Below, one piece after another: positions 1-64,000 of a DNA stretch of 64,000 bases; position 1 is the stretch's first letter; every line of letters begins with the position of its first letter. Source of the stretch: Georgenia yuyongxinii (lineage in GTDB: Bacteria > Actinomycetota > Actinomycetes > Actinomycetales > Actinomycetaceae); NCBI RefSeq assembly GCF_006352065.1, contig NZ_CP040915.1, forward strand, positions 1,054,001-1,118,000, given 5' to 3'. Position numbers and translations under genes: made by a program. Under the pieces are notes generated by a model, which was not told the origin of the DNA, made no database searches, and saw only the letters and a list, made by a program, of their open reading frames with translations.

Positions 1-1
1 C

Positions 2-2395
2 CTCCTCACCGACCTGATGTCCGTGTACAGGGCCGCCGGGTTCGAGATCCGCGACGGGCGCGACCCGGTCGCCGACGCCTCCGAGTACACGGCGGTGCTG
101 GTCGACGACGCCCACGAGCTCGCGCCGGCGGTGACTGACCGGCTGCACGGACTCGTGGAGGGGTCGGAGTGCCACCTCGTGGTCGCGTCCCGGCCGTGGC
201 CGCAGACCCCGCCCCTGCGGGCGCTGCTCGCCACTCTCGACCTGCAGCATCCGCCGGTCTCGCTCGGGCCACTGAGCCGTGACGACGTCGCGCTGCTGGT
301 CGCTCACCCGCGCGGACAGGCGCTCCCGGCCGCCGTCGTGGAGAGCCTCACCGAGGCCACCGGAGGGATGCCGTGGCTCGTGCAGCGCGTGGTCGCGGCA
401 TGGTCCCGCGAGGGCATCACCCTGCAGCCGGCCGAGGTGCTCGCCCAGCTCGGCCGTCAGCTCGAGCATCTCGACGACCCCCTGCGCGCGTTGCTGCTCG
501 ACCTCGCCGTCGGCTTCGACCCGGCGGGTGCGACGCCGCCGCCGGTGCTCGACGCCGACCCCAGCGGCACGGAGGAGGTCCTCGCGCAGGCCCGGGCTGC
601 CGGCTTCATGTCCCCGAGCGGGTCGCTGATCCCGCTGGTGGGAGATGCGATGGTCGCGGCGACGCCGACCCACCAGGTCCGGTCGCGTCAACGTGCGCTC
701 CTCGAAGCCATCGACGTCTCGGGGCGCCCGCTCAACGGCGTCGCCTCCCGGCTGGCTCGCAGCGGCATCGAGGACCCGCGCGTCGCCGAGGCGCTGGTGG
801 CTCAGGGCGACACGCTGCTGCCCCGAGACCCCGCCAAGGCCTTCGAGGTCTATTCGCAGGCCGTCGCGGCAGGCGCAGACCACACCGCCCTGGCAGCGCG
901 TCGCGCTCAGGCGGCCGCGCTCTCGGGCAACCTCGACCCCGCTGGGCGGCTGGTCGACGAGCTGCTCTCGCTGCCCGAACCGCCCGACCTGGGCCGGGCG
1001 GTCGACGTCGCAGCGGAGGTCTGGTCGCGCCGCGGGATGCTGTCGCGAAGCGCGGACGTCTACCGCTGGCTGGGCCCCGATAGAATTGGTGCTTCTGCCC
1101 CGCTCGCCGCGATCGCGCTGGTCGGCTGTGGCGACCGCGCCGGCATGGACGACATGCTGGCGGCAGCCGGCCCCCCGACGTCACCCACCCTGCTGGCCGC
1201 GGTGCCCACGTTGGTGTGCGAAGGCCTGCGCGAGACGCTCGACAGCGCGTCCACGAACGCCATGGGCTCCCTGGTCCGCGCCTCGGACATGATGACGGCG
1301 AGCGGTTCTACGCTGCCGATGCCGATGAACCCGGCCGCGTTGGCCGCGCTGGTGGCCCTGCACCTGGGCGAGCTGGCGGTTGCGGAGTCGGTCACCGAGG
1401 ACGCGCTTGCCGGAAACCAGGGCGGAGCCGGCTGCCGCCCGCGGCTGTTGCTCATGCGGGCCTGGACCGCGATGCTGCGCGACCGTCCCGACCACGCCCG
1501 CGCCGCGATCACCGAGGCCCGCTCCGCCGGCGAGGTCCTCTCCCCGCGCGACGAGCTGTTCCTTCGGGCGCTCGAGGTAGGGCTGGCCCGGCGTACGGAC
1601 GACCCCCCTGGCCTCGTCCAGGCGTGGGGTCGCGCCCGTGAGTCGATCCTCCACTTCCCGGTAGACCTCTTCACGCTGCTGCCGCTGGGCGAGCTGCTTG
1701 TCGCCGCCGCGCGGCTGCGGGACTCCGCGCGCATCGAGGGGCACGTCGCCGAGGCGTGGGCGCTGCTCGGCAGGCTCGGTGACCCGCCCTTGTGGACCGT
1801 GCCGCTGCACTGGGCCGAGGTCCATGCGGCCATCCTCGCCGAGCGCCCCGGACAGCTCGGGCCACACGCCGCAGCGCTCGTGCGGGCATCCGGGCAGAGC
1901 CACTTCGCCGCGGTCCTCGCCGCGGCGGGCCGAGTCTGGGTCAGCGTGCTGGCCGGCGACGTGGATGTCGAGGCAGTGGAGATCGCCGCGCGTGGCTTGG
2001 CATCCGTCGGCCTGACGTGGGACGGCTCCCGCCTGGCCGGGCATGCCGCCGCCCGGGCACCCGAGCGCAAGGACATGGCCCGCCTCCTTGCCCGCGCGCG
2101 CGACCTGCACCCTGCCGCCGCACTCGCGCCCGAGCAGGCACCCACGGCACCGCCTGGCAGCAACCGGTCCGGCACCCTCTTGGACGACAGCGGGCTGAGC
2201 CCGCGCGAGCGGGAGATCGCCGCCCAGGTGCTGGCCGGCAGGACCTATCGCGAGATCGGCGACGCGATCTACATCTCGCCCCGCACGGTGGAGCACCACG
2301 TTGCCCGGATCCGGCGCCGACTCGGTGCCTCCTCCCGGTCCGAGCTCCTCGCCCGCATGCGTATCGCGCTCGGCGAGGAGAGCTGGACGTCCTGA
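2..2395 (+). CDS. LuxR-family (LAL-type) transcriptional regulator, 5' partial; possible IniR counterpart
   Basis: Large ATPase-type regulator entering from the left edge. The frame is open from base 2, so the true start and the Walker A motif lie outside the window. A Walker B-like strand (AVLVDDAHEL) is near the visible N-terminus. A long helical, Ala/Leu-rich TPR-like middle follows. The C-terminal about 60 residues are a LuxR/GerE helix-turn-helix (LSPREREIAAQVLAG, then SPRTVEHHVARIRRRLG). The visible part is about 797 residues, close to the usual 800-950 for LAL regulators. It lies directly upstream of, and on the same strand as, two iniB-like genes. In Mycobacterium the LuxR-type protein IniR sits beside iniBAC and controls it, so the same role is plausible here. 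The family call is sure; the IniR link is inference from position. Confidence 0.9.
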   Translation, partial: LLTDLMSVYRAAGFEIRDGRDPVADASEYTAVLVDDAHELAPAVTDRLHGLVEGSECHLVVASRPWPQTPPLRALLATLDLQHPPVSLGPLSRDDVALLVAHPRGQALPAAVVESLTEATGGMPWLVQRVVAAWSREGITLQPAEVLAQLGRQLEHLDDPLRALLLDLAVGFDPAGATPPPVLDADPSGTEEVLAQARAAGFMSPSGSLIPLVGDAMVAATPTHQVRSRQRALLEAIDVSGRPLNGVASRLARSGIEDPRVAEALVAQGDTLLPRDPAKAFEVYSQAVAAGADHTALAARRAQAAALSGNLDPAGRLVDELLSLPEPPDLGRAVDVAAEVWSRRGMLSRSADVYRWLGPDRIGASAPLAAIALVGCGDRAGMDDMLAAAGPPTSPTLLAAVPTLVCEGLRETLDSASTNAMGSLVRASDMMTASGSTLPMPMNPAALAALVALHLGELAVAESVTEDALAGNQGGAGCRPRLLLMRAWTAMLRDRPDHARAAITEARSAGEVLSPRDELFLRALEVGLARRTDDPPGLVQAWGRARESILHFPVDLFTLLPLGELLVAAARLRDSARIEGHVAEAWALLGRLGDPPLWTVPLHWAEVHAAILAERPGQLGPHAAALVRASGQSHFAAVLAAAGRVWVSVLAGDVDVEAVEIAARGLASVGLTWDGSRLAGHAAARAPERKDMARLLARARDLHPAAALAPEQAPTAPPGSNRSGTLLDDSGLSPREREIAAQVLAGRTYREIGDAIYISPRTVEHHVARIRRRLGASSRSELLARMRIALGEESWTS

Positions 2396-2650
2396 CGGCG
2401 TTCTCACCCGAGGCCGTGGTGGCCTCGAATCGGCGTGCTTCCGCCCGTTGACCGCTGCTCTGGCGACCTCTGTCCCTTCCTCTGGCGGCCTCGCGCGTGA
2501 CCGTCGCCGCTCAGGACGTGGAGCCTCCCGGCCCGCATCGGACGATCACCCACCCCCCTCACCCCTGATGCCTCACCCCTGGGTAGTGGACCGGCGTCCG
2601 TAGGGGGTTTGGTTGCCCACCCCGCAACGTCGGTAATGCTGAGGGGATCA
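2396..2650. other. Intergenic region without recognised features
   Basis: Non-coding stretch between the LuxR regulator and the first iniB-like promoter. I see no convincing ORF, hairpin or repeat here. Together with the promoter and leader the whole gap to the next gene is about 350 bases. Operators for the upstream regulator could lie here, but nothing palindromic stands out. Confidence 0.5.
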
Positions 2651-2747
2651 ACTCCCGATGTGGCGCTGACCAGCCCGGTCATACGTTCACGGCAGGTCGA
2701 GCGGGCCGCCGCTCGACCCTACGTACTCAACGACGAGGAGAAACCCC
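2651..2747 (+). promoter_or_regulatory. Promoter and 5' leader hairpin of first iniB-like gene
   Basis: Elements shared with the second iniB-like gene are GATGTG at 2657-2662 and CATACGTTCAC at 2680-2690, start-to-start 23 bases in both copies. TACGTT (2682-2687) fits a TANNNT -10 box. Right after the expected start point is a perfect 10-bp inverted repeat, GGTCGAGCGG (2695-2704) and CCGCTCGACC (2709-2718), with loop GCCG. The ribosome binding site is GAGGAG at 2735-2740. The matching leader before the second gene has a different stem but the same loop and position. Confidence 0.6.
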
Positions 2748-3911
2748 ATGGCAACCACCATCGCCAGCCAGCTGCTCGAGTTCCTGATGAACCTCATGCG
2801 AGACCCCCAGGCCGCGGCCGAGTTCCGCGCCGACCCCGAGGCCGCACTCGACTCCGCTGGCCTCGCCGACGTCTGCAGCGCCGACGTGGACGCGGTCATG
2901 CCCGTCGTGATGGACCACGCGGTGAAGGTTGGCTCCTCCTTCGGACGCGAGGCCCGGGACGGCCGCGACGGCCGTGACGGTAGGGATGGGCGCGACGGCC
3001 GGGACGGCCGGGATGGTCGTGACGGGCACGGACACAAGGACGACGACAAACACGACCGCGACGACGACCACGGTCACGGTCGCGACCACGGTCATGGTCG
3101 GGACGACGACGACCACAGCCACGCCGTGCAGCAGATCTCTCACGTGGTGAACAACTACTCCTACACCTCCACGGTCGACGACCGGGACACCATCACCGAC
3201 CAGTCGGTCAACCAGAACATCTGGGCAAAGGGCGACGTGAACCAGTGGTTCGACAACGACGCCATGATCGCCTCCGGTGACGACTCGATCGCGGCCGGCG
3301 GTGACGTGGACGTGGACAACTCCACGAACAACTCCATCAACGTGCTGGCGCACGACTCCAACGTGGAGATCGGCAACACCGACGTCGACATCAACGACTC
3401 GTTCAACGACGACCACTCCACGGACAACTCCGACCACTCGACGAACGTCATCAACGACTCGTTCAACGACAACTCGGACAACTCCACCAACCTCGACGTC
3501 GACATCGACGACTCCTTCAACGACGAGTCGGTCGACGTGGACGTGGACGTGGACGACTCCTTCAACCAGGACAACGACGGCGTGGACATCGAGGAGGTCG
3601 ACGTCGACGACTCCTTCAACCAGGACAACGACGGCATCGACGTCGAAGAGGTCGACGTCGACGTGGACAACTCCAACCAGGACAACGTCACGATCTCCGA
3701 CAACGAGGTCGGCAACACCGAGATCTCGGACAACGTCGTCATCGCGGACAACGAGGTGGGCAACACCGAGATCACAGACAACGTCGTCATCGAGGACTCC
3801 TTCGACGACAACTTCTCGAACAACTTCACCGACGACGACGTCCTCGACATCGACGACCAGGACTTCGTGGACGTCGACAACACGGCCAACGACAACGAGC
3901 TGGAGCTCTGA
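2748..3911 (+). CDS. iniB: IniB-like acidic repeat protein (copy 1)
   Basis: The N-terminal about 60 residues form an IniB N-terminal-like helical domain (LLEFLMNLMRDPQAAAEF, then AGLADVCSADVDAVMPVV). Next come seven consecutive Gly-Arg-Asp triplets (residues 72-92), collagen-like in pattern, then a His/Asp-rich stretch (about 93-125) that could bind metal. A conserved block follows (VVNNYSYTSTVDDRDTI, SVNQNIWAKGDVNQWFDND). From about residue 190 to the end the protein is almost only Asp, Asn, Ser, Val, Ile and Glu, with recurring DDSFN and DNEVGNTEISDNVVI units. There is no signal peptide or membrane segment. IniB of mycobacteria belongs to an envelope-stress operon and its biochemical role is unknown. 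It is followed by a homologous copy and by dynamin genes. The IniB-domain assignment is fairly firm; the function is not. Confidence 0.85.
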   Translation: MATTIASQLLEFLMNLMRDPQAAAEFRADPEAALDSAGLADVCSADVDAVMPVVMDHAVKVGSSFGREARDGRDGRDGRDGRDGRDGRDGRDGHGHKDDDKHDRDDDHGHGRDHGHGRDDDDHSHAVQQISHVVNNYSYTSTVDDRDTITDQSVNQNIWAKGDVNQWFDNDAMIASGDDSIAAGGDVDVDNSTNNSINVLAHDSNVEIGNTDVDINDSFNDDHSTDNSDHSTNVINDSFNDNSDNSTNLDVDIDDSFNDESVDVDVDVDDSFNQDNDGVDIEEVDVDDSFNQDNDGIDVEEVDVDVDNSNQDNVTISDNEVGNTEISDNVVIADNEVGNTEITDNVVIEDSFDDNFSNNFTDDDVLDIDDQDFVDVDNTANDNELEL

Positions 3912-3925
3912 CGCTCCGACCGACC

Positions 3926-3966
3926 CGCCGGCCGGCCGTCGCAGCAGTCGCGAGGGCCGGCCGGCG
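3926..3966 (+). terminator. Hairpin terminator after first iniB-like gene
   Basis: Perfect 12-bp GC-only stem: CGCCGGCCGGCC at 3926-3937 pairs with 3955-3966. The 17-nt loop holds a further TCGC/GCGA pairing. It starts 14 bases after the stop codon and has no T-tract, as is usual for actinobacterial terminators. With the separate promoter of the next gene it suggests the first copy is transcribed alone. Confidence 0.65.
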
Positions 3967-4054
3967 TCTCCACCAGCCCCTACGGGCGCCCCGGGAGCGA
4001 ACCCCTAGTCCCCGAATCGGTGATCCCCCTCCAGGTACTCCCAGGCAGGGGGCC

Positions 4055-4149
4055 ACTCCCCGATGTGACCGCTTTCGCGCCGGACATACGTTCACAGTCA
4101 CCGGACGGGCCGCCGTCCGCAAGACCGTTCCCAAGGATGAGGACACTTC
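4055..4149 (+). promoter_or_regulatory. Promoter and 5' leader hairpin of second iniB-like gene
   Basis: GATGTG at 4062-4067 and CATACGTTCAC at 4085-4095 repeat the elements before copy 1 with the same 23-base offset. The following hairpin is CGGACGG (4102-4108) and CCGTCCG (4113-4119), loop GCCG, starting near the predicted first transcribed base. Stem sequences differ between the two copies while pairing and loop are kept. A purine-rich ribosome binding site (AAGGATGAGGA) precedes the ATG. Confidence 0.6.
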
Positions 4150-5367
4150 ATGACCAACATCGCCACCTCGCTGCTCGATTTCATTCTGGGCTTGCTCAGG
4201 GATCCCGAAGCGGCGGAGAAGTTCAAGGACGACCCGGAGGGCGAGCTGCACAAGGCAGGCCTGGACGACGTCAGCAGCGACGACGTCGACGCGGTGCTCC
4301 CAGTCGTGCTCGACTACGCGCCGGTCCGGGTCGACTCCTCCTTCGACCGCAACTACGACACCGGCGGCAACAGCTCGTGGGCTGGGCAGAGCGGCGGCCG
4401 CGACGGCCGTGATGGTCGCGACGGCCGCGACGACGACCATGGTTCCGGTGGTGGCCGTGACCACGGCGGTCGCGACGACGACCACGGCCACGGTGGCCGG
4501 GGCGACGACGACCGCGACGACGACCACGGTCGCGACCACGACCGCGGTGGCCGCGGCGACGACGACCACAGCCACGCGGTGCAGCAGATCACGCACGTGG
4601 TGAACAACTACTCCTACACCTCCACGGTCGACGACCGGGACACCATCACCGACCAGTCGGTCAACCAGAACATCTGGGCCAAGGGCGACGTGAACCAGTG
4701 GTTCGACAACGACGCCATCGTCGCCTCGGGCGCCGGTGCGATCGCCGCCGGCGACGACGTCTCGGTGGACGACTCCACGGACAACTCCACCAACGTGCTG
4801 GCGCACGACTCCAACGTGGAGATCGGCAACACCGACGTCGACATCAACGACTCGTTCAACGACGATCACTCCACGGACAACTCCGACCACTCGACGAACG
4901 TCATCAACGACTCGTTCAACGACAACTCGGACAACTCCACCAACCTCGACGTCGACATCGACGACTCCTTCAACGACGAGTCGGTCGACGTGGACGTGGA
5001 CGTGGACGACTCGTTCAACGAGGACAACGACGGCGTGGACATCGAGGAGGTCGACGTCGACGACTCCTTCAACCAGGACAACGACGGCATTGACGTCGAA
5101 GAGGTCGATGTCGACGTGGACAACTCCAACCAGGGCAACACCACCATCTCCGACAACGAGGTGGGCAACACCGAGGTCTCGGACAACGTCGTTATCGCGG
5201 ACAACGAGGTGGGCAACACCGAGATCTCCGACAACGTCGTCATCGAGGACTCCTTCGACGACAACTTCTCGGACAACTTCACCGACGACGACTTCGTCGA
5301 CTACGACGACCAGGACGTGGTCGACGTGGACAGCTCCCTGAACGACAACGACATCGACGCTCCCTGA
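4150..5367 (+). CDS. iniB: IniB-like acidic repeat protein (copy 2)
   Basis: Paralogue of the preceding gene with the same layout. The N-terminal IniB-like domain (LLDFILGLLRDPEAAEKF, then AGLDDVSSDDVDAVLPVV) has diverged clearly from copy 1. Four Gly-Arg-Asp triplets (residues 83-94) are followed by a longer His/Asp/Gly-rich spacer (about 95-140), then the VVNNYSYTSTVDDRDT block and the Asp/Asn-rich repeats. From about base 4594 to the end the DNA lines up with bases 3141 onward at a constant offset of 1453, without gaps and with few changes. Recent duplication or gene conversion of the repeat part is the simplest explanation, with slower drift of the N-terminal domain. It has its own promoter and a strong hairpin after the stop. 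No secretion signal or membrane helix is visible. Function unknown beyond the IniB family. Confidence 0.85.
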   Translation: MTNIATSLLDFILGLLRDPEAAEKFKDDPEGELHKAGLDDVSSDDVDAVLPVVLDYAPVRVDSSFDRNYDTGGNSSWAGQSGGRDGRDGRDGRDDDHGSGGGRDHGGRDDDHGHGGRGDDDRDDDHGRDHDRGGRGDDDHSHAVQQITHVVNNYSYTSTVDDRDTITDQSVNQNIWAKGDVNQWFDNDAIVASGAGAIAAGDDVSVDDSTDNSTNVLAHDSNVEIGNTDVDINDSFNDDHSTDNSDHSTNVINDSFNDNSDNSTNLDVDIDDSFNDESVDVDVDVDDSFNEDNDGVDIEEVDVDDSFNQDNDGIDVEEVDVDVDNSNQGNTTISDNEVGNTEVSDNVVIADNEVGNTEISDNVVIEDSFDDNFSDNFTDDDFVDYDDQDVVDVDSSLNDNDIDAP

Positions 5368-5387
5368 GGCTTGACGTCACGCTGAAA

Positions 5388-5440
5388 CACCACGGCCGGC
5401 CCTGCGCGATTTCCAATTGCGCGGGGCCGGCCCTGTGGTG
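5388..5440 (+). terminator. Long hairpin between second iniB-like gene and iniA-like gene
   Basis: Interrupted stem: CACCAC and GGCCGGCC on the left pair with GGCCGGCC and GTGGTG on the right, with an inner GCGC/GCGC pairing around an AT-rich loop. It lies 20 bases after the iniB-like stop and 30 bases before the dynamin start. It probably ends, or strongly reduces, transcription into the dynamin genes. Confidence 0.65.
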
Positions 5441-5470
5441 CGATAGGGGTCCAGCGCCGAAGGGGGCACC

Positions 5471-7372
5471 GTGGCCGATCTGGTGAAACTTGTCGAACAG
5501 ACCATCGCGCTGGTGCGCGACGGAGATCGGGCAGACCTGAGCCGCCGCCTCGAGCACACCCGGCAGCGGCTGCTCGACCCGAGCATCCGCGTCATCGTGG
5601 TGGGGGAGTTCAAGCAGGGCAAGAGCATGCTCATCAACGCCCTCGTCGGGGCGCCGGTGTGCCCGGTGGACGACGACATCGCCACCGCGGTGCCCACCGT
5701 CGTGCGCCACGGCGCGGCACCGTCCGCCGTCGTCCTCGTCCCCGACCCCGGCGGGACCGACGCCGAACCGACGGTGCAGCGACGGCCCGTCCCGCTGGAG
5801 GAGCTGCCCGCCTACGTGGGGGAGGCGGGCAACCCCGGCAACGTCAAGGGCCTCCTCGGTGCGGAGGTCACCCTGCCGCGGGCGATCCTCGCCGGCGGCC
5901 TCGCGATCATCGACTCCCCGGGGGTCGGCGGGCTGGACTCCGCGCACGCGCTGACCACCCTCACCGCCCTGCCCACCGCGGACGCCATGCTGCTGGTCTC
6001 GGACGCCTCCCAGGAGTACACCGAGCCGGAGGTCGCGTTCTTGCGTCAGTCCATGCGGGTGTGCCCCAACGTGGCCGGGGTGCTGTCCAAGACGGATCTG
6101 TACCCGCAGTGGCGCCAGGTCGCGCAGATCGACCGCGGCCACCTCGCCAAGGTGGACGAGGAGATCCCGCTGTTCCCCGTCTCCTCGGTGCTGCGCCTGC
6201 AGGCCGGTCGGGCCAAGAGCCAGGAGCTGAACGAGGAGTCCGGCTTCCCCGGGCTGATCGGCTACCTGCGCCGCGAGATCGTGGGCCAGGCCGAGCGGCT
6301 GCAGCGCCGGTCCGTCGCCCAGGACCTGCGCTCCACCGCCGAGCACCTACGCCTGTCGTTGAGCTCCGAGCTCGCCGCCCTGGAGAACCCCGAGGGCACC
6401 CCGCAGCTGCTCGCCGAGCTGGAGGTCGCCAAGGAGCACGCCGACGAGCAGCGCAAGAAGTCCGCCCGCTGGCAGGTGACCCTGAACGACGGCGTCGCCG
6501 ACCTCATCTCCGACATGGAGTTCGACCTGCGCGACCGGCTGCGGGCGGTCCAGCGTGATGCCGAGGCGGCCATCGACGCCGGAGACCCCGGCCCGGTGTG
6601 GGACCAGTTCACCGACTGGCTCGAGCAGCGGGTGGCCGCGACCGTCTCCGAGACGTTCCTCTGGACCTCCGAACGCTCCCAGTGGCTGGCCGAGCAGGTG
6701 GGCGCGCTCTTCGCCCAGGACGAGCTGCGCCTGCCGGTCCTCCGCGTCGACGACACCGACGACGTGCTCGACCCGGTACCGCTGGTGCCGGACCTCGACG
6801 CCGGGCATCTCTCGGTGACGCAGAAGGTGCTCATCGGCATGCGAGGCTCCTACGGCGGGGTGCTGATGTTCGGTCTGCTCACCGGCATCGCCGGCATGGC
6901 GCTCATCAACCCCATCTCCGTGGCCGCGGGGGTCCTGCTCGGCGGGAAGGTTTATCGCGAGGACAAGGAGGCGCGGCTGCGGCGGCGGCAGGGCGAGGCC
7001 AAGAGCATCGTGCGCCGGCAGATCGACGACGTCAGCTTCCAAGTGGGAAAGCAGCTACGCGACCGCCTCCGGATCGTTCAGCGCACCATCCGCGACCACT
7101 TCACCGAGATCGCCGAGGAGCACCACCGGTCGCTGAGCGACTCCGTGGTCGCGGCACAGCGGGCAGCCAGCATCTTCTCGGCCGAACGCGACCAGCGCAT
7201 CGCCGTGCTCAAGATCGACCTCAACCGGGTGGACGCGCTGGCCCGCAAGGCGGACGCGCTGGAGACGGCTGACGCCGAGGCACCAGAGCCCAGGTCGGCT
7301 CGCGCCGGCCGGGCGGGGACTCCGTCGCGGGTGGGACGACCTCGTGGCGGTGCGGTGGTGGCCGAGGCATGA
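5471..7372 (+). CDS. iniA: Dynamin-family GTPase, IniA-like
   Basis: Bacterial dynamin-like GTPase of 633 residues with a GTG start. The G1/P-loop GEFKQGKS is at residues 45-52, the G2 threonine lies in the ATAVPTV segment near 71-77, G3 DSPG is at 148-151 and G4 SKTD at 206-209. A helical stalk follows. A hydrophobic hairpin at about 457-495 (VLMFGLLTGIAGMALI, then VAAGVLLGGKVY) matches the membrane paddle of IniA-type dynamins. A second helical part and a basic, Ala-rich tail end the protein. Mycobacterial IniA is a membrane-fission dynamin linked to tolerance of cell-wall drugs. The gene overlaps the next dynamin gene by ATGA, so the two are surely cotranscribed, and they may form a heteromer. 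Confidence 0.88.
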   Translation: MADLVKLVEQTIALVRDGDRADLSRRLEHTRQRLLDPSIRVIVVGEFKQGKSMLINALVGAPVCPVDDDIATAVPTVVRHGAAPSAVVLVPDPGGTDAEPTVQRRPVPLEELPAYVGEAGNPGNVKGLLGAEVTLPRAILAGGLAIIDSPGVGGLDSAHALTTLTALPTADAMLLVSDASQEYTEPEVAFLRQSMRVCPNVAGVLSKTDLYPQWRQVAQIDRGHLAKVDEEIPLFPVSSVLRLQAGRAKSQELNEESGFPGLIGYLRREIVGQAERLQRRSVAQDLRSTAEHLRLSLSSELAALENPEGTPQLLAELEVAKEHADEQRKKSARWQVTLNDGVADLISDMEFDLRDRLRAVQRDAEAAIDAGDPGPVWDQFTDWLEQRVAATVSETFLWTSERSQWLAEQVGALFAQDELRLPVLRVDDTDDVLDPVPLVPDLDAGHLSVTQKVLIGMRGSYGGVLMFGLLTGIAGMALINPISVAAGVLLGGKVYREDKEARLRRRQGEAKSIVRRQIDDVSFQVGKQLRDRLRIVQRTIRDHFTEIAEEHHRSLSDSVVAAQRAASIFSAERDQRIAVLKIDLNRVDALARKADALETADAEAPEPRSARAGRAGTPSRVGRPRGGAVVAEA

Positions 7373-8889
7373 GCACCGAGGGTGGGGTGCGGCTCCTGCT
7401 CCGGGAGGCCTTGGAGGTCTACGCGGACGACCCCGTTGCGGCCACGTCCTTGCACGGCTGGGCGAGCCGCCTCGACGGCCCGCTGCGGGTGGCCATCGCC
7501 GGGATGGTCAAGGCCGGCAAGTCCACCCTGCTCAACGCCATCCTCGGCGAGGAGCTCGCACCCACGGACACCGGTGAGTGCACCCGGGTGGTCACGTGGT
7601 ACCGCCACGGGGCCACGCCCCGCGTGACCCTCTACCCCCGCGACGGCGAGCCGCGGCAGCTACCGCTGCGCCGGGTGGAGGGCCGGTTGCGCCTCGACCT
7701 CGGCGGGACGCCCGCGGAGGAGGTCGCTCGCCTGGTGGTGGACTGGCCCACAGCGGGCCTGCGGGACCTCACGCTCATCGACACACCCGGCATCGCCTCG
7801 CTCTCCACGGACGTCTCGGCACGGGCGACGGCGTTCCTCACGCCCGAGGACAGCCCCTCGGAGGCCGACGCCGTCGTGTACCTCATGCGGCACATGCACG
7901 GCTCCGACATCCACTTCCTCGAGTCCTTCCGCGACGCCGAGGCCGGCCGCTCCGGCACGGTGAACGCGCTGGCGGTCCTCTCGCGCGCGGACGAGGTGGG
8001 CGCCGGCCGGCTGGACTCGATGATCTCCGCGCGGGACGTCGCCCGCCGCTACCGTGAGGACCCCTCGCTGCGGCCGCTCGCCCTCTCGGTCGTCCCCATC
8101 GCCGGGCTGCTGGCGCAGAGCGCCCGGACACTGCGCCAGTCCGAGTTCGCCGCGCTGCGCGAGCTCGCCGAGCTCGGGCGCGAAGAGCGTGAACGGTTGC
8201 TCCTGTCCGCCGACCGGTTCACCCGCGCCGAGATCACGCCGGCCGTCGACGTGACCATGCGGGCCGCGCTGGTGGAGCGGCTGGGCCTGTTCGGGCTGCG
8301 GCTCGCGCTGGTGCTGATCCGCAGCGGACTGGACGACCCGACCGACCTGGCCCGCGAGCTGGCACGGCGCAGCGGCCTCGGCGAGCTGCAGCGCCTCATC
8401 GACGGGCAGTTCCAGGCCCGGTCCGCGCAGCTGAAGGCGCGCACCGCGCTGGTGGGTTTGGAGACCCTGCTGCGGACGCGTCCCCGGCCGGGGACCGAGC
8501 GGCTGGCCACCGAGCTCGAGCGCATCCAGGCGGGGGCGCACGAGTTCCGCGAGCTGCGGCTGCTGGGGACCGCGCGGACCGTCGGCCTGGGGCTGCCGCG
8601 GGACCTGGAGGCCGAGGCCGAGCGGCTCGTCGGGGGCCGGGGCGTGGCACCCGCCCGGCGCCTGAACCTGGCCGACGGTGCGAGCGACGCGAAGATCCGG
8701 GCCGCCGCGCTCGAGAGCCTGCGCCGCTGGCGAGCACTGGCGGAGAACCCGCTCACCGACCGGTCCACGGCTGGTGCGTGCGAGGTCGTCGCGCGCAGCT
8801 GTGAGGCCCTGGTCGTCGCCGCCCAGCCGGTCGCGGGGCCCACCACCCGCCCGCAGCTACGCCCGGAACCAGCGCGAGGCGGCGGGTGA
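7369..8889 (+). CDS. iniC: Dynamin-family GTPase, IniC-like
   Basis: Second dynamin-like GTPase, 506 residues. G1 GMVKAGKS is at residues 45-52, G3 DTPG at 138-141 and G4 SRAD at 205-208. The rest is an amphipathic Leu/Arg/Ala-rich helical stalk with no clear membrane hairpin. This differs from the IniA-like partner and agrees with the shorter IniC of mycobacteria. It starts inside the stop of the upstream gene (ATGA). Its 3' end overlaps the convergent membrane-protein gene by 33 bp, so read-through from either side would produce antisense RNA. The family is clear; the iniC name rests on order and size. Confidence 0.85.
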   Translation: MSTEGGVRLLLREALEVYADDPVAATSLHGWASRLDGPLRVAIAGMVKAGKSTLLNAILGEELAPTDTGECTRVVTWYRHGATPRVTLYPRDGEPRQLPLRRVEGRLRLDLGGTPAEEVARLVVDWPTAGLRDLTLIDTPGIASLSTDVSARATAFLTPEDSPSEADAVVYLMRHMHGSDIHFLESFRDAEAGRSGTVNALAVLSRADEVGAGRLDSMISARDVARRYREDPSLRPLALSVVPIAGLLAQSARTLRQSEFAALRELAELGREERERLLLSADRFTRAEITPAVDVTMRAALVERLGLFGLRLALVLIRSGLDDPTDLARELARRSGLGELQRLIDGQFQARSAQLKARTALVGLETLLRTRPRPGTERLATELERIQAGAHEFRELRLLGTARTVGLGLPRDLEAEAERLVGGRGVAPARRLNLADGASDAKIRAAALESLRRWRALAENPLTDRSTAGACEVVARSCEALVVAAQPVAGPTTRPQLRPEPARGGG

Positions 8890-9633
8890 CAGGCTGACGA
8901 TCCAGGCCACGACGGCCAGCCCGAGCTGGATCAGCAGCGGCCAGCGCACCGCGGCGCCCGCACCGCCCGGCGCCGCGAGGTAGGCCTCCGCCAGCACCAT
9001 GACCGCCGCGTGGACCACCAGGACGAAGAACGCGGCCACCCGCGGCCACGCGCGCCGGCGCATCATCGTGCGCAGCAGCAGCGCCTCGAGGACCACGACG
9101 AGGGCGATCGCGCCGAGCGAGCCCCAGAAGACCAGGTTCGCCAGCGCCTCGAGGGTGGCGGCGTCCCGTCCGGGGGCGAGGTCGGTGACCGTCTCGAGCA
9201 GCCGCTGCTTGCCGTCGTCCCGATTGAGCCAGGAGAAGCCGACGGCGACGAGGCCGGCCACGAAGCTGAGCAGCCACAGCGTGCGGCTGGTGCGCAGGGC
9301 GCCGGGGGCCTCGACCTCGCGGTGGACAGGCGCGTCCGCCTGGTAGGTCACGGGCGGCCGCTGGGGCGGTCCGGGCTGGCTTCCCGGCTGAGGCGGCCCC
9401 GGCTGCGACGGGGCGACGTGCACCGTCGTCTCGTCACCAAGCGGCTGCGGGCCCGGCACGTTCGACCCCGGAGGCTGCGCCGTCGGGCCTACCGCCGCCG
9501 GCCCTGAGCTCGACGGCGGCTCTGCGGCCGGATCTCGCGGGTCGGGGATTCGTGGGGTGTCGGCCGCGTGACGACCCGCCGGCCCCCCGCGCCGCTGCTG
9601 CCGTGAGAGGTGGGACCCCTGCTCCTCGGACAT
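8857..9633 (-). CDS. Hypothetical membrane protein with four helices
   Basis: 258 residues. The first about 115 residues are hydrophilic, Pro/Gln/Gly-rich and probably disordered. Four hydrophobic segments follow: LLSFVAGLVAVGFSWL, LVFWGSLGAIALVVVLEALLL, AAFFVLVVHAAVMVLAEAYLA and LLIQLGLAVVAWIVSL. The protein ends a few residues after the last helix (ASRWFRA). No known domain is recognised. It converges on the IniC-like gene with a 33-bp overlap, so a link to the dynamin system is possible but rests only on position. Confidence 0.7.
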   Translation of the reverse strand: MSEEQGSHLSRQQRRGGPAGRHAADTPRIPDPRDPAAEPPSSSGPAAVGPTAQPPGSNVPGPQPLGDETTVHVAPSQPGPPQPGSQPGPPQRPPVTYQADAPVHREVEAPGALRTSRTLWLLSFVAGLVAVGFSWLNRDDGKQRLLETVTDLAPGRDAATLEALANLVFWGSLGAIALVVVLEALLLRTMMRRRAWPRVAAFFVLVVHAAVMVLAEAYLAAPGGAGAAVRWPLLIQLGLAVVAWIVSLSPAASRWFRA

Positions 9634-9732
9634 GCGGGCAATCTAACCCGCCCTGCCGTGGTGCGTCCGCCGATCCGGGGAGGCGGGGACATCTGTCCGG
9701 CGATCCGGTTCGGACCCTCGCCCACGACCGGT

Positions 9733-9806
9733 CGTCGAGCGACTGTCGTCGGGCCGGGCGACCGTGGCCCACCACCCTCGCTCGGCCCGACGACCCTCGC
9801 TCGACG
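9733..9806 (-). terminator. Long imperfect hairpin after the DUF885 gene
   Basis: A 35-base left arm (9733-9767) pairs with 9772-9806, with about 30 of 35 positions matching and a 4-base loop. It begins 27 bases beyond the stop of the DUF885 gene, read on the minus strand, and precedes the next minus-strand gene. Most likely a factor-independent terminator. Confidence 0.6.
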
Positions 9807-9832
9807 CGCTACGAGCTCTTAACGACCGAGCG

Positions 9833-11521
9833 CTACACCAGCGCCTCGCGCAGCACGTCGAGGCCGACCGAGCCGATGTCCAGCGCCCGGCGGTGGAACG
9901 CCTTGAGGTCGAGCTCGCCGCCGTCCCGCCGCGCGGCCGTCCCCGCGTCGTCGCGGATCTCCTCCCACAGCCGCTGACCGATCTTGTAGGCCGGGGCCTG
10001 CCCCGGCCAGCCGAGGTACCGGTCCAGCTCGAAGGCGAGGAAACCCTCGGCCATGTTGGCGTTGGCCTTGAGGAAGGGCCACGCCTTGGCGGCGTCCCAG
10101 GTGCCCCCGCCCCACTCGTCGGGGGCCGGCTTGCCCAGGTGCACCCCGATGTCGAGCACCACCCGCGCGGCACGCAGCCGCTGCCCGTCGAGCATGCCCA
10201 TCCGGTCGCCCGGGTCGTCGAGGAAGCCCAGATCGGCCATGAGCCGCTCGGCGTACAGCGCCCAGCCCTCGCCGTGGCCGCTGACCCAGGAGGCCATCCG
10301 CCGCCACATGTTCAGCAGGCCCGAGCGGTAGACGGTCTGCCCGATCTGCAGGTGATGCCCCGGCACCCCCTCGTGGTAGACGGTCGTCTTCTCCCGCCAG
10401 GTGGCGAAGTCGGTCACGCCCGCCGGCACCGACCACCACATCCGCCCCGGGCGGGAGAAGTCGGCGCTGGGCCCGGTGTAGTAGATGCCGCCGGACTGGG
10501 TCGGGGCGATCATGCACTCCAGCCGCCGGACCGGTTCGGGGATGTCGAACTGCGCGTCCGTCAGCGCGGCGACGGCCTCGTCGGAGGTGGCCTGCATCCA
10601 CTCGCGCAGGGCAGGCGTGCCGTGCAGCATGCGGTCGGGGTCCTTGTCGAGCCGGTCCATCGCCTCACGGATGCCGGTCCCCGGGCCGTAGAGCTCCTCG
10701 GCCACCGCCTGCTGCTCCGCGACGACCCGGGCCAGGTCCTCCTGCCCCCAGGCGTAGGTCTCGTCGAGGTCGACGACGGCGCCCAAGAAGTACCGCGACC
10801 ACAGCCCGTAGCGCTCGCGGCCCACGGCGTCGAGCTCCGGGGCGTCGGGGGCGAGCTCCTCGCCGAGCATCCGGGCCAGGTCGGCGTAGGCCTGCCGGGC
10901 GTCACGCGCCCCGGCCTCGAGCTCGGCGGCGAGCGCCCGGTGTGGGGCCTCGCCGTCGGGCTGGGCGCCGGCGGTGAAGGTGGTGAAGAAGGAGGTGTCG
11001 GCGTCGGCGAGCTCGTCGGCCTGCTTCAGGCACGCCTCCACCTGGCGCAGGGCCGCCACGTGGCCGGCGCCGCGGGCGGCGAGGAGGGAGTCCTGGTAGC
11101 CGTCGAGCGCCGCGGGCACGGCGCGCAGGCGTTCGGCGATGGTCTCCCAGTCGGCAGCGGTGGCGGTGGGCATGAGGTCGAAGACCTCGCGCACGGCCTG
11201 GACCGGAGAGGCGATGACGTTCAGCTCGCGGGTGAGCTCGCCGGCGTCGGCCAGCTCGACGGCGACCCCCAGGCGCTCACGCATCGCGGCGTGGGTGACG
11301 CGGTCGACGCCGTCGACCGGCGCGACGGCCTCGAGCTCGGCGAGCGTGGCCCGGTCGAGGTCGGTGCGTGCGGCGAGCCCGGCGGGGGAGAGGTCGGGCA
11401 TCTCGTGGTCGTGGCCGGGCAGGCCCAGACTGGTGGCCTCGAGCGGGTCGAGCGCGATGCGCCGCATGACGTAGGCGTCGGCGACGGCGTCGGTCGGGGT
11501 GGGCTGGCGTGTCTCGGTCAC
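9833..11521 (-). CDS. DUF885 family protein (putative zinc metallopeptidase)
   Basis: 562 residues, the normal length for the DUF885 family. The diagnostic motif HEGVPGHH lies near residues 380-388, where the HExxxxHH-like histidines and glutamate could bind zinc. Conserved downstream features include the WRRMASWVSGHGEGWALYAERL segment and a C-terminal EEIRDDAG region. No signal peptide is seen, so it should be cytoplasmic. The family is generally treated as dipeptidase/carboxypeptidase-like, but substrates are mostly unknown. Monocistronic: its upstream side carries dispersed repeats and its downstream side a hairpin. Confidence 0.85.
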   Translation of the reverse strand: MTETRQPTPTDAVADAYVMRRIALDPLEATSLGLPGHDHEMPDLSPAGLAARTDLDRATLAELEAVAPVDGVDRVTHAAMRERLGVAVELADAGELTRELNVIASPVQAVREVFDLMPTATAADWETIAERLRAVPAALDGYQDSLLAARGAGHVAALRQVEACLKQADELADADTSFFTTFTAGAQPDGEAPHRALAAELEAGARDARQAYADLARMLGEELAPDAPELDAVGRERYGLWSRYFLGAVVDLDETYAWGQEDLARVVAEQQAVAEELYGPGTGIREAMDRLDKDPDRMLHGTPALREWMQATSDEAVAALTDAQFDIPEPVRRLECMIAPTQSGGIYYTGPSADFSRPGRMWWSVPAGVTDFATWREKTTVYHEGVPGHHLQIGQTVYRSGLLNMWRRMASWVSGHGEGWALYAERLMADLGFLDDPGDRMGMLDGQRLRAARVVLDIGVHLGKPAPDEWGGGTWDAAKAWPFLKANANMAEGFLAFELDRYLGWPGQAPAYKIGQRLWEEIRDDAGTAARRDGGELDLKAFHRRALDIGSVGLDVLREALV

Positions 11522-11588
11522 CCGACGAGCCTACGGCCCCCTCCCCGCCGGGCGAGAGGTCACCCTCTCCGCCGCCGGTCACCTGTTC

Positions 11589-11657
11589 CGCGAGATGTCA
11601 TCTTCCGCCACAAGCCAACTTCTCGGCGACATGTCATCTTCTCCGTCAGATGTCACC
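11589..11657. repeat. Dispersed ATGTCA repeat, locus A
   Basis: Contains one orphan box (CGCGAGATGTCATC at 11589-11602) and one full unit (11625-11657) with two ATGTCA boxes exactly 19 nt apart. The 29 bases from 11627 are identical to the first unit of the repeat near 25.1 kb. It lies between the DUF885 start and the methyltransferase stop. Confidence 0.75.
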
Positions 11658-11659
11658 GC

Positions 11660-12448
11660 TCAGCGGCGGCGACCACGGACCGCCCAGGCGCGCGCCGTCA
11701 GCTCGATGGCGCCGTCGGCCGAGGGGTGCAGACGCCGCCGGAGCTCGCGTGCCAGCGCGGGGCGGCGCTCCGGCGTGAGCGAGCCGACGTAGGCCGGCGC
11801 GGGACCCTGTCCGCCGAGGAACGGTGCCCAGAGGTCGTCGAAGTCGGGAAAGTGCGTGCTGACGGTCAGCGGGCGCGACTCCACCCCGTCCAGGCCGGCC
11901 GACCGCCACAGCTCGCCCAGCGGACCGGGCGCGCAGAGCGGGAACCGGTGACGCTCGTCCATCTGCGCGGCACCCGGGTCGACCGTCACGGCAGCGGCCC
12001 AGAACTCGCGTAGCAGCTCCATGCCGCCGGCGTAGTCCCACACGTAGGCGGCGACCCAGCCGCCGCGCCGGGTCACCCGCCGCATCTCGGCAACGGCGGC
12101 TGACGCGTCCGGTAGGAAGTTGACCACGAGGCCGCTCACGCATCGGTCGACGGCGTCGTCGCCCATGGGCAGGGTGGCCGCGTCACCCACCGTGAAGCGA
12201 GCGAGTGGCGAGGCGGTGAGCCGGCGGGCGGTCGCGACGAAGCCGGGTGAGGGGTCGATCGCCAGCACAGCGGAGGGCGCGGCGCCGGTCACGATCGCCG
12301 CGGTGACCGCACCGGTGCCGCAGCCGACGTCGAGCCACTCGAGGCCGTCGGGTGCGCCCAGCCACTCGACGAAGGCGGCTGCGAGCGGGCGGCTCCAGCG
12401 GCCCATGTACCCCTCGTACGCGTCGCCGGCGTCCCACACGTCCGCCAC
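11660..12448 (-). CDS. Class I SAM-dependent methyltransferase
   Basis: 262 residues with a Rossmann-type SAM-binding motif (LEWLDVGCGTGAVTAAI, about residues 37-53), an acidic second strand (VLAIDPSPGF), and the motif around GDAATLPMGDDAVDRCVSGLVVNFLPD. This pattern is typical of the Methyltransf_11/25 group. The substrate cannot be read from sequence. The second half carries a WVAAYVWDYAGGMELLREFW segment common in actinobacterial small-molecule methyltransferases. The gene is alone on its strand, with a repeat element after the stop and a large hairpin upstream. Confidence 0.88.
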   Translation of the reverse strand: MADVWDAGDAYEGYMGRWSRPLAAAFVEWLGAPDGLEWLDVGCGTGAVTAAIVTGAAPSAVLAIDPSPGFVATARRLTASPLARFTVGDAATLPMGDDAVDRCVSGLVVNFLPDASAAVAEMRRVTRRGGWVAAYVWDYAGGMELLREFWAAAVTVDPGAAQMDERHRFPLCAPGPLGELWRSAGLDGVESRPLTVSTHFPDFDDLWAPFLGGQGPAPAYVGSLTPERRPALARELRRRLHPSADGAIELTARAWAVRGRRR

Positions 12449-12531
12449 AGCACGAGCGTACGGGCGGGTCGGTGGGCGGTGCGCGGCGGGGGCCGCGGCG
12501 GCTCGCCACCTGGGGCTGCACCGAGGGCTGG

Positions 12532-12579
12532 TCGGCGGACCGAGGGCTGATGGTCAACCATCAGCCCTCGGTCCGCCGA
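12532..12579 (-). terminator. Perfect 22-bp inverted repeat after accE
   Basis: Arms 12532-12553 and 12558-12579 are exact reverse complements, with loop TCAA. It lies about 110 bases beyond the accE stop and 84 bases before the methyltransferase start on the minus strand. Terminator of the carboxylase operon is the likeliest role. The arms are longer and more perfect than needed for that. A partial extra copy of the arm (CCGAGGGCTG) stands just to the left. Confidence 0.55.
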
Positions 12580-12692
12580 TGCGCCGTCGGCGACCATGGC
12601 ACCGGCGACGCCCCGACAACATGGCACCGGTAACGCCCTCGATGAGAACATCGCACGGGCCACGTCTCAAGAAACCGGCGGAGCGGACGGTC

Positions 12693-13064
12693 TCAGGGGT
12701 GCAGCGACCAGCGCCACGCGCCGGCGTCCGGCGCCGTGGCCATGCCGAGCACACGCGCGCGCTCGCTCCAGCGGCTGCGCACGCACTCGGCTGCCTCGTC
12801 GGGCAGCCCGCCGAGCTCGTCCGCGCGCCCGCGCGCCGCCACGATGCCCGCGACGAGTGCCGCCAGCTCCACCTCGTCCGGCCGGCCGCGCAGCACCCGC
12901 ACCGCGGGCGAGGTCATCAGCGCCGGGCCGGCGTCCAGCGCGGCCCGGTCGGAGGCGTCGAGCGCCGCCGCGACCACGTCGTCCTCCCCGCCCGAGGACC
13001 ACTCGGCCGGGGAGACCGAGGTGGGAGCGTCCTGCGGGGGCATCGCCAGGCCCGACGTGCTCAC
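12693..13064 (-). CDS. accE: Acyl-CoA carboxylase epsilon subunit
   Basis: 123 residues from a GTG that overlaps the accD stop (GTGA). The C-terminal half has the family pattern: [20 protein letters not shown], then a closing AWRWSLHP. The N-terminal about 50 residues are low complexity. In actinomycetes the epsilon subunit binds the beta subunit and stabilises the acetyl/propionyl-CoA carboxylase complex, which supplies malonyl- or methylmalonyl-CoA. The overlap with accD and the match to the short conserved domain make the call firm. An internal ATG (MPPQDAP) is a less likely start. Confidence 0.85.
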
Positions 13065-14740
13065 AGCGGGATGTTCCCGTGCTTCTTGGCCGGCCCGCTC
13101 GCGCGCTTGGTGCGCAGAGCGCGCAGCGCCTTGACGACCTGGACGCGGGTGTCGGCGGGGGTGATGACGGCGTCGACGAAGCCCCGCTCGGCGGCCTCCC
13201 AGGGGTTGACCAGCGTCTCCTCGTACTCGGCGACCAGCCGGGCCCGCTCGGCCTCGACGTCGCCGCCCTCCTCGGCGACCTTCTTCAGCGCACCGCGCTG
13301 GAGGATGTTCACCGCCCCGCCGGACCCCATCACGGCGATCTGCGCCGTCGGCCAGGCGAGGTTGACGTCCGCGCCGAGCTTCTTGGACCCCATGACGATG
13401 TACGCGCCGCCGTACGCCTTGCGGGTGATGAGCGTGACCAGCGGGACGGTCGCCTCCGCGTAGGCGTAGATGAGCTTCGCGCCGCGCCGGATGATGCCGT
13501 TCCACTCCTGGTCGGTGCCGGGCAGGAAGCCGGGCACGTCCACGAACGTCAGGACCGGGATGTTGAACGCGTCGCAGGTGCGCACGAACCGGGCGGCCTT
13601 CTCCGCGGCGTTGATGTCCAGCGTCCCGGCCATCTGCTGGGGCTGGTTGGCGACGACGCCCACCGGCCGGCCCTCGACGTGTCCGAACGCGGTGATCATG
13701 TTCGGTGCGTAACCCGGCTGGACCTCGAGCATCTCGTGGTCGTCGAGGACGTGCTCGACGACCACGCGCATGTCGTACGGCTGGTTGTCCGAGTCCGGCA
13801 CGAGCGTGTCGAGCTCGCGGTCGGTGTCGGTCACCTCGAGGGCAGCCTCCGCCTCATCCGCCGAGACCGGCCAGCTCGGCGGCTCGGAGAGGTTGTTGCT
13901 GGGCAGGTAGGACAGCAGGGCGCGGACGTAGTCGACCGCGTCGTCCTCGTCGGCCGCCTGGTAGTGGGCGACGCCGGAGCGCTGGTTGTGGGTGGCCGCG
14001 CCACCGAGCTCCTCGAAGCCCACCTCCTCGCCGGTGACCGCCTTGATGACGTCGGGACCGGTGATGAACATGTTCGAGGTGCCCTCGGCCATGACGATGA
14101 AGTCCGTCAGGGCGGGGGAGTACACCGCGCCGCCGGCGGAGGGTCCCAGGATCAGGGAGATCTGGGGGATCACCCCGGAGGCGGCCACGTTGCGGCGGAA
14201 AATCTCCGCGAACTGCGTCAGCGCCGCGACACCCTCCTGGATGCGGGCGCCGCCGCCGTCGGAGATGCCGATGAGCGGCACCCCGGTGGTCAGGGCCATG
14301 TCCATGACCTTGGTGATCTTCTGGCCGTGCACCTCGCCCAGCGAGCCGCCGAACACGGTGAAGTCCTGGGAGTAGATGCACACCTGGCGGCCGTCGACCG
14401 TGCCGTACCCGGTGACGACGCCGTCACCGGGGATGCGTTTCTTGTCCAGCCCGAAGTTGGACGAGCGGTGGGTGGCGAAGGCGTCGAGCTCGGTGAACGA
14501 GCCCGGGTCCAGCAGGGCCTCGATGCGCTCGCGGGCCGACTTCTTGCCGCGCTTGTGCTGCTTCTCGACGGCGGTGGCGGCGGCGTCGGTCAGGTTCTGC
14601 TCGCGGGCCGCGAGGTCCGCGACCTTGGCCGCGGTCGTCGGCGGCTGCGCGGGGACGGCCGTCGGGGGCGTTGCCGGCGAGTCCCCGGCCGGGCTGGCCC
14701 CGGCAACGGGAGCCGAGAGGTCGATGCTGGAGTCGGTCAC
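13061..14740 (-). CDS. accD: Acyl-CoA carboxylase beta subunit (carboxyltransferase)
   Basis: 559 residues of the biotin-dependent carboxyltransferase family (PccB/AccD5 type). An about 65-residue Ala/Pro-rich N-terminal tail precedes the catalytic fold. Visible family motifs are [31 protein letters not shown] in the first half, and [14 protein letters not shown] and ARIPLV-like [17 protein letters not shown] in the second, together forming the two oxyanion holes. It transfers CO2 from biotin to acetyl- or propionyl-CoA. No biotin-carrier alpha subunit lies in the window; the biotin ligase gene does, about 1.1 kb away. Substrate choice cannot be decided here. Confidence 0.93.
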
Positions 14741-14802
14741 TCACGACAGGGTAGTTGTCGCTTCCCTATGACCCGTTGCCGGAGGCGTGCGTGTTCGCTC
14801 AC

Positions 14803-14831
14803 GCGCGCTTGTGGGAGTCCCACAAACGCGC
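14803..14831 (-). terminator. Hairpin after sortase operon
   Basis: Inverted repeat GCGCGCTTGTGGGA (14803-14816) with 14818-14831, a single mismatch and a very short loop. It sits just past the stop of the small membrane protein gene on the minus strand and 60 bases before accD. Probable terminator. Confidence 0.5.
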
Positions 14832-14858
14832 GCTGTCGCCGGAGGCTGTCCCGGTGCG

Positions 14859-15017
14859 CTACCCGGCGACCGTGGTCTCGAACAGCCCGAGACCGGTGGT
14901 GACGGCCGGGAACACCCAGACGAACAGGGCCGCCGTCACCGCCGCGACGAGGGTGAGAGCCTGGAGCGCCTTCAGCCACCGCGGGCCGGGCAGCCGCCGC
15001 CAGATCGCGGCGTACAT
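14859..15017 (-). CDS. Small membrane protein paired with class E sortase
   Basis: 52 residues. Its ATG overlaps the sortase stop (ATGA). It has a basic N-terminus (MYAAIWRRLPGPRWLKAL) and one membrane helix (ALTLVAAVTAALFVWVFPAV), followed by a short GLGLFETTVAG tail. Short one-helix proteins of this kind often follow class E sortase genes in actinobacteria. Function unknown; translational coupling suggests it works with the sortase. Confidence 0.75.
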   Translation of the reverse strand: MYAAIWRRLPGPRWLKALQALTLVAAVTAALFVWVFPAVTTGLGLFETTVAG

Positions 15018-15784
15018 CAGGCCACCTCGCCCAGCTCGGCCGGCACGCCGGCCGCGCGAGGGAGCCAGCCGGCGAGCTCGCCGTGGGTGACCCACCGCTG
15101 TGCGGTGCTCCACAGCGGGTGGCACGTGGTGAAGGTGATCATCCGGGCCGTCGCCGCCTCGCCCGGCGCCCCGGGGACGGGGGCGATCACGGAGACCTCC
15201 TCGGGGGCCACTACGCGGTCTGCGGTGACCCGATAGACCAGCCACGCCTCGGCGGTCTCCACCACGATCGGGTCACCCACCCGCAGCTCGTCGACGCGAC
15301 GGAACGCCGCGCCGTAGGTCTGCCGGTGCGCGGCCAGCGCGAAGTTCCCCACGGCGCCCGGCGGTGCCGTGCCCGGATAGTGCCCCGCGGCTCCGGTGTC
15401 GAGCACCGCCCGCGCGTCGACGCCCTCCAGAACGGGGAGCGCGTGGTCGGTGCCCCACCGAGGCACGTGCACGACGGCGAACCCGGTCCCGGCGGGCACC
15501 TCGGCGAGGGTGGGTGGGGCGTCGGTGCGCAGCGGCGAGGCGGGGGAGTCGGCCGGCGTGGCCGGGACGGTCGGGAAGCTGGTCTCGATCGCGACGACGG
15601 CGGCCACCTGCGCACGGCCCCCCGTGACGTCCGTCCACCACACCTGCCACACGACGAACAGGGCGAGCACCGCCGCAGCCGTGATCAGCAGCTCACCCAG
15701 CACCGACGCGCCGCGGTGGGCGCTGACAGGCGCGGTCACCGCCCGCGGTGCCGGCGGTGCGGCCGCGCCGGTGAGTCTGGTCAC
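15017..15784 (-). CDS. Class E sortase
   Basis: 255 residues. A cytoplasmic Ala/Pro-rich tail precedes one membrane anchor (LGELLITAAAVLALFVVWQVWW). The extracellular sortase barrel has the catalytic His in NFALAAHRQTYG, the Cys in TFTTCHPLW and the Arg in STAQRWV, all in the normal order. Class E sortases anchor housekeeping surface proteins through LAXTG-type signals in high-GC Gram-positives. It is coupled to a 52-residue membrane protein. No sortase substrate gene is visible in the window. Confidence 0.92.
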   Translation of the reverse strand: MTRLTGAAAPPAPRAVTAPVSAHRGASVLGELLITAAAVLALFVVWQVWWTDVTGGRAQVAAVVAIETSFPTVPATPADSPASPLRTDAPPTLAEVPAGTGFAVVHVPRWGTDHALPVLEGVDARAVLDTGAAGHYPGTAPPGAVGNFALAAHRQTYGAAFRRVDELRVGDPIVVETAEAWLVYRVTADRVVAPEEVSVIAPVPGAPGEAATARMITFTTCHPLWSTAQRWVTHGELAGWLPRAAGVPAELGEVA

Positions 15785-15862
15785 ATATGGAGGCTAGTTC
15801 TGGTCGGACACCGGTCGTATGGCTTTGGCGAGGGTCGGGGATCGTCGTGGTTGGCTGGAGCC

Positions 15863-16777
15863 ATGCCCGACGACGCAAGCCCTCTGCCGCCCTTCACCCG
15901 TGTGGTCCGCGTGGTGCAGACCGGCTCGACCAACACCGACCTGCGCGAGGCCGTGACGGCGGAGCCCGGCGCCTGGCCCCACCTGTCCGTCCTGGTGGCC
16001 GAGACCCAGGACGCCGGCCGCGGCCGGGCGGGCCGCAGCTGGGACACCGCGCCCGGCACCGCGCTGACGGCCTCGGTCCTGCTGCGCCCGCGCGTGCCGC
16101 CGGGCCGGCTGCCGTGGCTCACGCTGCTGGCCGGGCTGGCGGTGCAGCGGGCGACGGCCGAGCTGACGGGCGTGCGGACCGGCCTGAAGTGGCCCAACGA
16201 CGTCCTCGTTCTGGACGTGGGCGAGGAGGTCGACGGCTGGGGCACCGACCGGAAGGTGGCGGGCATCCTCGCCGAGGCACTCCCAGCCGCGGACTCGCAC
16301 GACGCGGGCCCGCACGCCGCGGGCCCGCACGCCGCGGGCCCGCACGCCGCGGGCCCGCATGCCGGCGCCGGCCACGCCGGGTCGCTCGCCGTCGTCCTCG
16401 GCATCGGGGTCAACGTCGCGCAGACCCGCGATCAGCTGCCGGTGCCGTGGGCGACGTCGCTACGCCTCGCCGCCGACGCTCGAGTCACAACACCCGGCGC
16501 GGAGGAGCTGCTCAGCGCCGTCGGACGGCACCTCGCCGACCTGCTGAGGCGGTGGGAGGCGGCCGCGGGGGACGCGGGTGCCGCCGGTCTCGCGGAGGAC
16601 GTCGCCCGCGTGTGCGTCACCCTCGGCCGTTCGGTGCGTGCGGAGCTGCCCGGCGGGATCGAGGTGACCGGCACAGCAACGGCGCTCGACAACGACGGTC
16701 ACCTCCTCCTGCGGACACCCGAAGGAACTGAGCGGACCGTCCGGGCGGGGGACGTCCGGCACGTGCGGGCGGGCTGA
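15863..16777 (+). CDS. birA: Biotin--[acetyl-CoA-carboxylase] ligase
   Basis: 304 residues from ATG 15863. Biotin protein ligase signature GRGRAGRSW near the N-terminus, GLKWPNDVLV for the active-site strand, and a C-terminal SH3-like domain (GIEVTGTATALDNDGHLLLR). No DNA-binding N-terminal domain is present, so it is not a repressor. It biotinylates the acyl-CoA carboxylase alpha subunit. Oddity: a His/Ala/Gly/Pro repeat insert (AGPHA units, about residues 147-168) separates the KVAGIL strand from the following LGIGVN strand. The frame stays open upstream of 15863, but the sequence there lies antisense to the sortase, so the downstream start is chosen. Confidence 0.92.
   Translation: MPDDASPLPPFTRVVRVVQTGSTNTDLREAVTAEPGAWPHLSVLVAETQDAGRGRAGRSWDTAPGTALTASVLLRPRVPPGRLPWLTLLAGLAVQRATAELTGVRTGLKWPNDVLVLDVGEEVDGWGTDRKVAGILAEALPAADSHDAGPHAAGPHAAGPHAAGPHAGAGHAGSLAVVLGIGVNVAQTRDQLPVPWATSLRLAADARVTTPGAEELLSAVGRHLADLLRRWEAAAGDAGAAGLAEDVARVCVTLGRSVRAELPGGIEVTGTATALDNDGHLLLRTPEGTERTVRAGDVRHVRAG
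16304..16363 (+). repeat. 15-bp tandem repeat inside birA
   Basis: Four head-to-tail copies of GCGGGCCCGCACGCC, the last with one change, encode the AGPHA repeats. The length is a multiple of three, so copy number can change without breaking the frame. Confidence 0.85.
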
Positions 16778-16863
16778 GACCCGTCCACGTGTGTACCGGC
16801 GAGACGTCACCGCGCTCGCTTCCCCCGGGCCAGGTCCCACGTGACGCGCGTTACGCTCGGACG

Positions 16864-18042
16864 GTGAGCACCGAAGGCACGGCCGTCCCCGAGCGCGCCC
16901 GGGCGACCCGCCCCTCGGACGACCACGCCGCACCACGGCAGGACGAGGTCGACCAGCTGTCCGCAGACGGCACCCCGCTGCCCGAGCGGCTCCCGCCCCC
17001 GGAACCCGACGAGCAGGTTCCGGACACCCAGGAACCGCCGTCGTCCACCGTCACCGCCCGCATCGACTCGCTGCTCGGCGGGCCACGCACCCTGACGATC
17101 GTCCAGCTCGCGGAGCGCGCGGGCGTGAGCGTCGGGTTCGCACGCACCTTCTGGAAGGCGATGGGGTTCCCCACCGTCGGGGACACCAGTGTGATCTTCG
17201 GCGACGGCGACATCCAGGCGCTCAGCACCATGGCCCGGCTGATCGAGAAGGAGGTCGTCGACACCACGACCGCCATCTCGCTGCTGCGGGCGCAGTCGCA
17301 CATGACCGACCGCCTCGCGCTGTGGCAGACCGAGGCTCTGGTCGAGGGTTCTGTGCGCCGGCGGGGGCTCGACGACGTCTCCGCCCGGCTGGTGCTGCTG
17401 GACCGGATCACCTCGATCGTCGACGTCCTGCAGTCCCAGCTGGACTACGCCTGGCGCCGGCAGCTTGCCGCGCTGATCGCCCGGACCGACGCGGAGGTGT
17501 CGCAGAGCCGCCGGCCCAGCACCGACCCGTTCCGGATGCCGCTGCAGCGCGGCCTGGGTTTCGTGGACATGGTCGCCTACACACGCCGCTCCACCGAGAT
17601 GGGCAGCCACGCGCTGGCGAACCTGGTGCAGACGTTTGAGTACACCTGCCGGGACGTCATCACCTCCCGCGGCGCCCGGGTCGTCAAGACGATCGGCGAC
17701 GCCGTGCTGTACATCGCCGACGACCTGCCCACCGCGGCGGACGTGGCCACCGAGCTCGTCGCCGCGCTGCAGGCGGAGGAGGACATGCTGCCTGTGCGGG
17801 CGTCGATGGTGTGGGGCGGGGTGCTCTCGCGCAACGGCGACGTCTTCGGGCCCACGGTCAACCTCGCCTCCCGGCTCGTCGACGTCGCACCCACGGGCAC
17901 CGTGCTCATGGACAAGGCGACCGCGGACGCGATGGCCGCGAGCCCGGTCGCCCGGCGGTACACGATGGTGCCCCACCGAGGTGTCGAGGTGAAGGGCCTG
18001 GGTGAGGTGCGCCCGATCGAGCTGCGCAGGCTCCCGGGCTGA
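16864..18042 (+). CDS. Class III adenylate cyclase with N-terminal regulatory domain
   Basis: 392 residues from GTG 16864. After a polar N-terminus (about 60 residues) comes the autoinhibitory/pH-sensor domain known from Rv1264-like cyclases (LTIVQLAERAGVSVGFARTFWKAMGF), with helices continuing to about residue 215. The catalytic domain holds the first metal Asp in FVDMVAYTRRS, Lys and the second metal Asp in VVKTIGDAVLYIAD, and the transition-state Asn and Arg in GPTVNLASRLVD. All class III residues are present, so activity is expected, making cAMP from ATP. No membrane segment, so cytosolic. In the Mycobacterium homologue activity rises at acid pH; transfer of that property is inference. 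Confidence 0.9.
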   Translation: MSTEGTAVPERARATRPSDDHAAPRQDEVDQLSADGTPLPERLPPPEPDEQVPDTQEPPSSTVTARIDSLLGGPRTLTIVQLAERAGVSVGFARTFWKAMGFPTVGDTSVIFGDGDIQALSTMARLIEKEVVDTTTAISLLRAQSHMTDRLALWQTEALVEGSVRRRGLDDVSARLVLLDRITSIVDVLQSQLDYAWRRQLAALIARTDAEVSQSRRPSTDPFRMPLQRGLGFVDMVAYTRRSTEMGSHALANLVQTFEYTCRDVITSRGARVVKTIGDAVLYIADDLPTAADVATELVAALQAEEDMLPVRASMVWGGVLSRNGDVFGPTVNLASRLVDVAPTGTVLMDKATADAMAASPVARRYTMVPHRGVEVKGLGEVRPIELRRLPG

Positions 18043-18160
18043 TCGGCCCCCTCCTTGCTCACGTGACCTCGGTCTCGCCGAGCCTCCCGGCGCGCGTGTG
18101 ACCTGCGATCTCGCACGCCTGTGATACGCACTTGACCGAACCTTGACGTTCTGCCGTACG

Positions 18161-18856
18161 ATGACCAGCGTGACCAACGTGCTGCTCGTCGAGGACGACC
18201 CCGCCATCTCCGAGCCCCTCGCCCGGGCCCTCGGACGGGAGGGCTACGAGGTGCGACCCCATGGCACCGGACAGTCGGCCCTGGACGACCTGTCCAACGG
18301 CGCCGACCTCGTGGTGCTCGACCTGGGGCTGCCGGACATGGACGGCCTGGACGTGGCGCGGCACATCCGCAGCCAGGGCCTGACGCTGCCCATCCTCGTG
18401 CTCACCGCACGCGCGGACGAGGTGGACCTCGTCGTCGGTCTCGACGCCGGCGCGGACGACTACGTGACCAAGCCGTTCCGGCTGGCCGAGCTCCTGGCCC
18501 GGGTGCGGGCGCTGCTGCGCCGCGCCGGGGGTGAGGTCACCGACGAGGACGAGCTGAGCGCGCAGGACGTGCGCGTCGACGTCGCGGCCCACCGGGCCTT
18601 CCGTGGCACCCGCGAGCTGCACCTGACCGCCAAGGAGTTCGAGCTGCTGCGGGTGCTGGTGCGCGACGCCGGCTCCGTCGTCGGCCGCGAGACCCTCATG
18701 CGGGAGGTGTGGGGGACGGACCCGACCGGGTCCACGAAGACCCTCGACATGCACGTCTCGTGGTTGCGCCGCAAGCTCGGCGACGACGCCAACGACCCGA
18801 AGTACATCACGACCGTGCGCGGGATGGGCTTCCGGTTCGAGACCTCCGCGAGCTAG
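18161..18856 (+). CDS. OmpR-family response regulator
   Basis: 231 residues from ATG 18161. Receiver domain with acidic pocket (LLVEDDPA), phosphoacceptor D54 in VVLDLGLPDMDG, Thr in LVLTARA and Lys in YVTKPF. The winged-helix DNA-binding domain starts near residue 130 (LTAKEFELLRVL, then DMHVSWLRRKLGDD and TVRGMGFRFE). It is followed seven bases later by a histidine kinase gene, its obvious partner. An earlier ATG at 18143 would add six residues and is less likely. Signal and targets cannot be read from sequence. Confidence 0.93.
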   Translation: MTSVTNVLLVEDDPAISEPLARALGREGYEVRPHGTGQSALDDLSNGADLVVLDLGLPDMDGLDVARHIRSQGLTLPILVLTARADEVDLVVGLDAGADDYVTKPFRLAELLARVRALLRRAGGEVTDEDELSAQDVRVDVAAHRAFRGTRELHLTAKEFELLRVLVRDAGSVVGRETLMREVWGTDPTGSTKTLDMHVSWLRRKLGDDANDPKYITTVRGMGFRFETSAS

Positions 18857-18862
18857 TCCGCC

Positions 18863-20185
18863 GTGCGCCGTCGCGCGGTTCAGATGATCGTCATGGGCGT
18901 GACCGTCGCGGTCCTGCTCCTCGGTGTTCCGATGGGGATCCTGGGCGCCATCTTCGTGTGGAACAGCGAGCAGGCCAGCCTCGACCAACGGGCCTCGGCG
19001 CTGGGCCGTTCCGTCGAGCGGCGCCTGGTCAACGGCGAGGACCTCGACGTGGACATGCTCGAGGCCTGGGTGGGGAGCACCGAGCAGTACGACGCATCCA
19101 TCCTCGTCCAGGGGCCTGACGGCGAGCAGTACCGCGCCGGGCCGCGGCTGCCCGACAAGGTGGTCCGCTCCCTGCACATCACCCCGTCGGGCGCGACCGT
19201 GCGCATGGACGTCGACGCCGGCGACGTGCGCTGGCAGGCCACGCAGGTGGTGCTGCTCGTCGTCGCCGCCGCGGTGCTCGCCCTGGGGGTAGGGATACTC
19301 GTCGCCCGGCATCAGGCGCGACGGTTGTCCGCGCCGCTGATCTACCTGGCGGCCTCGGCCGAGCAGGTCGGCTCCGGGCAGGTGCGACCCCGGATGAAGC
19401 CCTCCGGGATCGAGGAGATCGACCTCGTCGCCGCGGAGCTGGTGCGCACCGCGGACCGGATGGCCGGCCGGCTGGCGGCGGAGCGGCAGTTCGCCGCGGA
19501 CGCCTCCCACCAGCTGCGCACTCCGCTCACCGCGTTGTCCATGCGGCTGGAGGAGATCCTCGCGCTGAGCGACAACGAGGAGGTCCGCGAGGAGGCTCGG
19601 GTGTCGCTCGAGCAGGTGGAGCGGCTCACCGGTGTGGTGGAGGACCTGCTGAGGTCCTCCCGCTCGGCCGGTGGTGGCACCACGGAGGCGGTCCACCTGG
19701 ACGAGGTGTTCGCCCAGCAGCGGGAGGAGTGGGGCCGCGCGTTCCGCAAGGCCCGCCGCGAGCTCGTGCTCGACGACGCCGCCGGGCTGGCGGTGCTGGC
19801 GAGCCCGGGCGCCCTGGCACAGGTGCTGGCCACCTTGCTCGAGAACGCCCTCAAGTACGGCAGCGGCGCCACCAGAATCGGGACGCGGCCCGCCTCGGCC
19901 GGGCACGGGGTGTTCATCGACGTCTCGGACGAGGGGCCCGGTGTCTCCGACGACCTCGCCCCGGACATCTTCACCAAGCACGTCTCCGGCGGTACCGGAA
20001 CCGGCCTGGGCCTGGCCCTGGCCAAGGATCTCGTCGCCGCGGACGGCGGCCGGCTCGAGCTGAGCCAGCGCCGCCCTGCGGTGTTCACGATCTTCCTCAA
20101 CGCCGTGCCGCGGGCGCTCGATCCCGACGTCGTGCTGCCCCAGGGGGCGCTGGTCTCGGTGGGCCGGCGCCGCCGTCGCCGGTGA
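18863..20185 (+). CDS. Sensor histidine kinase
   Basis: 440 residues with GTG start. Two membrane helices (VMGVTVAVLLLGVPMGILG and VVLLVVAAAVLALGVGILVA) flank an about 90-residue extracellular sensor. A HAMP-like linker leads to the HisKA motif ADASHQLRTPLTAL, with phosphoaccepting H216. The ATPase domain has an N-box (LLENALKYGSG), G1 box (DVSDEGPGVSD) and a G2 region (GGTGTGLGLALAKDL). The layout is typical of OmpR-partner kinases. Its last 89 bases overlap the convergent GtrA gene, which is unusual for two well-conserved families. Confidence 0.93.
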   Translation: MRRRAVQMIVMGVTVAVLLLGVPMGILGAIFVWNSEQASLDQRASALGRSVERRLVNGEDLDVDMLEAWVGSTEQYDASILVQGPDGEQYRAGPRLPDKVVRSLHITPSGATVRMDVDAGDVRWQATQVVLLVVAAAVLALGVGILVARHQARRLSAPLIYLAASAEQVGSGQVRPRMKPSGIEEIDLVAAELVRTADRMAGRLAAERQFAADASHQLRTPLTALSMRLEEILALSDNEEVREEARVSLEQVERLTGVVEDLLRSSRSAGGGTTEAVHLDEVFAQQREEWGRAFRKARRELVLDDAAGLAVLASPGALAQVLATLLENALKYGSGATRIGTRPASAGHGVFIDVSDEGPGVSDDLAPDIFTKHVSGGTGTGLGLALAKDLVAADGGRLELSQRRPAVFTIFLNAVPRALDPDVVLPQGALVSVGRRRRRR

Positions 20186-20762
20186 ACACGACATAGCGGT
20201 AGCACACGTACCGGAACGCGGTCCCGAGCACCAGGCCCACGCCGTTGGCGGCGATGTTGTCCGCCAGCGGCGAGGTCAGGCCGAGCACGTAGTGGCTCAC
20301 CGCGAGGCAGCCGACCGCGATCACCATGCCGCCGAGGTTGACCGCGACGAACAGGGTCAGCTCCCGCCCTCGGGAGTCACGCTTGTTCCCCGCGAAGGTC
20401 CAGTACCGGTTGCCGAGCCAGGCCACCAGCACCGAGACGGCGACCGAGAGCACCTTCGCAGTCAGCGGCTTCTCGCCGAGCAGCTCCCCGGGGCCGAATC
20501 GCAACAGGTTGAACAGGCCCACGTCGACCACGAACGCGGTCCCGCCGACGGCGCAGAACCGGATGACCTCGAGCAGCCAGGCGCTGAAGCTCTGACCACG
20601 CAGAAGCCGCCGGACCAGGCCGGGCGGGGTCGGACCAGCGGCCGGTGACGCGACCGGCTCGTCCACCGCAGGCGCCGCCGTCGGCTCATCCACCGCAGGC
20701 GCCGCCGTCGGCCCGTCAAGACCCGACGGGCGGGCACCGGGCACGGCGCGGGACGAGGTCAC
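20097..20762 (-). CDS. GtrA family membrane protein
   Basis: 221 residues from a GTG at 20762. A Pro/Ala-rich N-terminus with a duplicated PTAAPAVDE stretch leads to the GtrA domain. Four helices are visible: FCAVGGTAFVVDVGLFNLL, LSVAVSVLVAWLGNRYWTF, LFVAVNLGGMVIAVGCLAV and a last one around ANGVGLVLGTAFRYVCYR. The NRYWTF motif and C-terminal RYVCYRYVVF are family hallmarks. GtrA proteins are thought to move polyprenyl-phosphate-linked sugars across the membrane or support cell-surface glycosylation. The charged tail (about 25 residues) is the part overlapping the kinase gene. Its start is only 28 bases from that of divergent purK. Confidence 0.85.
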   Translation of the reverse strand: MTSSRAVPGARPSGLDGPTAAPAVDEPTAAPAVDEPVASPAAGPTPPGLVRRLLRGQSFSAWLLEVIRFCAVGGTAFVVDVGLFNLLRFGPGELLGEKPLTAKVLSVAVSVLVAWLGNRYWTFAGNKRDSRGRELTLFVAVNLGGMVIAVGCLAVSHYVLGLTSPLADNIAANGVGLVLGTAFRYVCYRYVVFTGDGGAGPPRPAPPGAARRRDRAPAARR

Positions 20763-20790
20763 CTCCGAAGCGTATCCGCGGTTACCCTCG

Positions 20791-22035
20791 GTGACCGTGG
20801 GAGCACCGGTAGTCGCAGTCGTGGGCGGGGGCCAGCTGGCCCGGATGATGCAGCAGCAGGCCATCGCGTTGGGGGTGCACCTGCGGGTGCTCGTCGAGTC
20901 GCCGATCGTCTCCACCGCCCAGGTGGTGCCGGACGCCCCGGTCGGCGCGGCGGACGACGCCGACGCCATCCGCCGCCTCGTCGACGGCGCCGCCGTGCTC
21001 ACCTTCGAGCACGAGCACGTGCCCAACGACCTGCTGCGCGAGCTCGAGGCCGACGGCGTCCCGGTCCGGCCCGGGCCGGACGCCCTGGTGCACGCCCAGG
21101 ACAAGCTCGTCATGCGCCGCCGGCTCACCGAGGTCGGGGCGCCCTGCCCGGCGTGGGCCGCCGTCACCACCGAGGCCGAGCTCGCCCGGTTCGGCGACGC
21201 GACCGGCTGGCCCGTCGTGGTGAAGACCGCCCGTGGCGGCTACGACGGCAAGGGTGTGCGGGTGGTCCGTTCGGCCACCGAGGCCGCCGACTGGCTCGCG
21301 GCATTGGCTCCGGGCGACGCACTGCTCGCCGAGGAGATGGTGCCGTTCACCCGCGAGCTGGCCGTGCTGGTGGCACGCCGGCCCTCCGGCGGACCCGACG
21401 GCACGGGCGAGGTCCGCGCCTGGCCGGTGGTGGAGACCATCCAGGAGGACGGAGTGTGCGCCGAGGTCCTCGCGCCCGCACCGGGACTGTCTGATGCCAC
21501 CGCCGCCCGGGCCCAGGAGATCGGCGAGCGCATCGCCTCGGGCCTCGGCGTCACCGGCGTCCTCGCGGTGGAGATGTTCGAGGTGCACCACGACGACGGC
21601 ACCTCCCGCCTGGTCGTGAACGAGCTCGCCATGCGCCCGCACAACTCCGGCCACTGGACCATCGACGGCGCCGTGACCAGCCAGTTCGAGCAGCACCTGC
21701 GGGCGGTCCTGGACCTCCCGCTGGGCGAGACCCAGCCCACCGCGCCGCACACGGTCATGGTCAACCTGCTCGGCTCGGCGCTGGACGACCCGCGCGAGGC
21801 CTACCCCACCCTCATGGCGCGCCACCCTGAGGCCAAGGTGCACCTGTACGGCAAGGAGGTGCGGCCGGGCCGCAAGCTTGGCCACGTCACGGTGACGGGT
21901 GCGGCCCTGGCGCACTCCCGCGCGACCGCCAGGGCCGCCGTCGCCCTGCTGCGTGGCGACGGCGGTGACGGCGACGGCGGCGCGGGCGGCGCGGCGGCCA
22001 CCTCCGGGGACGACGCCGACCACGTGGACCGGTAG
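20791..22035 (+). CDS. purK: 5-(carboxyamino)imidazole ribonucleotide synthase
   Basis: 414 residues, GTG start (a second GTG two codons later is possible). N-terminal PreATP-grasp motif VVGGGQLARMMQQ, ATP-grasp core with VVKTARGGYDGKGVRVV, and ELAMRPHNSGHWTIDG near the active site, all typical of PurK. It carboxylates AIR to N5-CAIR with ATP and bicarbonate in purine synthesis. The product is used by PurE, encoded about 1.6 kb downstream on the same strand beyond one opposite-strand gene. The last about 40 residues are Gly/Ala/Asp-rich. Confidence 0.95.
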   Translation: MTVGAPVVAVVGGGQLARMMQQQAIALGVHLRVLVESPIVSTAQVVPDAPVGAADDADAIRRLVDGAAVLTFEHEHVPNDLLRELEADGVPVRPGPDALVHAQDKLVMRRRLTEVGAPCPAWAAVTTEAELARFGDATGWPVVVKTARGGYDGKGVRVVRSATEAADWLAALAPGDALLAEEMVPFTRELAVLVARRPSGGPDGTGEVRAWPVVETIQEDGVCAEVLAPAPGLSDATAARAQEIGERIASGLGVTGVLAVEMFEVHHDDGTSRLVVNELAMRPHNSGHWTIDGAVTSQFEQHLRAVLDLPLGETQPTAPHTVMVNLLGSALDDPREAYPTLMARHPEAKVHLYGKEVRPGRKLGHVTVTGAALAHSRATARAAVALLRGDGGDGDGGAGGAAATSGDDADHVDR

Positions 22036-22062
22036 CTCAGCCCGCCCCGCCGCCTCACCCGT

Positions 22063-23427
22063 TCATCCCCGCAGGGCCTCCCCGTCGGCGACGTGCCGCG
22101 GGCCGGTGACCCGCACGTCGCCTTCCACCACCACCTCCGCCCCGAACGTGACGTCCCCCTCGACCGCAAGGGACGTGCACCGGCGCAGCGACGGAGCCCC
22201 GGAGGGGAACCGGGCCTCGAAGTCGGCCATGAGCTTGTAGTGCGCCCGATCCAGCGAGACGTGCGGCGCGGTCCCGTCGAACGTCGGCGCCAGCACGCCG
22301 TCGGGTCGGAGCTCGTAGGCGTCGGAACGGACCACGAGCAGGTCGTCGGTGGTCTTCACCGGGGCGAACCTGGTGCGCGGGACCTCGACGGCACGGGCGC
22401 CCTCGATCGCGCCGACCGCCGCGCCCATGGCGGTCTCGAGCTGAATCACCGGGGTGCTCGCGGAGTCCGTGGGGTCCACCGTCTTGCGGTTGACGATGAG
22501 CGGGAGCGCGGGGGCCCCGGGGTCCCTCTCCTGCAGGTCCCGCAGCGCCTCGAGGTCGACCCAGAGGTTGTTGGTGTTGTAGTAGCGCCACCGGTCGATG
22601 TCCCCGAAGGAGGGGTCGCCGTCGGGCACCTGCGCGGTCTCGCGCAGCACGGTCCGGCCGCGGTGGCGCGCGAGGTGGCCACCCTTGCGGTCGGCCGGCG
22701 TGCCGCGCACCGCCTCCATCACGAACGGCGCGCGCTCGCGCGCCATCCAGGCGGCCAGCCGCGGGTCCGCCAGCGCGCCGAGGTTGTCGGAGTTCGACAC
22801 GAAGCACCAGCGCAGCCCGGCCGCCAGCAGCGCGTCGAGCGCACCGGAGACCGCCATGGCCGTGTACAGGTCGCCGTGGCCCGGCGGGCACCATTCCAGC
22901 TCGGGGTCCGCCGGCCACTCGACCGGCAGCAGGTCCGTCTCACGGAGCTTGGGCTCCCGGCCCTGCAGGAAGTCCAGCGGCACGCCGTCGACGTCGATCT
23001 CGTGCCGTCGCAGCGCCGCCAGCGACGCATCCCGCGTGCCCGCGGAGTTCATCAGCACCAGCGGCAGACGTGCCCCGTGCCGCTCCCGCAGGGCGAGTAC
23101 CTGGCGGGCGATGATGTCGAGGAACGACTGGCCGGGCTTGACCTCGAGCAGCGACTTCGGCCCCGACAGGCCCATGCTCGTGCCCAGGCCGCCGTTGAGC
23201 TTGAGCACCACCAGCCGGTCCAGGACCTCCCGGGCCTCGGCGTCGGACGGTTCGGGCAGATCCGTCAGGCGGGGCAGGTCCGGCATCGGCTCGAGCCGGG
23301 CGCCGGGCAGCTGCCCGGCGCCCGGCTCGGTCAGCTGCTCGAGACGACGGCGCAGTGCAGCGAGCTCGGCGGGGTGCGCCCCGCCCTCACGTGCCTTGTC
23401 CAGTGTCGCGGCGATGTGGTCCGCCAT
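22063..23427 (-). CDS. UTP--glucose-1-phosphate uridylyltransferase (UDPGP family)
   Basis: 454 residues of the eukaryote-like UDPGP family rather than the GalU family. Visible motifs are LKLNGGLGTSMGLSGPKS (nucleotide binding), VLMNSAGTRDASL, PPGHGDLYTAM and SNSDNLGAL, and late TRFAPVKTTDDLL, which carries the sugar-phosphate lysine. The end is a left-handed helix-like tail (SLAVEGDVTFGAEVVVEGDV). It makes UDP-glucose for cell-envelope glycans, trehalose or galactose metabolism. It lies between purK and purE on the opposite strand. Confidence 0.92.
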   Translation of the reverse strand: MADHIAATLDKAREGGAHPAELAALRRRLEQLTEPGAGQLPGARLEPMPDLPRLTDLPEPSDAEAREVLDRLVVLKLNGGLGTSMGLSGPKSLLEVKPGQSFLDIIARQVLALRERHGARLPLVLMNSAGTRDASLAALRRHEIDVDGVPLDFLQGREPKLRETDLLPVEWPADPELEWCPPGHGDLYTAMAVSGALDALLAAGLRWCFVSNSDNLGALADPRLAAWMARERAPFVMEAVRGTPADRKGGHLARHRGRTVLRETAQVPDGDPSFGDIDRWRYYNTNNLWVDLEALRDLQERDPGAPALPLIVNRKTVDPTDSASTPVIQLETAMGAAVGAIEGARAVEVPRTRFAPVKTTDDLLVVRSDAYELRPDGVLAPTFDGTAPHVSLDRAHYKLMADFEARFPSGAPSLRRCTSLAVEGDVTFGAEVVVEGDVRVTGPRHVADGEALRG

Positions 23428-23619
23428 GTCCCTCCTCCTGCTCGTGCGCCCGCGTGCCGGGCCGGTCCCAGCCCAGCATCGGATCCCGTCGTCCGCACCC
23501 GGACGCGCCGCGGCCGCTCATGAGCTCCCCGGAAATGTATCGGTGCGCCCCCGCTACGGCGCCGGTGCGAGACTGACGACAGGACCGGCGGCCACGCCGG
23601 ACGCACTCGGGAGGACAAC

Positions 23620-24147
23620 ATGGGCGCAGCTGTCGGGATCGTCATGGGCTCGGACTCGGACTGGCCGGTCATGGAGGAAGCCGCGGACGTCCTGCAGGAT
23701 TTCGGCGTCGAGGCCGAGGTCGACGTCGTCTCCGCGCACCGGATGCCCACCGAGATGCTCGACTACGGGCGCACCGCAGCCGAGCGGGGCCTGCGGGTGC
23801 TCATCGCGGGCGCGGGCGGCGCGGCCCACCTGCCCGGCATGCTCGCGGCCGTCACCCCGCTGCCCGTGATCGGCGTCCCCGTGCCGCTGCGCCACCTCGA
23901 CGGGATGGACTCCCTGCTCTCCATCGTCCAGATGCCCGGCGGGGTGCCGGTCGCCACCGTGTCGATCGCCGGCGCGAAGAACGCCGGCCTGCTCGCGGTG
24001 CGCATCCTCGCGGCCGGCACGGACGACGGCGCTACCCGGCTGCGCGAGCAGATGGTCACCTACCAGGAGGGGCTGCGCCAGGTGGCCCAGGAGAAGGGCA
24101 CCCGGCTGCGCAACCAGCGCGGCCACAAGACCGGGTTCGGCAGCTGA
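23620..24147 (+). CDS. purE: 5-(carboxyamino)imidazole ribonucleotide mutase
   Basis: 175 residues. Class I PurE motifs: [42 protein letters not shown], and [10 protein letters not shown] with the conserved GAKNAGLLA. It converts N5-CAIR to CAIR. A clear ribosome binding site (GGGAGGAC) precedes the ATG. The 192-base gap upstream must hold divergent promoters for this gene and the uridylyltransferase. Tandem repeats follow the stop. Confidence 0.95.
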
Positions 24148-24157
24148 CCTACCGGGC

Positions 24158-24226
24158 ACCCACCGGACCGTCCGACGGACACCCACCGGACCGTCCGGCG
24201 GACACCCACCGGACCGTCCGACGGCG
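24158..24226. repeat. 23-bp tandem repeat after purE
   Basis: Three direct copies (24158-24180, 24181-24203, 24204-24226), differing at one internal position plus the edges of the last copy. The core is ACCGGACCGTCCG, itself nearly palindromic (CGGACCGTCCG). Non-coding; it could act as a weak terminator between purE and the exonuclease gene. Confidence 0.85.
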
Positions 24227-24298
24227 AACGTGACCCACGAGGCCGGCACACCGTGGACGCCGGCCGGCCGTGTCGGTGCCCTCGGCGATACTGGCCGG

Positions 24299-25111
24299 GT
24301 GCTGACCATCGCCACCGTCAACGTCAACGGCATCCGGGCCGCCTTCAAGCGCGGCATGGACGCCTGGATCCGCCACCGCAACCCGGACGTCATGCTCCTG
24401 CAGGAGGTGCGCGCCAACGACGAGATCCTGGCCGAGCACCTCGGTGACGGCTGGCACATCGCCCACCAGGCCTCCGACTTCAAGGGCCGTGCCGGCGTGG
24501 CCGTCGCGTCCCGGCTGCCCGCCTCCGCGGTGCGGGTGGGCCTGGGCGACGGCGAGCCCCCGATGGACACCGGCCGCTGGGTGGAGATGGACCTCGAGGT
24601 CCCGGGCTGGGACCGGCCCCTGACGGTCGTCTCCCTCTACATCCACTCTGGGACCCTCCGCACCGAGAAGATGGACGCGAAGTTCGCGCACCTGGAGAAG
24701 GTGACCGCGCGGATGGGGCAGCTCGCCGAGCAGGCCCGGGACGGGCAGCGGGAGGTCGTGGTCGCCGGCGACATCAACATCGTCCGCAGCGAGGCGGACC
24801 TCAAGAACTGGAAGGGCAACCACAACAAGACCTCCGGTGCCACCGACGAGGAGATCGCCTACCTCGACAAGTGGTTCGCCGACGGCTGGGTGGACCTGGG
24901 CCGTGAGCTCGGCGGCGACGGGCCCGGCCCGTTCACCTGGTGGTCCTGGCGTGGCAAGGCCTTCGACAACGACGCCGGCTGGCGCATCGACTACCAGATC
25001 GCCACGCCCGGGCTGGCGGCGCGGGCCGCCAGCGCGGAGGTGGACCGGGCCGCCAGCTACGACGCCCGGTTCTCCGACCACGCGCCGGTCGTCGTGGGCT
25101 ACGAGGTCTGA
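24299..25111 (+). CDS. xth: Exodeoxyribonuclease III
   Basis: 270 residues from GTG 24299, the normal size for the family. An upstream ATG at 24230 would add 23 atypical residues. Motifs: ATVNVNGIRAAF, MLLQEVRAN (metal Glu), ESLYIHSG-like SLYIHSGT, VVAGDINIVRSEADLKN (Asp/Asn pair) and the closing RFSDHAPVV (catalytic Asp-His). It is an AP endonuclease/3'-5' exonuclease for base-excision repair. Convergent with the ABC permease gene across a repeat hairpin. Confidence 0.92.
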   Translation: MLTIATVNVNGIRAAFKRGMDAWIRHRNPDVMLLQEVRANDEILAEHLGDGWHIAHQASDFKGRAGVAVASRLPASAVRVGLGDGEPPMDTGRWVEMDLEVPGWDRPLTVVSLYIHSGTLRTEKMDAKFAHLEKVTARMGQLAEQARDGQREVVVAGDINIVRSEADLKNWKGNHNKTSGATDEEIAYLDKWFADGWVDLGRELGGDGPGPFTWWSWRGKAFDNDAGWRIDYQIATPGLAARAASAEVDRAASYDARFSDHAPVVVGYEV

Positions 25112-25140
25112 CGGCGCCCCGGGCGTCCCCGCCTACCCCT

Positions 25141-25220
25141 CCGCGACATGTCATCTTCTCCGTCAGATGTCATCGAAGGCGGCCGAGTGGATGACATGTG
25201 GCGGAGGAGATGACATCTCG
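25141..25220. repeat. Dispersed ATGTCA repeat, locus B (inverted pair)
   Basis: Two units facing each other: one on the plus strand (25144-25174) and one on the minus strand (25189-25220). Each has two ATGTCA boxes 19 nt apart. The arms can pair over about 31 positions with 5 mismatches, giving a long hairpin between convergent genes. Probably also works as a bidirectional terminator. Confidence 0.75.
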
Positions 25221-25236
25221 CCCGTAGAGGGCCGGG

Positions 25237-26436
25237 TCAGTACCGGATCGCGTCGATCGGGCGCACCCGCACGGCGACGACGGCGGGCAGGAGCCCGGCC
25301 AGCGCACCTACCCCCGCCGCGGCGAGCAGCCCCGTCAGCGCCGCCGAGAGCGGGAACGGCGGGACGTCCTCGATGGTGAAGCCCAGCCACGTCTCCAGCG
25401 GCAGCGCCTGCACGATTGTGATCGCCAGGCCCACCCCGACCACGCCTGCCACCGCCGTCGCCACCACGGACTCGAGCATGATCGAGAAGAAGACCCGGCC
25501 CGACGACGCTCCGAACGAGCGGCGGATGCCGATCTCGCGGATGCGCTGCCGCACGGTCACCAACGCGATGTTGACCAGGCTCAGCGCGCCCAGCAGCAGC
25601 ACGAGCGCGCCGATACCGACGACCACGAGCCGGAACGTGTCGTTGAAGGCCTGCTGGCCGAACTGGTCGTTGCGGTAGACGTCGACCATCGCGCCCTCAC
25701 CCAGCGCCCCGGTGAGGTCGGCTCGCACCCGCCGGTCGGCGTCCTCGGCAAGCTCCGGCGGCACCCACAGCTCCAGCTGGGGAACCGCGCCCATCATGGG
25801 ATCCAGCTCGGGAGCCCCCGTGACCCGGGTGTATGCGTCGTACAGCGCGAATGCGGTCGCTCCCTCGCCCTCCCAACGGTCCGGCATCACACCGATGACC
25901 ACCATCGTGGCGGGGTGGTCGCCGGGCACGGTGACGACCGGGCGACCGGCGAGGTCCACACCGCCCATCGCGGCGAGGAACGACTCGTTGACGACGAGCG
26001 CGGGCGCGCGGCGCTCGTCGTCGCCCGGGGAGAACCAGGCGCCCTCGCTGACCGGTACGCGGTGCATGACGCCGTACGGCTGGTCGACCAGCTGCAGCGG
26101 CGCGTCGATCGTCGTGGCACCGGCGCGGAACCGTCCCGTGGTCCACAGCACCACGGAGGCGTGCGTGACGTCGTAGCGGTCCACCATCGCGCGCATCGTC
26201 GGCACCACTTCCTCGGTGCCGGTGGCCCCCCAGGCGTTGACCGTGATCGTGGTCTGCCGCCCCGAGTCGCGGTCCATCATCTCCACCTGGGCCTGCGCGG
26301 TCATCTCGCCCACCGCCAGCACCGCCGTCATCGCGGCCACCGAGACGGCGATGCCCACCAGGGAGAGCAGCACGCGCAGCTTGTGCAGGCGCAGCTCGTC
26401 CCAGGCCTCGACCAGCGCCCCGACGACGCCGGTCAT
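25237..26436 (-). CDS. ABC transporter permease, MacB/FtsX-like
   Basis: 399 residues with the MacB topology. There is one N-terminal helix (VLLSLVGIAVSVAAMTAVLA), a large extracytoplasmic MacB_PCD-type domain of about 220 residues, and three C-terminal helices (VVGIGALVLLLGALSLVNIA, VVATAVAGVVGVGLAITIV, ALTGLLAAAGVGALAGLL). It ends with the typical VAVRVRPIDAIRY. It overlaps the ATPase gene by four bases. With the ATPase and membrane-fusion-like protein upstream it forms a three-gene exporter operon. Substrate unknown; peptides or drugs are usual for the family. Confidence 0.88.
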   Translation of the reverse strand: MTGVVGALVEAWDELRLHKLRVLLSLVGIAVSVAAMTAVLAVGEMTAQAQVEMMDRDSGRQTTITVNAWGATGTEEVVPTMRAMVDRYDVTHASVVLWTTGRFRAGATTIDAPLQLVDQPYGVMHRVPVSEGAWFSPGDDERRAPALVVNESFLAAMGGVDLAGRPVVTVPGDHPATMVVIGVMPDRWEGEGATAFALYDAYTRVTGAPELDPMMGAVPQLELWVPPELAEDADRRVRADLTGALGEGAMVDVYRNDQFGQQAFNDTFRLVVVGIGALVLLLGALSLVNIALVTVRQRIREIGIRRSFGASSGRVFFSIMLESVVATAVAGVVGVGLAITIVQALPLETWLGFTIEDVPPFPLSAALTGLLAAAGVGALAGLLPAVVAVRVRPIDAIRY

Positions 26437-27182
26437 CGCGCCGCCGCCGAGTCCGAGCCGACGAGCGACTCCAGCGTGCCGCCGGTGCGTGGGGCGATGT
26501 CGATAGGGGTGAGCACGCCCTCGCCGAGGCGCAGGTGCCGCCGGGCCCGCGAGGCGACGGCGAGGTCGTGGGTGATCGCGATGAGCGCGGCGCCGGTGTC
26601 GGTGGCGATCGCGTCGAGCATGCCGACGATCTCGTTGCCGGTGTCGACGTCGAGGGCGCCCGTGGGCTCGTCCGCGAGGATCACTCGGGGCTCGCGCACC
26701 AGCGCCCGCGCGATGGCGACCCGCTGCTGCTCGCCCCCGGAGAGCCGGGCGGGCAGGGAGTCCAGCCGGTCTGCCAGGCCCACCCGGTCGAGCATCTCGG
26801 CCGCGATGCGGGTGCGGCGCCAGAAGGTGCGGCCCCGCGCATAGAGCAGCGGGGCGACGACGTTCTCCAGGGCGGTGCGCCCGGGCAGCAGGTTGAACTG
26901 CTGGAAGACGAACCCGAAGTCGTCGCCGCGGCGGCGGGCGCGACGCCGCCCGCCGAGGCGCCCCACGTCGACGCCGTCGAGGAGGTACTGCCCGGTCGAG
27001 GGGGAGTCCAGCAGGCCGAGGATGTTGAGCAGCGTGGACTTGCCGGTGCCGGAGCGGCCGACGATGGCGATGTGCTCCCCGGCCTCCACGGTCAGCTCCA
27101 CGCCACGCAGGATGTGCAGCTCGCTCAGGTCGGGCAGCCGCACCGTGCGGGTGACCCCGTGCAGCTCGAGGAGCGGCATCAC
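26433..27182 (-). CDS. ABC transporter ATP-binding protein, MacB/LolD-like
   Basis: 249 residues. Walker A GRSGTGKST, Q-loop VFQQFNLLPGRTALENV, signature LSGGEQQRVAIARAL, Walker B VILADEPTGALD and an H-loop AITHDL are all present. The sequence resembles the MacB/LolD ATPase group. It overlaps both neighbours by four bases, so the operon order is fusion protein, ATPase, permease. Either of two adjacent ATGs may be the start. Confidence 0.93.
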   Translation of the reverse strand: MMPLLELHGVTRTVRLPDLSELHILRGVELTVEAGEHIAIVGRSGTGKSTLLNILGLLDSPSTGQYLLDGVDVGRLGGRRRARRRGDDFGFVFQQFNLLPGRTALENVVAPLLYARGRTFWRRTRIAAEMLDRVGLADRLDSLPARLSGGEQQRVAIARALVREPRVILADEPTGALDVDTGNEIVGMLDAIATDTGAALIAITHDLAVASRARRHLRLGEGVLTPIDIAPRTGGTLESLVGSDSAAAR

Positions 27183-28219
27183 ACGGTCCCCTCCGCCGTC
27201 AGGCCGTCGGGTCCGATGCCGGTGGGCGGGTCGCCGACCGGGATGAACTCCAGGATCTCCTCACCCTCGTTCAGGCCCTCGGTGACCTGGACCATCTGCC
27301 CGTCGGTCATGCCCAGGCCGACCGGCTTCTTGACCGGCTCGCCGTCGGCGCCGACCGTCCAGACGTTGCCGGTCGCGAACAGACCCTGGACGGCGGTGAC
27401 GGGTACGAGCAGGACGTCGGCGGCCTTCCCGGCGGTGATGGTCATGGTGCCGGCGAGGCCGGCGAAGACGGTGACGTCGACCGGGACCGCGCAGCTGACC
27501 TGCACCGTCCCGCTGCCCGAAGCCTGCTCGGCGAAGGGATCAGCAAACGGGTCGGCGGGCGACGGCGCGGGGGAGACCTCGGTGCCGGTGCTCAGGCCCG
27601 TGCAGGTGAACGGGGCCGGGCCGCCGCGGACCTCGATGGTGGCCTCGGAGGGCGCGTCGAGGAGGCGGTACTGCTGCTCGGCGGAGAGTGGCCCGGCCAC
27701 GGAGAACGTGCCCGGGGTGACGGCGGCTACGGCATCGCTGATGGAGACCTGCTGGTCGAGCATGACCTTCAGCGCGACCGTCCCGGCGACCGGGGCGGTG
27801 ACCGTGGACCGCCGCACCCGCGGCGCCTGCTCGACGACGGTGACGTTGCCCTCGGCGTCGGTGATCTCCAGCGGGTCCCGGGGGACCTCCTGACGGATCT
27901 CGAGGAGCGGCGCCCCGGCATCGACTCGGTCACCGGCGGCGACGGCCAGGTAGCCCACCGTGCCCTCCATGGTGGCCCGGGCCTCGACCGCGGGGTCGGC
28001 GGTCACCGTGGCGTCGACGGTGACGGTGTTGGTCACCGTGCCCGTGCCGACGGCCACGACCGGGTCGGTGAACACCCCGCCGGGCTGCACCGGGGCACCG
28101 GGGTCCGCGGTCAGCCCGCCCGCGCCGTTGAAGAAGGCCAGCTTGACGAGCGCGGCGGCGATGACTGCCCAGACGAGGAGGCGGAGAGCTGGGAAGACGA
28201 TGGTGCGGGCGAACGACAT
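27179..28219 (-). CDS. Membrane-fusion-like (HlyD/periplasmic adaptor-type) protein of ABC exporter
   Basis: 346 residues from ATG 28219; an in-frame GTG at 28261 would add 14 polar residues. An N-terminal anchor helix (LLVWAVIAAALVKLAFF) is followed by an extracytoplasmic part. A lipoyl-like/beta-barrel core is suggested by GTVGYLAVAAGDRVDAGAPLLEI and by STVTAPVAGTVALKVMLDQQ. The C-terminal part (ITAGKAADVLLVPVTAVQGL, VTEGLNEGEEILEF) is typical of adaptor proteins. In Gram-positives such proteins partner MacB-like exporters. First gene of the operon. Confidence 0.82.
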   Translation of the reverse strand: MSFARTIVFPALRLLVWAVIAAALVKLAFFNGAGGLTADPGAPVQPGGVFTDPVVAVGTGTVTNTVTVDATVTADPAVEARATMEGTVGYLAVAAGDRVDAGAPLLEIRQEVPRDPLEITDAEGNVTVVEQAPRVRRSTVTAPVAGTVALKVMLDQQVSISDAVAAVTPGTFSVAGPLSAEQQYRLLDAPSEATIEVRGGPAPFTCTGLSTGTEVSPAPSPADPFADPFAEQASGSGTVQVSCAVPVDVTVFAGLAGTMTITAGKAADVLLVPVTAVQGLFATGNVWTVGADGEPVKKPVGLGMTDGQMVQVTEGLNEGEEILEFIPVGDPPTGIGPDGLTAEGTV

Positions 28220-28364
28220 GTGGTCCCCAGGGGGTCGTGGGCGGTCCTCGCCGACAGCCACTTCTGGCGGAACCTATCGCGCCTCCTCCGTATCCAGTGG
28301 GAGGTCGGAGACGTGCGCCCCGCCGCCGGGACCAGTGGTGGTCTCAAGGGGGACGCCGGTGATC

Positions 28365-28412
28365 TCTCGGTGAGATCTCGTGACATCTCACCGAGAAGAT
28401 GACATCTCGCGG
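28365..28412. repeat. Dispersed ATGTCA repeat, locus C, with perfect hairpin
   Basis: One minus-strand unit (28380-28412) with two ATGTCA boxes 19 nt apart. An extra arm makes a perfect 12-bp inverted repeat, TCTCGGTGAGAT (28365-28376) with 28385-28396 and an 8-base loop. It lies upstream of the exporter operon and downstream of the TraR-like gene. Confidence 0.75.
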
Positions 28413-28470
28413 CGGGTGACGGCGGGTGACGCCGGGTGACGGTGGGGGACGGCGGGTGACGGTGGGGGAT
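28411..28470. repeat. 10-bp tandem repeat, six copies
   Basis: Six exact-length units of the type GGCGGGTGAC: copies 1, 2 and 5 are identical, copy 3 is GCCGGGTGAC, copies 4 and 6 are GGTGGGGGA(C/T). The array abuts the locus C repeat and ends nine bases before the stop of the TraR-like gene. Non-coding; copy number is likely variable. Confidence 0.85.
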
Positions 28471-28478
28471 CGGCGGGC

Positions 28479-28838
28479 TCAGCGCCGGCCGGCGCACTCC
28501 ACGCACATGGTCGCGGTCGGCCGTACCGCCAGCCGGGCTGCCGGGATGTCGCGGCCGCAGCGAGCACACCGGCCGTAGCTCCCGGCGCCCAGCCGCGCCA
28601 GGGCGGCGTCGGCGTCGGCGAGGCTCTGCCTGGACTGCTCGGCCAGGGCCGTCACCTGTGCCCGTTCGAAGCCGATGGTGGCCCCCTCCGGGTCGTGCTC
28701 GTCGTCGGTGTTGGCGCCGTCCGCCGCGGCAACGACGTCGTCGAAGGACCGGTCCAGGGCGGCCAGTCGCGCCCGGGCCGCCGCCCGCACCTCCTCCAGC
28801 CGCGCCCGCGCCGCCGCCGTGTCGCCTTCGTCAGCCAT
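28479..28838 (-). CDS. TraR/DksA-type C4 zinc-finger protein
   Basis: 119 residues. A helical N-terminal half (ARARLEEVRAAARARLAALDRSFDDVV) precedes the C4 finger CARCGRDIPAARLAVRPTA followed by CVEC. Length and layout match actinobacterial TraR/DksA-like proteins, including the conserved segment GSYGRCARCG. Such proteins may bind the RNA polymerase secondary channel, but many actinobacterial members are uncharacterised. The start overlaps the end of galK by eight bases, so the two are probably cotranscribed. Confidence 0.88.
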   Translation of the reverse strand: MADEGDTAAARARLEEVRAAARARLAALDRSFDDVVAAADGANTDDEHDPEGATIGFERAQVTALAEQSRQSLADADAALARLGAGSYGRCARCGRDIPAARLAVRPTATMCVECAGRR

Positions 28839-30090
28839 CGACCCGTCCCGCCGGTCCGTGGGCGTCGGCGAGCAGGAACGCCGGTGGACGCAGTCCCGCG
28901 CCCGCGAACGCCTCCTGCACGGCGACGGCCACGGGCTCGGCGCGCTCGGCGTCGACCAGCGCGATGGCGGAGCCGCCGAAGCCGCCGCCGGTCATCCGCG
29001 CGCCGTGGGCGCCGGCGGCGCGGGCGGCGCTGACGGCGAGGTCGAGCTCGGGGGAGGAGACCTCGTAGTCCTCGCGCAGCGACTCGTGGGAGGCGTCCAG
29101 CGCCCAGGCGGACTTGTCCAGGGACCAGCCGCGCAACGCATTCGGGTCGCGCAGCCGGGCGACGAAGAAGCGCACACGCTCGATCTCGGACTCCACGTGC
29201 CGGACCCGGCGGCGCTGCTCCTCGTCGGACAGGCGAGCCAGCACGTCGTCCGGCGTCGTCTCGCCGGCCATGATGGCGTCGGCCACCTCACGCAGCGACG
29301 CCACGCCCAGGACCCGTGCGGCGTCCTCGCACACGGCGCGGCGGCGCGCGTACTGGCCGTCGACGAGCCGGTGCGGCGCCCGGGTGTCGATCACCAGCAG
29401 CGCGAGCCCGGCCGCGTTCAGGTCGAGGCGCACGTGCTCGACCGAGCCGTCGCGGCAGTCCAGCAGCAGCGCGTGCCCCGCCCGGGCACGCAGCGACGCG
29501 GCCTGATCCATCCCGCCGGTGGGCGCGCCGGCGATCTCGTTCTCGGCCCGCACGCACGCCGCGGCCAGCCGCGCCCGGCCGGCGTCGTCGGCGGCCAGGC
29601 CGAGGTGGGCGACGTCGTCCAGGGCGACGGCGATGGCGCACTCCAGCGCCGCGGAGGAGCTCAGCCCGGCGCCGTGGGGCACGCAGGAGTCGACCGCGAT
29701 GTCGAAACCGGGCAGCGACCCGGCGGGTGCGAGCCCGTCGCGCTCGAGTGCCCACGCGACCCCGGCGGCGTAGGCGGGCCAGCCCTGCACCGCGTCCGCC
29801 GTGCCGGCCGGGGCGACGGCGTCGAGGTCCACCTCCCGCAGACCCGGCTGCTGCGCGCTGACCAGGCGGGCGGTGCGACCGGGGCGCGCGCGCAGCGCCA
29901 CGAAGGTGCGGTGGGGCAAGGCGATGGGCAGGCAGAGGCCGCCGTTGTAGTCCGTGTGCTCACCGATGACGTTGACCCGCCCGGGCGCGGCCCACACGCC
30001 GTCGGGCTCGGCGGCGAAGGACTCGGCGAACAAGGCCCGGACCCGGGCGGCGCCATCGTCGTCGGACCAGGCGGGAAGGAGCCGGCTCAT
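28831..30090 (-). CDS. galK: Galactokinase
   Basis: 419 residues of the GHMP kinase superfamily. Motif 1 GRVNVIGEHTDYNGG (galactose binding), motif 2 PHGAGLSSSAALE (ATP phosphate loop) and motif 3 MTGGGFGGSAIAL are all present and in order. It phosphorylates galactose in the Leloir pathway. No galT or galE is in the window, but the UDPGP-family enzyme could provide UDP-glucose. First gene of a unit with the TraR-like protein. Confidence 0.95.
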   Translation of the reverse strand: MSRLLPAWSDDDGAARVRALFAESFAAEPDGVWAAPGRVNVIGEHTDYNGGLCLPIALPHRTFVALRARPGRTARLVSAQQPGLREVDLDAVAPAGTADAVQGWPAYAAGVAWALERDGLAPAGSLPGFDIAVDSCVPHGAGLSSSAALECAIAVALDDVAHLGLAADDAGRARLAAACVRAENEIAGAPTGGMDQAASLRARAGHALLLDCRDGSVEHVRLDLNAAGLALLVIDTRAPHRLVDGQYARRRAVCEDAARVLGVASLREVADAIMAGETTPDDVLARLSDEEQRRRVRHVESEIERVRFFVARLRDPNALRGWSLDKSAWALDASHESLREDYEVSSPELDLAVSAARAAGAHGARMTGGGFGGSAIALVDAERAEPVAVAVQEAFAGAGLRPPAFLLADAHGPAGRVDG

Positions 30091-30354
30091 AAGCCACGCA
30101 GCCTACCGAGACGTCGCGGGCGCGGCCGACGGCACCGTCCCGGCGGCGTTCCGCGGCGGTGTCCCCGGTGGGGCCGCCGGTGCCGAGGCACCCTGGCCGC
30201 GCGTAGAGTGACCGCTTCCTGCCACGCCGGCCCGTCCCCAGGGCGTTCCCCGGCCCACGCGGAACCTGCCAGGATGGGGACGTGATACGTCCGCGACTCG
30301 CCGACGAGTGCCCGGCGCGCGGAAGGTCTTACACCTGAGGGGAGGAACTGACGG

Positions 30355-30918
30355 ATGCATCTGCCCGAACGCCTGGGGGACCAGGTGCGGATCGGCGTCG
30401 CGCTGCAGATCCCGGAGCCCTACGCGACCGTGATCCAGTCCACGCGTGCCAAGCTCGGGGACCCGCTCGCCCGGGCGATCCCGCCGCACGTCACGCTGAT
30501 CCCCCCGACGGTGGTCGAGCCCGAGCAGCTCACCGACGTCATGGAGCACGTGGGGGAGGTCGCCGCCACCCAGGCCCCGTTCGTGGTGACCCTGCGCGGC
30601 ACGGGCACGTTCCGCCCCGTCAGCCCGGTCGTGTTCGTGGTGGTGGAGGAGGGGGTCGCGCAGTTCGAGTCGCTGCAGCGAGCGGTTCGCACCGGCGTGC
30701 TGGCCCAGGACCTTCGGTTCCCGTACCACCCGCACGTGACGATCGCCCACGAGGTCGACGACGCCACGCTCGACCTCGCCGAGAAGTCGCTCGCCGACTT
30801 CGAGGCGACCTACGCGGCCGGCAGCATGCGCCTGTACGAGCACGGCGACGACGGCGTGTGGCGGACGATCTCGAGAGTGCCGCTCACGGGTACCGCGGTC
30901 ACCCACCGGGTCAGCTAG
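30355..30918 (+). CDS. 2'-5' RNA ligase family (2H phosphoesterase)
   Basis: 187 residues with the two HxT motifs of the 2H superfamily, PPHVTLIPP and HPHVTIAHE, separated by about 85 residues as expected. The fold would have both histidines in one cleft. Family members are RNA 2',3'-cyclic phosphodiesterases; the role in actinomycetes is not settled. A ribosome binding site (GGGGAGG) precedes the ATG. It stands alone. The 264 bases upstream show no recognised element. Confidence 0.85.
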   Translation: MHLPERLGDQVRIGVALQIPEPYATVIQSTRAKLGDPLARAIPPHVTLIPPTVVEPEQLTDVMEHVGEVAATQAPFVVTLRGTGTFRPVSPVVFVVVEEGVAQFESLQRAVRTGVLAQDLRFPYHPHVTIAHEVDDATLDLAEKSLADFEATYAAGSMRLYEHGDDGVWRTISRVPLTGTAVTHRVS

Positions 30919-31031
30919 AGCGCCCGTACGAGCGAGGGCGACTGACCACCGCGCGGGGGCAGACCACTGCCCGGGCGGCTGACCACCCCCCCGGAGTGCG
31001 CGCGGAGCCGGCGCCGCTAAGGTGAGGTCGT

Positions 31032-32180
31032 ATGGCAGTCGGCGCGGGCGGCCGCGTCAAGCGCGCGGTCGCGCGCGTGCGGGAGAGCAGGGCCGGGCGC
31101 ACGCTCGCCCGGTACGGCATCGCCCGCGGCAGGTGGCTCGCCGGCGGCATCGCGTACTCCGCGCTCTTCTCGATCTTCGCCGCGCTCGCCATCTCCTTCA
31201 CCCTCTTCACGGCGGCGCTCGGCCGCAACGAGGAGCTGCGGCAGACGGTGATCGGATCACTCAACGACGCCCTGCCCGGCATCATCGACGACGGGTCCGG
31301 CGGCCTGCTGAAGCCGGACGACCTGGTCGTCAAGGCCGCGCTGAACCCGGCCAGCATCCTCGCTGGGGTCGTGCTCCTGTGGACCGCGCTCAGCGTGATG
31401 GCCGCGATGAAGAGCTCGATCCGCGCCATGTTCGGCATCGTCGCACCCCCCGAGAATGCCGTCGCAGCCAAGGCCCGGGACCTCGCCGGCTTCCTCGCGC
31501 TGACCCTCGGGGTCCTCGTCACCGCCGTCCTCAGCCTCGTCGCAGGCACGCTCGGCACGGTCGTGCTCGACGCCCTGGGTGTGCGGGGGACCGTGGCCGG
31601 CTTCCTCCTGCGCGCCCTGGGGCTGGCCGTCGCGCTGCTGGTGGACTGGGCGGTTTTCCTCATGCTCTTCCGGGTGGCGGCCGGAGTCCGGCCGCTGCGC
31701 CGCGACCTGCTGGTGGGCACGCTGCTCGGTGCCGTCGCCGCCGGGGTGCTGCGCCTGCTCGGTACCACCGTGGTCGGCGCCGTGGACGATCCCTTGCTCG
31801 CCTCGTTCGCCGCGATCGTCACGCTGCTGCTGTGGGTCAACCTGCTGGCCCGGGTGACCCTGATCGTCGCGTCATGGACGGCGAACCCGCCCGCGCCGGC
31901 GAAGCCGGAGACGGCCGAGGAGGTCCACCTCGACGACCGGCCCAACTACGTCACCGAGTCCGCGCCGGCCACCCTGGAGTGGGACCACCAGCCGGTCACG
32001 GGCACCGTCCTCCCGGACGAGACGCTCCGGCCCGGCTACGAGCCGGAGCAGGAGCCGCGCTGGCCGGGCCTCACCGGCCGGTTCCACCGCTGGCGGGTGG
32101 CCCGGCTGGACCGTCGGGCGGCCGAGGCGCGCGAGCGCTACCGGCGCGGCGCCCAGCGTGCGGCCGGTCACGTGCGCTGA
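31032..32180 (+). CDS. YihY/virulence factor BrkB family membrane protein
   Basis: 382 residues. Family start GIARGRWLAGGIAYSALFSIFAALAIS. About six hydrophobic segments follow, including ILAGVVLLWTALSVMAAM, LAGFLALTLGVLVTAVLSLV and LLVDWAVFLMLFRVAAGV, then LVGTLLGAVAAGVLRLL. The last about 95 residues are hydrophilic, charged and cytoplasmic. The family has no firm biochemical function, though YihY proteins were once called RNase BN. It ends just before the mannose-1-phosphate guanylyltransferase gene. Confidence 0.88.
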   Translation: MAVGAGGRVKRAVARVRESRAGRTLARYGIARGRWLAGGIAYSALFSIFAALAISFTLFTAALGRNEELRQTVIGSLNDALPGIIDDGSGGLLKPDDLVVKAALNPASILAGVVLLWTALSVMAAMKSSIRAMFGIVAPPENAVAAKARDLAGFLALTLGVLVTAVLSLVAGTLGTVVLDALGVRGTVAGFLLRALGLAVALLVDWAVFLMLFRVAAGVRPLRRDLLVGTLLGAVAAGVLRLLGTTVVGAVDDPLLASFAAIVTLLLWVNLLARVTLIVASWTANPPAPAKPETAEEVHLDDRPNYVTESAPATLEWDHQPVTGTVLPDETLRPGYEPEQEPRWPGLTGRFHRWRVARLDRRAAEARERYRRGAQRAAGHVR

Positions 32181-32214
32181 CCCCGCCGCTCGCGTGCGTC
32201 CTAGGGTGGGCCCT

Positions 32215-33333
32215 ATGCCCGACGACGCCGCTTCCGCCCCGATGCTGCACGCCATCGTTCCCGCCGGGGGCGCCGGCACCCGCCTGTGGCCGCTGTCCCG
32301 GCGGGCCGCGCCGAAGTTCCTGCTGGACCTCACCGGCAGCGGCCGCACGCTCCTGCAGGAGACGTTCGACCGGCTCCAGCCGCTTGCGGGCGGCGCGGTC
32401 ACGGTGGTCACCGGGACCGCGCACGCCGAGGCGGTCCGCGCCCAGCTGCCAGACCTCGGCGCCGAGGACGTGCTCGCCGAACCTAGCCCCCGCGACTCGA
32501 TGGCGGCCATCGGCCTCGCCGCCGCGGTGCTCGCCCGCCGGCACGGGGACGTCGTGGTCGGCTCCTTCGCCGCCGACCACGTGGTGCGCGACGGCGCCGC
32601 CTTCGAGAAGGCGGTGCGCGAGGCCGTGACGGTGGCCCACGCCGGCTACGTCGTCACCATCGGCATCGAGCCCGACCACCCGTCGTCGGCCTTCGGCTAC
32701 ATCCACGCCGGCGAGCCGATCGAGGAGCTGCCCGACGGTGCGGCCCCGACCGCGCGCGCCGTCCGCGGCTTCACGGAGAAGCCCGACGCCACCACTGCCG
32801 CGGCGTACCTGGCCACCGGGGAGTACCGGTGGAACGCCGGGATGTTCGTCGTGCGCGCCCGCGTCCTGCTCGACCACCTCGCCGTCGAGCGTCCCGCCAT
32901 GCACGCCGGGCTCACCGAGATCGCCGACGCGTGGGACAGCCCCGCCCGCGACGAGGTGCTCCGCCGGGTGTGGCCGGAGCTGGAGAAGGTCGCGATCGAC
33001 CACGCGATCGCAGAGCCGGTCGCCGCCCGCGGTGGAGTCGCCGTCGTCCCTGCCACGATGGGGTGGGACGACGTCGGCGACTTCGCGAGCCTCGCGGGGC
33101 TCGTCCCCGAGACCGGCCACGTGCGGGTGCTCGGCGACGCCGCCGATGTGCTGACGCTCGGCGCCGACGGCACCCTGGTGATCCCGGCCGGCGGCCGCAC
33201 GGTGGCCGTGCTCGGCATCCGTGACGCCGTCGTCGTGGACACCCCCGACGCCCTGCTGGTGACCACCCGGGCGCACGCCCAGCAGGTCAAGCAGGTCGTG
33301 GAGAACCTGGGTGACCGGGACGACCTGCGCTGA
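32215..33333 (+). CDS. manC: Mannose-1-phosphate guanylyltransferase
   Basis: 372 residues from ATG 32215; the frame is open earlier, but that part overlaps the YihY gene. Nucleotidyltransferase signature AGGAGTRLWPLSRR with the downstream PKFLLDL, central VGSFAADHVV (metal Asp), and FTEKPDATTAAAYL followed by YRWNAGMFV are typical of GDP-mannose pyrophosphorylases. Only the single transferase domain with a short C-terminal part is present, with no isomerase domain. It makes GDP-mannose for envelope mannosylation. Confidence 0.92.
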   Translation: MPDDAASAPMLHAIVPAGGAGTRLWPLSRRAAPKFLLDLTGSGRTLLQETFDRLQPLAGGAVTVVTGTAHAEAVRAQLPDLGAEDVLAEPSPRDSMAAIGLAAAVLARRHGDVVVGSFAADHVVRDGAAFEKAVREAVTVAHAGYVVTIGIEPDHPSSAFGYIHAGEPIEELPDGAAPTARAVRGFTEKPDATTAAAYLATGEYRWNAGMFVVRARVLLDHLAVERPAMHAGLTEIADAWDSPARDEVLRRVWPELEKVAIDHAIAEPVAARGGVAVVPATMGWDDVGDFASLAGLVPETGHVRVLGDAADVLTLGADGTLVIPAGGRTVAVLGIRDAVVVDTPDALLVTTRAHAQQVKQVVENLGDRDDLR

Positions 33334-33380
33334 CCACGGCCACATAGGGGACGCCCCGGGTCCTGCCGTCCGGCACCTGT

Positions 33381-33411
33381 TGACATGTCGCGGAGGAGTT
33401 GACGTCTCGCG
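33381..33411. repeat. Dispersed ATGTCA repeat, locus D
   Basis: Single minus-strand unit. One box is ATGTCA and the other ACGTCA, 19 nt apart, so this is the most diverged copy. It lies between the guanylyltransferase stop and the amidohydrolase start. Confidence 0.65.
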
Positions 33412-33469
33412 CGCATGGGTGGCGGGGACGCGGGTGCCCGGGCGTCGGTGCAGGTCTAGGGTCGGCCAT

Positions 33470-34717
33470 GTGCCCACCACGACCATCCCGGCCACCACGG
33501 ACTCGGCGATCGCCCGCCGCATCAACGCGGTGGTGGCCGCCCTCGAGCCCGAGCTGATCGAGGTCCGCCGGTACATCCACGCCCACCCTGAGCCGGCCCG
33601 CATGGAGCACGGCACCACGCGTTACCTCGCCGACCGGCTGCGGGCCGCCGGGCTCGCGCCGCGGCTCCTGGAGGGCACCGGGCTCGCCGTCAACATCGGC
33701 GCCGACCCCCGCGAACGGGGCCGCCGGCGGATCGGGCTGCGCGGCGACCTGGACGCGCTGCCGGTCCGAGAGACCACGGGGCTGCCCTTCGCCTCCACGC
33801 GCGAGGGCTTCGCCCACGCCTGCGGACACGACATCCACACCACCGCCCTCTACGGCGCCGCCCTGACCCTCAAGGCCCTCGACGACGCCGGCGAGCTGCC
33901 CGTGGGAGTGCGCTGCATCTTCCAGCCCGCCGAGGAGGTACAGCCCGGCGGCGCCGAGGCCGCGATCGACCAGGGAGTGCTCGACGGCGTCGAGCAGATC
34001 TACGCCCTGCACTGCGAGCCCAAGGTGGACGTGGGCAAGGTCGGCTCGCGCATCGGGGCGATCACCGCCGCGTCCGACACCCTCACGATCACGGTGACCT
34101 CCGACGGTGGGCACACCTCCCGGCCCCACCTGACCGGCGACGTCGTCTTCTCACTCGGCCAGCTCATCACCCAGCTGCCGGCCGTCCTCGGCCGGCGCCT
34201 GGACCCCCGCGCCGGCGTCAACCTCACCTGGGGTGCCGTCCACGCCGGGCGGGCCCCCAACGCGATCCCCGCCAGCGGGTCGGTCTCGGGGACGCTGCGG
34301 TGCCTGGACGGCCGGGCCTGGCAGCGCGCCGCGAAGGTCATCCAGGAGTCGGCCGTCCAGGTGGTCGCGCCCTACGGCGTCGACATCGAGCTGAACTACG
34401 TGCGCGGCATCCCGCCGGTGGTCAACGAGGAGCGGGCGGTGCGCACCTTCGACGCCGCCGCGAAGGACGTCATCGGCCCCGACGCGGTGGTGCTGACCGA
34501 GCAGTCCCTGGGCGGCGAGGACTTCGCCTGGTACCTCACCCGCATCCCCGGCGCGCTGGTGCGCCTGGGCACCCGCACGCCCGGCGGGCCCTCCTACGAC
34601 CTGCACCGCGGCGACATCGTCTTCGACGAGCGCGCCATCGCCGTCGGCGCCCGGCTCCTCGCCCGGACGGCCGTGCTGGCCGGCGACGGCGCCGCCGAGC
34701 ACGCGCGGGTCGGGTAG
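33470..34717 (+). CDS. M20 family amidohydrolase
   Basis: 415 residues from GTG 33470. The frame remains open further upstream, but that part runs through the guanylyltransferase end and a repeat element, so it is rejected. Metal-binding motifs: GLRGDLDALPV, HACGHDIHTTAL, QPAEEVQPGGAEAAI and a late QSLGGEDFAWYL; a dimerisation lid domain lies between. It resembles IAA/hippurate hydrolase-type amidohydrolases, which cleave N-acyl amino acids. Exact substrate unknown. Confidence 0.9.
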   Translation: MPTTTIPATTDSAIARRINAVVAALEPELIEVRRYIHAHPEPARMEHGTTRYLADRLRAAGLAPRLLEGTGLAVNIGADPRERGRRRIGLRGDLDALPVRETTGLPFASTREGFAHACGHDIHTTALYGAALTLKALDDAGELPVGVRCIFQPAEEVQPGGAEAAIDQGVLDGVEQIYALHCEPKVDVGKVGSRIGAITAASDTLTITVTSDGGHTSRPHLTGDVVFSLGQLITQLPAVLGRRLDPRAGVNLTWGAVHAGRAPNAIPASGSVSGTLRCLDGRAWQRAAKVIQESAVQVVAPYGVDIELNYVRGIPPVVNEERAVRTFDAAAKDVIGPDAVVLTEQSLGGEDFAWYLTRIPGALVRLGTRTPGGPSYDLHRGDIVFDERAIAVGARLLARTAVLAGDGAAEHARVG

Positions 34718-34815
34718 TGACCGCGCGGCGAAGCTCGCACGCGTCGGGTAGCAACGGCGCCGCCCCGCCGAGACGCGCACTGTCGGCCGAAACCCGCCAT
34801 CGTGGCACCTCTAGG

Positions 34816-34825
34816 GAAACGTTTC
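34816..34825. promoter_or_regulatory. LacI-type operator candidate upstream of bmpA
   Basis: Perfect 10-bp palindrome GAAACGTTTC in an AT-richer stretch about 165 bases before the lipoprotein start. A central CG with AAAC/GTTT flanks is typical of LacI-family operators. A possible -10 box (TAGATT, 34860-34865) lies downstream, so bound repressor could block transcription. A related palindrome precedes deoC. Confidence 0.45.
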
Positions 34826-34990
34826 GGTAACTCTTTTCCCGATGGTCTCAGCATGTGGCTAGATTGGGGCGCCCGGCCCATTAGGGTCGGTCCTGATATC
34901 CGCCGAACGGATCAGCCCAGTCGGCGCTCTCCCTGCAGAGCGACCCTCCGCCCGGGACGGTCCCCGGCCACACACATGCAGGAGACACGC

Positions 34991-36106
34991 GTGAAGAAGA
35001 GCATCTACGCGACGGCGCTCGTGGCGTCCGCCGCCCTGGCGCTCGCGGCCTGTGGCGCCGCGCCGGAGGAAGAGGAGACTCCCGCCGCTGGTGAGGAGAC
35101 CACCGCCGAGGAGACCGAGGGCGGTGCCTCCGACTTCCTGGCCTGCGTCGTCTCCGACCAGGGCGGGTGGGACGACCAGTCCTTCAACCAGTCCGCCTAC
35201 GAGGGCCTCCTCAAGGCGGTCGACGAGCTGGGTGTCCAGGAGGCCGACGCGGAGTCGCAGTCCGACGCCGACTACGGGCCCAACATCGACTCCATGGTCC
35301 AGCAGGGCTGCAACCTCACCATCGGCGTCGGCTTCCTCCTCGAGGACCCGATCCAGAGCGCCGCCGAGGCGAACCCCGACGTGAACTTCGGCCTCATCGA
35401 CTCCACCTTCTCCGACGCGGACTTCAACCCGGTCGAGCTCGACAACGCCAAGCCGATCGTGTTCAACACCGCCGAGGCCGCCTACCTCGGTGGCTACGTC
35501 GCGGCCGGCATGACCAAGACCGGCACCGTCGCCACCTTCGGCGGCATGCAGATCCCCTCCGTGACGATCTTCATGGACGGCTTCGCCGACGGCGTCGCGA
35601 AGTACAACGAGGACAACGGCACCGACGTCACGCTCCTCGGCTGGGACAAGGAGGGCCAGAAGGGCTCCTTCTCCGGCGACTTCGACAACCGCGCGCAGGG
35701 CCAGACGCTGACGGAGCAGTTCATCGCCCAGGGCGCCGACATCATCATGCCGGTGGCCGGCCCCGTCGGCCTGGGTGCGGCGGCCGCGGCCGACGCCGCG
35801 GGCGACGTCTGGGTCATCGGCGTGGACTCCGACTGGTACGAGTCGACGGAGTTCGGCTCCATCGTCCTGACCTCTGTGATCAAGCAGATCGGCCAGGCCG
35901 TGTTCGACACCATCTCCGAGTCGGCCGACGGCAACTTCAGCGCCGACCCGTACATCGGCACCCTGGAGAACGAGGGCGTGGGTCTGGCCCCGTTCCACGA
36001 CTTCGATGCCGAGGTCCCGCAGGAGCTCAAGGACGCGGTCACCGCGCTCCAGGAGCAGATCATCGCCGGCGAGATCACCGTCGAGTCGGTCAACGCGCCT
36101 CAGTGA
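34991..36106 (+). CDS. BMP-family nucleoside-binding lipoprotein
   Basis: 371 residues from GTG 34991, with GGAGA just upstream. A lipoprotein signal (basic KK, hydrophobic core, LAAC at the cleavage site) is followed by an acidic low-complexity linker (PEEEETPAAGEETT). The mature part has the Bmp/PnrA pattern: DQGGWDDQSFNQSAYEGL, later VFNTAEAAYLGGYVAAGM, GADIIMPVAGP and VWVIGVDSDWY. The family binds nucleosides outside the membrane. The ABC genes after it and the nucleoside-salvage enzymes beyond support this. Confidence 0.93.
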   Translation: MKKSIYATALVASAALALAACGAAPEEEETPAAGEETTAEETEGGASDFLACVVSDQGGWDDQSFNQSAYEGLLKAVDELGVQEADAESQSDADYGPNIDSMVQQGCNLTIGVGFLLEDPIQSAAEANPDVNFGLIDSTFSDADFNPVELDNAKPIVFNTAEAAYLGGYVAAGMTKTGTVATFGGMQIPSVTIFMDGFADGVAKYNEDNGTDVTLLGWDKEGQKGSFSGDFDNRAQGQTLTEQFIAQGADIIMPVAGPVGLGAAAAADAAGDVWVIGVDSDWYESTEFGSIVLTSVIKQIGQAVFDTISESADGNFSADPYIGTLENEGVGLAPFHDFDAEVPQELKDAVTALQEQIIAGEITVESVNAPQ

Positions 36107-36135
36107 TGCGGACCCGCTGAGCGCAGCAGCTCCCT

Positions 36136-36164
36136 GACGGCCCGGCCCTCGTGGCCGGGCCGTC
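36136..36164 (+). terminator. Intercistronic hairpin after the BMP lipoprotein gene
   Basis: Perfect 12-bp GC stem (GACGGCCCGGCC, 36136-36147, with 36153-36164) and a 5-base loop, between the lipoprotein stop and the ATPase start. Such hairpins often give more binding protein than transporter by partial termination or 3'-end protection. Confidence 0.6.
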
Positions 36165-36250
36165 CGGCTCTCCGCTCGACTAGTGTCGTGCCGTCCGGCA
36201 CAGCAGCCACTCGCGCACCAGGTGCGCCCGATCCAGGGAGCTCACGCAAC

Positions 36251-37831
36251 GTGAAGCTGGAGCTGAAGGGGATCACCAAGGTCTTCGGGTCGCTCGTCGC
36301 CAACGACCACATCGACCTCGTGGTCGAGCCCGGCGAGATCCACGCTCTGCTCGGGGAGAACGGGGCCGGCAAGAGCACCTTGATGAATGTCCTCTACGGC
36401 CTGTACGACCCCGACGACGGTCAGATCCTCCTCGACGACAAGCCGGTGAACTTCACCGGCCCCGGTGACGCCGTCGCCGCGGGCATCGGCATGGTTCACC
36501 AGCACTTCATGCTCGTCCCCGTCTTCACGGTGGCCGAGTCGGTGGTGCTCGGCTACGAGCCCACCGGCGCCGCGGGCCTGATCAACCTGCGCGAGGCCCG
36601 CAAGCGGGTCAAGGACATCTCCGACCGGTTCGGCTTCCACGTGGACCCGGACGCCTACATCGAGGACCTGCCGGTCGGCGTGCAACAGCGGGTCGAGATC
36701 ATCAAGGCGCTCTCCCGCGACGCCCGCGTGCTCATCCTGGACGAGCCCACCGCTGTGCTCACCCCGCAGGAGACCGACGACCTGATCGAGATCATGCGTC
36801 AGCTCAAGGCCAACGGCACCTCGATCGTGTTCATCACCCACAAGCTCCGCGAGGTCCGCGCGGTGGCCGACAAGATCACCGTGATCCGCCGCGGCAAGGT
36901 CGTCGGCGAGGCCAGCCCTACCTCCACCGAGACCGAGCTCGCGTCCATGATGGTCGGGCGCACGGTGAGCATGACCGTGGACAAGGCGCCCGCCGAGCCC
37001 GGCGAGGACGCCTTCCAGGTCACCGACCTGACCGTGCTCGACGCCGACGGCAAGACGATGGTGGACAACCTCAGCTTCTCCGTGCGCCGCGGCGAGATCC
37101 TTGCCGTCGCCGGCGTGCAGGGCAACGGTCAGACCGAGCTGACCGAGACCATCCTCGGGCTCACCGCTCCCGTCACCGGTTCCCTCACCCTCGACGGCAC
37201 CGAGCTGGTCGGGCGCGGGGTGAAGGACCGGCTGCGCGCCGGACTTGGCTTCGTGCCCGAGGACCGCTCCACCGACGGGATCATCGCCAGCTTCTCCGTG
37301 GCGGAGAACCTCGTGCTCGACCTCTACGACACCGAGCCCTTCGCCTCCGGCATGGCCATGAGCCCCGCGGTGGTGCGGCGCAGCGCCGAGCAGCGGGTGT
37401 CCGAGTTCGACATCCGGCTCACGTCGGTCGAGGACCCGATCTCGACACTCTCGGGCGGCAACCAGCAGAAGGTGGTCATCGCGCGGGAGATGTCCCGCCC
37501 GCTGCGCCTCCTGGTGGCCTCGCAGCCCACCCGCGGACTGGACGTCGGCTCCATCGAGTTCATGCACAAGCGGATCGTGTCGGAGCGGGACAACGGCACC
37601 CCTGTACTGATCGTCTCGACGGAGCTCGACGAGGTGCTCGCGCTGGCCGACCGCATCGCCGTGATGTACCGCGGCCGGATGGTCGGCATCGTCGAGGCCG
37701 GAACCCACCGGGACGTCCTGGGTCTCATGATGGCGGGCGTACCGCTGGAGGAGGCCCAGGCCCAGGCGGCTGAGCACCGCACCATGATGGCCGCCGCGGA
37801 CGTCGTGGCCGAGCAGGAGGGACGGCAGTGA
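36251..37831 (+). CDS. Nucleoside ABC transporter ATP-binding protein (double NBD)
   Basis: 526 residues from GTG 36251 with an AGGGAG ribosome site; the open frame upstream is non-coding. Two nucleotide-binding domains. NBD1 has Walker A GENGAGKST, Walker B VLILDEPTAVLTP and a degenerate signature (LPVGVQQRVEI). NBD2 has a degenerate Walker A (VQGNGQTEL) and a canonical signature LSGGNQQKVVIARE. This asymmetry is normal for the RbsA/NupA class. The stop overlaps the permease start. Confidence 0.93.
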   Translation: MKLELKGITKVFGSLVANDHIDLVVEPGEIHALLGENGAGKSTLMNVLYGLYDPDDGQILLDDKPVNFTGPGDAVAAGIGMVHQHFMLVPVFTVAESVVLGYEPTGAAGLINLREARKRVKDISDRFGFHVDPDAYIEDLPVGVQQRVEIIKALSRDARVLILDEPTAVLTPQETDDLIEIMRQLKANGTSIVFITHKLREVRAVADKITVIRRGKVVGEASPTSTETELASMMVGRTVSMTVDKAPAEPGEDAFQVTDLTVLDADGKTMVDNLSFSVRRGEILAVAGVQGNGQTELTETILGLTAPVTGSLTLDGTELVGRGVKDRLRAGLGFVPEDRSTDGIIASFSVAENLVLDLYDTEPFASGMAMSPAVVRRSAEQRVSEFDIRLTSVEDPISTLSGGNQQKVVIAREMSRPLRLLVASQPTRGLDVGSIEFMHKRIVSERDNGTPVLIVSTELDEVLALADRIAVMYRGRMVGIVEAGTHRDVLGLMMAGVPLEEAQAQAAEHRTMMAAADVVAEQEGRQ

Positions 37832-39150
37832 GCGACCCCGTCAACGAGACCCCCCAGGTCGCCGCACAGCCGGGCGACCTGACCGCCCGCGGGGACGCCG
37901 TCGCGGGCCCTGGCGGCGTGCCGCGAGAGACGCCCCCCGCGGCAGAGACGAGGACGTCCCAGTTCTTCCGCGACCTGCTCTCCGGGAGCTGGCTGGTCTC
38001 GGTGCTGGCCATCTTGGTCGCCCTGGTGATCGGCGCGGTGCTCATCGCCCTGGCCGACGCCGGCGTGCAGGAGGCCTCCGCCTACGTCTTCGCCCGGCCC
38101 TCGGACTTCTTCGCCGCGTCCTGGGACGCCGTGAACAGCGCCTACGTGGCCCTGTTCCGCGGTGCCATCTTCGACTTCCAGGCCGAGACCTTCGCCCGCT
38201 CGATCCGCCCGTTCACTGAGACCCTGGTGTTCTCCGTGCCGCTGATCCTCGCCGGCCTCGGCGTCGCCGTGGGCTTCCGTGCGGGCCTGTTCAACATCGG
38301 TGGCCAGGGCCAGATCATCCTCGGCGGCATCTTCGGTGCCTTCATCGGCTTCACCTTCGACCTGCCGCCGGTGCTGCACGTGACTCTCGCCGCCATCGGC
38401 GCCGCGCTGGGCGGTGCCATCTGGGCGGGCATCGCCGGTGTGCTCAAGGCCCGCACTGGCGCCAACGAGGTGATCGTCACGATCATGCTCAACAACATCG
38501 CGGTGTACCTCGTCGCGTACCTGCTCACCACCCAGGCGTTCAAGCTGCCGGGGTCGCCGTTCCCGAAGTCGCCGAACATCCCCACGGACTCCGGCACCTT
38601 CCCGCTCCTGCTGGGCCCGAGCTTCCGGCTCCACGCCGGGTTCCTCGTGGCCATCGCGGTGACCGTGTTCGTGTGGTGGCTGCTCGAGCGCTCCACGCTC
38701 GGCTTCGAGCTGCGCGCCTCGGGCGCCAACCCCTCGGCCGCCCGCACCGCCGGCATCTCGGTGCCCCGGGTCACGGTCTTCACCATGCTGATCGCCGGCG
38801 CGCTGTGTGGTCTCGCCGGCGCGGCGCAGGTGCTGGGGACCGAGAAGGCCCTCACCGCCGGCGTCGCGGCCAGCTACGGCTTCGACGCCATCACCGTCGC
38901 CCTGCTCGGCCGGTCCCGCCCGTTCGGCACCTTCTTGTCGGGCCTGCTCTTCGGCGCGCTCAAGGCCGGCGGTTTCCTCATGCAGTCCACGACGAACACC
39001 CCGATCGACATCATCCTCGTGGTGCAGTCGATCATCGTGCTGCTCATCGCGGCCCCGCCGCTGGTGCGTGCCATCTTCCGACTCCCCACCCCCGGCGCCG
39101 CACCGCGTCGCCGGACCGCCACCCCGGCCGTCAAGGAGGCTGCGGCATGA
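37828..39150 (+). CDS. Nucleoside ABC transporter permease 1
   Basis: 440 residues, GTG start overlapping the ATPase stop by four bases. A hydrophilic N-terminus of about 55 residues precedes eight to ten helices of the BPD_transp_2 family. Typical features are the PLILAGLGVAVGFRAGLFNIGGQG segment and TGANEVIVTIMLNNIAVYL. A late RASGANPSAARTAGISVPR cytoplasmic loop follows, which contacts the ATPase. Works with the next permease as a heterodimer. Confidence 0.93.
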   Translation: MSDPVNETPQVAAQPGDLTARGDAVAGPGGVPRETPPAAETRTSQFFRDLLSGSWLVSVLAILVALVIGAVLIALADAGVQEASAYVFARPSDFFAASWDAVNSAYVALFRGAIFDFQAETFARSIRPFTETLVFSVPLILAGLGVAVGFRAGLFNIGGQGQIILGGIFGAFIGFTFDLPPVLHVTLAAIGAALGGAIWAGIAGVLKARTGANEVIVTIMLNNIAVYLVAYLLTTQAFKLPGSPFPKSPNIPTDSGTFPLLLGPSFRLHAGFLVAIAVTVFVWWLLERSTLGFELRASGANPSAARTAGISVPRVTVFTMLIAGALCGLAGAAQVLGTEKALTAGVAASYGFDAITVALLGRSRPFGTFLSGLLFGALKAGGFLMQSTTNTPIDIILVVQSIIVLLIAAPPLVRAIFRLPTPGAAPRRRTATPAVKEAAA

Positions 39151-40436
39151 CCGCCACCACCACCGCCGCGCCCCGGGAGGAGACCAGCCCCACCGTGCTC
39201 GTGCCGGTGAGCTGGCGCTGGCCGGTCATCTACGGCGTCCTCACCGCCGTGACCCTCGTGCTGTTCACCCTGCTGCCCGAGCGGGGCCAGGAGACCACCT
39301 TCCAGCTCTCCCGCGCCACCGACCTCATCGCCATCCCCAACTTCGCCGTCCCCAGCGTCCTGACGAACTGGGTGCTCACCGCGATCATGGTGGCGCTGAC
39401 CCTCTTCGTCACCCGGCTGGCCCTCGCCCGGCGGAAGGTGCCCGTCTGGGCGCCGGTCGTCTTCGGCACCGCGTTCGTCCTCTCCTTCCTCGTGTGGGTG
39501 GGAGCCGGCCGGGCCACGGTCATCCCGCTCACCACGCTGCTGCAGGGCGCGCTCGCCCTGTCCGTGCCGCTCGTCTTCGGTGCCCTGTGCGGCGTGCTGT
39601 GCGAGCGGTCCGGCATCGTCAACATCGCCATCGAGGGCCAGCTCCTCGGCGGCGCGTTCCTCGCCGCGGTGATCGGCTCGCTGACCTCCAGCGCGTACCT
39701 GGGAATGATCGCCGCACCCATCGCCGGCGCCCTCGTCGGCGTGCTGCTGTCCTTCTTCGCGGTGCGGTACTGGGTGGACCAGATCATCGTCGGCGTGGTC
39801 CTCAACGTCCTGGTCATCGGCCTGACGAGCTTCCTGTTCTCCACCGTCCTGACCGAGAACGCCGAGCAGTTCAACGCCCGGCAGCGCCTGCCGAACCTGC
39901 CGATCCCGCTGCTCTCGGAGATTCCCGTCATCGGGCCGGTGCTGTTCAACCAGAACCTGCTCGTCTACCTCATGTACGTCGCGGTGATCGTGCTGCAGAT
40001 CTTCCTGTTCCGCAGCCGATGGGGCCTGCGGGTGCGGTCCGTGGGTGAGCACCCCAAGGCGGCCGACACCGTCGGCATCAAGGTCAACCGCACCCGCGTG
40101 CGCAACACGATCCTCGGCGGCGCGGTCGCCGGCCTGGGCGGGGCCTTCTTCACGGTCGGCTCCGGGCTGGCCTTCGGCAAGGAGATGTCGGCCGGGCAGG
40201 GCTACATCGCCCTCGCCGCGATGATCCTGGGCAAGTGGAACCCGACCGGCGCCCTGGCTGCCGCCCTGCTGTTCGGGTTCTCCAAGAACCTGGGCAACGT
40301 GCTCTCCACGATCGGCTCACCCGTGCCCAGTGAGTTCCTGCTCATGCTGCCCTACGTCGTGACGATCTTCGCCGTCGCCGGGTTCGTGGGTCGGGTGCGG
40401 GCCCCCGCAGCGGAGAACATCCCGTACATCAAGTGA
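39147..40436 (+). CDS. Nucleoside ABC transporter permease 2
   Basis: 429 residues from ATG 39147, overlapping the first permease by four bases. BPD_transp_2 family with the segment GALCGVLCERSGIVNIAIEGQLLGGAFL and the coupling loop RSVGEHPKAADTVGIKVNR. About ten hydrophobic segments. With the lipoprotein, ATPase and first permease it completes a BMP-type nucleoside importer. The following genes cdd and deoA use its likely substrates. Confidence 0.93.
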   Translation: MTATTTAAPREETSPTVLVPVSWRWPVIYGVLTAVTLVLFTLLPERGQETTFQLSRATDLIAIPNFAVPSVLTNWVLTAIMVALTLFVTRLALARRKVPVWAPVVFGTAFVLSFLVWVGAGRATVIPLTTLLQGALALSVPLVFGALCGVLCERSGIVNIAIEGQLLGGAFLAAVIGSLTSSAYLGMIAAPIAGALVGVLLSFFAVRYWVDQIIVGVVLNVLVIGLTSFLFSTVLTENAEQFNARQRLPNLPIPLLSEIPVIGPVLFNQNLLVYLMYVAVIVLQIFLFRSRWGLRVRSVGEHPKAADTVGIKVNRTRVRNTILGGAVAGLGGAFFTVGSGLAFGKEMSAGQGYIALAAMILGKWNPTGALAAALLFGFSKNLGNVLSTIGSPVPSEFLLMLPYVVTIFAVAGFVGRVRAPAAENIPYIK

Positions 40437-40485
40437 CCACGCTGCGCCGGCCCGCCGCGCGCGCACGAGCCGCACTGGAGGCCTC

Positions 40486-40896
40486 ATGACGATCTCCGAA
40501 GGGACCTGGACCGCCTTGCGGGCCCTGGCGTACGAGGCGATGGAACGGGCGTACGTGCCCTACTCGGACTTCCCCGTGGGGGCCGCTGCGCTCGTCGACG
40601 ACGGGCGCACCGTCTCGGGCTGCAACGTGGAGAACGCCGGGTACGGCGTCACCCTGTGCGCCGAGTGCGGGCTGATCTCGGACCTGATCCGCGGCGGCGG
40701 CGGCCGCCTCGTGGCCTTCACCTGCGTGGGCCGCCGCGGGCAGCTCCTCGTACCGTGCGGGCGGTGCCGCCAGCTGCTCTGGGAGCACGGCGGCCCCGAC
40801 CTGCTCGTGGAGATGCCCGGCGGCGTCCGCCCGATGAGCGAAGTCCTGCCCGACGCGTTCGGGCCCGAGTACCTCACCCGGGAGGCCACCGCATGA
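40486..40896 (+). CDS. cdd: Cytidine deaminase
   Basis: 136 residues, the size of the tetrameric enzymes. Zinc site: SGCNVENAGYG, then CAECGLI (Cys replacing the His of the HAE form, as in the homotetrameric group), and PCGRCRQLL. The substrate strand YSDFPVGAAALVDDG is near the N-terminus. It converts cytidine/deoxycytidine to uridine/deoxyuridine. It lies 49 bases after the permease and overlaps deoA. Confidence 0.95.
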   Translation: MTISEGTWTALRALAYEAMERAYVPYSDFPVGAAALVDDGRTVSGCNVENAGYGVTLCAECGLISDLIRGGGGRLVAFTCVGRRGQLLVPCGRCRQLLWEHGGPDLLVEMPGGVRPMSEVLPDAFGPEYLTREATA

Positions 40897-42227
40897 CCGA
40901 GTCCTTCGACGCCGTCGACGTCATCCGCACCAAACGCGACGGCGGGGTCCTCAACGCTGCCCAGATCGACTGGGTCATCGACGCCTACACCCGTGGCGTC
41001 GTCGCCGAGGAGCAGATGAGCGCCCTCGCCATGGCGATCTTCCTCAACGGGATGGAGCGCGCGGAGATCGTCCGGTGGACCCAGGCGATGATCCGCTCCG
41101 GCGAGCGCATGGACTTCTCGCGGCTCTCGCGACCCACCGCCGACAAGCACTCCACCGGCGGCGTGGGGGACAAGATCACGCTGCCCCTGGCCCCGCTCGT
41201 CGCCGTCTTCGACGTCGCCGTACCCCAGCTGTCGGGCCGCGGGCTCGGCCACACCGGCGGCACCCTGGACAAGCTCGAGTCCATCCCCGGCTGGCAGGCG
41301 TCGCTGAGCAACGCCCAGATCCTGACGCAGCTCGAGGACGTCGGCGCGGTCATCTGCGCGGCCGGCGCCGGGCTGGCACCAGCGGACAAGAAGCTGTACG
41401 CCCTGCGCGACACCACGGCCACCGTCGAGGCGATCCCGCTGATCGCCAGCTCCATCATGAGCAAGAAGATCGCCGAGGGCACCGACTCACTGGTGCTGGA
41501 CGTCAAGGTCGGGTCCGGGGCGTTCATGAAGGACGCTGAGCGGGCCCGTGAGCTCGCGCGCACCATGGTCGAGCTCGGCACGGACGCCGGGGTGCGCACG
41601 GTCGCCCTGCTCACCGACATGTCCACCCCGCTGGGCCTGACGGCCGGCAACGCGCTCGAGGTGCGCGAGTCCGTCGAGGTGCTCGCCGGCGGCGGCCCCG
41701 CAGACGTCGTCGAGCTGACCGTGGCGCTGGCGCGGGAGATGCTCGACGCCGCGGGCCGCCCGGACGCCGACCCGGCGGCGGCGCTGCAGGACGGCCGGGC
41801 CATGGACGTGTGGCGCCGGATGATCGCCGCCCAGGGCGGCGACCCCGACGCGCCGCTCCCGGTCGCCCGGCACACCGAGCAGGTGCTCGCCGACGCCGAC
41901 GGCGTGCTCACCGGCCTCGACGCCTACGCCGTCGGGGTGGCCGCGTGGCGGCTAGGGGCCGGGCGGGCCCGCAAGGAGGACCCGGTCCAGGCGGTCGCCG
42001 GCGTGGAGCTGCACGCCAAGCCCGGCGACCCGGTCCGCAAGGGCCAGCCGCTCCTGACGCTCCACACCGACACCTCGGAGCGGTTCGACCGGGCCCGGGA
42101 GGCCCTCGACGGCGGCGTGGTCATCTCCGCGGGGCGGCCGCCCGCGGGGCAGTCGGCCGGGCAGACGCCGGTCCGCCAGGCGTCCGACACCGGGCGCACG
42201 GTCGTGCTCGACCGGGTCGCCGGCTGA
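40893..42227 (+). CDS. deoA: Thymidine (pyrimidine-nucleoside) phosphorylase
   Basis: 444 residues from ATG 40893, overlapping cdd by four bases. Glycosyltransferase family 3 layout: N-terminal helices DVIRTKRDGGVLNAAQIDWVI, signature SGRGLGHTGGTLDKLESIPG, phosphate and substrate residues around DKHSTGGVGDK and LIASSIMSKKIAEGTD. The C-terminal lipoyl-like PYNP domain (VAGVELHAKPGDPVRKGQPLLTLH region) is present. It splits thymidine/deoxyuridine to base and deoxyribose-1-phosphate, feeding the mutase and DeoC encoded downstream. Confidence 0.95.
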   Translation: MTESFDAVDVIRTKRDGGVLNAAQIDWVIDAYTRGVVAEEQMSALAMAIFLNGMERAEIVRWTQAMIRSGERMDFSRLSRPTADKHSTGGVGDKITLPLAPLVAVFDVAVPQLSGRGLGHTGGTLDKLESIPGWQASLSNAQILTQLEDVGAVICAAGAGLAPADKKLYALRDTTATVEAIPLIASSIMSKKIAEGTDSLVLDVKVGSGAFMKDAERARELARTMVELGTDAGVRTVALLTDMSTPLGLTAGNALEVRESVEVLAGGGPADVVELTVALAREMLDAAGRPDADPAAALQDGRAMDVWRRMIAAQGGDPDAPLPVARHTEQVLADADGVLTGLDAYAVGVAAWRLGAGRARKEDPVQAVAGVELHAKPGDPVRKGQPLLTLHTDTSERFDRAREALDGGVVISAGRPPAGQSAGQTPVRQASDTGRTVVLDRVAG

Positions 42228-42252
42228 GCGGTCCTCCGGCACGCTGGGCGCC

Positions 42253-43245
42253 ATGGTTACGTGGTCCCGGTTGTCCCTGACTTTCCTTCTCGCACCGTGG
42301 ACCCGGCCGGTCCGAGGCCCGTCGCCGGCCCCGAGCCGGGCGGGCGGGGCGGCGGAGCTGCGCCTGGCCGCCCACGGCCCGCGGGGCTACGGCCCGGTGG
42401 CGTCCGCTCCCCATCCCCGTGAGATGTCATCTTCTCCCCGAGATGTCACCTCGGCGGCGTCGTCCACCCCGCCACCGGCCACCCGGCCTGCTCCAGCCCC
42501 GCCCACGCCGGGCGCCAGAGCCGGGCTGCCCGTCACTCTTGGCGGCGCCCCCGCCCGGCAGAGCGACCAGACCACGTGCGGGTCCACGGCCCTGCTCATG
42601 CTCGCCGCCACCGGGGACCGCGTGCTCGCCGACTGGCTCGAGCACGGCACCTTGCCGCCGGAGCTGCTCCCACATCGGGTGCCACCGGAGATCCCGCCCG
42701 CCGCGCTCGGCGGTACCGCCCAGCCGGGGCCCGCGGGCGTGACCGCCCGGCTCACGGCCGCCCAGCGGCACGTCAGGACCCGGACCTCCGCCGCCGCGCT
42801 CGGCCCGGCGCCCTGGCCGGGGTCGCTCGGTACCCCGCCCTGGACGGCGGCCCGCGAGGCCCGGTTCCCCGGGGTGCGCTACCGCTCGGTCCCGCTGGCC
42901 GACACGACCGCCCGGGCCCGCACACTCCTCACCAGCGTCCACGGCGCCACCCTTGCCGGCGTACCCGTCCCGCTCTACACAGGCGGCGACCTCGGCCGCG
43001 GGCTGACCACCGCCGTACCACGGCACGTGGTGCTCGCCGTGCCGCCGCCGGCGGCCGCCGCCCACCGCGGCCACGACGACGCCGGCAGACCGGTGCTCCA
43101 CCTTTACGATCCCGCGAGCGGGCGGGTCTACCCCGTCCTCCTCGACGAGCTGCTCGACCGGGAGGGCCCCCACCCGGCCCTGGGCGGGTGGTCGCACGTG
43201 GTCTGGGTCGTGCTCCCCGAGCCCGTCCACGCCGACGCCGCCTGA
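42253..43245 (+). CDS. Putative papain-fold cysteine peptidase (C39-like)
   Basis: Up to 330 residues. The core shows QSDQTTCGSTALLMLA (candidate nucleophile Cys and oxyanion Gln), VPRHVVLAVPP (candidate His) and LHLYDPASGRVYPV (candidate Asp), the order found in C39-like and related papain folds. Cofactor or membrane domains are absent. The first about 95 residues are Pro/Ala-rich and are crossed by a dispersed repeat unit (locus E) encoding REMSSSPRDVTS. The real start may therefore be an ATG inside the repeat (42423) rather than 42253. It follows deoA by 25 bases. Family call tentative, substrate unknown. Confidence 0.6.
   Translation: MVTWSRLSLTFLLAPWTRPVRGPSPAPSRAGGAAELRLAAHGPRGYGPVASAPHPREMSSSPRDVTSAASSTPPPATRPAPAPPTPGARAGLPVTLGGAPARQSDQTTCGSTALLMLAATGDRVLADWLEHGTLPPELLPHRVPPEIPPAALGGTAQPGPAGVTARLTAAQRHVRTRTSAAALGPAPWPGSLGTPPWTAAREARFPGVRYRSVPLADTTARARTLLTSVHGATLAGVPVPLYTGGDLGRGLTTAVPRHVVLAVPPPAAAAHRGHDDAGRPVLHLYDPASGRVYPVLLDELLDREGPHPALGGWSHVVWVVLPEPVHADAA
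42418..42450. repeat. Dispersed ATGTCA repeat, locus E
   Basis: Single plus-strand unit with two ATGTCA boxes 19 nt apart. It is the only copy lying within an annotated reading frame, near the 5' end of the C39-like gene. This suggests either that the coding region begins at or after it, or that the repeat is translated. Confidence 0.75.
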
Positions 43246-43320
43246 CCCGCTCACTGCCTTGCGCCGCCCTACCCGCCGGGGCACGCTGGCCTCGAAACCC
43301 CGCCCACCCCTGGAGGAGCC

Positions 43321-43554
43321 ATGAGCATCCCGCGACCGGACCGCATCGCCGAGCCCGCCGTCGAGCTCGACCCCGAGGTGCTCGGCGAGGAGCACGTGGC
43401 CGAGGACGACGTCGCCGCGTCCCCCGAGGAGTACGAACCCGAGGTCGTGGTGGACGAGCCCACCCGGGAGGCCAGCCCAGAGGACGTGGCCGAGCAGCTC
43501 GCCGAGGTGCCCGACGAGGACGACGAAGGCCCGGAGGCCGACGAGGGGCCCTGA
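43321..43554 (+). CDS. Small acidic hypothetical protein
   Basis: 77 residues, with about one third Glu and Asp and few basic residues after the first ten (for example EVLGEEHVAEDDVAA, PDEDDEGPEADEGP). A strong ribosome site, GGAGGAG, stands right before the ATG, supporting translation. No known domain, signal or membrane segment; probably disordered. It lies between the C39-like gene and deoC. Confidence 0.65.
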   Translation: MSIPRPDRIAEPAVELDPEVLGEEHVAEDDVAASPEEYEPEVVVDEPTREASPEDVAEQLAEVPDEDDEGPEADEGP

Positions 43555-43671
43555 CCCGCCGGCGCGGTCGAGGGCCCCGGCGGTCGCCCCGGAACCGTCC
43601 TCCCGCGGGGCCCGCGGCCGTGCGCAGGAGCGCACCCGCGCCTGCCACGCCCCCCGACCACCCCGCGATGG

Positions 43672-43681
43672 GTAACGTTGC
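43672..43681. promoter_or_regulatory. LacI-type operator candidate upstream of deoC
   Basis: GTAACGTTGC, an imperfect palindrome sharing G-N-AACGTT-N-C with the perfect palindrome before the BMP lipoprotein gene. It lies 97 bases before the deoC start. Two related sites ahead of the two nucleoside-use units suggest a common regulator, not encoded in this window. Confidence 0.35.
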
Positions 43682-43778
43682 TCCTGAAGGGTGCGCGTCC
43701 GTCGTCGCTGACGGCACGCGTCCCGGCACCTGGCAGACGGCCGGCGGCGCACCGGCACCGGCGGAACGGGGAGCGAGC

Positions 43779-44792
43779 ATGACACTGCAGACAGGGGCGA
43801 GGGCGCTGGCGCCCGCCGAGCGGGCCGCCGCGCTCCTGGGCGGCGACCTCACCGAGAAGAGCCTGCGGCTGCACCTGGAGGGCCTGCCCGGCGTGGACGC
43901 CGTCGGCCTCGAGCAGCGCGCCGCCGGTCTGGGCACCCGCTCGATCAAGACCTCGTCCAAGGCGTGGGCGATCGACACGGTCATCCGCCTCATCGACCTG
44001 ACCACCCTGGAGGGTGCGGACACCCCCGGGAAGGTCCGCTCCCTGGTCGCCAAGGCGATCACCCCGGACCCCATGGACCTCAGCGCGCCCCGGCCGGCCG
44101 CCGTCTGTGTGTACGGCGACATGGTGCCGGTGGCCGTCGAGGCTCTCGGGGCCCGCCAGGGGCTGGACTCGGGTGGCATCAACATCGCCGCCGTCGCCAC
44201 CGCGTTCCCCAGCGGCCGGGCCTCCCGCGCCGTCAAGCTCGCCGACACCGCCGAGGCCGTCGCCGCCGGCGCGGACGAGATCGACATGGTCATCGACCGC
44301 GGCGCCTTCCTCGCCGGCCGCTACGGCCAGGTCTTCGACGAGATCGTCGCCGTCAAGGAGGTCTGCCGCCGCACCGACGGCAGCTACGCCCACCTCAAGG
44401 TCATCCTCGAGACCGGCGAGCTGACCACCTACGACAACGTCCGCCGCGCCTCCTGGCTCGCGATCCTCGCGGGCGGCGACTTCATCAAGACCTCCACCGG
44501 GAAGGTCCAGCCCGCCGCGACCCTGCCCGTCACCTTGCTCATGCTGCAGGTCGTGGGCCAGTGGTACCGCCTGACCGGGGAGCGGATCGGCGTGAAGCCC
44601 GCCGGCGGCATCCGCACCTCCAAGGACGCCATCAAGTACCTCGTCACGGTGGCCGAGACCGTCGGGGAGGACTGGCTCGACCCTCACCTGTTCCGGTTCG
44701 GCGCCTCCAGCCTGCTCAACGACGTGCTGCTGCAGCGCCAGCGCATGACCACCGGTCGGTACAGCGGCCCCGACTACGTCACCATCGATTGA
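43779..44792 (+). CDS. deoC: Deoxyribose-phosphate aldolase
   Basis: 337 residues from ATG 43779. Class I aldolase with IDLTTLEG, VATAFPSGR, the Schiff-base lysine in GDFIKTSTGK and a second lysine in GVKPAGGIRT. About 75 residues precede the barrel, making it longer than the 250-260 residue E. coli type but similar to other actinobacterial/animal-type enzymes. It cleaves deoxyribose-5-phosphate to acetaldehyde and glyceraldehyde-3-phosphate. Nine bases from the aldehyde dehydrogenase gene. Confidence 0.94.
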   Translation: MTLQTGARALAPAERAAALLGGDLTEKSLRLHLEGLPGVDAVGLEQRAAGLGTRSIKTSSKAWAIDTVIRLIDLTTLEGADTPGKVRSLVAKAITPDPMDLSAPRPAAVCVYGDMVPVAVEALGARQGLDSGGINIAAVATAFPSGRASRAVKLADTAEAVAAGADEIDMVIDRGAFLAGRYGQVFDEIVAVKEVCRRTDGSYAHLKVILETGELTTYDNVRRASWLAILAGGDFIKTSTGKVQPAATLPVTLLMLQVVGQWYRLTGERIGVKPAGGIRTSKDAIKYLVTVAETVGEDWLDPHLFRFGASSLLNDVLLQRQRMTTGRYSGPDYVTID

Positions 44793-44800
44793 GGACCGAC

Positions 44801-46372
44801 ATGACCTTCCTCGACTACGCCCCGGCGCCCGAGTCGACGGCGCTGCTGCACCTGCGAGACAGCTACGGGCTGTTCATCGACGGTGAGTTCGTCGACGGCC
44901 GCGGCGACGGCTTCGTGACCATCTCCCCGGCAACCGAGAAACCCATCGCCGAGATCGCGAACGCGAACGCCGCCGACGTCGACGCCGCCGTCGCCGCCGC
45001 CCGCCGCGCCTACGAGCGCACCTGGTCCAGGCTGAGCGGCACCGACCGGGGCAAGTACCTCTTCCGCATCGCCCGCCTCGTGCAGGAACGTGCCCGCGAG
45101 CTCGCCGTCGCCGAGAGCCTCGACAACGGCAAGCCCATCAAGGAGAGCCGCGACGTCGACATCCCGCTCGTGGCCGCCTGGTTCTTCTACTACGCCGGCT
45201 GGGCGGACAAGCTCGACCACGCCGGCCTGGGCCCGGACCCGCGCTCGCTCGGCGTGGCCGCGCAGGTCATCCCGTGGAACTTCCCGCTGATGATGCTGGC
45301 GTGGAAGATCGCCCCCGCGCTCGCGGCGGGGAACACCGTGGTGCTCAAGCCGGCCGAGACCACCTCGCTGACCGCGCTGCTGTTCGCCGAGCTCCTCCAG
45401 CAGGCGGACCTGCCACCCGGCGTCGTCAACATCATCACCGGCGCCGGGGACACCGGGGAGGCCCTGGTCAACCACGACGGCGTCGACAAGGTGGCGTTCA
45501 CCGGGTCCACCGCCGTGGGCCGGGCCATCGCCCGGTCGGTCGCCGGCACCGGGAAGAAGGTCACCCTCGAGCTGGGCGGGAAGGCCGCGAACATCGTCTT
45601 CGACGACGCACCCATCGACCAGGCCATCGAGGGCATCGTCAACGGCATCTTCTTCAACCAGGGCCACGTGTGCTGCGCCGGGTCGCGCCTGCTCGTGCAG
45701 GAGAACGTCCACGACGAGGTCATCGATCGGCTCAAGGCCCGGATGATGACGCTGCGGCTGGGCGACCCGCTGGACAAGAACACCGACATCGGCGCCATCA
45801 ACTCCGCCGAGCAGCTCGAGCGCATCCGTGAGCTCTCAGAGATCGGGGAGCGCGAGGGTGCCGAGCGCTGGTCCGCCCCGTGCGTCATCCCCGAGAACGG
45901 GTTCTGGTACGCGCCGACCATCTTCACCGGCGTCGCCACCTCGCACCGCATCGCCCGCGACGAGATCTTCGGGCCGGTGCTGTCGGTGCTGACCTTCCGC
46001 ACCCCGGCGGAGGCGGTGGCCAAGGCGAACAACACCCCGTACGGCCTCTCCGCCGGCGTCTGGACGGAGAAGGGCAGCCGAATCCTCGCCGTCGCCGACA
46101 AGCTCCGCGCCGGCGTGGTGTGGGCGAACACCTTCAACAAGTTCGACCCGTCCTCCCCGTTCGGCGGGTACAAGGAGTCCGGCTACGGCCGGGAGGGGGG
46201 CCGCCACGGCCTGGCCGCCTACCTCGAGCCCGCGGCGGCCCAGGTCCCCGCGCGCCGGAGCCAGCCGGCCGGCCGTCTCACGGCCACCCGTGAGGAGCCC
46301 GCACCGGCTGAGGAGCCCGCACCGGCCGACGCCGAGCCCACCAGCACGTCCGCCCGGAAGGATGCCAAGTGA
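44801..46372 (+). CDS. Aldehyde dehydrogenase
   Basis: 523 residues from ATG 44801. Full-length NAD(P)-dependent aldehyde dehydrogenase: VIPWNFPLMMLAWKIAPALA, general-base Glu in VTLELGGKAANIV, nucleophile Cys in NQGHVCCAGSRL, and EIFGPVLSVLTF. The last about 35 residues are a Pro/Glu/Ala tail (EEPAPAEEPAPADAEP). Directly after deoC, its likely role is oxidation of acetaldehyde from deoxyribose breakdown. It overlaps the following half-length homologue by four bases. Confidence 0.94.
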   Translation: MTFLDYAPAPESTALLHLRDSYGLFIDGEFVDGRGDGFVTISPATEKPIAEIANANAADVDAAVAAARRAYERTWSRLSGTDRGKYLFRIARLVQERARELAVAESLDNGKPIKESRDVDIPLVAAWFFYYAGWADKLDHAGLGPDPRSLGVAAQVIPWNFPLMMLAWKIAPALAAGNTVVLKPAETTSLTALLFAELLQQADLPPGVVNIITGAGDTGEALVNHDGVDKVAFTGSTAVGRAIARSVAGTGKKVTLELGGKAANIVFDDAPIDQAIEGIVNGIFFNQGHVCCAGSRLLVQENVHDEVIDRLKARMMTLRLGDPLDKNTDIGAINSAEQLERIRELSEIGEREGAERWSAPCVIPENGFWYAPTIFTGVATSHRIARDEIFGPVLSVLTFRTPAEAVAKANNTPYGLSAGVWTEKGSRILAVADKLRAGVVWANTFNKFDPSSPFGGYKESGYGREGGRHGLAAYLEPAAAQVPARRSQPAGRLTATREEPAPAEEPAPADAEPTSTSARKDAK

Positions 46373-47223
46373 CACGCCTCGCCGTGCCCAAGACCTACAA
46401 GCTCTACATCGGCGGGAAGTTCCCCCGCAGCGAGAGCGGGCGGAGCTACGAGGTCCGCTCCACCGGTGGGGAGTTCCTCGCCAACGCCGCCAAGGCCAGC
46501 CGCAAGGACGCGCGCGACGCCGTCCGCGCGGCTCGCGCGGCCGTGTCCGGCTGGGCCGGGGCGACGGCGTACAACCGCGGGCAGGTCCTCTACCGCATCG
46601 CCGAGCTGCTGGAAGGTCGCCGCGGGCAGTTCGTGGACGAGGTCGCCGCCAGCGAGGGCCTGACCGTCGAGGCGGCGGCGGCACAGGTCGACGCCGCCAT
46701 CGACGTGTGGGTCTGGTACGCCGGCTGGGCCGACAAGTACGCCCAGGTGGCCGGCAACGCCAACCCCGTGGCCGGCCCGTACTTCAACCTCTCCGCCCCC
46801 GAGCCCACCGGGGTCGTGGCGATGGTCGCGCCGCAGCAGTCCTCGCTGCTGGGACTGGTGTCCGTCGTCGCGCCGGCGCTGGTGGCCGGCAACACCGTTG
46901 TCGTCGTCGCGAGCGAGCCGGCACCCCTCAGCGCGATCACGCTGAGTGAGGTGCTGGCCACCTCCGACGTGCCCGGCGGGGTGGTCAACGTCCTGACCGG
47001 GTCGCCCGCCGAGATCGCCCCGTGGCTCGCCGCGCACGCCGACGTCGACGCCCTCGACCTCGCCGGCGCCGGGGACCTGGACTGGGTCGACCTGCAGGTG
47101 GCGGCCGCGGAGACGCTCAAGCGGGTCGTGGAGCCGGTGGCCGGGGTGCCGACGCCCACACTGGGCCGCATCACGGCGTTCACCGAGACCAAGACCGTCT
47201 GGCACCCCAAGGGCATGCTCTGA
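46369..47223 (+). CDS. Half-length, non-catalytic aldehyde dehydrogenase-like protein
   Basis: 284 residues that align with the N-terminal NAD-binding part of aldehyde dehydrogenases (YKLYIGGKFPRSESGRSYE, YAGWADKYAQVAGN, PTGVVAMVAPQQSSLLGL, VVAPALVAGNTVVVVAS). The region with the general-base Glu and the nucleophile Cys is missing. The protein closes with its own tail (LGRITAFTETKTVWHPKGML) instead of ending abruptly. Translationally coupled (ATGA) to the active enzyme. It may be a regulatory or structural subunit. Similar short homologues occur beside deoC in other actinomycetes as I recall, so a random truncation is less likely. Confidence 0.8.
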   Translation: MTRLAVPKTYKLYIGGKFPRSESGRSYEVRSTGGEFLANAAKASRKDARDAVRAARAAVSGWAGATAYNRGQVLYRIAELLEGRRGQFVDEVAASEGLTVEAAAAQVDAAIDVWVWYAGWADKYAQVAGNANPVAGPYFNLSAPEPTGVVAMVAPQQSSLLGLVSVVAPALVAGNTVVVVASEPAPLSAITLSEVLATSDVPGGVVNVLTGSPAEIAPWLAAHADVDALDLAGAGDLDWVDLQVAAAETLKRVVEPVAGVPTPTLGRITAFTETKTVWHPKGML

Positions 47224-47242
47224 CCCAGCCCTCACCCCGGGT

Positions 47243-47369
47243 CGCGAGATGTCATCTCTTCCGTGAGATGTCATCTCCGCTGCCGCACGTCACCCTCTGT
47301 GTCAGCCTGGCCGGGTCAACCTGTCACGGCGCGAGCCATGACATGTCGCGGAGAAGATGACATCTCGCG
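47243..47369. repeat. Dispersed ATGTCA repeat, locus F (inverted pair)
   Basis: Plus-strand unit at 47243-47275 and minus-strand unit at 47335-47369, each with two ATGTCA boxes 19 nt apart, separated by about 60 bases. They can pair into a long hairpin between the convergent half-length dehydrogenase and phosphosugar mutase genes, like locus B. Confidence 0.75.
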
Positions 47370-47393
47370 GGCAGTGGGAATCGGAGGGGCGGG

Positions 47394-49100
47394 TCAGAGG
47401 CCGACGGCGGCCGCCACGTCGGCGCGCAGCCGCTCCAGCCGGGCGGCGGCCACCCGCCGGGTGGCCGTGACGTCACCGGTGTCGGGGACCGGGACGATGA
47501 CCTCCAGGTAGCACTTGAGCTTCGGCTCGGTGCCGGAGGGCCGGATGATCACCCGGTCCTCGGCGGCGGTGAGGTACATCAGCCCGTCGGTGGGCGGCAG
47601 GTCCGGTGAGCCCTCGGCGAGGTCCGTGGTGGCGACCACCGGCGAGCCGGTCAACGTGGTGGGTCCCGCGGCCCGCAGCCGCGCCATGGCGGCGGGGATC
47701 AGGGACAGGTCCTCCACCCGCACCGAGAGCTGGCTGGTCGCGTGGAGCCCGTGCCGGCGCGCCAGGTCGTCGAGCGACGCCGTGAACGTCGAGCCGGCGT
47801 TGACGAGCTGGGCGGTGAGATAGGCCAGGCGCAGCGCCGCGGAGATGCCGTCCTTGTCGCGCACCGCCGCGGGGTCCACGCAGTAGCCGATCGCCTCCTC
47901 GTAGCCGAACACGAGCCCCTCGGTGCGCGCGATCCACTTGAACCCGGTCAAGGTGGTGCGGTGCTCGAGGCCGTGCGACCTGGCGACCTTCTCCAGCAGC
48001 CGGGACGACACCACCGAGCTGGCCATCACCCCACGACCGGTGAGGGCCATGGCCTGCCCGGTCTGCGCGCCGAGCAGGGCGCCGATCTCGTCTCCTGTGA
48101 GCTGGCGCCAGCCGCCCGGGACGGCGCGGTCCGGGATGGCCATCGAGCACCGGTCCGCGTCGGGGTCGTTGGCCAGCACCACGTCGGCGTCGACCGCGCG
48201 GGCCAGGTCGAGGGCGAGGTTCAGGGCCCCGGGCTCCTCCGGGTTGGGGAACGCGATCGTGGGAAAGTCGGGATCGGGGTCGGCCTGCTGGGCCACCACG
48301 TGCACGTCGGTGAACCCGGCCCGCCGCAGCACCTCGACCGCCGTCGCCCCGCCCACCCCGTGCATCGGGGTGTACACGATCCGCACGTCACGGGTGTGCC
48401 GGGCGGGGATGAGGGAGGCGGCCCGGCGCAGGTAGGCCTCGCGGACGTCGGCGCCGAGGACCGTCCAGCCGGCCTCGGTGCGGGGCACCAGGTTCGCGGG
48501 GCCGGCGGCGGCGATCCGCCCGGCGATCTCCGCGTCGTACGGCGGCACGATCTGGGCGCCCTGCCCGGCGTCGGTGACCACCCGGCCGCCCAGGTACACC
48601 TTGTACCCGTTGTCCTGGGGCGGGTTGTGCGAGGCGGTCACCATGACGCCGGCGTCGGTGCCGAGATGACGCACCGCGAAGGCGAGGACCGGGGTGGGCA
48701 GCGGGCCGGGCAGCAGCATCGCCTGCCCCCCGGCGGCGGTGACGACGGCGGCGGTGTCCTGGGCGAAGCGGGCCGACCCGTAGCGTGCGTCGTAGCCGAT
48801 GACGACGGTGAACCCCACGCCCACCCGCGAGGTCAGGTACGCCGACAGGCCGGCGGCCGCCTTGATGACCACCGCCCGGTTCATCCGGTTCGGGCCGGCG
48901 CCGAGCGCCCCGCGCAGCCCCGCGGTGCCGAACTCCAGCGTCCCGGCGAACCGGTTGTCCAGGTCCGCGCGGGCGGTCTCCGCCGCGCCGTCGCCGGGTT
49001 CGCCCGCGGCCTGCGCCAGCAGCTCGGTGAGCTCCGCCCGGGCGGTGGGGTCGGGGTCGGCGTCGATCCAGGCGCGGACCTCCTCGGTCGTGGTGTTCAT
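47394..49100 (-). CDS. Phospho-sugar mutase (phosphomannomutase/phosphopentomutase type)
   Basis: 568 residues from ATG 49100; the open frame beyond it overlaps the phosphorylase gene. Alpha-D-phosphohexomutase family: catalytic serine in VMVTASHNPPQDNGYKVY, metal loop DPDADRCSMAIP, sugar loop GYEEAIGYCVDP and phosphate loop IRPSGTEPKLKCYLE. The size and the PPQDNGYK/GYEEAIGY motifs fit the PGM2-like subgroup, which includes phosphopentomutases. Placed between deoC and purine nucleoside phosphorylase, it may isomerise (deoxy)ribose-1-phosphate to the 5-phosphate. Annotation tools will probably say phosphomannomutase. Confidence 0.9.
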   Translation of the reverse strand: MNTTTEEVRAWIDADPDPTARAELTELLAQAAGEPGDGAAETARADLDNRFAGTLEFGTAGLRGALGAGPNRMNRAVVIKAAAGLSAYLTSRVGVGFTVVIGYDARYGSARFAQDTAAVVTAAGGQAMLLPGPLPTPVLAFAVRHLGTDAGVMVTASHNPPQDNGYKVYLGGRVVTDAGQGAQIVPPYDAEIAGRIAAAGPANLVPRTEAGWTVLGADVREAYLRRAASLIPARHTRDVRIVYTPMHGVGGATAVEVLRRAGFTDVHVVAQQADPDPDFPTIAFPNPEEPGALNLALDLARAVDADVVLANDPDADRCSMAIPDRAVPGGWRQLTGDEIGALLGAQTGQAMALTGRGVMASSVVSSRLLEKVARSHGLEHRTTLTGFKWIARTEGLVFGYEEAIGYCVDPAAVRDKDGISAALRLAYLTAQLVNAGSTFTASLDDLARRHGLHATSQLSVRVEDLSLIPAAMARLRAAGPTTLTGSPVVATTDLAEGSPDLPPTDGLMYLTAAEDRVIIRPSGTEPKLKCYLEVIVPVPDTGDVTATRRVAAARLERLRADVAAAVGL

Positions 49101-49156
49101 GTGACTGGCTCCTTGGCGCCGGGTGGGCGAATGTGCGGTGGTCCGATCCGCCTGCG

Positions 49157-49999
49157 TCAGAGCCGGCGGACGATCTCGGCGAGCAGGCGGGAGATGCGCG
49201 GTCCGGCGGCGCGGCCCGCCTCGAGCACCTCCTCGTGGGCTAGGGGGGTGGGAGAGATCCCCGCGGCGGGGTTGGTGACCAGCGACAGGCCGAGGATCTC
49301 CAGCCCGGCGTGCCGGGCCGCGATGGCCTCCAGCGCGGTGGACATGCCGACGAGGTGGCCGCCGATGCGGCGGGCCATCTGCACCTCGGCGGGCGTCTCG
49401 TAGTGCGGGCCGGGGAATTGCACGTACACGCCCTCGGGCAGCGCGGGGTCGACCTCCCGGGCCAGAGCCCGCAGCCGCGCGGAGTACAGGTCGGTCAGGT
49501 CCACGAACGTGGCGCCCTCCAGCGGTGAGGCACCGGTGAGGTTGATGTGGTCGCTGATGAGCACGGGTGTGCCTGGCGCCCACTCGGGCTCGAGCCCGCC
49601 GCAGCCGTTGGTCAGCACGACGGTGCGGGCGCCCGCCGCGGCGGCCACCCGCATCCCGTGCGCGACCCGGCGCACGTCGCGCCCCTCGTAGAAGTGCGTG
49701 CGCGCCCCGATCACCAGGGCGTGGCGGTCGGTGCCGGCGATCCGCACAGACGTGAGCCGGCCGACGTGCCCGGCGACCGTGGACGCGGAGAAGCCGGGCA
49801 CGTCGGTGGCAGGGACCTCGGCGACGGTGTCGCCGAGCAGCTCGGTGGCACCACCCCACCCGGAGCCCAGGACCAGCGCGACGTCGTGGCGGTCCACTCC
49901 GGTGCGCTCGGCCAGCAGCCGGGCGGCCGCGCTGGCGACGTCGGAGGGGTTGGTGGCCGGGTCGTCGAGGCTGACCAGGGGCCGGGCGTCGTCGGGCAT
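49157..49999 (-). CDS. punA: Purine nucleoside phosphorylase
   Basis: 280 residues of the trimeric PNP class. Phosphate motif VLGSGWGGATELL, ARTHFYEGRD, the purine-site segment VVLTNGCGGLEPEWAPG, and a later MARRIGGHLVGMSTALEAIAARHAGLEILGLSLVTNPAAG. It splits (deoxy)inosine and (deoxy)guanosine to base and sugar-1-phosphate. It is the first gene of a two-gene unit with the mutase, 56 bases apart, which fits a pentose-phosphate salvage role. Confidence 0.94.
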   Translation of the reverse strand: MPDDARPLVSLDDPATNPSDVASAAARLLAERTGVDRHDVALVLGSGWGGATELLGDTVAEVPATDVPGFSASTVAGHVGRLTSVRIAGTDRHALVIGARTHFYEGRDVRRVAHGMRVAAAAGARTVVLTNGCGGLEPEWAPGTPVLISDHINLTGASPLEGATFVDLTDLYSARLRALAREVDPALPEGVYVQFPGPHYETPAEVQMARRIGGHLVGMSTALEAIAARHAGLEILGLSLVTNPAAGISPTPLAHEEVLEAGRAAGPRISRLLAEIVRRL

Positions 50000-50190
50000 G
50001 GGACGACGCTATCGCGAACCGCGCGCCGGTCCGGTCCCACCGCAGGTGGTCGCGTCACCCGAGCGTCGTACCGGTTGTCGCACGAGGACGCTGCCAGCTC
50101 GCACCGATCGCCGCGCCCGTAACCTGTGCGACCCGCCCGGGCACCCCGGCGGGCGGCGGCGCGGCGCCGGGCCCGGCACAATGACCAGGC

Positions 50191-51744
50191 GTGAGCACCT
50201 CATCCGGTCCTGTGCCCCCACCCGCCACCGAGCAGGCCGGCGCCGCCGCGCCCGCCGTCCGCCCCGAGGCAGGTGCGCGCCCCGAGCAGCGGCGCGCCGC
50301 CGAGCCCGGCGCCGGGGCGTCCCCGGTGCGTGAGGGCTCCCGCGTGGTGATCGTCGGCGGCGGCCCGGGCGGGTACGAGGCCGCGCTGGTGGCCCGCCAG
50401 CTGGGCGCCGAGGTGCAGGTGGTCGAGCGGCAGGGGATGGGCGGCTCCGCGGTGCTCACCGACGTCGTGCCCTCCAAGACCCTGATCGCCACCGCCGAGT
50501 GGATGACCCTGACCGAGCAGGCCGGCGAGCTGGGCATCGGCGCCGACGGCGGCGCGGACGGCGAGGCGGGGGCCCTGCGTGCGGACATGGACGTCGTCGA
50601 CCAGCGGGTGGTGCGGCTGGCGCAGAAGCAGTCCAAGGACATCCGCACCCGAATGGAGCGCGACGGCATCGAGATCCTCGCCGGCACGGGCCGGATCGGC
50701 GCCGACATCAGCCCGTCCGGCACCCGCGAGGTCCAGGTGAGCCTGACCGACGGCGGTGAGCGGACCCTCGAGGCGGAAATCCTCCTCGTGGCCACCGGTG
50801 CGACGCCGCGGGTGCTGCCCACCGCCCAGCCCGACGGTGAGCGCATCCTCACCTGGGCGCAGATGTACAACCTCACCGACATCCCCGAGCACCTCATCGT
50901 CGTCGGCTCCGGCGTCACCGGTGCGGAGTTCGCCAGCGCGTACAACGCCCTCGGCGCCGAGGTCACCCTGATCTCCAGCCGGGACCACGTGCTGCCGGGG
51001 GAGGACGCGCACGCCGCCGAGCTCATCGAGGGCGTCTTCCTGCGCCGGCGCATGCACGTGCTCGCCCGCGCCCGGGCCGCCGGCGCCCGGCGCGTGGGGG
51101 ACGAGGTGCACGTCGAGCTCACCGACGGTCGCGTGGTCACCGGCTCGCACTGCCTCATGGCCGTGGGCGGGGTGCCCAGCACCGCCGGCATGGGCCTCGA
51201 GGAGGCCGGGGTGCGGCTGTCGGCCTCCGGCCACATCGAGGTCGACCGGGTCTCGCGCACCCGCGCACCGCGCGTGTACGCCGCCGGGGACTGCACCGGC
51301 GTGCTGCCACTCGCGTCCGTGGCCGCGATGCAGGGCCGGATCGCCATGTGGCACGCCCTCGGCGACGCCGTCGCCCCCCTCGACCTGAGCTCGGTGGCCG
51401 CGAACATCTTCACCGCCCCCGAGATCGCCACCATCGGCGTCACCCAGAAGGCCATCGAGGCCGGCGAGGTCGACGGCGCCATCACCCGGCTTCCGCTGCA
51501 GCGCAACCCGCGCGCGAAGATGCTGGGCATCAAGGAGGGCTTCATCAAGCTCTTCTCCGACCGCTCCACCGGCACCGTCATCGGCGGGGTGGTCGTGGCG
51601 CCGCGGGCCAGCGAGCTGATCTACCCGATCACGATCGCCGTCTCGCAACGGCTGACCGTGGACCAGCTGGCCAACGTCTTCACCATCTACCCGTCACTGA
51701 CCGGCTCGATCGCCGAGGCGGCCCGCACCCTGCACCGGGCATGA
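50191..51744 (+). CDS. lpdA: NAD(P)H-quinone dehydrogenase, LpdA-type flavoprotein
   Basis: 517 residues, GTG start. After a Pro/Ala-rich tail of about 50 residues comes the FAD motif VVIVGGGPGGYEAALVARQ. The position of the redox-active CxxxxC in lipoamide dehydrogenases reads GMGGSAVLTDVVPSKT, with no cysteines. The NAD motif LIVVGSGVTGAEFA, the second FAD strand VYAAGDCTG and the dimerisation domain follow. This pattern equals M. tuberculosis LpdA (Rv3303c), a quinone reductase and not a lipoamide dehydrogenase. Divergent from punA with 191 bases between. Confidence 0.9.
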   Translation: MSTSSGPVPPPATEQAGAAAPAVRPEAGARPEQRRAAEPGAGASPVREGSRVVIVGGGPGGYEAALVARQLGAEVQVVERQGMGGSAVLTDVVPSKTLIATAEWMTLTEQAGELGIGADGGADGEAGALRADMDVVDQRVVRLAQKQSKDIRTRMERDGIEILAGTGRIGADISPSGTREVQVSLTDGGERTLEAEILLVATGATPRVLPTAQPDGERILTWAQMYNLTDIPEHLIVVGSGVTGAEFASAYNALGAEVTLISSRDHVLPGEDAHAAELIEGVFLRRRMHVLARARAAGARRVGDEVHVELTDGRVVTGSHCLMAVGGVPSTAGMGLEEAGVRLSASGHIEVDRVSRTRAPRVYAAGDCTGVLPLASVAAMQGRIAMWHALGDAVAPLDLSSVAANIFTAPEIATIGVTQKAIEAGEVDGAITRLPLQRNPRAKMLGIKEGFIKLFSDRSTGTVIGGVVVAPRASELIYPITIAVSQRLTVDQLANVFTIYPSLTGSIAEAARTLHRA

Positions 51745-51760
51745 GCCCTACGCTCCCACC

Positions 51761-52876
51761 ATGGCCACCCTGCCGGACCTGGCGAGCACCGACGTCGCCG
51801 AGCTGACCGCCGCCGTGTGCGACGTCGCGTCCGTCTCCGGTGAGGAGGGGACGCTGGCCGATGCCATCGAGGCCGCGCTCGCCGCGCACGGGCACCTGGA
51901 GGTGCTGCGCGACGGCGACGCCGTGGTGGCCCGCACACGGCTGGGCCGGGACCGGCGCGTGGTGGTCGCCGGCCACATCGACACCGTGCCGGTGAAGGAC
52001 AACCTGCCGACCTGGCGGCGCACCACCGCCGACGGCACCGAGGAGCTGTGGGGCAGGGGCACCGTGGACATGAAGGGCGGGGTCGCCGTCGCCCTGCACC
52101 TGGCCGCCGCCCTGACCGCCCCACGCTGGGACGTCACCTGGGTGTTCTACGACCACGAGGAGGTCGAGGCCGACCTCAACGGGCTCGGACGCCTCGTCCG
52201 GGTCCACCCCGACTGGGTGCGGGGCGACCTCGCGGTCCTCGGCGAGCCCACCGCCGGCGGCATCGAGGGCGGCTGCAACGGCACCCTGCGCGCGGAGGTC
52301 CGCACCACCGGCCGCACCGCCCACTCCGCCCGGGCATGGCGCGGGGAGAACGCCATTCACAAGGCTGCCGAGGTGCTCGCCCGGCTGAGCGCCTACGAGG
52401 CACGCGACGTGGAGGTCGACGGTCTGGTCTACCGGGAGAGCCTGGGCGCCGTCGCCGTGCGCGGCGGGATCGCCATGAACATGATCCCCGACGAGTGCGT
52501 GGTCACCGTCAACTACCGCTTCGCCCCGTCCCGGTCCACCGCCGGGGCCGAGGCCCACGTGCGGGAGGTCTTCGCCGGCTTCGACGTGACGGTCACCGAC
52601 CTTGCGGGTGGCGCCCGCCCCGGCCTGGACGACCCGCTCGTGGCCGGTTTCGTCACCGCGGTCACCGCGGTGACCGGCGGGGCGCCCGGGCCCAAGTACG
52701 GCTGGACCGACGTCGCCCGGTTCGCCGAGCTCGGGGTCCCGGCGGTCAACTTCGGCCCCGGGGACCCCATGCTCGCCCACGCCGCCGACGAGCGGGTCCC
52801 CCTGGACCAGGTGCGCACCTGCGCGGCCGCGCTGCGCGCCTGGCTCGCCGGTGAGGCCCCGGAGCGGGGACACTGA
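51761..52876 (+). CDS. dapE: Succinyl-diaminopimelate desuccinylase
   Basis: 371 residues of the M20 family. Zinc and catalytic motifs: VVAGHIDTVPVKDN, GRGTVDMKGGVAV, YDHEEVEADLNGL (general base) and a late GWTDVARFAELGVPAVNFGPGD. Fits the actinobacterial DapE subfamily. It removes succinate to give LL-diaminopimelate for lysine and peptidoglycan. The start follows the lpdA stop by 16 bases, and the LOG-family gene follows by four, so the three may be cotranscribed. Confidence 0.93.
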   Translation: MATLPDLASTDVAELTAAVCDVASVSGEEGTLADAIEAALAAHGHLEVLRDGDAVVARTRLGRDRRVVVAGHIDTVPVKDNLPTWRRTTADGTEELWGRGTVDMKGGVAVALHLAAALTAPRWDVTWVFYDHEEVEADLNGLGRLVRVHPDWVRGDLAVLGEPTAGGIEGGCNGTLRAEVRTTGRTAHSARAWRGENAIHKAAEVLARLSAYEARDVEVDGLVYRESLGAVAVRGGIAMNMIPDECVVTVNYRFAPSRSTAGAEAHVREVFAGFDVTVTDLAGGARPGLDDPLVAGFVTAVTAVTGGAPGPKYGWTDVARFAELGVPAVNFGPGDPMLAHAADERVPLDQVRTCAAALRAWLAGEAPERGH

Positions 52877-52880
52877 GGGC

Positions 52881-53699
52881 ATGACACGCGAGGTCCACCC
52901 CCATCCGCACCCCGACCGCAACGGCTACCGCAAGGGCCCGGTCCTCCTGCGCGGCGCCCAGGTGCCGGAGGAGACCACCGACGCACGCCTGCTCAAGCCC
53001 GAGCAGGACACCAGCTGGCTGCACCAGGACCCCTGGCGGGTGATGCGCATCCAGGCGGAGTTCGTCGAGGGCTTCGGCGCCCTGGCCGAGGTCGGCCCCG
53101 CCATCTCCGTGTTCGGCTCGGCCCGGGTGCGCGCCGGGGAGGCGGAGTACGCCCTGGCGGAGGAGCTGGGGCGGCGGCTCGTCGAGGCCGGCTACGCCGT
53201 CGTCACCGGCGGCGGCCCCGGCGTCATGGAGGCCGCCAACAAGGGCGCCTGCGAGGCCGACGGGCTCTCGGTGGGGCTGGGCATCGAGCTGCCGTTCGAG
53301 CAGGGCATGAACCAGTGGGTCGACCTTGGCGTGAACTTCCGGTACTTCTTCGCCCGCAAGACCATGTTCGTGAAGTACTCCCAGGGGTTCATCGTGCTCC
53401 CGGGCGGGTTCGGCACCATGGACGAGCTCTTCGAGGCCCTCACCCTCGTGCAGACGCAGAAGGTCTCCTCCTTCCCCATCGTGCTGGTCGGGAGGGAGTA
53501 CTGGCGCGGGCTGGTCGACTGGCTGCGCGACACGATGGTCGCCCGCGGCACGATCAACCGGGCGGACATGGACCTGCTGCCACTGGTGGACACCGCGGAG
53601 GAGGCCGTCGCGGCCGTCATGGCCGGCGTGGAGGTGCTCCACAACGAGCGCGAGGCGCAGGAAGCCGCGGCCGTCGAGGCCGGCGGCGCGCCCGAGTGA
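52881..53699 (+). CDS. TIGR00730/LOG family Rossmann-fold protein
   Basis: 272 residues from ATG 52881. Lysine-decarboxylase-like/LOG motifs: ISVFGSARV, VVTGGGPGVMEAANKGA and PGGFGTMDELFEALT. The PGGxGTxxE motif defines cytokinin-riboside 5'-monophosphate phosphoribohydrolases (LOG). An about 65-residue N-terminal extension (HPHPHPDRNGYRKGPVLL) is typical of actinobacterial members. It likely hydrolyses nucleotide 5'-monophosphates. Sits after dapE, as near Rv1202-Rv1205 of M. tuberculosis. Confidence 0.9.
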   Translation: MTREVHPHPHPDRNGYRKGPVLLRGAQVPEETTDARLLKPEQDTSWLHQDPWRVMRIQAEFVEGFGALAEVGPAISVFGSARVRAGEAEYALAEELGRRLVEAGYAVVTGGGPGVMEAANKGACEADGLSVGLGIELPFEQGMNQWVDLGVNFRYFFARKTMFVKYSQGFIVLPGGFGTMDELFEALTLVQTQKVSSFPIVLVGREYWRGLVDWLRDTMVARGTINRADMDLLPLVDTAEEAVAAVMAGVEVLHNEREAQEAAAVEAGGAPE

Positions 53700-53789
53700 T
53701 CTAGACTTACGAACAGTGACTGTCCGAACGGCGCCGGGGCACCGGACCGCCCGGGCGGTCGACGAACCAGGAGAAGAGGGGTGCAGCAC

Positions 53790-53957
53790 ATGGCCGCGAT
53801 GAAGCCGAGGACCGGAGACGGGCCGCTCGAGGTGACCAAGGAGGGCCGGGGCATCGTCATGCGTGTCCCGCTCGAAGGGGGCGGCCGCCTGGTCGTCGAG
53901 CTCACTCCGGGCGAGGCCGGCGAGCTGAGCGAGGCGCTCAGCGCCGTGGCGAGCTGA
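53790..53957 (+). CDS. DUF3117 domain-containing protein
   Basis: 55 residues, MAAMKPRTGDGPLEVTKEG onward, ending VVELTPGEAGELSEALSAVAS. The start, the RGIVMRVPLEGGGRLVVEL strand pair and the length match the highly conserved actinobacterial DUF3117 family (M. tuberculosis Rv1211). Function unknown. A ribosome site (GGAGAAGAGGGG) precedes the ATG, and a perfect hairpin follows the stop. Confidence 0.93.
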   Translation: MAAMKPRTGDGPLEVTKEGRGIVMRVPLEGGGRLVVELTPGEAGELSEALSAVAS

Positions 53958-53980
53958 ACTGACACCCACGAACGTGACGC

Positions 53981-54009
53981 ACGGCCGGCCGGCCTCGCCG
54001 GCCGGCCGT
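53981..54009 (+). terminator. Hairpin terminator after DUF3117 gene
   Basis: Perfect 13-bp stem ACGGCCGGCCGGC (53981-53993) with 53997-54009 and a 3-base loop, 24 bases after the stop and 30 before the aminopeptidase start. Confidence 0.65.
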
Positions 54010-54039
54010 CGCCGTCCCACCGACTCCGCAAGGGACCCC

Positions 54040-55620
54040 ATGCCGATCGCCCCCGCCCTGCCCGAGATCGTCCAGCTGACCGAGGGGCTCGACGGCGGCA
54101 CCTGGCCGACGTACGAGCCCACGGTCGTCGCCGTGCCGGTGGCCCCCGCGCCGCCGGGGGAGGAGGAGGTGCAGCCGCGCGGAGGGGTGGCCGACGTCGC
54201 GGCTCTGTACGGCATCGACCTGCTGCACGAGGCCGAGCGGCAGGACGTCACCGGGGCCGCCGGTCAGGCCGCCACGGTCTATCTGCCCCGGGTGCTGCCC
54301 GGGGTCGCCGCCGTCCCGTGGGCCGAGCTGCCGCCCACCGTGGTCCTCCTCGGCGTGGGCGACGGCGGGGCCGCCGCGCTGCGCAAGGCCGGCCTGGCGC
54401 TGGGCCGGGCGGCTGCCGGCGGGGCGACGGCGGTCACCACCGTGGGCGCGGGCCTGGCGCCCGAGCCGCTGCGGGCCTTCGTCGAGGGCTTCCTCCTCGC
54501 CGCCTACCGCATGCCCCGCACCGGCCGGTCGGCGTCGCCGGGCAAGCTGCCCGCGGAGCGGCTGGTGCTGCTCGGCACCGGCGGGCCCGCCACCGAGGCG
54601 GCCGTCACCGCCGCCCGGGCCGGGGTGCGGGCCACCCTGCTCGCCCGGGTGCTCGGGGCGACGCCGTCGAACACCAAGAACCCCGCGTGGATGGCCGAGC
54701 AGGCCACCGAGCTGGTCACGGCGGCTCCCCGCAGCGAGGGGCAGCTCGACGTCGCGGTGCACGACGAGTCGTGGCTGCGCCGCCACGACATGGGCGGCAT
54801 CCTCGCGGTCGGCTCCGGCTCGGCCACCCCGCCCCGGCTCGTGACGGTCTCGTGGACGCCGGCGCGCACCACCGCCGCCACCCGCACCGTGGTCCTCGTC
54901 GGCAAGGGGATCACGTTCGACACCGGCGGCATCTCGCTCAAGCCGCGCGAGGCCATGGTCTCGATGAAGACCGACATGGCCGGCTCCGCCGCCGTCCTCG
55001 CCGCCGTGCTCGCGGCCGCGGAGCTTGGTCTGCCGCACCGGGTGACCGCCGTCCTCGCGCTCGCGGAGAACGCCATGGGCGGGGCGTCCTACCGGCCGGG
55101 CGACGTCGTGCGGATCACCGACGGCACCACCGTCGAGGTGTCCAACACCGACGCCGAGGGGCGCATGGTGCTCGCTGACGGTCTCGCCTGGGCGGCGAAC
55201 TCCCTCACGCCCGACGTCCTCATCGACGTCGCCACCCTCACGGGTGCGGCGAAGCAGGGTCTCGGGCTGCGTCACGCAGCCCTCTACGCCACCGACGACG
55301 CGCTGGCGGCCCGCCTGCTCGCCGCCGCGGACGCGGCGGACGAGCCCGCCTGGCGGATGCCCCTAATGGAGGACTACCAGCCCACGCTCGACTCCGACGT
55401 GGCCGACATCGCTCACGCCGCCACGGACCCGCACGTCAAGGCCGGGTCGGTCACGGCGGCCCTGTTCCTGCGGCACTTCGCCGGCCAGGTGCCGTGGGCG
55501 CACCTGGACATCGCCGGCCCGGGCCGGACCGGCAGCAAGCAGGGCGAGCTGCCGGCCCAGGCGGCGACCGGCTACGGCGCCCGCCTGCTCGTGCGCTACC
55601 TCGAGGCGCTGGGCTCCTGA
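54040..55620 (+). CDS. pepA: Leucyl aminopeptidase (M17)
   Basis: 526 residues from ATG 54040. The N-terminal regulatory domain (about 190 residues) precedes the catalytic domain with LVGKGITFDTGGISLKP (metal Lys and Asp), MSMKTDMAGSAAVL-like SMKTDMAGSAAV, and the family signature NTDAEGRMVLADGL. Two-metal cytosolic aminopeptidase that removes N-terminal residues from peptides. It is convergent with the O-methyltransferase gene, only 17 bases apart. Confidence 0.95.
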   Translation: MPIAPALPEIVQLTEGLDGGTWPTYEPTVVAVPVAPAPPGEEEVQPRGGVADVAALYGIDLLHEAERQDVTGAAGQAATVYLPRVLPGVAAVPWAELPPTVVLLGVGDGGAAALRKAGLALGRAAAGGATAVTTVGAGLAPEPLRAFVEGFLLAAYRMPRTGRSASPGKLPAERLVLLGTGGPATEAAVTAARAGVRATLLARVLGATPSNTKNPAWMAEQATELVTAAPRSEGQLDVAVHDESWLRRHDMGGILAVGSGSATPPRLVTVSWTPARTTAATRTVVLVGKGITFDTGGISLKPREAMVSMKTDMAGSAAVLAAVLAAAELGLPHRVTAVLALAENAMGGASYRPGDVVRITDGTTVEVSNTDAEGRMVLADGLAWAANSLTPDVLIDVATLTGAAKQGLGLRHAALYATDDALAARLLAAADAADEPAWRMPLMEDYQPTLDSDVADIAHAATDPHVKAGSVTAALFLRHFAGQVPWAHLDIAGPGRTGSKQGELPAQAATGYGARLLVRYLEALGS

Positions 55621-55637
55621 CCGACCGCCGGGCCGCG

Positions 55638-56348
55638 TCAGCGGCGCACGCCCACCAGGAGCCCGTCGCCGGAGGGCAGCAGCGCGCTGACCAGCCGCTC
55701 GTCGGTGCGCACCCGCCGGCCGAGCTCGCGCACGGCGACGGTGGTGTCGTCACGCCGGGCGGGGTCCGCCACCCGGTCGCGCCACAGCGCCGCGTTGACG
55801 GCGAGGATCCCGCCCGGGCGCAGCAGCCGGACGGCCTGGTCGACGTCGTCGGCCGCCTCGGTCGGGTCGCCGTCGACGAGGACCAGGTCGTAGGCGCGGT
55901 CCGCGAGCCGGGGCAGGACGTCCAGGGCGCGGCCGGCGATGAGCCGGGTGCGGGCCGGCTTGATGCCGGCCGCGGTGAACGCCTGGCGGGCGGCCCGCTG
56001 GTGCTCGGACTCGACGTCGATCGTGGTGAGCACACCGTCCGGGGTCATCCCGCCGAGCAGCCACAACGCGCTGACGCCCGTGCCGGTCCCGACCTCCGCC
56101 ACGGAGTGCGCCCGGCTCGCCGCGGCGAGCACCCGCAGGGCCGCCCCCGTGCCGGCGGGCACCGGGACGACGCCAAGCTCCTCCGCGCGCAGCCGCGCCT
56201 CGGCGGTGGGGTCGTCCTCGGGGACGAACTCTTCGGTGTAGGCCCAGGACAGGGCCTTGTCGGCAACGATGGTGGGCCTCCGGCAGGTGTGAGCGGCGGG
56301 CGGCGGTGACGCCGCAGGTGGTTGGGGTGACCGCACGATGCGGACCAA
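55638..56348 (-). CDS. O-methyltransferase (COMT-like)
   Basis: 236 residues. SAM-binding motif VAEVGTGTGVSALWLLGG, acidic VLTTIDVESEHQ, and the metal/substrate-type loop DLVLVDGDPTEAADDVDQAVRLL, matching Methyltransf_3/24 O-methyltransferases. The end LPSGDGLLVGVRR is characteristic. It corresponds in position and type to Rv1220c beside sigE in M. tuberculosis. Substrate unknown. Divergent from sigE with about 100 bases between. Confidence 0.9.
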   Translation of the reverse strand: MVRIVRSPQPPAASPPPAAHTCRRPTIVADKALSWAYTEEFVPEDDPTAEARLRAEELGVVPVPAGTGAALRVLAAASRAHSVAEVGTGTGVSALWLLGGMTPDGVLTTIDVESEHQRAARQAFTAAGIKPARTRLIAGRALDVLPRLADRAYDLVLVDGDPTEAADDVDQAVRLLRPGGILAVNAALWRDRVADPARRDDTTVAVRELGRRVRTDERLVSALLPSGDGLLVGVRR

Positions 56349-56451
56349 GGACTGATGCTACCGAGAAGTCAACGGTGGGGCCGGAATCTCCCAGGCGACG
56401 CTCAGGTTCTCTCCGTACGATGGTCCGATCGACGCCACAGAAGGAACCCCC

Positions 56452-57096
56452 ATGCCTGACGACGACCGGCCCTCCGGACCGAGCGCCCCGGGCACCCCAG
56501 ACGGTGCCTGGGCGCCGCCGTCGTGGGAGCAGATCGTCACGGAGCACTCCCCGCGCGTGTACCGGCTGGCCTACCGGCTGACGGGGAACAAGGCAGACGC
56601 GGAGGACCTCACCCAGGAGACGTTCGTCCGGGTATTCCGCTCGCTGCAATCCTACAAGCCCGGCAACTTCGACGGGTGGCTGCACCGGATCACCACCAAC
56701 TTGTTCCTCGACCAGGCCCGACGGCGCTCGCGGGTGCGGCTGGACCCCATCGGTGAGGCCACCGACCGCCTGCCCAGCGCCCACGACGCCGAGGAGCCCG
56801 AGCGTGGGTTCGAGCACGCCCACCTCGACCTCGACGTCCAGGCCGCCCTCGACGCGCTGCCGCCGCGCTACCGCGCCGCCGTGGTGCTGTGCGACATCGA
56901 GGGCCTCTCCTACGAGGAGATCGCCGCAACCCTCGACATCAAGATGGGCACGGTCCGCTCCCGCATCCACCGGGCCCGCGCCATGCTCCGCGACCAGCTC
57001 GCGCACCGTCGGCCGGCCGGCGCGCCCGCCCCTGGACCCGCCGCCGCGCCGGTCCCCGAACCCGCCCCCGCGCCGGCTTTCGGGGGCGCCGGATGA
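56452..57096 (+). CDS. sigE: ECF RNA polymerase sigma factor SigE
   Basis: 214 residues. Region 2 ([30 protein letters not shown]) and region 4 ([44 protein letters not shown]) are complete. The last about 30 residues are Pro/Ala-rich. The gene order sigE, anti-sigma factor, htrA, tatB is that of the actinobacterial surface-stress SigE locus. It overlaps the anti-sigma gene by four bases, which couples their synthesis. Confidence 0.94.
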
Positions 57097-58025
57097 GCCA
57101 TCTCGGCGAGGACGTCACCGCGCTGGTGGACGGGCAGCTGCCACCCGGGCGGGCGGAGGAGCTGCTGGCCCACGTGGTCGGGTGCGAGGAGTGTGCCGCC
57201 GCGATCGCCACCGAGCGGGACGCCCGGCTGCGGCTGGCCGCGGCCCGTGACATGACCCCGAGCGTCGAGCTCACCAGCCGGCTGATCGCCATGGCCGCGG
57301 AGCCACCGCAGGACAACCGCGGCGCGCGGGCGCTGGTGGACGTGGCCCTGCGCCCGCTCACCAGCGGGCGCACGCGGCGCCGTCTCGTCGCACGCAGCGG
57401 CTTCGTCCTCGCCGGGGCGGCGGGGGTCGCCGGGGTGCTCGTGATCGTCGGGACGCTCGTGGAACAGACCGGGGATCCGTCGGCGATGGTCGCCCAGCTC
57501 ACCGGCGCCGCGCCCGGCCGGTCCCAGCTCGTGGTGTCCCCGGACACCGTGGGCCTCACGGCCGAGAAGTCCGCGCCCGACACCACCCGGGCGGCGTTGA
57601 GCTGGCTGCAGGAGCACGGCTGGAGCGCTCCCGCCGCCCTGCCGGACGGGTTGCGCGTGAGCCACGTGGACACCGTCCACGGCCCGGAGGGGGACCAGCT
57701 CCTGCAGATGGAGCTGGTGGGACAGGGCCGGCAGGTGATGATCCTGGAGCAGTACGGCGTGCTCGACCCCGTCTCGGTCGCGGACCTGCCCGTGATCGAC
57801 CTCGGGAAGCACGACGCCTACGAGCTTCCGGTGCCGGGCACCGCCCTCGTGCTGCAGGCCGGTGACATCACCGTGCTCGTCGCCGCGTCCACCGAGGACG
57901 GGACGGTCGCCGAAGTCGCGGCCGCCTTCCCGGCCACCGCTCCGGGTTCGGACATGTCCGACCGTCTGGACCGCGGCTGGCAGACTCTCGTCGGGTGGAC
58001 CGACCTGATCGCCGAGACCCGGTGA
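57093..58025 (+). CDS. rseA: Anti-sigma factor (RseA-like, zinc-finger)
   Basis: 310 residues from ATG 57093. N-terminal zinc anti-sigma domain with the H-x3-C-x2-C motif HVVGCEEC. A cytoplasmic linker leads to a single membrane helix ([22 protein letters not shown], about residues 105-126) and an extracytoplasmic C-terminal domain of about 180 residues. This makes it a transmembrane form, longer than soluble mycobacterial RseA. It holds SigE inactive until an envelope signal. Coupled to sigE by ATGA; the HtrA protease gene follows. Confidence 0.9.
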
Positions 58026-58050
58026 CCGCTCGTCGACGGGAGGACGGAAG

Positions 58051-59934
58051 ATGACGCCGGAGCACAACCCCGAGCCTTCTGCTCCTGAGCCTTCAGCTCC
58101 CCAGCCCCCCGCGCGCCCGGAGGGTGGCTCAACGGAGCAGCTGCGCCCGGCCTCGTCGCGCGTGACCGGCGCACCGAGCCCGTACGAGTACGCGCCCACG
58201 CCGGCGCCTGGCCCGGCTCCCTACCACTACGTGGGGCGTCCCACCGGCGGCTTCGCGCCACCCGACGGGTCCGGTCCGGGGACGGCCGCCGCCGGGGGAC
58301 ACGCCGGCGGCCTTGACGCTCACCGCACATCAGGCGCACGCACCACTCCCGGTGCGCCGTTGCCGCGGCCCGGCCTGGGTGCGTCCTTCGACGTGGCCCA
58401 CGAGGGCGCGCCGGCCGACGGCGCAGCCCCGGGGCCGCGCCGCCCCCGCCTTTTCGCCCGCCTCCGGCGTCGCACGGCCTCCCCGGCGTCCCGGGAGCCC
58501 TCCGCTCGCGAGGTCGGCCGGCCCACACCCGGGGACGAGAGGGGAATCGGCTCGGCCGGTGCGCCGCTCCCGACGGCGACCCCTCCCGCCGTCGGCACGG
58601 CGCCACCTGCTTTCGCCGATCCGTCTGCCGCTGGTGCGGCTCACGGGTTCGCCCAGCCGTCCGGGGAGACCCACGGGTTCGCCCAGCCGTCCGGGGAGAC
58701 CCACGGGTTCCGTTCGCCCGTCATGCACGGCGCGGTCGACCCGTTCGCACCCCACAGCTCCGGCGGGCGGCACCCCTATGCCGCGCCGGCCACGACGGGC
58801 GGCGTCGCCGACCTGTTCCCCCGCCCGCAACGACCCGACCCCCACCGTCGCGGCGTCGCCGCCGGCGTCGTCGTGCTGCTGGTCCTCGTCGCCCTGCTCG
58901 CGGGGCTTCTCCTGGGCGGCCTGGGCGCCCGGGCGATCTTCGGCGTCGGGCGGGCGGCCGCCCCGTCGACGCTGCCGGTCTCCTCGGCGGCGGACGTGAA
59001 CCGGGCGCCCGACTCCGTCGCGGGCATCGCGGCGGCCGTCCTGCCGTCCACCGTCTACGTCCAGGCCACCGACGGCACCCAGGGCAGCTCGGGCACCGGC
59101 ATGGTGCTGCGCGAGGACGGCTACGTCGTCACCAACAACCACGTCATCGAGCTCGCCGCCGAGAACGGGCAGGTCGTGGTGATCTTCTCCGACGGCGGCG
59201 AGGAGGAGGCGAAGATCGTCGGCCGCACCGCCGACTACGACCTCGCCGTGCTCAAGGTCGACCGGACCGGCCTCCAGCCCCTGGTGCTCGCCGACTCCGA
59301 CGCCGTCGCGGTGGGGGACCCGGTGATCGCCGTCGGCGCCCCGCTCGGCCTCGAGGGCACCGTGACCACCGGCATCATCAGCGCGCTCAACCGGCCGGTG
59401 CGCGCCGGCGGCGGTGCGGCGTCGACGTTCATCAACGCCATCCAGACCGACGCCGCGATCAACCCGGGGAACTCCGGCGGCCCGCTCGTCGACGCCGCCG
59501 GCCAGGTGGTGGGCATCAACACCGCCATCGCGCAGGCCTCCGGCACCCCGCAGGCCACCGGCAGCATCGGGCTCGGCTTCGCGATCCCGTCGGACCAGGT
59601 GCGGCGCACCGCCGAGCAGCTCATCGCCGACGGTCGGGCAACGTTCCCCGTCATCGGGGTCGCCCTCGACACCCGGTACAACGGGGAGGGCGTACAGGTG
59701 CTCACCGACGACCAGGCCGGCCAGGCCGCGGTCACCCCGGGCGGGCCAGGCGACGATGCCGGTATCCGGCCCGGCGACGTCATCCTCAGCATCGACGGCC
59801 GTCCGGTGACCGACCCGGACGAGCTCATTGTCGCGATCCGGTCGCGTGCCCCGGGCGACCAGGTGGACCTCGAGGTGCGCCGGGACGGTGACGAGCGCCA
59901 CGTGACGGTCGTGCTCGGTGAGGAGACCAGCTGA
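58051..59934 (+). CDS. htrA: HtrA/DegP-like membrane serine protease with PDZ domain
   Basis: 627 residues. A long disordered cytoplasmic part (about 265 residues) includes a duplicated HGFAQPSGET unit. One helix follows (VVVLLVLVALLAGLLLGGLG), then a trypsin-like domain with catalytic triad H364 (TNNHVIE), D397 (DYDLAVLKV) and S475 (GNSGGPLVD). A C-terminal PDZ domain (GIRPGDVILSIDGRPVTDPDEL) completes the usual layout. It degrades or refolds damaged extracytoplasmic proteins under SigE control. It follows the anti-sigma gene by 25 bases. Confidence 0.95.
   Translation: MTPEHNPEPSAPEPSAPQPPARPEGGSTEQLRPASSRVTGAPSPYEYAPTPAPGPAPYHYVGRPTGGFAPPDGSGPGTAAAGGHAGGLDAHRTSGARTTPGAPLPRPGLGASFDVAHEGAPADGAAPGPRRPRLFARLRRRTASPASREPSAREVGRPTPGDERGIGSAGAPLPTATPPAVGTAPPAFADPSAAGAAHGFAQPSGETHGFAQPSGETHGFRSPVMHGAVDPFAPHSSGGRHPYAAPATTGGVADLFPRPQRPDPHRRGVAAGVVVLLVLVALLAGLLLGGLGARAIFGVGRAAAPSTLPVSSAADVNRAPDSVAGIAAAVLPSTVYVQATDGTQGSSGTGMVLREDGYVVTNNHVIELAAENGQVVVIFSDGGEEEAKIVGRTADYDLAVLKVDRTGLQPLVLADSDAVAVGDPVIAVGAPLGLEGTVTTGIISALNRPVRAGGGAASTFINAIQTDAAINPGNSGGPLVDAAGQVVGINTAIAQASGTPQATGSIGLGFAIPSDQVRRTAEQLIADGRATFPVIGVALDTRYNGEGVQVLTDDQAGQAAVTPGGPGDDAGIRPGDVILSIDGRPVTDPDELIVAIRSRAPGDQVDLEVRRDGDERHVTVVLGEETS
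58642..58710 (+). repeat. 30-bp tandem repeat inside htrA
   Basis: Two full and one partial direct copies (58642-58671, 58672-58701, then nine bases) encode the HGFAQPSGET units in the disordered N-terminal part. In frame, so copy changes are tolerated. Confidence 0.85.
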
Positions 59935-59993
59935 CCGGCTAGGACCTTCGCGTGGCAGGGGCGGCGGGTCGCGCGGCTTATCCTTGGCAGGTG

Positions 59994-60596
59994 ATGGGGA
60001 TCTCCGGTGGCGAGCTGGTCGTGCTGCTCGTCCTCGCCTTCCTGCTCATCGGGCCCGAACGGCTCCCCAATCTCGCGCAGCAGCTGGGGCGGCTCACCCG
60101 CGAGCTCAAGAAGCTCGCGACCGGCGCCAAGGACAAGGTCCGCGACGAGCTCGGTCCCGAGTTCGACGAGCTGGCGAAGTTCGACCCCCGCCAGTATGAC
60201 CCCCGGCGCATCGTCCGCGAGGCGCTGATGGAGGAGGACGAGCCGCCGCGCGCCACGCCCCGGCCACCCGCCGCCCGGCGCCGGCCCGCCGCAGCGGCCG
60301 CCGCGGGAGCTGCGGCCGCAGCCGCCACGGGCGCGCCCTCGGCGCACGCATCCGCAACCGCTGCACCGGGGTCGGCAGCACCTGCGGCGGGCCCGGCAGC
60401 CGGGGCCGGCGTCGTGCCACCGGCGCCGGCAACGGTCGGGCCGGCCGCCGCGACGCCGGGCGAGCAGGTCCCGATCAGCCCCGCCGAGATCGTCGCCCGG
60501 ACGTACGGCCCGTCGGGCTCGACCGCGGCCGCGGCCGGTGACGGGCACACCCAGGTGGAGACCTACGTGGTGCCCTTCGACGACGAGGCCACCTGA
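59994..60596 (+). CDS. tatB: Sec-independent translocase protein TatB
   Basis: 200 residues from ATG 59994; a GTG one codon earlier is possible. One N-terminal helix (GELVVLLVLAFLLIGPERLP) with the conserved Glu and Pro hinge precedes the amphipathic helix LTRELKKLATGAKDKVRDEL. FDPRQYDPRRIVREAL is typical of actinobacterial TatB. A long Ala/Pro-rich tail follows. Part of the Tat complex at the membrane. Last gene of the sigE locus, closed by a hairpin. Confidence 0.92.
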   Translation: MGISGGELVVLLVLAFLLIGPERLPNLAQQLGRLTRELKKLATGAKDKVRDELGPEFDELAKFDPRQYDPRRIVREALMEEDEPPRATPRPPAARRRPAAAAAAGAAAAAATGAPSAHASATAAPGSAAPAAGPAAGAGVVPPAPATVGPAAATPGEQVPISPAEIVARTYGPSGSTAAAAGDGHTQVETYVVPFDDEAT

Positions 60597-60615
60597 GGCG
60601 GCCAGTCCTGGACGT

Positions 60616-60651
60616 GACGAGGCCCGGCGCCGCACGGCGCCGGGCCTCGTC
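60616..60651. terminator. Bidirectional terminator between tatB and mrp
   Basis: Perfect 16-bp stem (GACGAGGCCCGGCGCC, 60616-60631, with 60636-60651) and a 4-base loop, placed between two convergent genes. The strongest simple hairpin in the window. Confidence 0.8.
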
Positions 60652-60668
60652 GTCGGACGTGGTGTCGG

Positions 60669-61802
60669 TCAGCGACCCACGGGGCTGATGCCCAGGGACC
60701 GGCCGGCCAGGCCACGCGCGCGGTGGGAGAGCGCGCGGGCGACGCCGCGCAGGGCCTGCCCGGCGCCGCCGTCGTCCTCGTGCAGGACCAGCGGCACCCC
60801 GCTGTCACCCGCCTCGCGCAGCGACTGCTGGAGCGGGATCTGGGCGAGCAGCGGCACCTCGTAGCCGAGCGCGGTGCTGAGCTCGGCGGCGACCCGCTCG
60901 CCGCCCCCGGTGCCGAAGATCTCCACGCGGGAGCCGTCCGGCTGCTCCAGCCAGGACATGTTCTCGATGACGCCGACCACGTGCTGGTGGGTCTGCTCGG
61001 CGATGATGCCGGCGCGCTGGGCCACCTCGGCGGCCGCCACCTGCGGGGTGGTGACCACGAGCACCTCGGAGTTGGGCAGCATCTGCGCCACCGAGATGGC
61101 GACGTCGCCGGTGCCGGGCGGCAGGTCCAGCAGGAGCACGTCGAGGTCACCCCAGAAGACGTCGGCGAGGAACTGCTGCAGCGCGCGGTGCAGCATCGGG
61201 CCGCGCCACACCACCGGCCGCCCGTTCGGGGTGAACATGCCGATGGAGATGACCTTCACGTCCTTGGCCACCGGGGGCAGGATCATGTCGTCGACCTTGG
61301 TCGGCGGGTGCTCCACGCCCAGCATGCGGGGGATGGAGAAGCCGTAGATGTCGGCGTCGACCACGCCGACCTTGAGCCCGTCGGCGGCCATCGCGGCGGC
61401 GAGGTTCGCCGTCACCGAGGACTTGCCGACCCCACCCTTGCCGGACGTGATCGCGTACACGCGGGTCAGCGAGCCGGGCTGGGCGAAGGGGATCACCGGC
61501 TCGGCGACGCCGCCGCGCAGCATGGTGCGCAGGTCCTTGCGCTGCTCGTCGGTCATGACGCCCAGGTCGACCCGGACCTCGGCGACGCCGTCCATGGCGC
61601 CGACGACGCGGGTGACGTCGCGCGTGATGGTGTCCTTGAGCGGGCACCCGGCGGTGGTCAGGTCCACCCCGACGACGACCTGCCCGCCCGTGCCGACGTC
61701 CACCGACCGCACCATGTTCAGCTCGGTGATCGGACGGCGGATCTCGGGGTCCATGACATTGCCGAGCTCGGCCCGGACGGCCTCGACGGTGGGTGCGCTC
61801 AT
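60669..61802 (-). CDS. mrp: Mrp/NBP35 family iron-sulfur cluster carrier ATPase
   Basis: 377 residues from ATG 61802. An N-terminal MIP18/DUF59 domain (LGNVMDPEIRRPITELNMV, TTAGCPLKDTI) is fused to a ParA/MinD-type ATPase with deviant Walker A SGKGGVGKSS and the motifs VGVVDADIYG, LLLDLPPGTGDVAIS and VVGVIENMSW. The usual C-terminal CxxC cluster ligand is not visible, as in many actinobacterial Mrp proteins. Same position relative to sigE-tatB as Rv1229c. Confidence 0.92.
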   Translation of the reverse strand: MSAPTVEAVRAELGNVMDPEIRRPITELNMVRSVDVGTGGQVVVGVDLTTAGCPLKDTITRDVTRVVGAMDGVAEVRVDLGVMTDEQRKDLRTMLRGGVAEPVIPFAQPGSLTRVYAITSGKGGVGKSSVTANLAAAMAADGLKVGVVDADIYGFSIPRMLGVEHPPTKVDDMILPPVAKDVKVISIGMFTPNGRPVVWRGPMLHRALQQFLADVFWGDLDVLLLDLPPGTGDVAISVAQMLPNSEVLVVTTPQVAAAEVAQRAGIIAEQTHQHVVGVIENMSWLEQPDGSRVEIFGTGGGERVAAELSTALGYEVPLLAQIPLQQSLREAGDSGVPLVLHEDDGGAGQALRGVARALSHRARGLAGRSLGISPVGR

Positions 61803-61824
61803 GCCTCCATGGTAGGCGGCGGTC

Positions 61825-62385
61825 CTACGGCCCCTGACCGTGGTCTTGCTCACGCGCCCGGTCCTCCTGCATGCCGGCGAGGTCACGCTCGAGGTCGCGG
61901 ATGCGTTCTTCACGCTCCTCGACGATGTCCTCCAGCAGCCCGCGCAGCTCGGACCGGACGAAGTCGCGGGTGGCGACGTCGTTCAGGGCCAGGCGCAGGG
62001 CGGCCAGCTCGCGGGCGACGTACTCGGTGTCGGCCAGGTTCCGCTCGGCCCGCTGGCGGTCCTGCTCGGCGGAGACCCGGTCACGGTTCACCTGCCGGTT
62101 CTGCGCGAGCAGGATCAGCGGGGAGGAGTAGGACGCCTGCAGCGAGAGCATGAGCGTCAGCGCCGTGAAGCCCAGCGCCGCCGAGTCGAACCGCAGCGGC
62201 ACCGGAGCCAGGGTGTTCCACAGCATCCACACCGCGCAGAAGATCGTCAGGTAGATGAGGAAGCGCGGCGTGCCGAGAAAGCGGGCCACGCCCTCCGAGA
62301 GACGGCCGAACCGGTCCGGGTCCTTGGAGCGGCGGTGGAACCAGCGGCGCCTGGCCTCCAGCGGGGTGTCGAGGCGCTCAGCCAT
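61825..62385 (-). CDS. DUF1003 membrane protein
   Basis: 186 residues. Two helices (FLIYLTIFCAVWMLWNTLAP and LGFTALTLMLSLQASYSSPLILL) and the family motif LILLAQNRQVNRDRVSAEQDRQ, followed by a charged coiled-coil tail rich in Glu and Arg. Matches DUF1003. Function unknown. It overlaps the upstream CBS-domain gene by eight bases and lies just before mrp, as in the Rv1230-Rv1232 neighbourhood. Confidence 0.9.
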   Translation of the reverse strand: MAERLDTPLEARRRWFHRRSKDPDRFGRLSEGVARFLGTPRFLIYLTIFCAVWMLWNTLAPVPLRFDSAALGFTALTLMLSLQASYSSPLILLAQNRQVNRDRVSAEQDRQRAERNLADTEYVARELAALRLALNDVATRDFVRSELRGLLEDIVEEREERIRDLERDLAGMQEDRAREQDHGQGP

Positions 62386-63679
62386 GGGCGCTCCTGGTCA
62401 TCGCCTCATCGGTGACGTCCTCGTCGGCGTCGCGCCAGTCGTCGGGCAGGAGGTGGTCGAGGACGTCGTCGACCGAGACGGCGCCGAGCAGGCGGCCGCC
62501 CTCGTCCACCACCGGCAGGGCGGTGAGGTTGTAGGTCGCCAGCAGGCGGGTCACCTTGCCGATCTTGTCCTCGGGCGCCAGCGCCTCGACATCCTTGTCC
62601 ATCAGCGAGCCGATGAGCTGGTGCGGGGGCTCGCGCAGCGCGTGCTGCAGGTGGACCACGCCCAGCAGCTTCCCGGTCGGGGTCTCCAACGGCGGGCGCA
62701 CCACGAACACCATCGCCGCGAGCGCCGGCGTGACGTCCTCGCGGCGGGCGTGCGCGAGCGCCGTCGCCACGGTGGCCTCGGGCGGCAAGATCAGAGGCTC
62801 GGTGGTCATCAGGCCGCCGGCGGTGTGCTCGTCGTAGGCGAGCAGGCGGCGCACGTCCTCGGCCTCGTCCGGCTCCATGCGCTCCAGCAGCAGGCTGGCG
62901 GTCTGGCTGGGCAGCTCAGAGATGAGGTCCGCGGCGTCGTCGGGCTGCATGGCGTCAAGCACGTCGGCCGCCCGCTCCAGGTCCAGGCCGGAGACGATCG
63001 AGACCCGGTCCTCGTCGCCGAGCTCCTCGAGCACGTCCGCGAGGCGCTCGTCGTCGAGCGCGGCGGCCACCTCCAGCCGGCGGGCGTCAGGCAGATCGCG
63101 CAGCACGTCGGCGATGTCCGCTGGCTTGAAGTCCTCGAGGGTGGCCAGCAGGGCGGTCGCCCCCTGCTGGGCGGGAGAGAGTCCCAGCCCGGTGATGTCC
63201 TCGATGTCGACCACGCGTGCCTCGCCGCGCCGCAGGCCGAGGCCGGTGCGGCCACTCGCGCGGCGCACGAACAGCTTGGTGACGTGCCAGTCGCGGTTGC
63301 GCTGCTGCTCGATGGCGAGGTCCTCCACGACGGCTGCGGTGCCGCCGTCGCGCAGCGTGACCTGCCGGTCCAGCAGCTCGGCCACCACGAGGGTCTCGGT
63401 CGCCCGCCGCTGGAAGCGGCGGATGTTGACGAGGCCGGTGGTGATCACGGCGCCGCCGTCGATGCTGGTCACCCGGGTGAGGGGGAGGAAGACGCGGCGC
63501 TTGCCCGGCACCTCGACGACCAGCCCGACGGCGCGGGGGGTGCCCTTGGGCCGGATGAGGACGACGACGTCGTGCACCCGGCCCACCTGGTCGCCCAGGG
63601 GGTCGAAGACGGCGGTGCCCACCAGACGCGCGACGTAGACGCGGCTGGGCGGGGCGCTGCTCCGGGTGGTGGTGCTCAC
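62378..63679 (-). CDS. PRC-barrel/MgtE N-terminal/CBS-pair protein
   Basis: 433 residues from GTG 63679; the frame beyond runs into a Pro/Arg-rich, non-coding region overlapping the divergent gene. The first about 180 residues contain two PRC-barrel-like parts (VFDPLGDQVGRVHDVVVLI, RRGEARVVDIEDITGL). The middle has the MgtE_N superhelix (FKPADIADVLRDLPDARRLEVAAALDDERLADVLEELGDE). A CBS pair follows (AGGLMTTEPLILPPEATVATAL, LPVVDEGGRLLGAVSVDDVL). The MgtE channel domain is missing, so this is a soluble sensor-like protein, like Rv1232c. May respond to Mg2+ or nucleotides. Confidence 0.9.
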   Translation of the reverse strand: MSTTTRSSAPPSRVYVARLVGTAVFDPLGDQVGRVHDVVVLIRPKGTPRAVGLVVEVPGKRRVFLPLTRVTSIDGGAVITTGLVNIRRFQRRATETLVVAELLDRQVTLRDGGTAAVVEDLAIEQQRNRDWHVTKLFVRRASGRTGLGLRRGEARVVDIEDITGLGLSPAQQGATALLATLEDFKPADIADVLRDLPDARRLEVAAALDDERLADVLEELGDEDRVSIVSGLDLERAADVLDAMQPDDAADLISELPSQTASLLLERMEPDEAEDVRRLLAYDEHTAGGLMTTEPLILPPEATVATALAHARREDVTPALAAMVFVVRPPLETPTGKLLGVVHLQHALREPPHQLIGSLMDKDVEALAPEDKIGKVTRLLATYNLTALPVVDEGGRLLGAVSVDDVLDHLLPDDWRDADEDVTDEAMTRSAHG

Positions 63680-63772
63680 GGGCGTCAGCCTAAGGCCCCC
63701 CGTGCGGCAGCCCGGTGCGGCGCCCGGGGAGCCGCCTTGGCGCCCGGAGGCCCGGGAGAGGAAGATCGGGGC

Positions 63773-64000
63773 ATGGCCATGATGCGCAGACAGGGCGACG
63801 CCCGGGTCCCGACGATGCCCACCGGGGTGGAGATCGCCTCCTACTCGACCTACCTGGAGGCCCAGCAGGCGGTGGACCACCTCTCGGACCAGGCGTTCGA
63901 GGTGCGGCAGGTGACGATCGTCGGCACCGACCTGCGCCTTGTCGAGCGCATCACGGGCCGGCTGACCTACGCCCGGGTGGCCGGGGCCGGCGCGATGAGC
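63773..64000 (+). CDS. General stress protein (YflT-like), 3' partial
   Basis: 76 residues are visible before the right edge cuts the gene. After a short polar start comes VEIASYSTYLEAQQAVDHLSD, then VRQVTIVGTDLRLVERITGRLTY and a Gly/Ala-rich segment that should enter a membrane helix. This is the pattern of actinobacterial general-stress proteins with a PF11181-like domain. Divergent from the CBS-domain gene, with 93 bases between. Confidence 0.8.
   Translation, partial: MAMMRRQGDARVPTMPTGVEIASYSTYLEAQQAVDHLSDQAFEVRQVTIVGTDLRLVERITGRLTYARVAGAGAMS

Follow-up and report, generated by a model that had tools for sequence, protein, structure and literature searches.

Does Georgenia carry the whole of the mycobacterial iniBAC stress locus, and what could control it there? 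In mycobacteria, iniBAC is controlled by IniR, a regulator that has been compared with MalT, with trehalose as inducer, and this role was found in both M. marinum and M. tuberculosis (PMC5760070). IniA mediates membrane fission (PMC6715688), and both the switch-on of iniBAC and the role of IniB have been described as unclear (PMC5760070, PMC13413693). An earlier note had proposed an ini locus in the window, by which we mean the whole 64,000-nucleotide stretch of Georgenia DNA analysed, and we are nearly certain that the locus is a complete actinobacterial relative of the drug-induced mycobacterial one. The predicted genes and their order, including an Hsp70-like gene closely coupled to iniR, are listed here with the evidence for each.

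C1:1051830-1053857 of the genome, wholly before the window: gene of an Hsp70-like membrane ATPase, with 3 nt between its end and iniR
1..2395, plus strand: iniR-like regulator, 844 aa, its first 140 nt before the window (NF038181, GerE, motifs)
2620..2688, plus strand: putative promoter/operator block of iniB copy 1 (CCCC arm, GGGG arm, CCCGATGTG, CATACGTTC)
2748..3911, plus strand: iniB copy 1, 387 aa (IniB_NTERM 76.3 bits; repeats)
3926..3966, plus strand: predicted hairpin after iniB copy 1 (folding energy, shuffles)
4025..4093, plus strand: putative promoter/operator block of iniB copy 2 (exact pattern; non-Georgenia matrix)
4150..5367, plus strand: iniB copy 2, 405 aa (IniB_NTERM 72.0 bits; identity profiles)
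5388..5440, plus strand: predicted highly stable hairpin in the interval between iniB copy 2 and iniA (folding energy, shuffles)
5471..7372, plus strand: iniA-like dynamin GTPase, 633 aa, GTG start (Dynamin_N 3.8e-19)
7369..8889, plus strand: iniC-like dynamin GTPase, 506 aa (Dynamin_N 1.8e-12)
8857..9633, minus strand: convergent membrane protein, 258 aa (four hydrophobic segments; convergent relatives)

The regulator, the two IniB-domain genes and the two coupled dynamins were all found where the earlier note had put them, and the iniB genes adjoin the tandem IniA-IniC dynamin pair and iniR, which places the locus among the ini operons. Its claimed extent needed correction: the genes stand, but the true start lies ~2.17 kb before the window, with the Hsp70-like gene. 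The regulator matches the IniR model NF038181 over model positions 10-825 of 827 with 489.5 bits, below the cut-off of 750, and is filed as IniR-like and not as an equivalog; three mycobacterial-type IniR proteins score 1272-1415 bits. It has the IniR architecture, with the P-loop GPGGTGKT and a Walker B-like segment of an ATPase domain, a long middle region and a C-terminal LuxR HTH (GerE 7.7e-13). Both short N-termini of the IniB-like proteins match NF038175 (IniB_NTERM) above its cut-off of 40, copy 1 with 76.3 and copy 2 with 72.0 bits, as the earlier note had expected. The dynamin genes overlap by 4 nt (7369-7372). The first product contains G1, G3 and G4 motifs, the second G1 and G3 together with a non-standard SRAD. 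Profile A1, which contains mycobacterial-type rows, matches the solved IniA 6j72 over 2-602, and the window protein is 39-43% identical to four of those rows; this full-length relation, together with the GTPase motifs, assigns it to IniA. The convergent protein proposed to overlap the last dynamin does so by 33 nt, and has a Pro-rich N-terminus, four hydrophobic segments and a pI of 10.1. It matched no family in Pfam, NCBIfam or PADLOC.

The same set recurs elsewhere. In 98 non-duplicate loci (hereafter the main loci) the Hsp70-like gene, iniR, one or more iniB genes, iniA, iniC and the convergent four-helix gene form a near-fixed group, with a second dynamin in 98/98 and a convergent four-helix relative in 83 of the 95 loci with room for one. 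This set leaves out the duplicates L026, L040, L043 and L051 as well as L019, L021 and L025, whose IniA was insufficient within the stretch, and it retains near-copies such as L014 and L076. The Hsp70-like and four-helix proteins are very probably true ini components. Both partner genes, above all the Hsp70-like ATPase beside the regulator, are barely mentioned in the published descriptions that we found.

In a 297-genome sample of the order, IniA was found in 21 genomes, the Hsp70-like protein in 24 and both in 20 (Fisher 3.6e-26). IniB was detected in 11 genomes, and the remaining 10 IniA genomes gave no IniB match at that threshold. These 11 also rank highest among the 21 IniA genomes, so that the case envisaged against the locus, dynamins that are never near iniB, did not arise. 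Across a 296-genome sample of the phylum, IniR, IniB and IniA co-occur in six genomes. With a relaxed IniB model, 8/14 control genomes gave matches at E up to 1, all of them below the cut-off, and strict thresholds were therefore used afterwards. As proposed, ini loci extend beyond mycobacteria, to Georgenia, Arthrobacter, Pseudarthrobacter, Paenarthrobacter, Agromyces, Microbacterium and others. To our knowledge, these six named genera lack mycolic acids, and a limited literature search returned nothing direct on mycolic acids in Georgenia. Since the loci occur in such genera, a general envelope-stress function of the ini system is plausible.

The Hsp70-like protein has an Hsp70 ATPase domain (Pfam Hsp70 1.3e-47) that appears intact in the window genome, where the counterparts of DnaK D8, K70, E171, D194 and T199 are all present in the alignment. 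The profile match stops near residue 356-361 and a substrate-binding domain is lacking; what follows is one membrane helix and then a low-complexity Pro/Thr-rich tail. A hydrophobic segment is found in 93/94 Hsp70-like entries with a tail (three of them duplicate records), mostly followed by a P/T/S/A/G-rich stretch. The gene lies directly 5' of iniR on the same strand in 78 of the 83 main loci whose upstream stretch is 1200 nt or longer, most commonly at a spacing of -4 to +6 nt and of up to 33 in Microbacterium-type loci. Among the five exceptions, only L023 truly lacks an Hsp70-like gene before iniR. In L028 and L083 iniR is split and the gene lies next to its first piece, in L050 both genes are broken, and in L038 they form one frame-shifted ORF. 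The L038 ORF was considered as a Rosetta-stone fusion and rejected, the joining stretch reading out of frame.

A putative promoter/operator block, made up of CCCCTAA boxes, a GGGG arm, CCGATG and a TACGTT-like element, precedes most iniB genes and, in the gene's own orientation, nearly no Hsp70-like genes, and its core appears to serve both window copies. Across the 4.17 Mb genome, an exact search for CCCGATGTG-N(12-22)-CATACGTTC found two occurrences, each at this locus, and 0 control hits, in agreement with the claim that each iniB copy has its own promoter. With a matrix built from 63 non-Georgenia sequences, and hence not circular, the copy 2 block is the best match in the 64 kb window (37.2 bits) and the copy 1 block the second best on the plus strand (15.9 bits); across loci the operator before iniB is partly circular, most loci being in the training set. 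CCCCTAA is present in 56/99 iniB upstream regions, against 2.4 expected by shuffling, and in 1/95 Hsp70-like upstream regions taken in the orientation of the gene. In the divergent loci L013, L019, L020, L022, L099 and L100 one intergenic region is common to iniB/iniA and the Hsp70-like gene, so boxes there are not assignable to one gene. We regard the CCCCTAA/GGGG block as a candidate operator for IniR. In the window genome a looser pattern gave 9 hits and its control 1; in other Georgenia genomes the figures were, for example, 4 against 8 and 5 against 4, overlapping matches being counted more than once. This pattern was too unspecific across nine Georgenia genomes to define a regulon and was dropped for this use. 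The separate hairpins attributed to the two copies were also recovered, at -41.9 kcal/mol over a 74-nt stretch after copy 1 (z -3.5) and at -51.9 kcal/mol over an 83-nt stretch before iniA (z -5.5), with 0/200 shuffles as stable in either case. The iniB-iniA interval has a z below -2 in 62/86 loci.

The two ATPases vary across loci. By pattern, the P-loop is kept in 51/103 IniR-like proteins. The IniR ATPase domain is lost in several lineages, and the Hsp70 residues are intact in 36/37 such loci. In the full table (n=83), IniR ATPase is lost with Hsp70 residues intact in 36 loci, kept with degenerate Hsp70 residues in 18, and both are kept in 28 and lost in 1 (Fisher 4.9e-5, relatedness ignored). 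The table takes in the distant L116 and L117 and also L023, whose Hsp70-like gene is not beside iniR. It omits L024, L107, L108 and L110, where IniR is truncated or lies on a different contig, L045, L109 and L111, where Walker A is altered, and loci without a scored pair. Both ATPases seem absent in L019, and in L028, as in L083, the P-loop is in the other piece of the split iniR ORF. Tests on independent pairs (3 to 7 pairs) reached no significance, and the reciprocal pattern is confounded by relatedness.

From these features we propose a chain that begins with gating of IniR by the Hsp70-like protein and leads, through IniR, to an excess of IniB together with the dynamin pair; as a whole it comes close to an even chance. 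The Hsp70-like protein would be anchored in the membrane, the ATPase domain facing the cell interior and the Pro/Thr-rich tail lying in the wall. It would be produced along with IniR, separately from the iniB genes, and would keep IniR inactive or license it depending on the state of the wall. That it gates IniR is a tentative suggestion, which we place somewhat below even. IniR would act as a MalT-like STAND ATPase where its P-loop is retained. Upon damage, it would bind the CCCCTAA/GGGG boxes and turn on the iniB promoters, and the hairpin would lead to far more IniB than IniA and IniC. The acidic IniB, whose small head domain is joined to a tail of Asp/Asn repeats, might coat or scaffold the damaged membrane, which the IniA-IniC GTPase pair might remodel or seal, possibly with the four-helix protein as a membrane partner. 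With considerable reserve, we extend this proposal to a wall-spanning Hsp70 ATPase as the upstream sensor of wall damage that controls a STAND regulator, a nucleotide switch that can move from regulator to Hsp70 partner in evolution, and a mycobacterial operon reduced from an ancient, general membrane-repair system of actinobacteria. If the gating is true, a bacterial Hsp70 would here control a regulator of STAND type, a situation resembling that of the eukaryotic NLR receptors, which are under chaperone control. The Hsp70-like partner, the candidate operator and the four-helix partner make iniBAC control and the role of IniB directly testable, and soil actinobacteria outside the mycobacteria are convenient for such tests.

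The alternative that survives best takes the Hsp70-like protein for a membrane-bound assembly or disassembly chaperone of IniB or the dynamins, with IniR sensing trehalose or a relative alone, in the manner of MalT. The Hsp70-like gene is present in 10/12 distant dynamin loci. In L112 and L113 it lies beside the dynamins and IniR was not found; in L109, L111, L116 and L117, where the region before iniR is visible, no Hsp70-like gene was detected there. With this placement a dynamin or IniB partner role fits as well. In addition, IniR is the regulator in M. marinum and M. tuberculosis, where trehalose is the inducer (PMC5760070), and about half of the IniR-like proteins retain the P-loop. The Hsp70 ATPase cannot be required everywhere, since its catalytic residues are degenerate in mycobacterial-type loci and in L023 its gene is convergent with iniC. 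Against a chaperone stand the position of its gene, which in 78/83 loci is coupled to iniR and not to iniB or the dynamins, the near absence of ini boxes before it on its own strand and the missing substrate-binding domain. We consider this alternative a real but rather doubtful possibility.

Alternatively, the GTPase pair, the Hsp70 and a regulator of STAND type might make up a phage-defence or intracellular conflict module, like Leo-type dynamins or GTPase-Hsp70 conflict systems. Its distribution is patchy, with IniB in 11/297 genomes, and actinobacterial GTPase-centred systems do include Hsp70, in some cases without a peptide-binding domain (PMC7159879). PADLOC matched both dynamins to LeoA and LeoBC, the first with 44.7-50.8 and the second with 24.0-49.9 bits; the regulator HTH gave a 19.9-bit match and the other four proteins gave no match. 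With such weak matches, assignment to a catalogued defence system, Leo-type or other, was rejected. However, mycobacteria have the same regulator, dynamin and IniB families in an operon induced by cell-wall drugs (PMC5760070), and the available text of PMC7159879 does not mention dynamin, IniR or IniB. Additional system members were sought among ORFs of at least 110 aa flanking 48 loci and the idea was rejected, as one family (ABC-F-like) recurs in three lineages and none in four. A defence role is improbable.

The doubled iniB gene, correctly described in the earlier note, is not novel: 35/98 main loci have two or three iniB-type ORFs (a split gene, e.g. in L087, may count twice), and mycobacteria have iniB* plus iniB (PMC5760070). 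We accordingly rejected the doubling as the surprise of the locus; it is ordinary. Copy 1 consists of the IniB_NTERM domain, an acidic linker, a conserved core (~123-200) and Asp/Asn-rich DSFN repeats; copy 2 has its own type of N-terminal domain, with core and repeats converted to the copy 1 type. A recent tandem duplication without functional meaning, as the 97% identity of the repeats (residues 201-345) in both protein and DNA would allow, is very unlikely. The N-terminal domains are only 60% identical, with 21/57 third positions changed, and in a comparison with two other Georgenia genomes each has its nearer relative in the corresponding copy there (copy 1, 79 and 75%; copy 2, 76 and 72%) and not in its neighbour. 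The repeats of both window copies resemble the copy 1 repeats of those genomes (64-75%) more than their copy 2 repeats (41-45%). In this core and repeat comparison, no core was located for either of the L122 copies. N-termini orthologous by copy and repeats of copy 1 type point to an old duplication and a later gene conversion, in which copy 1 repeats replaced those of copy 2. This conversion, the common promoter block and the Hsp70-like gene had been overlooked in the first reading, which was right about the ini locus itself.

Each part of the locus can be compared with known systems. Like DnaK and other Hsp70 chaperones, the Hsp70-like protein has a full ATPase domain with the aligned DnaK residues, whereas it has a membrane helix and a Pro/Thr-rich tail and no substrate-binding domain. 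IniR shares with MalT-type STAND regulators the N-terminal P-loop ATPase, middle region and C-terminal LuxR HTH, but its ATPase domain is absent in several lineages; such a loss is unexpected in a STAND switch. LeoABC and other bacterial dynamin-like proteins, among which paired GTPase genes are known, have the same dynamin GTPase fold. The closest whole-length solved relative is, however, IniA and no Leo protein, and the neighbours of LeoABC are other ones. The GTPase-Hsp70 conflict systems likewise combine GTPases with Hsp70, sometimes without a peptide-binding domain, and differ in that dynamin, IniR and IniB go unmentioned in the available text (PMC7159879). The nearest system is the mycobacterial iniR-iniB*-iniBAC locus, although the host of the window locus lies outside the mycobacteria. 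The mycobacterial order given in the earlier note holds for IniB, IniA and IniC, whereas iniR is co-directional with iniB here and divergent in the mycobacterial-type L020, L022 and L023. Further differences in Georgenia are the intact Hsp70-like residues, the coupling of that gene to iniR and the convergent four-helix protein, no relative of which was detected in L020, L022, L023 and L024. In addition, Georgenia IniB has a conserved core and Asp/Asn repeats, whereas the IniB of PMC6715688 is described as homologous to a glycine-rich wall protein. On the side of likeness, an Hsp70-like gene is found immediately upstream in L020 and L022, CCCCTAA boxes precede both iniB and iniB* in L020, L022 and L023, and the mycobacterial locus has the same IniR-family regulator, two genes with IniB N-terminal domains and IniA followed by IniC (PMC5760070, PMC6715688).

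The first 9.6 kb of the window, in a genome of 4.17 Mb on a single contig, carry the ini gene set that the earlier note had proposed: an IniR-like regulator, two IniB-type genes, two dynamin genes and a convergent membrane gene. The dynamin genes overlap each other by 4 nt, and the convergent membrane protein gene overlaps the second dynamin gene by 33 nt. The IniB domain expected at the N-termini of both IniB-type proteins is found there, above the cut-off of the IniB_NTERM model NF038175 (40 bits). The first dynamin groups with the solved IniA (6j72). The IniR-like regulator has 844 aa once upstream sequence is added and matches the IniR model along the model's length with 489.5 bits, below the curated cut-off of 750. 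Among the flanks of 48 loci examined, no further family spans four lineages, so that these genes and the Hsp70-like gene described below, six families in all, look like the whole ini system. At the locus border, a DUF885 protein is encoded at 9833-11521 on the reverse strand (Pfam 1.7e-164); DUF885 is not among the families conserved across lineages in the same flanks.

Immediately upstream of iniR, entirely outside the window and ending 3 nt before it, lies the gene for an Hsp70-like protein of 675 aa. Its Hsp70 ATPase domain (Pfam HSP70 1.3e-47) aligns with DnaK (2v7y) over residues 4-361, followed by a single hydrophobic segment (424-442) and a Pro/Thr-rich tail. Neither the Pfam search nor the DnaK alignment revealed a substrate-binding domain. 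A dnaK-like gene adjoining iniR of M. smegmatis is named in the accessible text of PMC5760070, without further comment there. Searches on Hsp70 with iniBAC, dynamin-like proteins with Hsp70, and ini genes in Arthrobacter or Microbacterium found no description of the pairing in the accessible open-access text.

This arrangement is widely conserved. An IniA alignment of 15 sequences led to at least 587 confirmed relatives, of which the best 80 were used as named loci, and the sample therefore leans to close relatives. Together with loci from other genomes they make up a main set of 98 without duplicates and a further 12 that are more distant. All 98 main loci have a second dynamin, which adjoins the first in the layouts. 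Upstream of iniR, 83 main loci extend for 1200 nt or more, and in 78 of these the Hsp70-like gene stands directly before iniR. Among the exceptions, it is really absent from that position in L023, it adjoins the first piece of a split iniR in L028 and L083, both genes are broken in L050, and the two form one frame-shifted ORF in L038. Behind iniC, 83 of 95 main loci carry the convergent membrane gene; no relative came to light in four mycobacterial-type loci, L020, L022, L023 and L024, or in L028, L038, L046, L047, L067, L099, L100 and L103. The main loci contain one iniB-type ORF in 59 cases, two in 28, three in 7 and none in 4. One ini locus (L098) comes from a contig recorded as Planococcus sp. 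APC 4015, with an IniA grouping among Microbacterium-type loci; this record is probably mislabelled or contaminated.

Among 297 genomes of the order, the 11 with IniB_NTERM are the 11 best IniA genomes. IniA homologues occur in 21 of the 297 and Hsp70-like proteins of the ini-locus type in 24, and the two occur together in 20 (Fisher 3.6e-26). G144 has IniA and a degenerate Hsp70-like gene (L013), and G065, G107, G135 and G201 have weaker Hsp70-like matches without IniA. The dynamins do not lie close to the Hsp70-like gene in G060, where about 10 kb separate them, or in G079, where it is on another contig. In a sample of 296 genomes of the phylum, IniB, IniR and IniA are common to the same six genomes; G379 additionally has an IniR-like protein with IniA, at the thresholds used, IniA is the only one of the three in G345, G326, G331 and G406, and the sole ini match of G581 is an IniB below the cut-off. 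Within Georgenia, IniB is present in 8 of 9 genomes, and 4 of 9 have two.

Judged by reading, some distant loci without an IniB match, such as L109 and L116, still appear to encode an IniB-like protein. That of L116 scores 19.1 bits, below the cut-off of 40, and that of L109 has no match to the IniB_NTERM model. G379 holds two separate distant ini-like loci, L116 and L117, each with an IniR-like gene, two dynamins and an Hsp70-like gene. The divergent IniB-like protein of L116 (14944-16098, reverse strand) matches weakly both IniB_NTERM and Os17, an NHLP-clan RiPP leader domain (E 0.0044), and IniB copy 1 of the window matches weakly Pfam LigA (E 0.031). The IniB head may belong with small domains of the NHLP RiPP-leader/LigA kind. 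In the mycobacterial-type genome G333, a third, distant IniB_NTERM gene (L021:9672-12605; open frame 995 aa) has CCCCTAA boxes upstream and no ini neighbours detected in the 20 kb stretch examined.

The two window copies of IniB are 60% identical in the N-terminal domain, 86% in the core and 97% in the repeats. For either N-terminal domain the closest sequence is that of the corresponding copy in two other Georgenia genomes, and the repeats of both copies look like those of copy 1 there. As read from these sequences, the duplication is old, and copy 2 later underwent gene conversion by copy 1. Because the repeats stay alike while the heads differ, our data suggest that both proteins would join the same assembly. 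A strong hairpin lies between copy 2 and iniA, and of 86 loci, 62 have an iniB-iniA interval with z below -2. The hairpin suits an excess of IniB, as suggested by RNA data in PMC5760070.

The iniB genes have a promoter block in common. CCGATG occurs in 78 of 99 distinct iniB upstream regions (9 expected by shuffling), and alignment of these 78 on it places CCC at -35 to -33 in 92-96% and GGGG at -11 to -8 in 79-95%; TACGTT or TAGGTT follows 20-21 nt 3' of CCGATG in 46. CCCCTAA is found in 56 of the 99 (2.4 expected). In the window, CCCCT variants, not CCCCTA, precede copy 1 and CCCCTA occurs twice before copy 2. When a matrix derived from 63 non-Georgenia regions is run over the whole window, the two iniB promoters take the top two places (37.2 and 15.9 bits); the next best score is 0.3 bits on the opposite strand and -7.3 on the strand of the iniB genes. 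Mycobacterial-type loci have CCCCTAA repeats before iniB and iniB*. Before Hsp70-like genes, CCCCTAA on their own strand occurs in 1 of 95 upstream regions. These candidate operator boxes would bind IniR, and expression of the Hsp70-iniR unit would be separate from that of its targets. A divergent pair of iniB and Hsp70-like genes has one intergenic region in common, so that boxes in it could act on either gene or both.

The ATPases of IniR and of the Hsp70-like protein show a reciprocal pattern. The P-loop is kept, by pattern, in 51 of 103 IniR proteins, a set that includes incomplete, split and three duplicate ones, and the whole IniR ATPase domain is lost in two main Arthrobacter-type clades and in single loci. 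Hsp70 integrity was scored on residues aligned to DnaK D8, K70, E171, D194 and T199. The IniR ATPase is lost with the Hsp70 residues kept in 36 loci, kept with degenerate Hsp70 residues in 18, and both are kept in 28; both are apparently lacking in one, L019 (Fisher 4.9e-5). On the tree, in which L028 still counted as a loss and L019 was left out, the IniR-loss group requires 5 label changes and the degenerate-Hsp70 group 7, and independent-pair tests had too few pairs for significance. The pattern is suggestive, not proof, of a switch shared by the two ATPases.

Our preferred reading of the locus is a general envelope-stress system, a chain of the Hsp70-like protein, IniR, IniB and IniA-IniC. 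The membrane Hsp70-like ATPase would gate IniR, which would activate the iniB promoters, and the acidic IniB with the IniA-IniC pair would stabilise and reseal the membrane. The main alternative assigns the Hsp70-like protein to IniB or the dynamins instead, as is favoured by two distant loci, L112 and L113, in which its gene accompanies dynamins and IniR was not detected. There (L112:3451-15839; L113:4665-18513), a contractile-injection-system cluster encloses the two dynamin genes and an Hsp70-like gene whose product has several hydrophobic segments. The L112 cluster includes CIS_tube, Phage_base_V, GPW_gp25 and Baseplate_J, and relatives with 58-78% identity flank the same genes in L113. 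Judging by title, a literature search found nothing on this arrangement. As an ini locus, it varies a known type; what is new are its two conserved partners, the Hsp70-like and the four-helix protein, together with the promoter block common to the iniB genes and the ATPase pattern.
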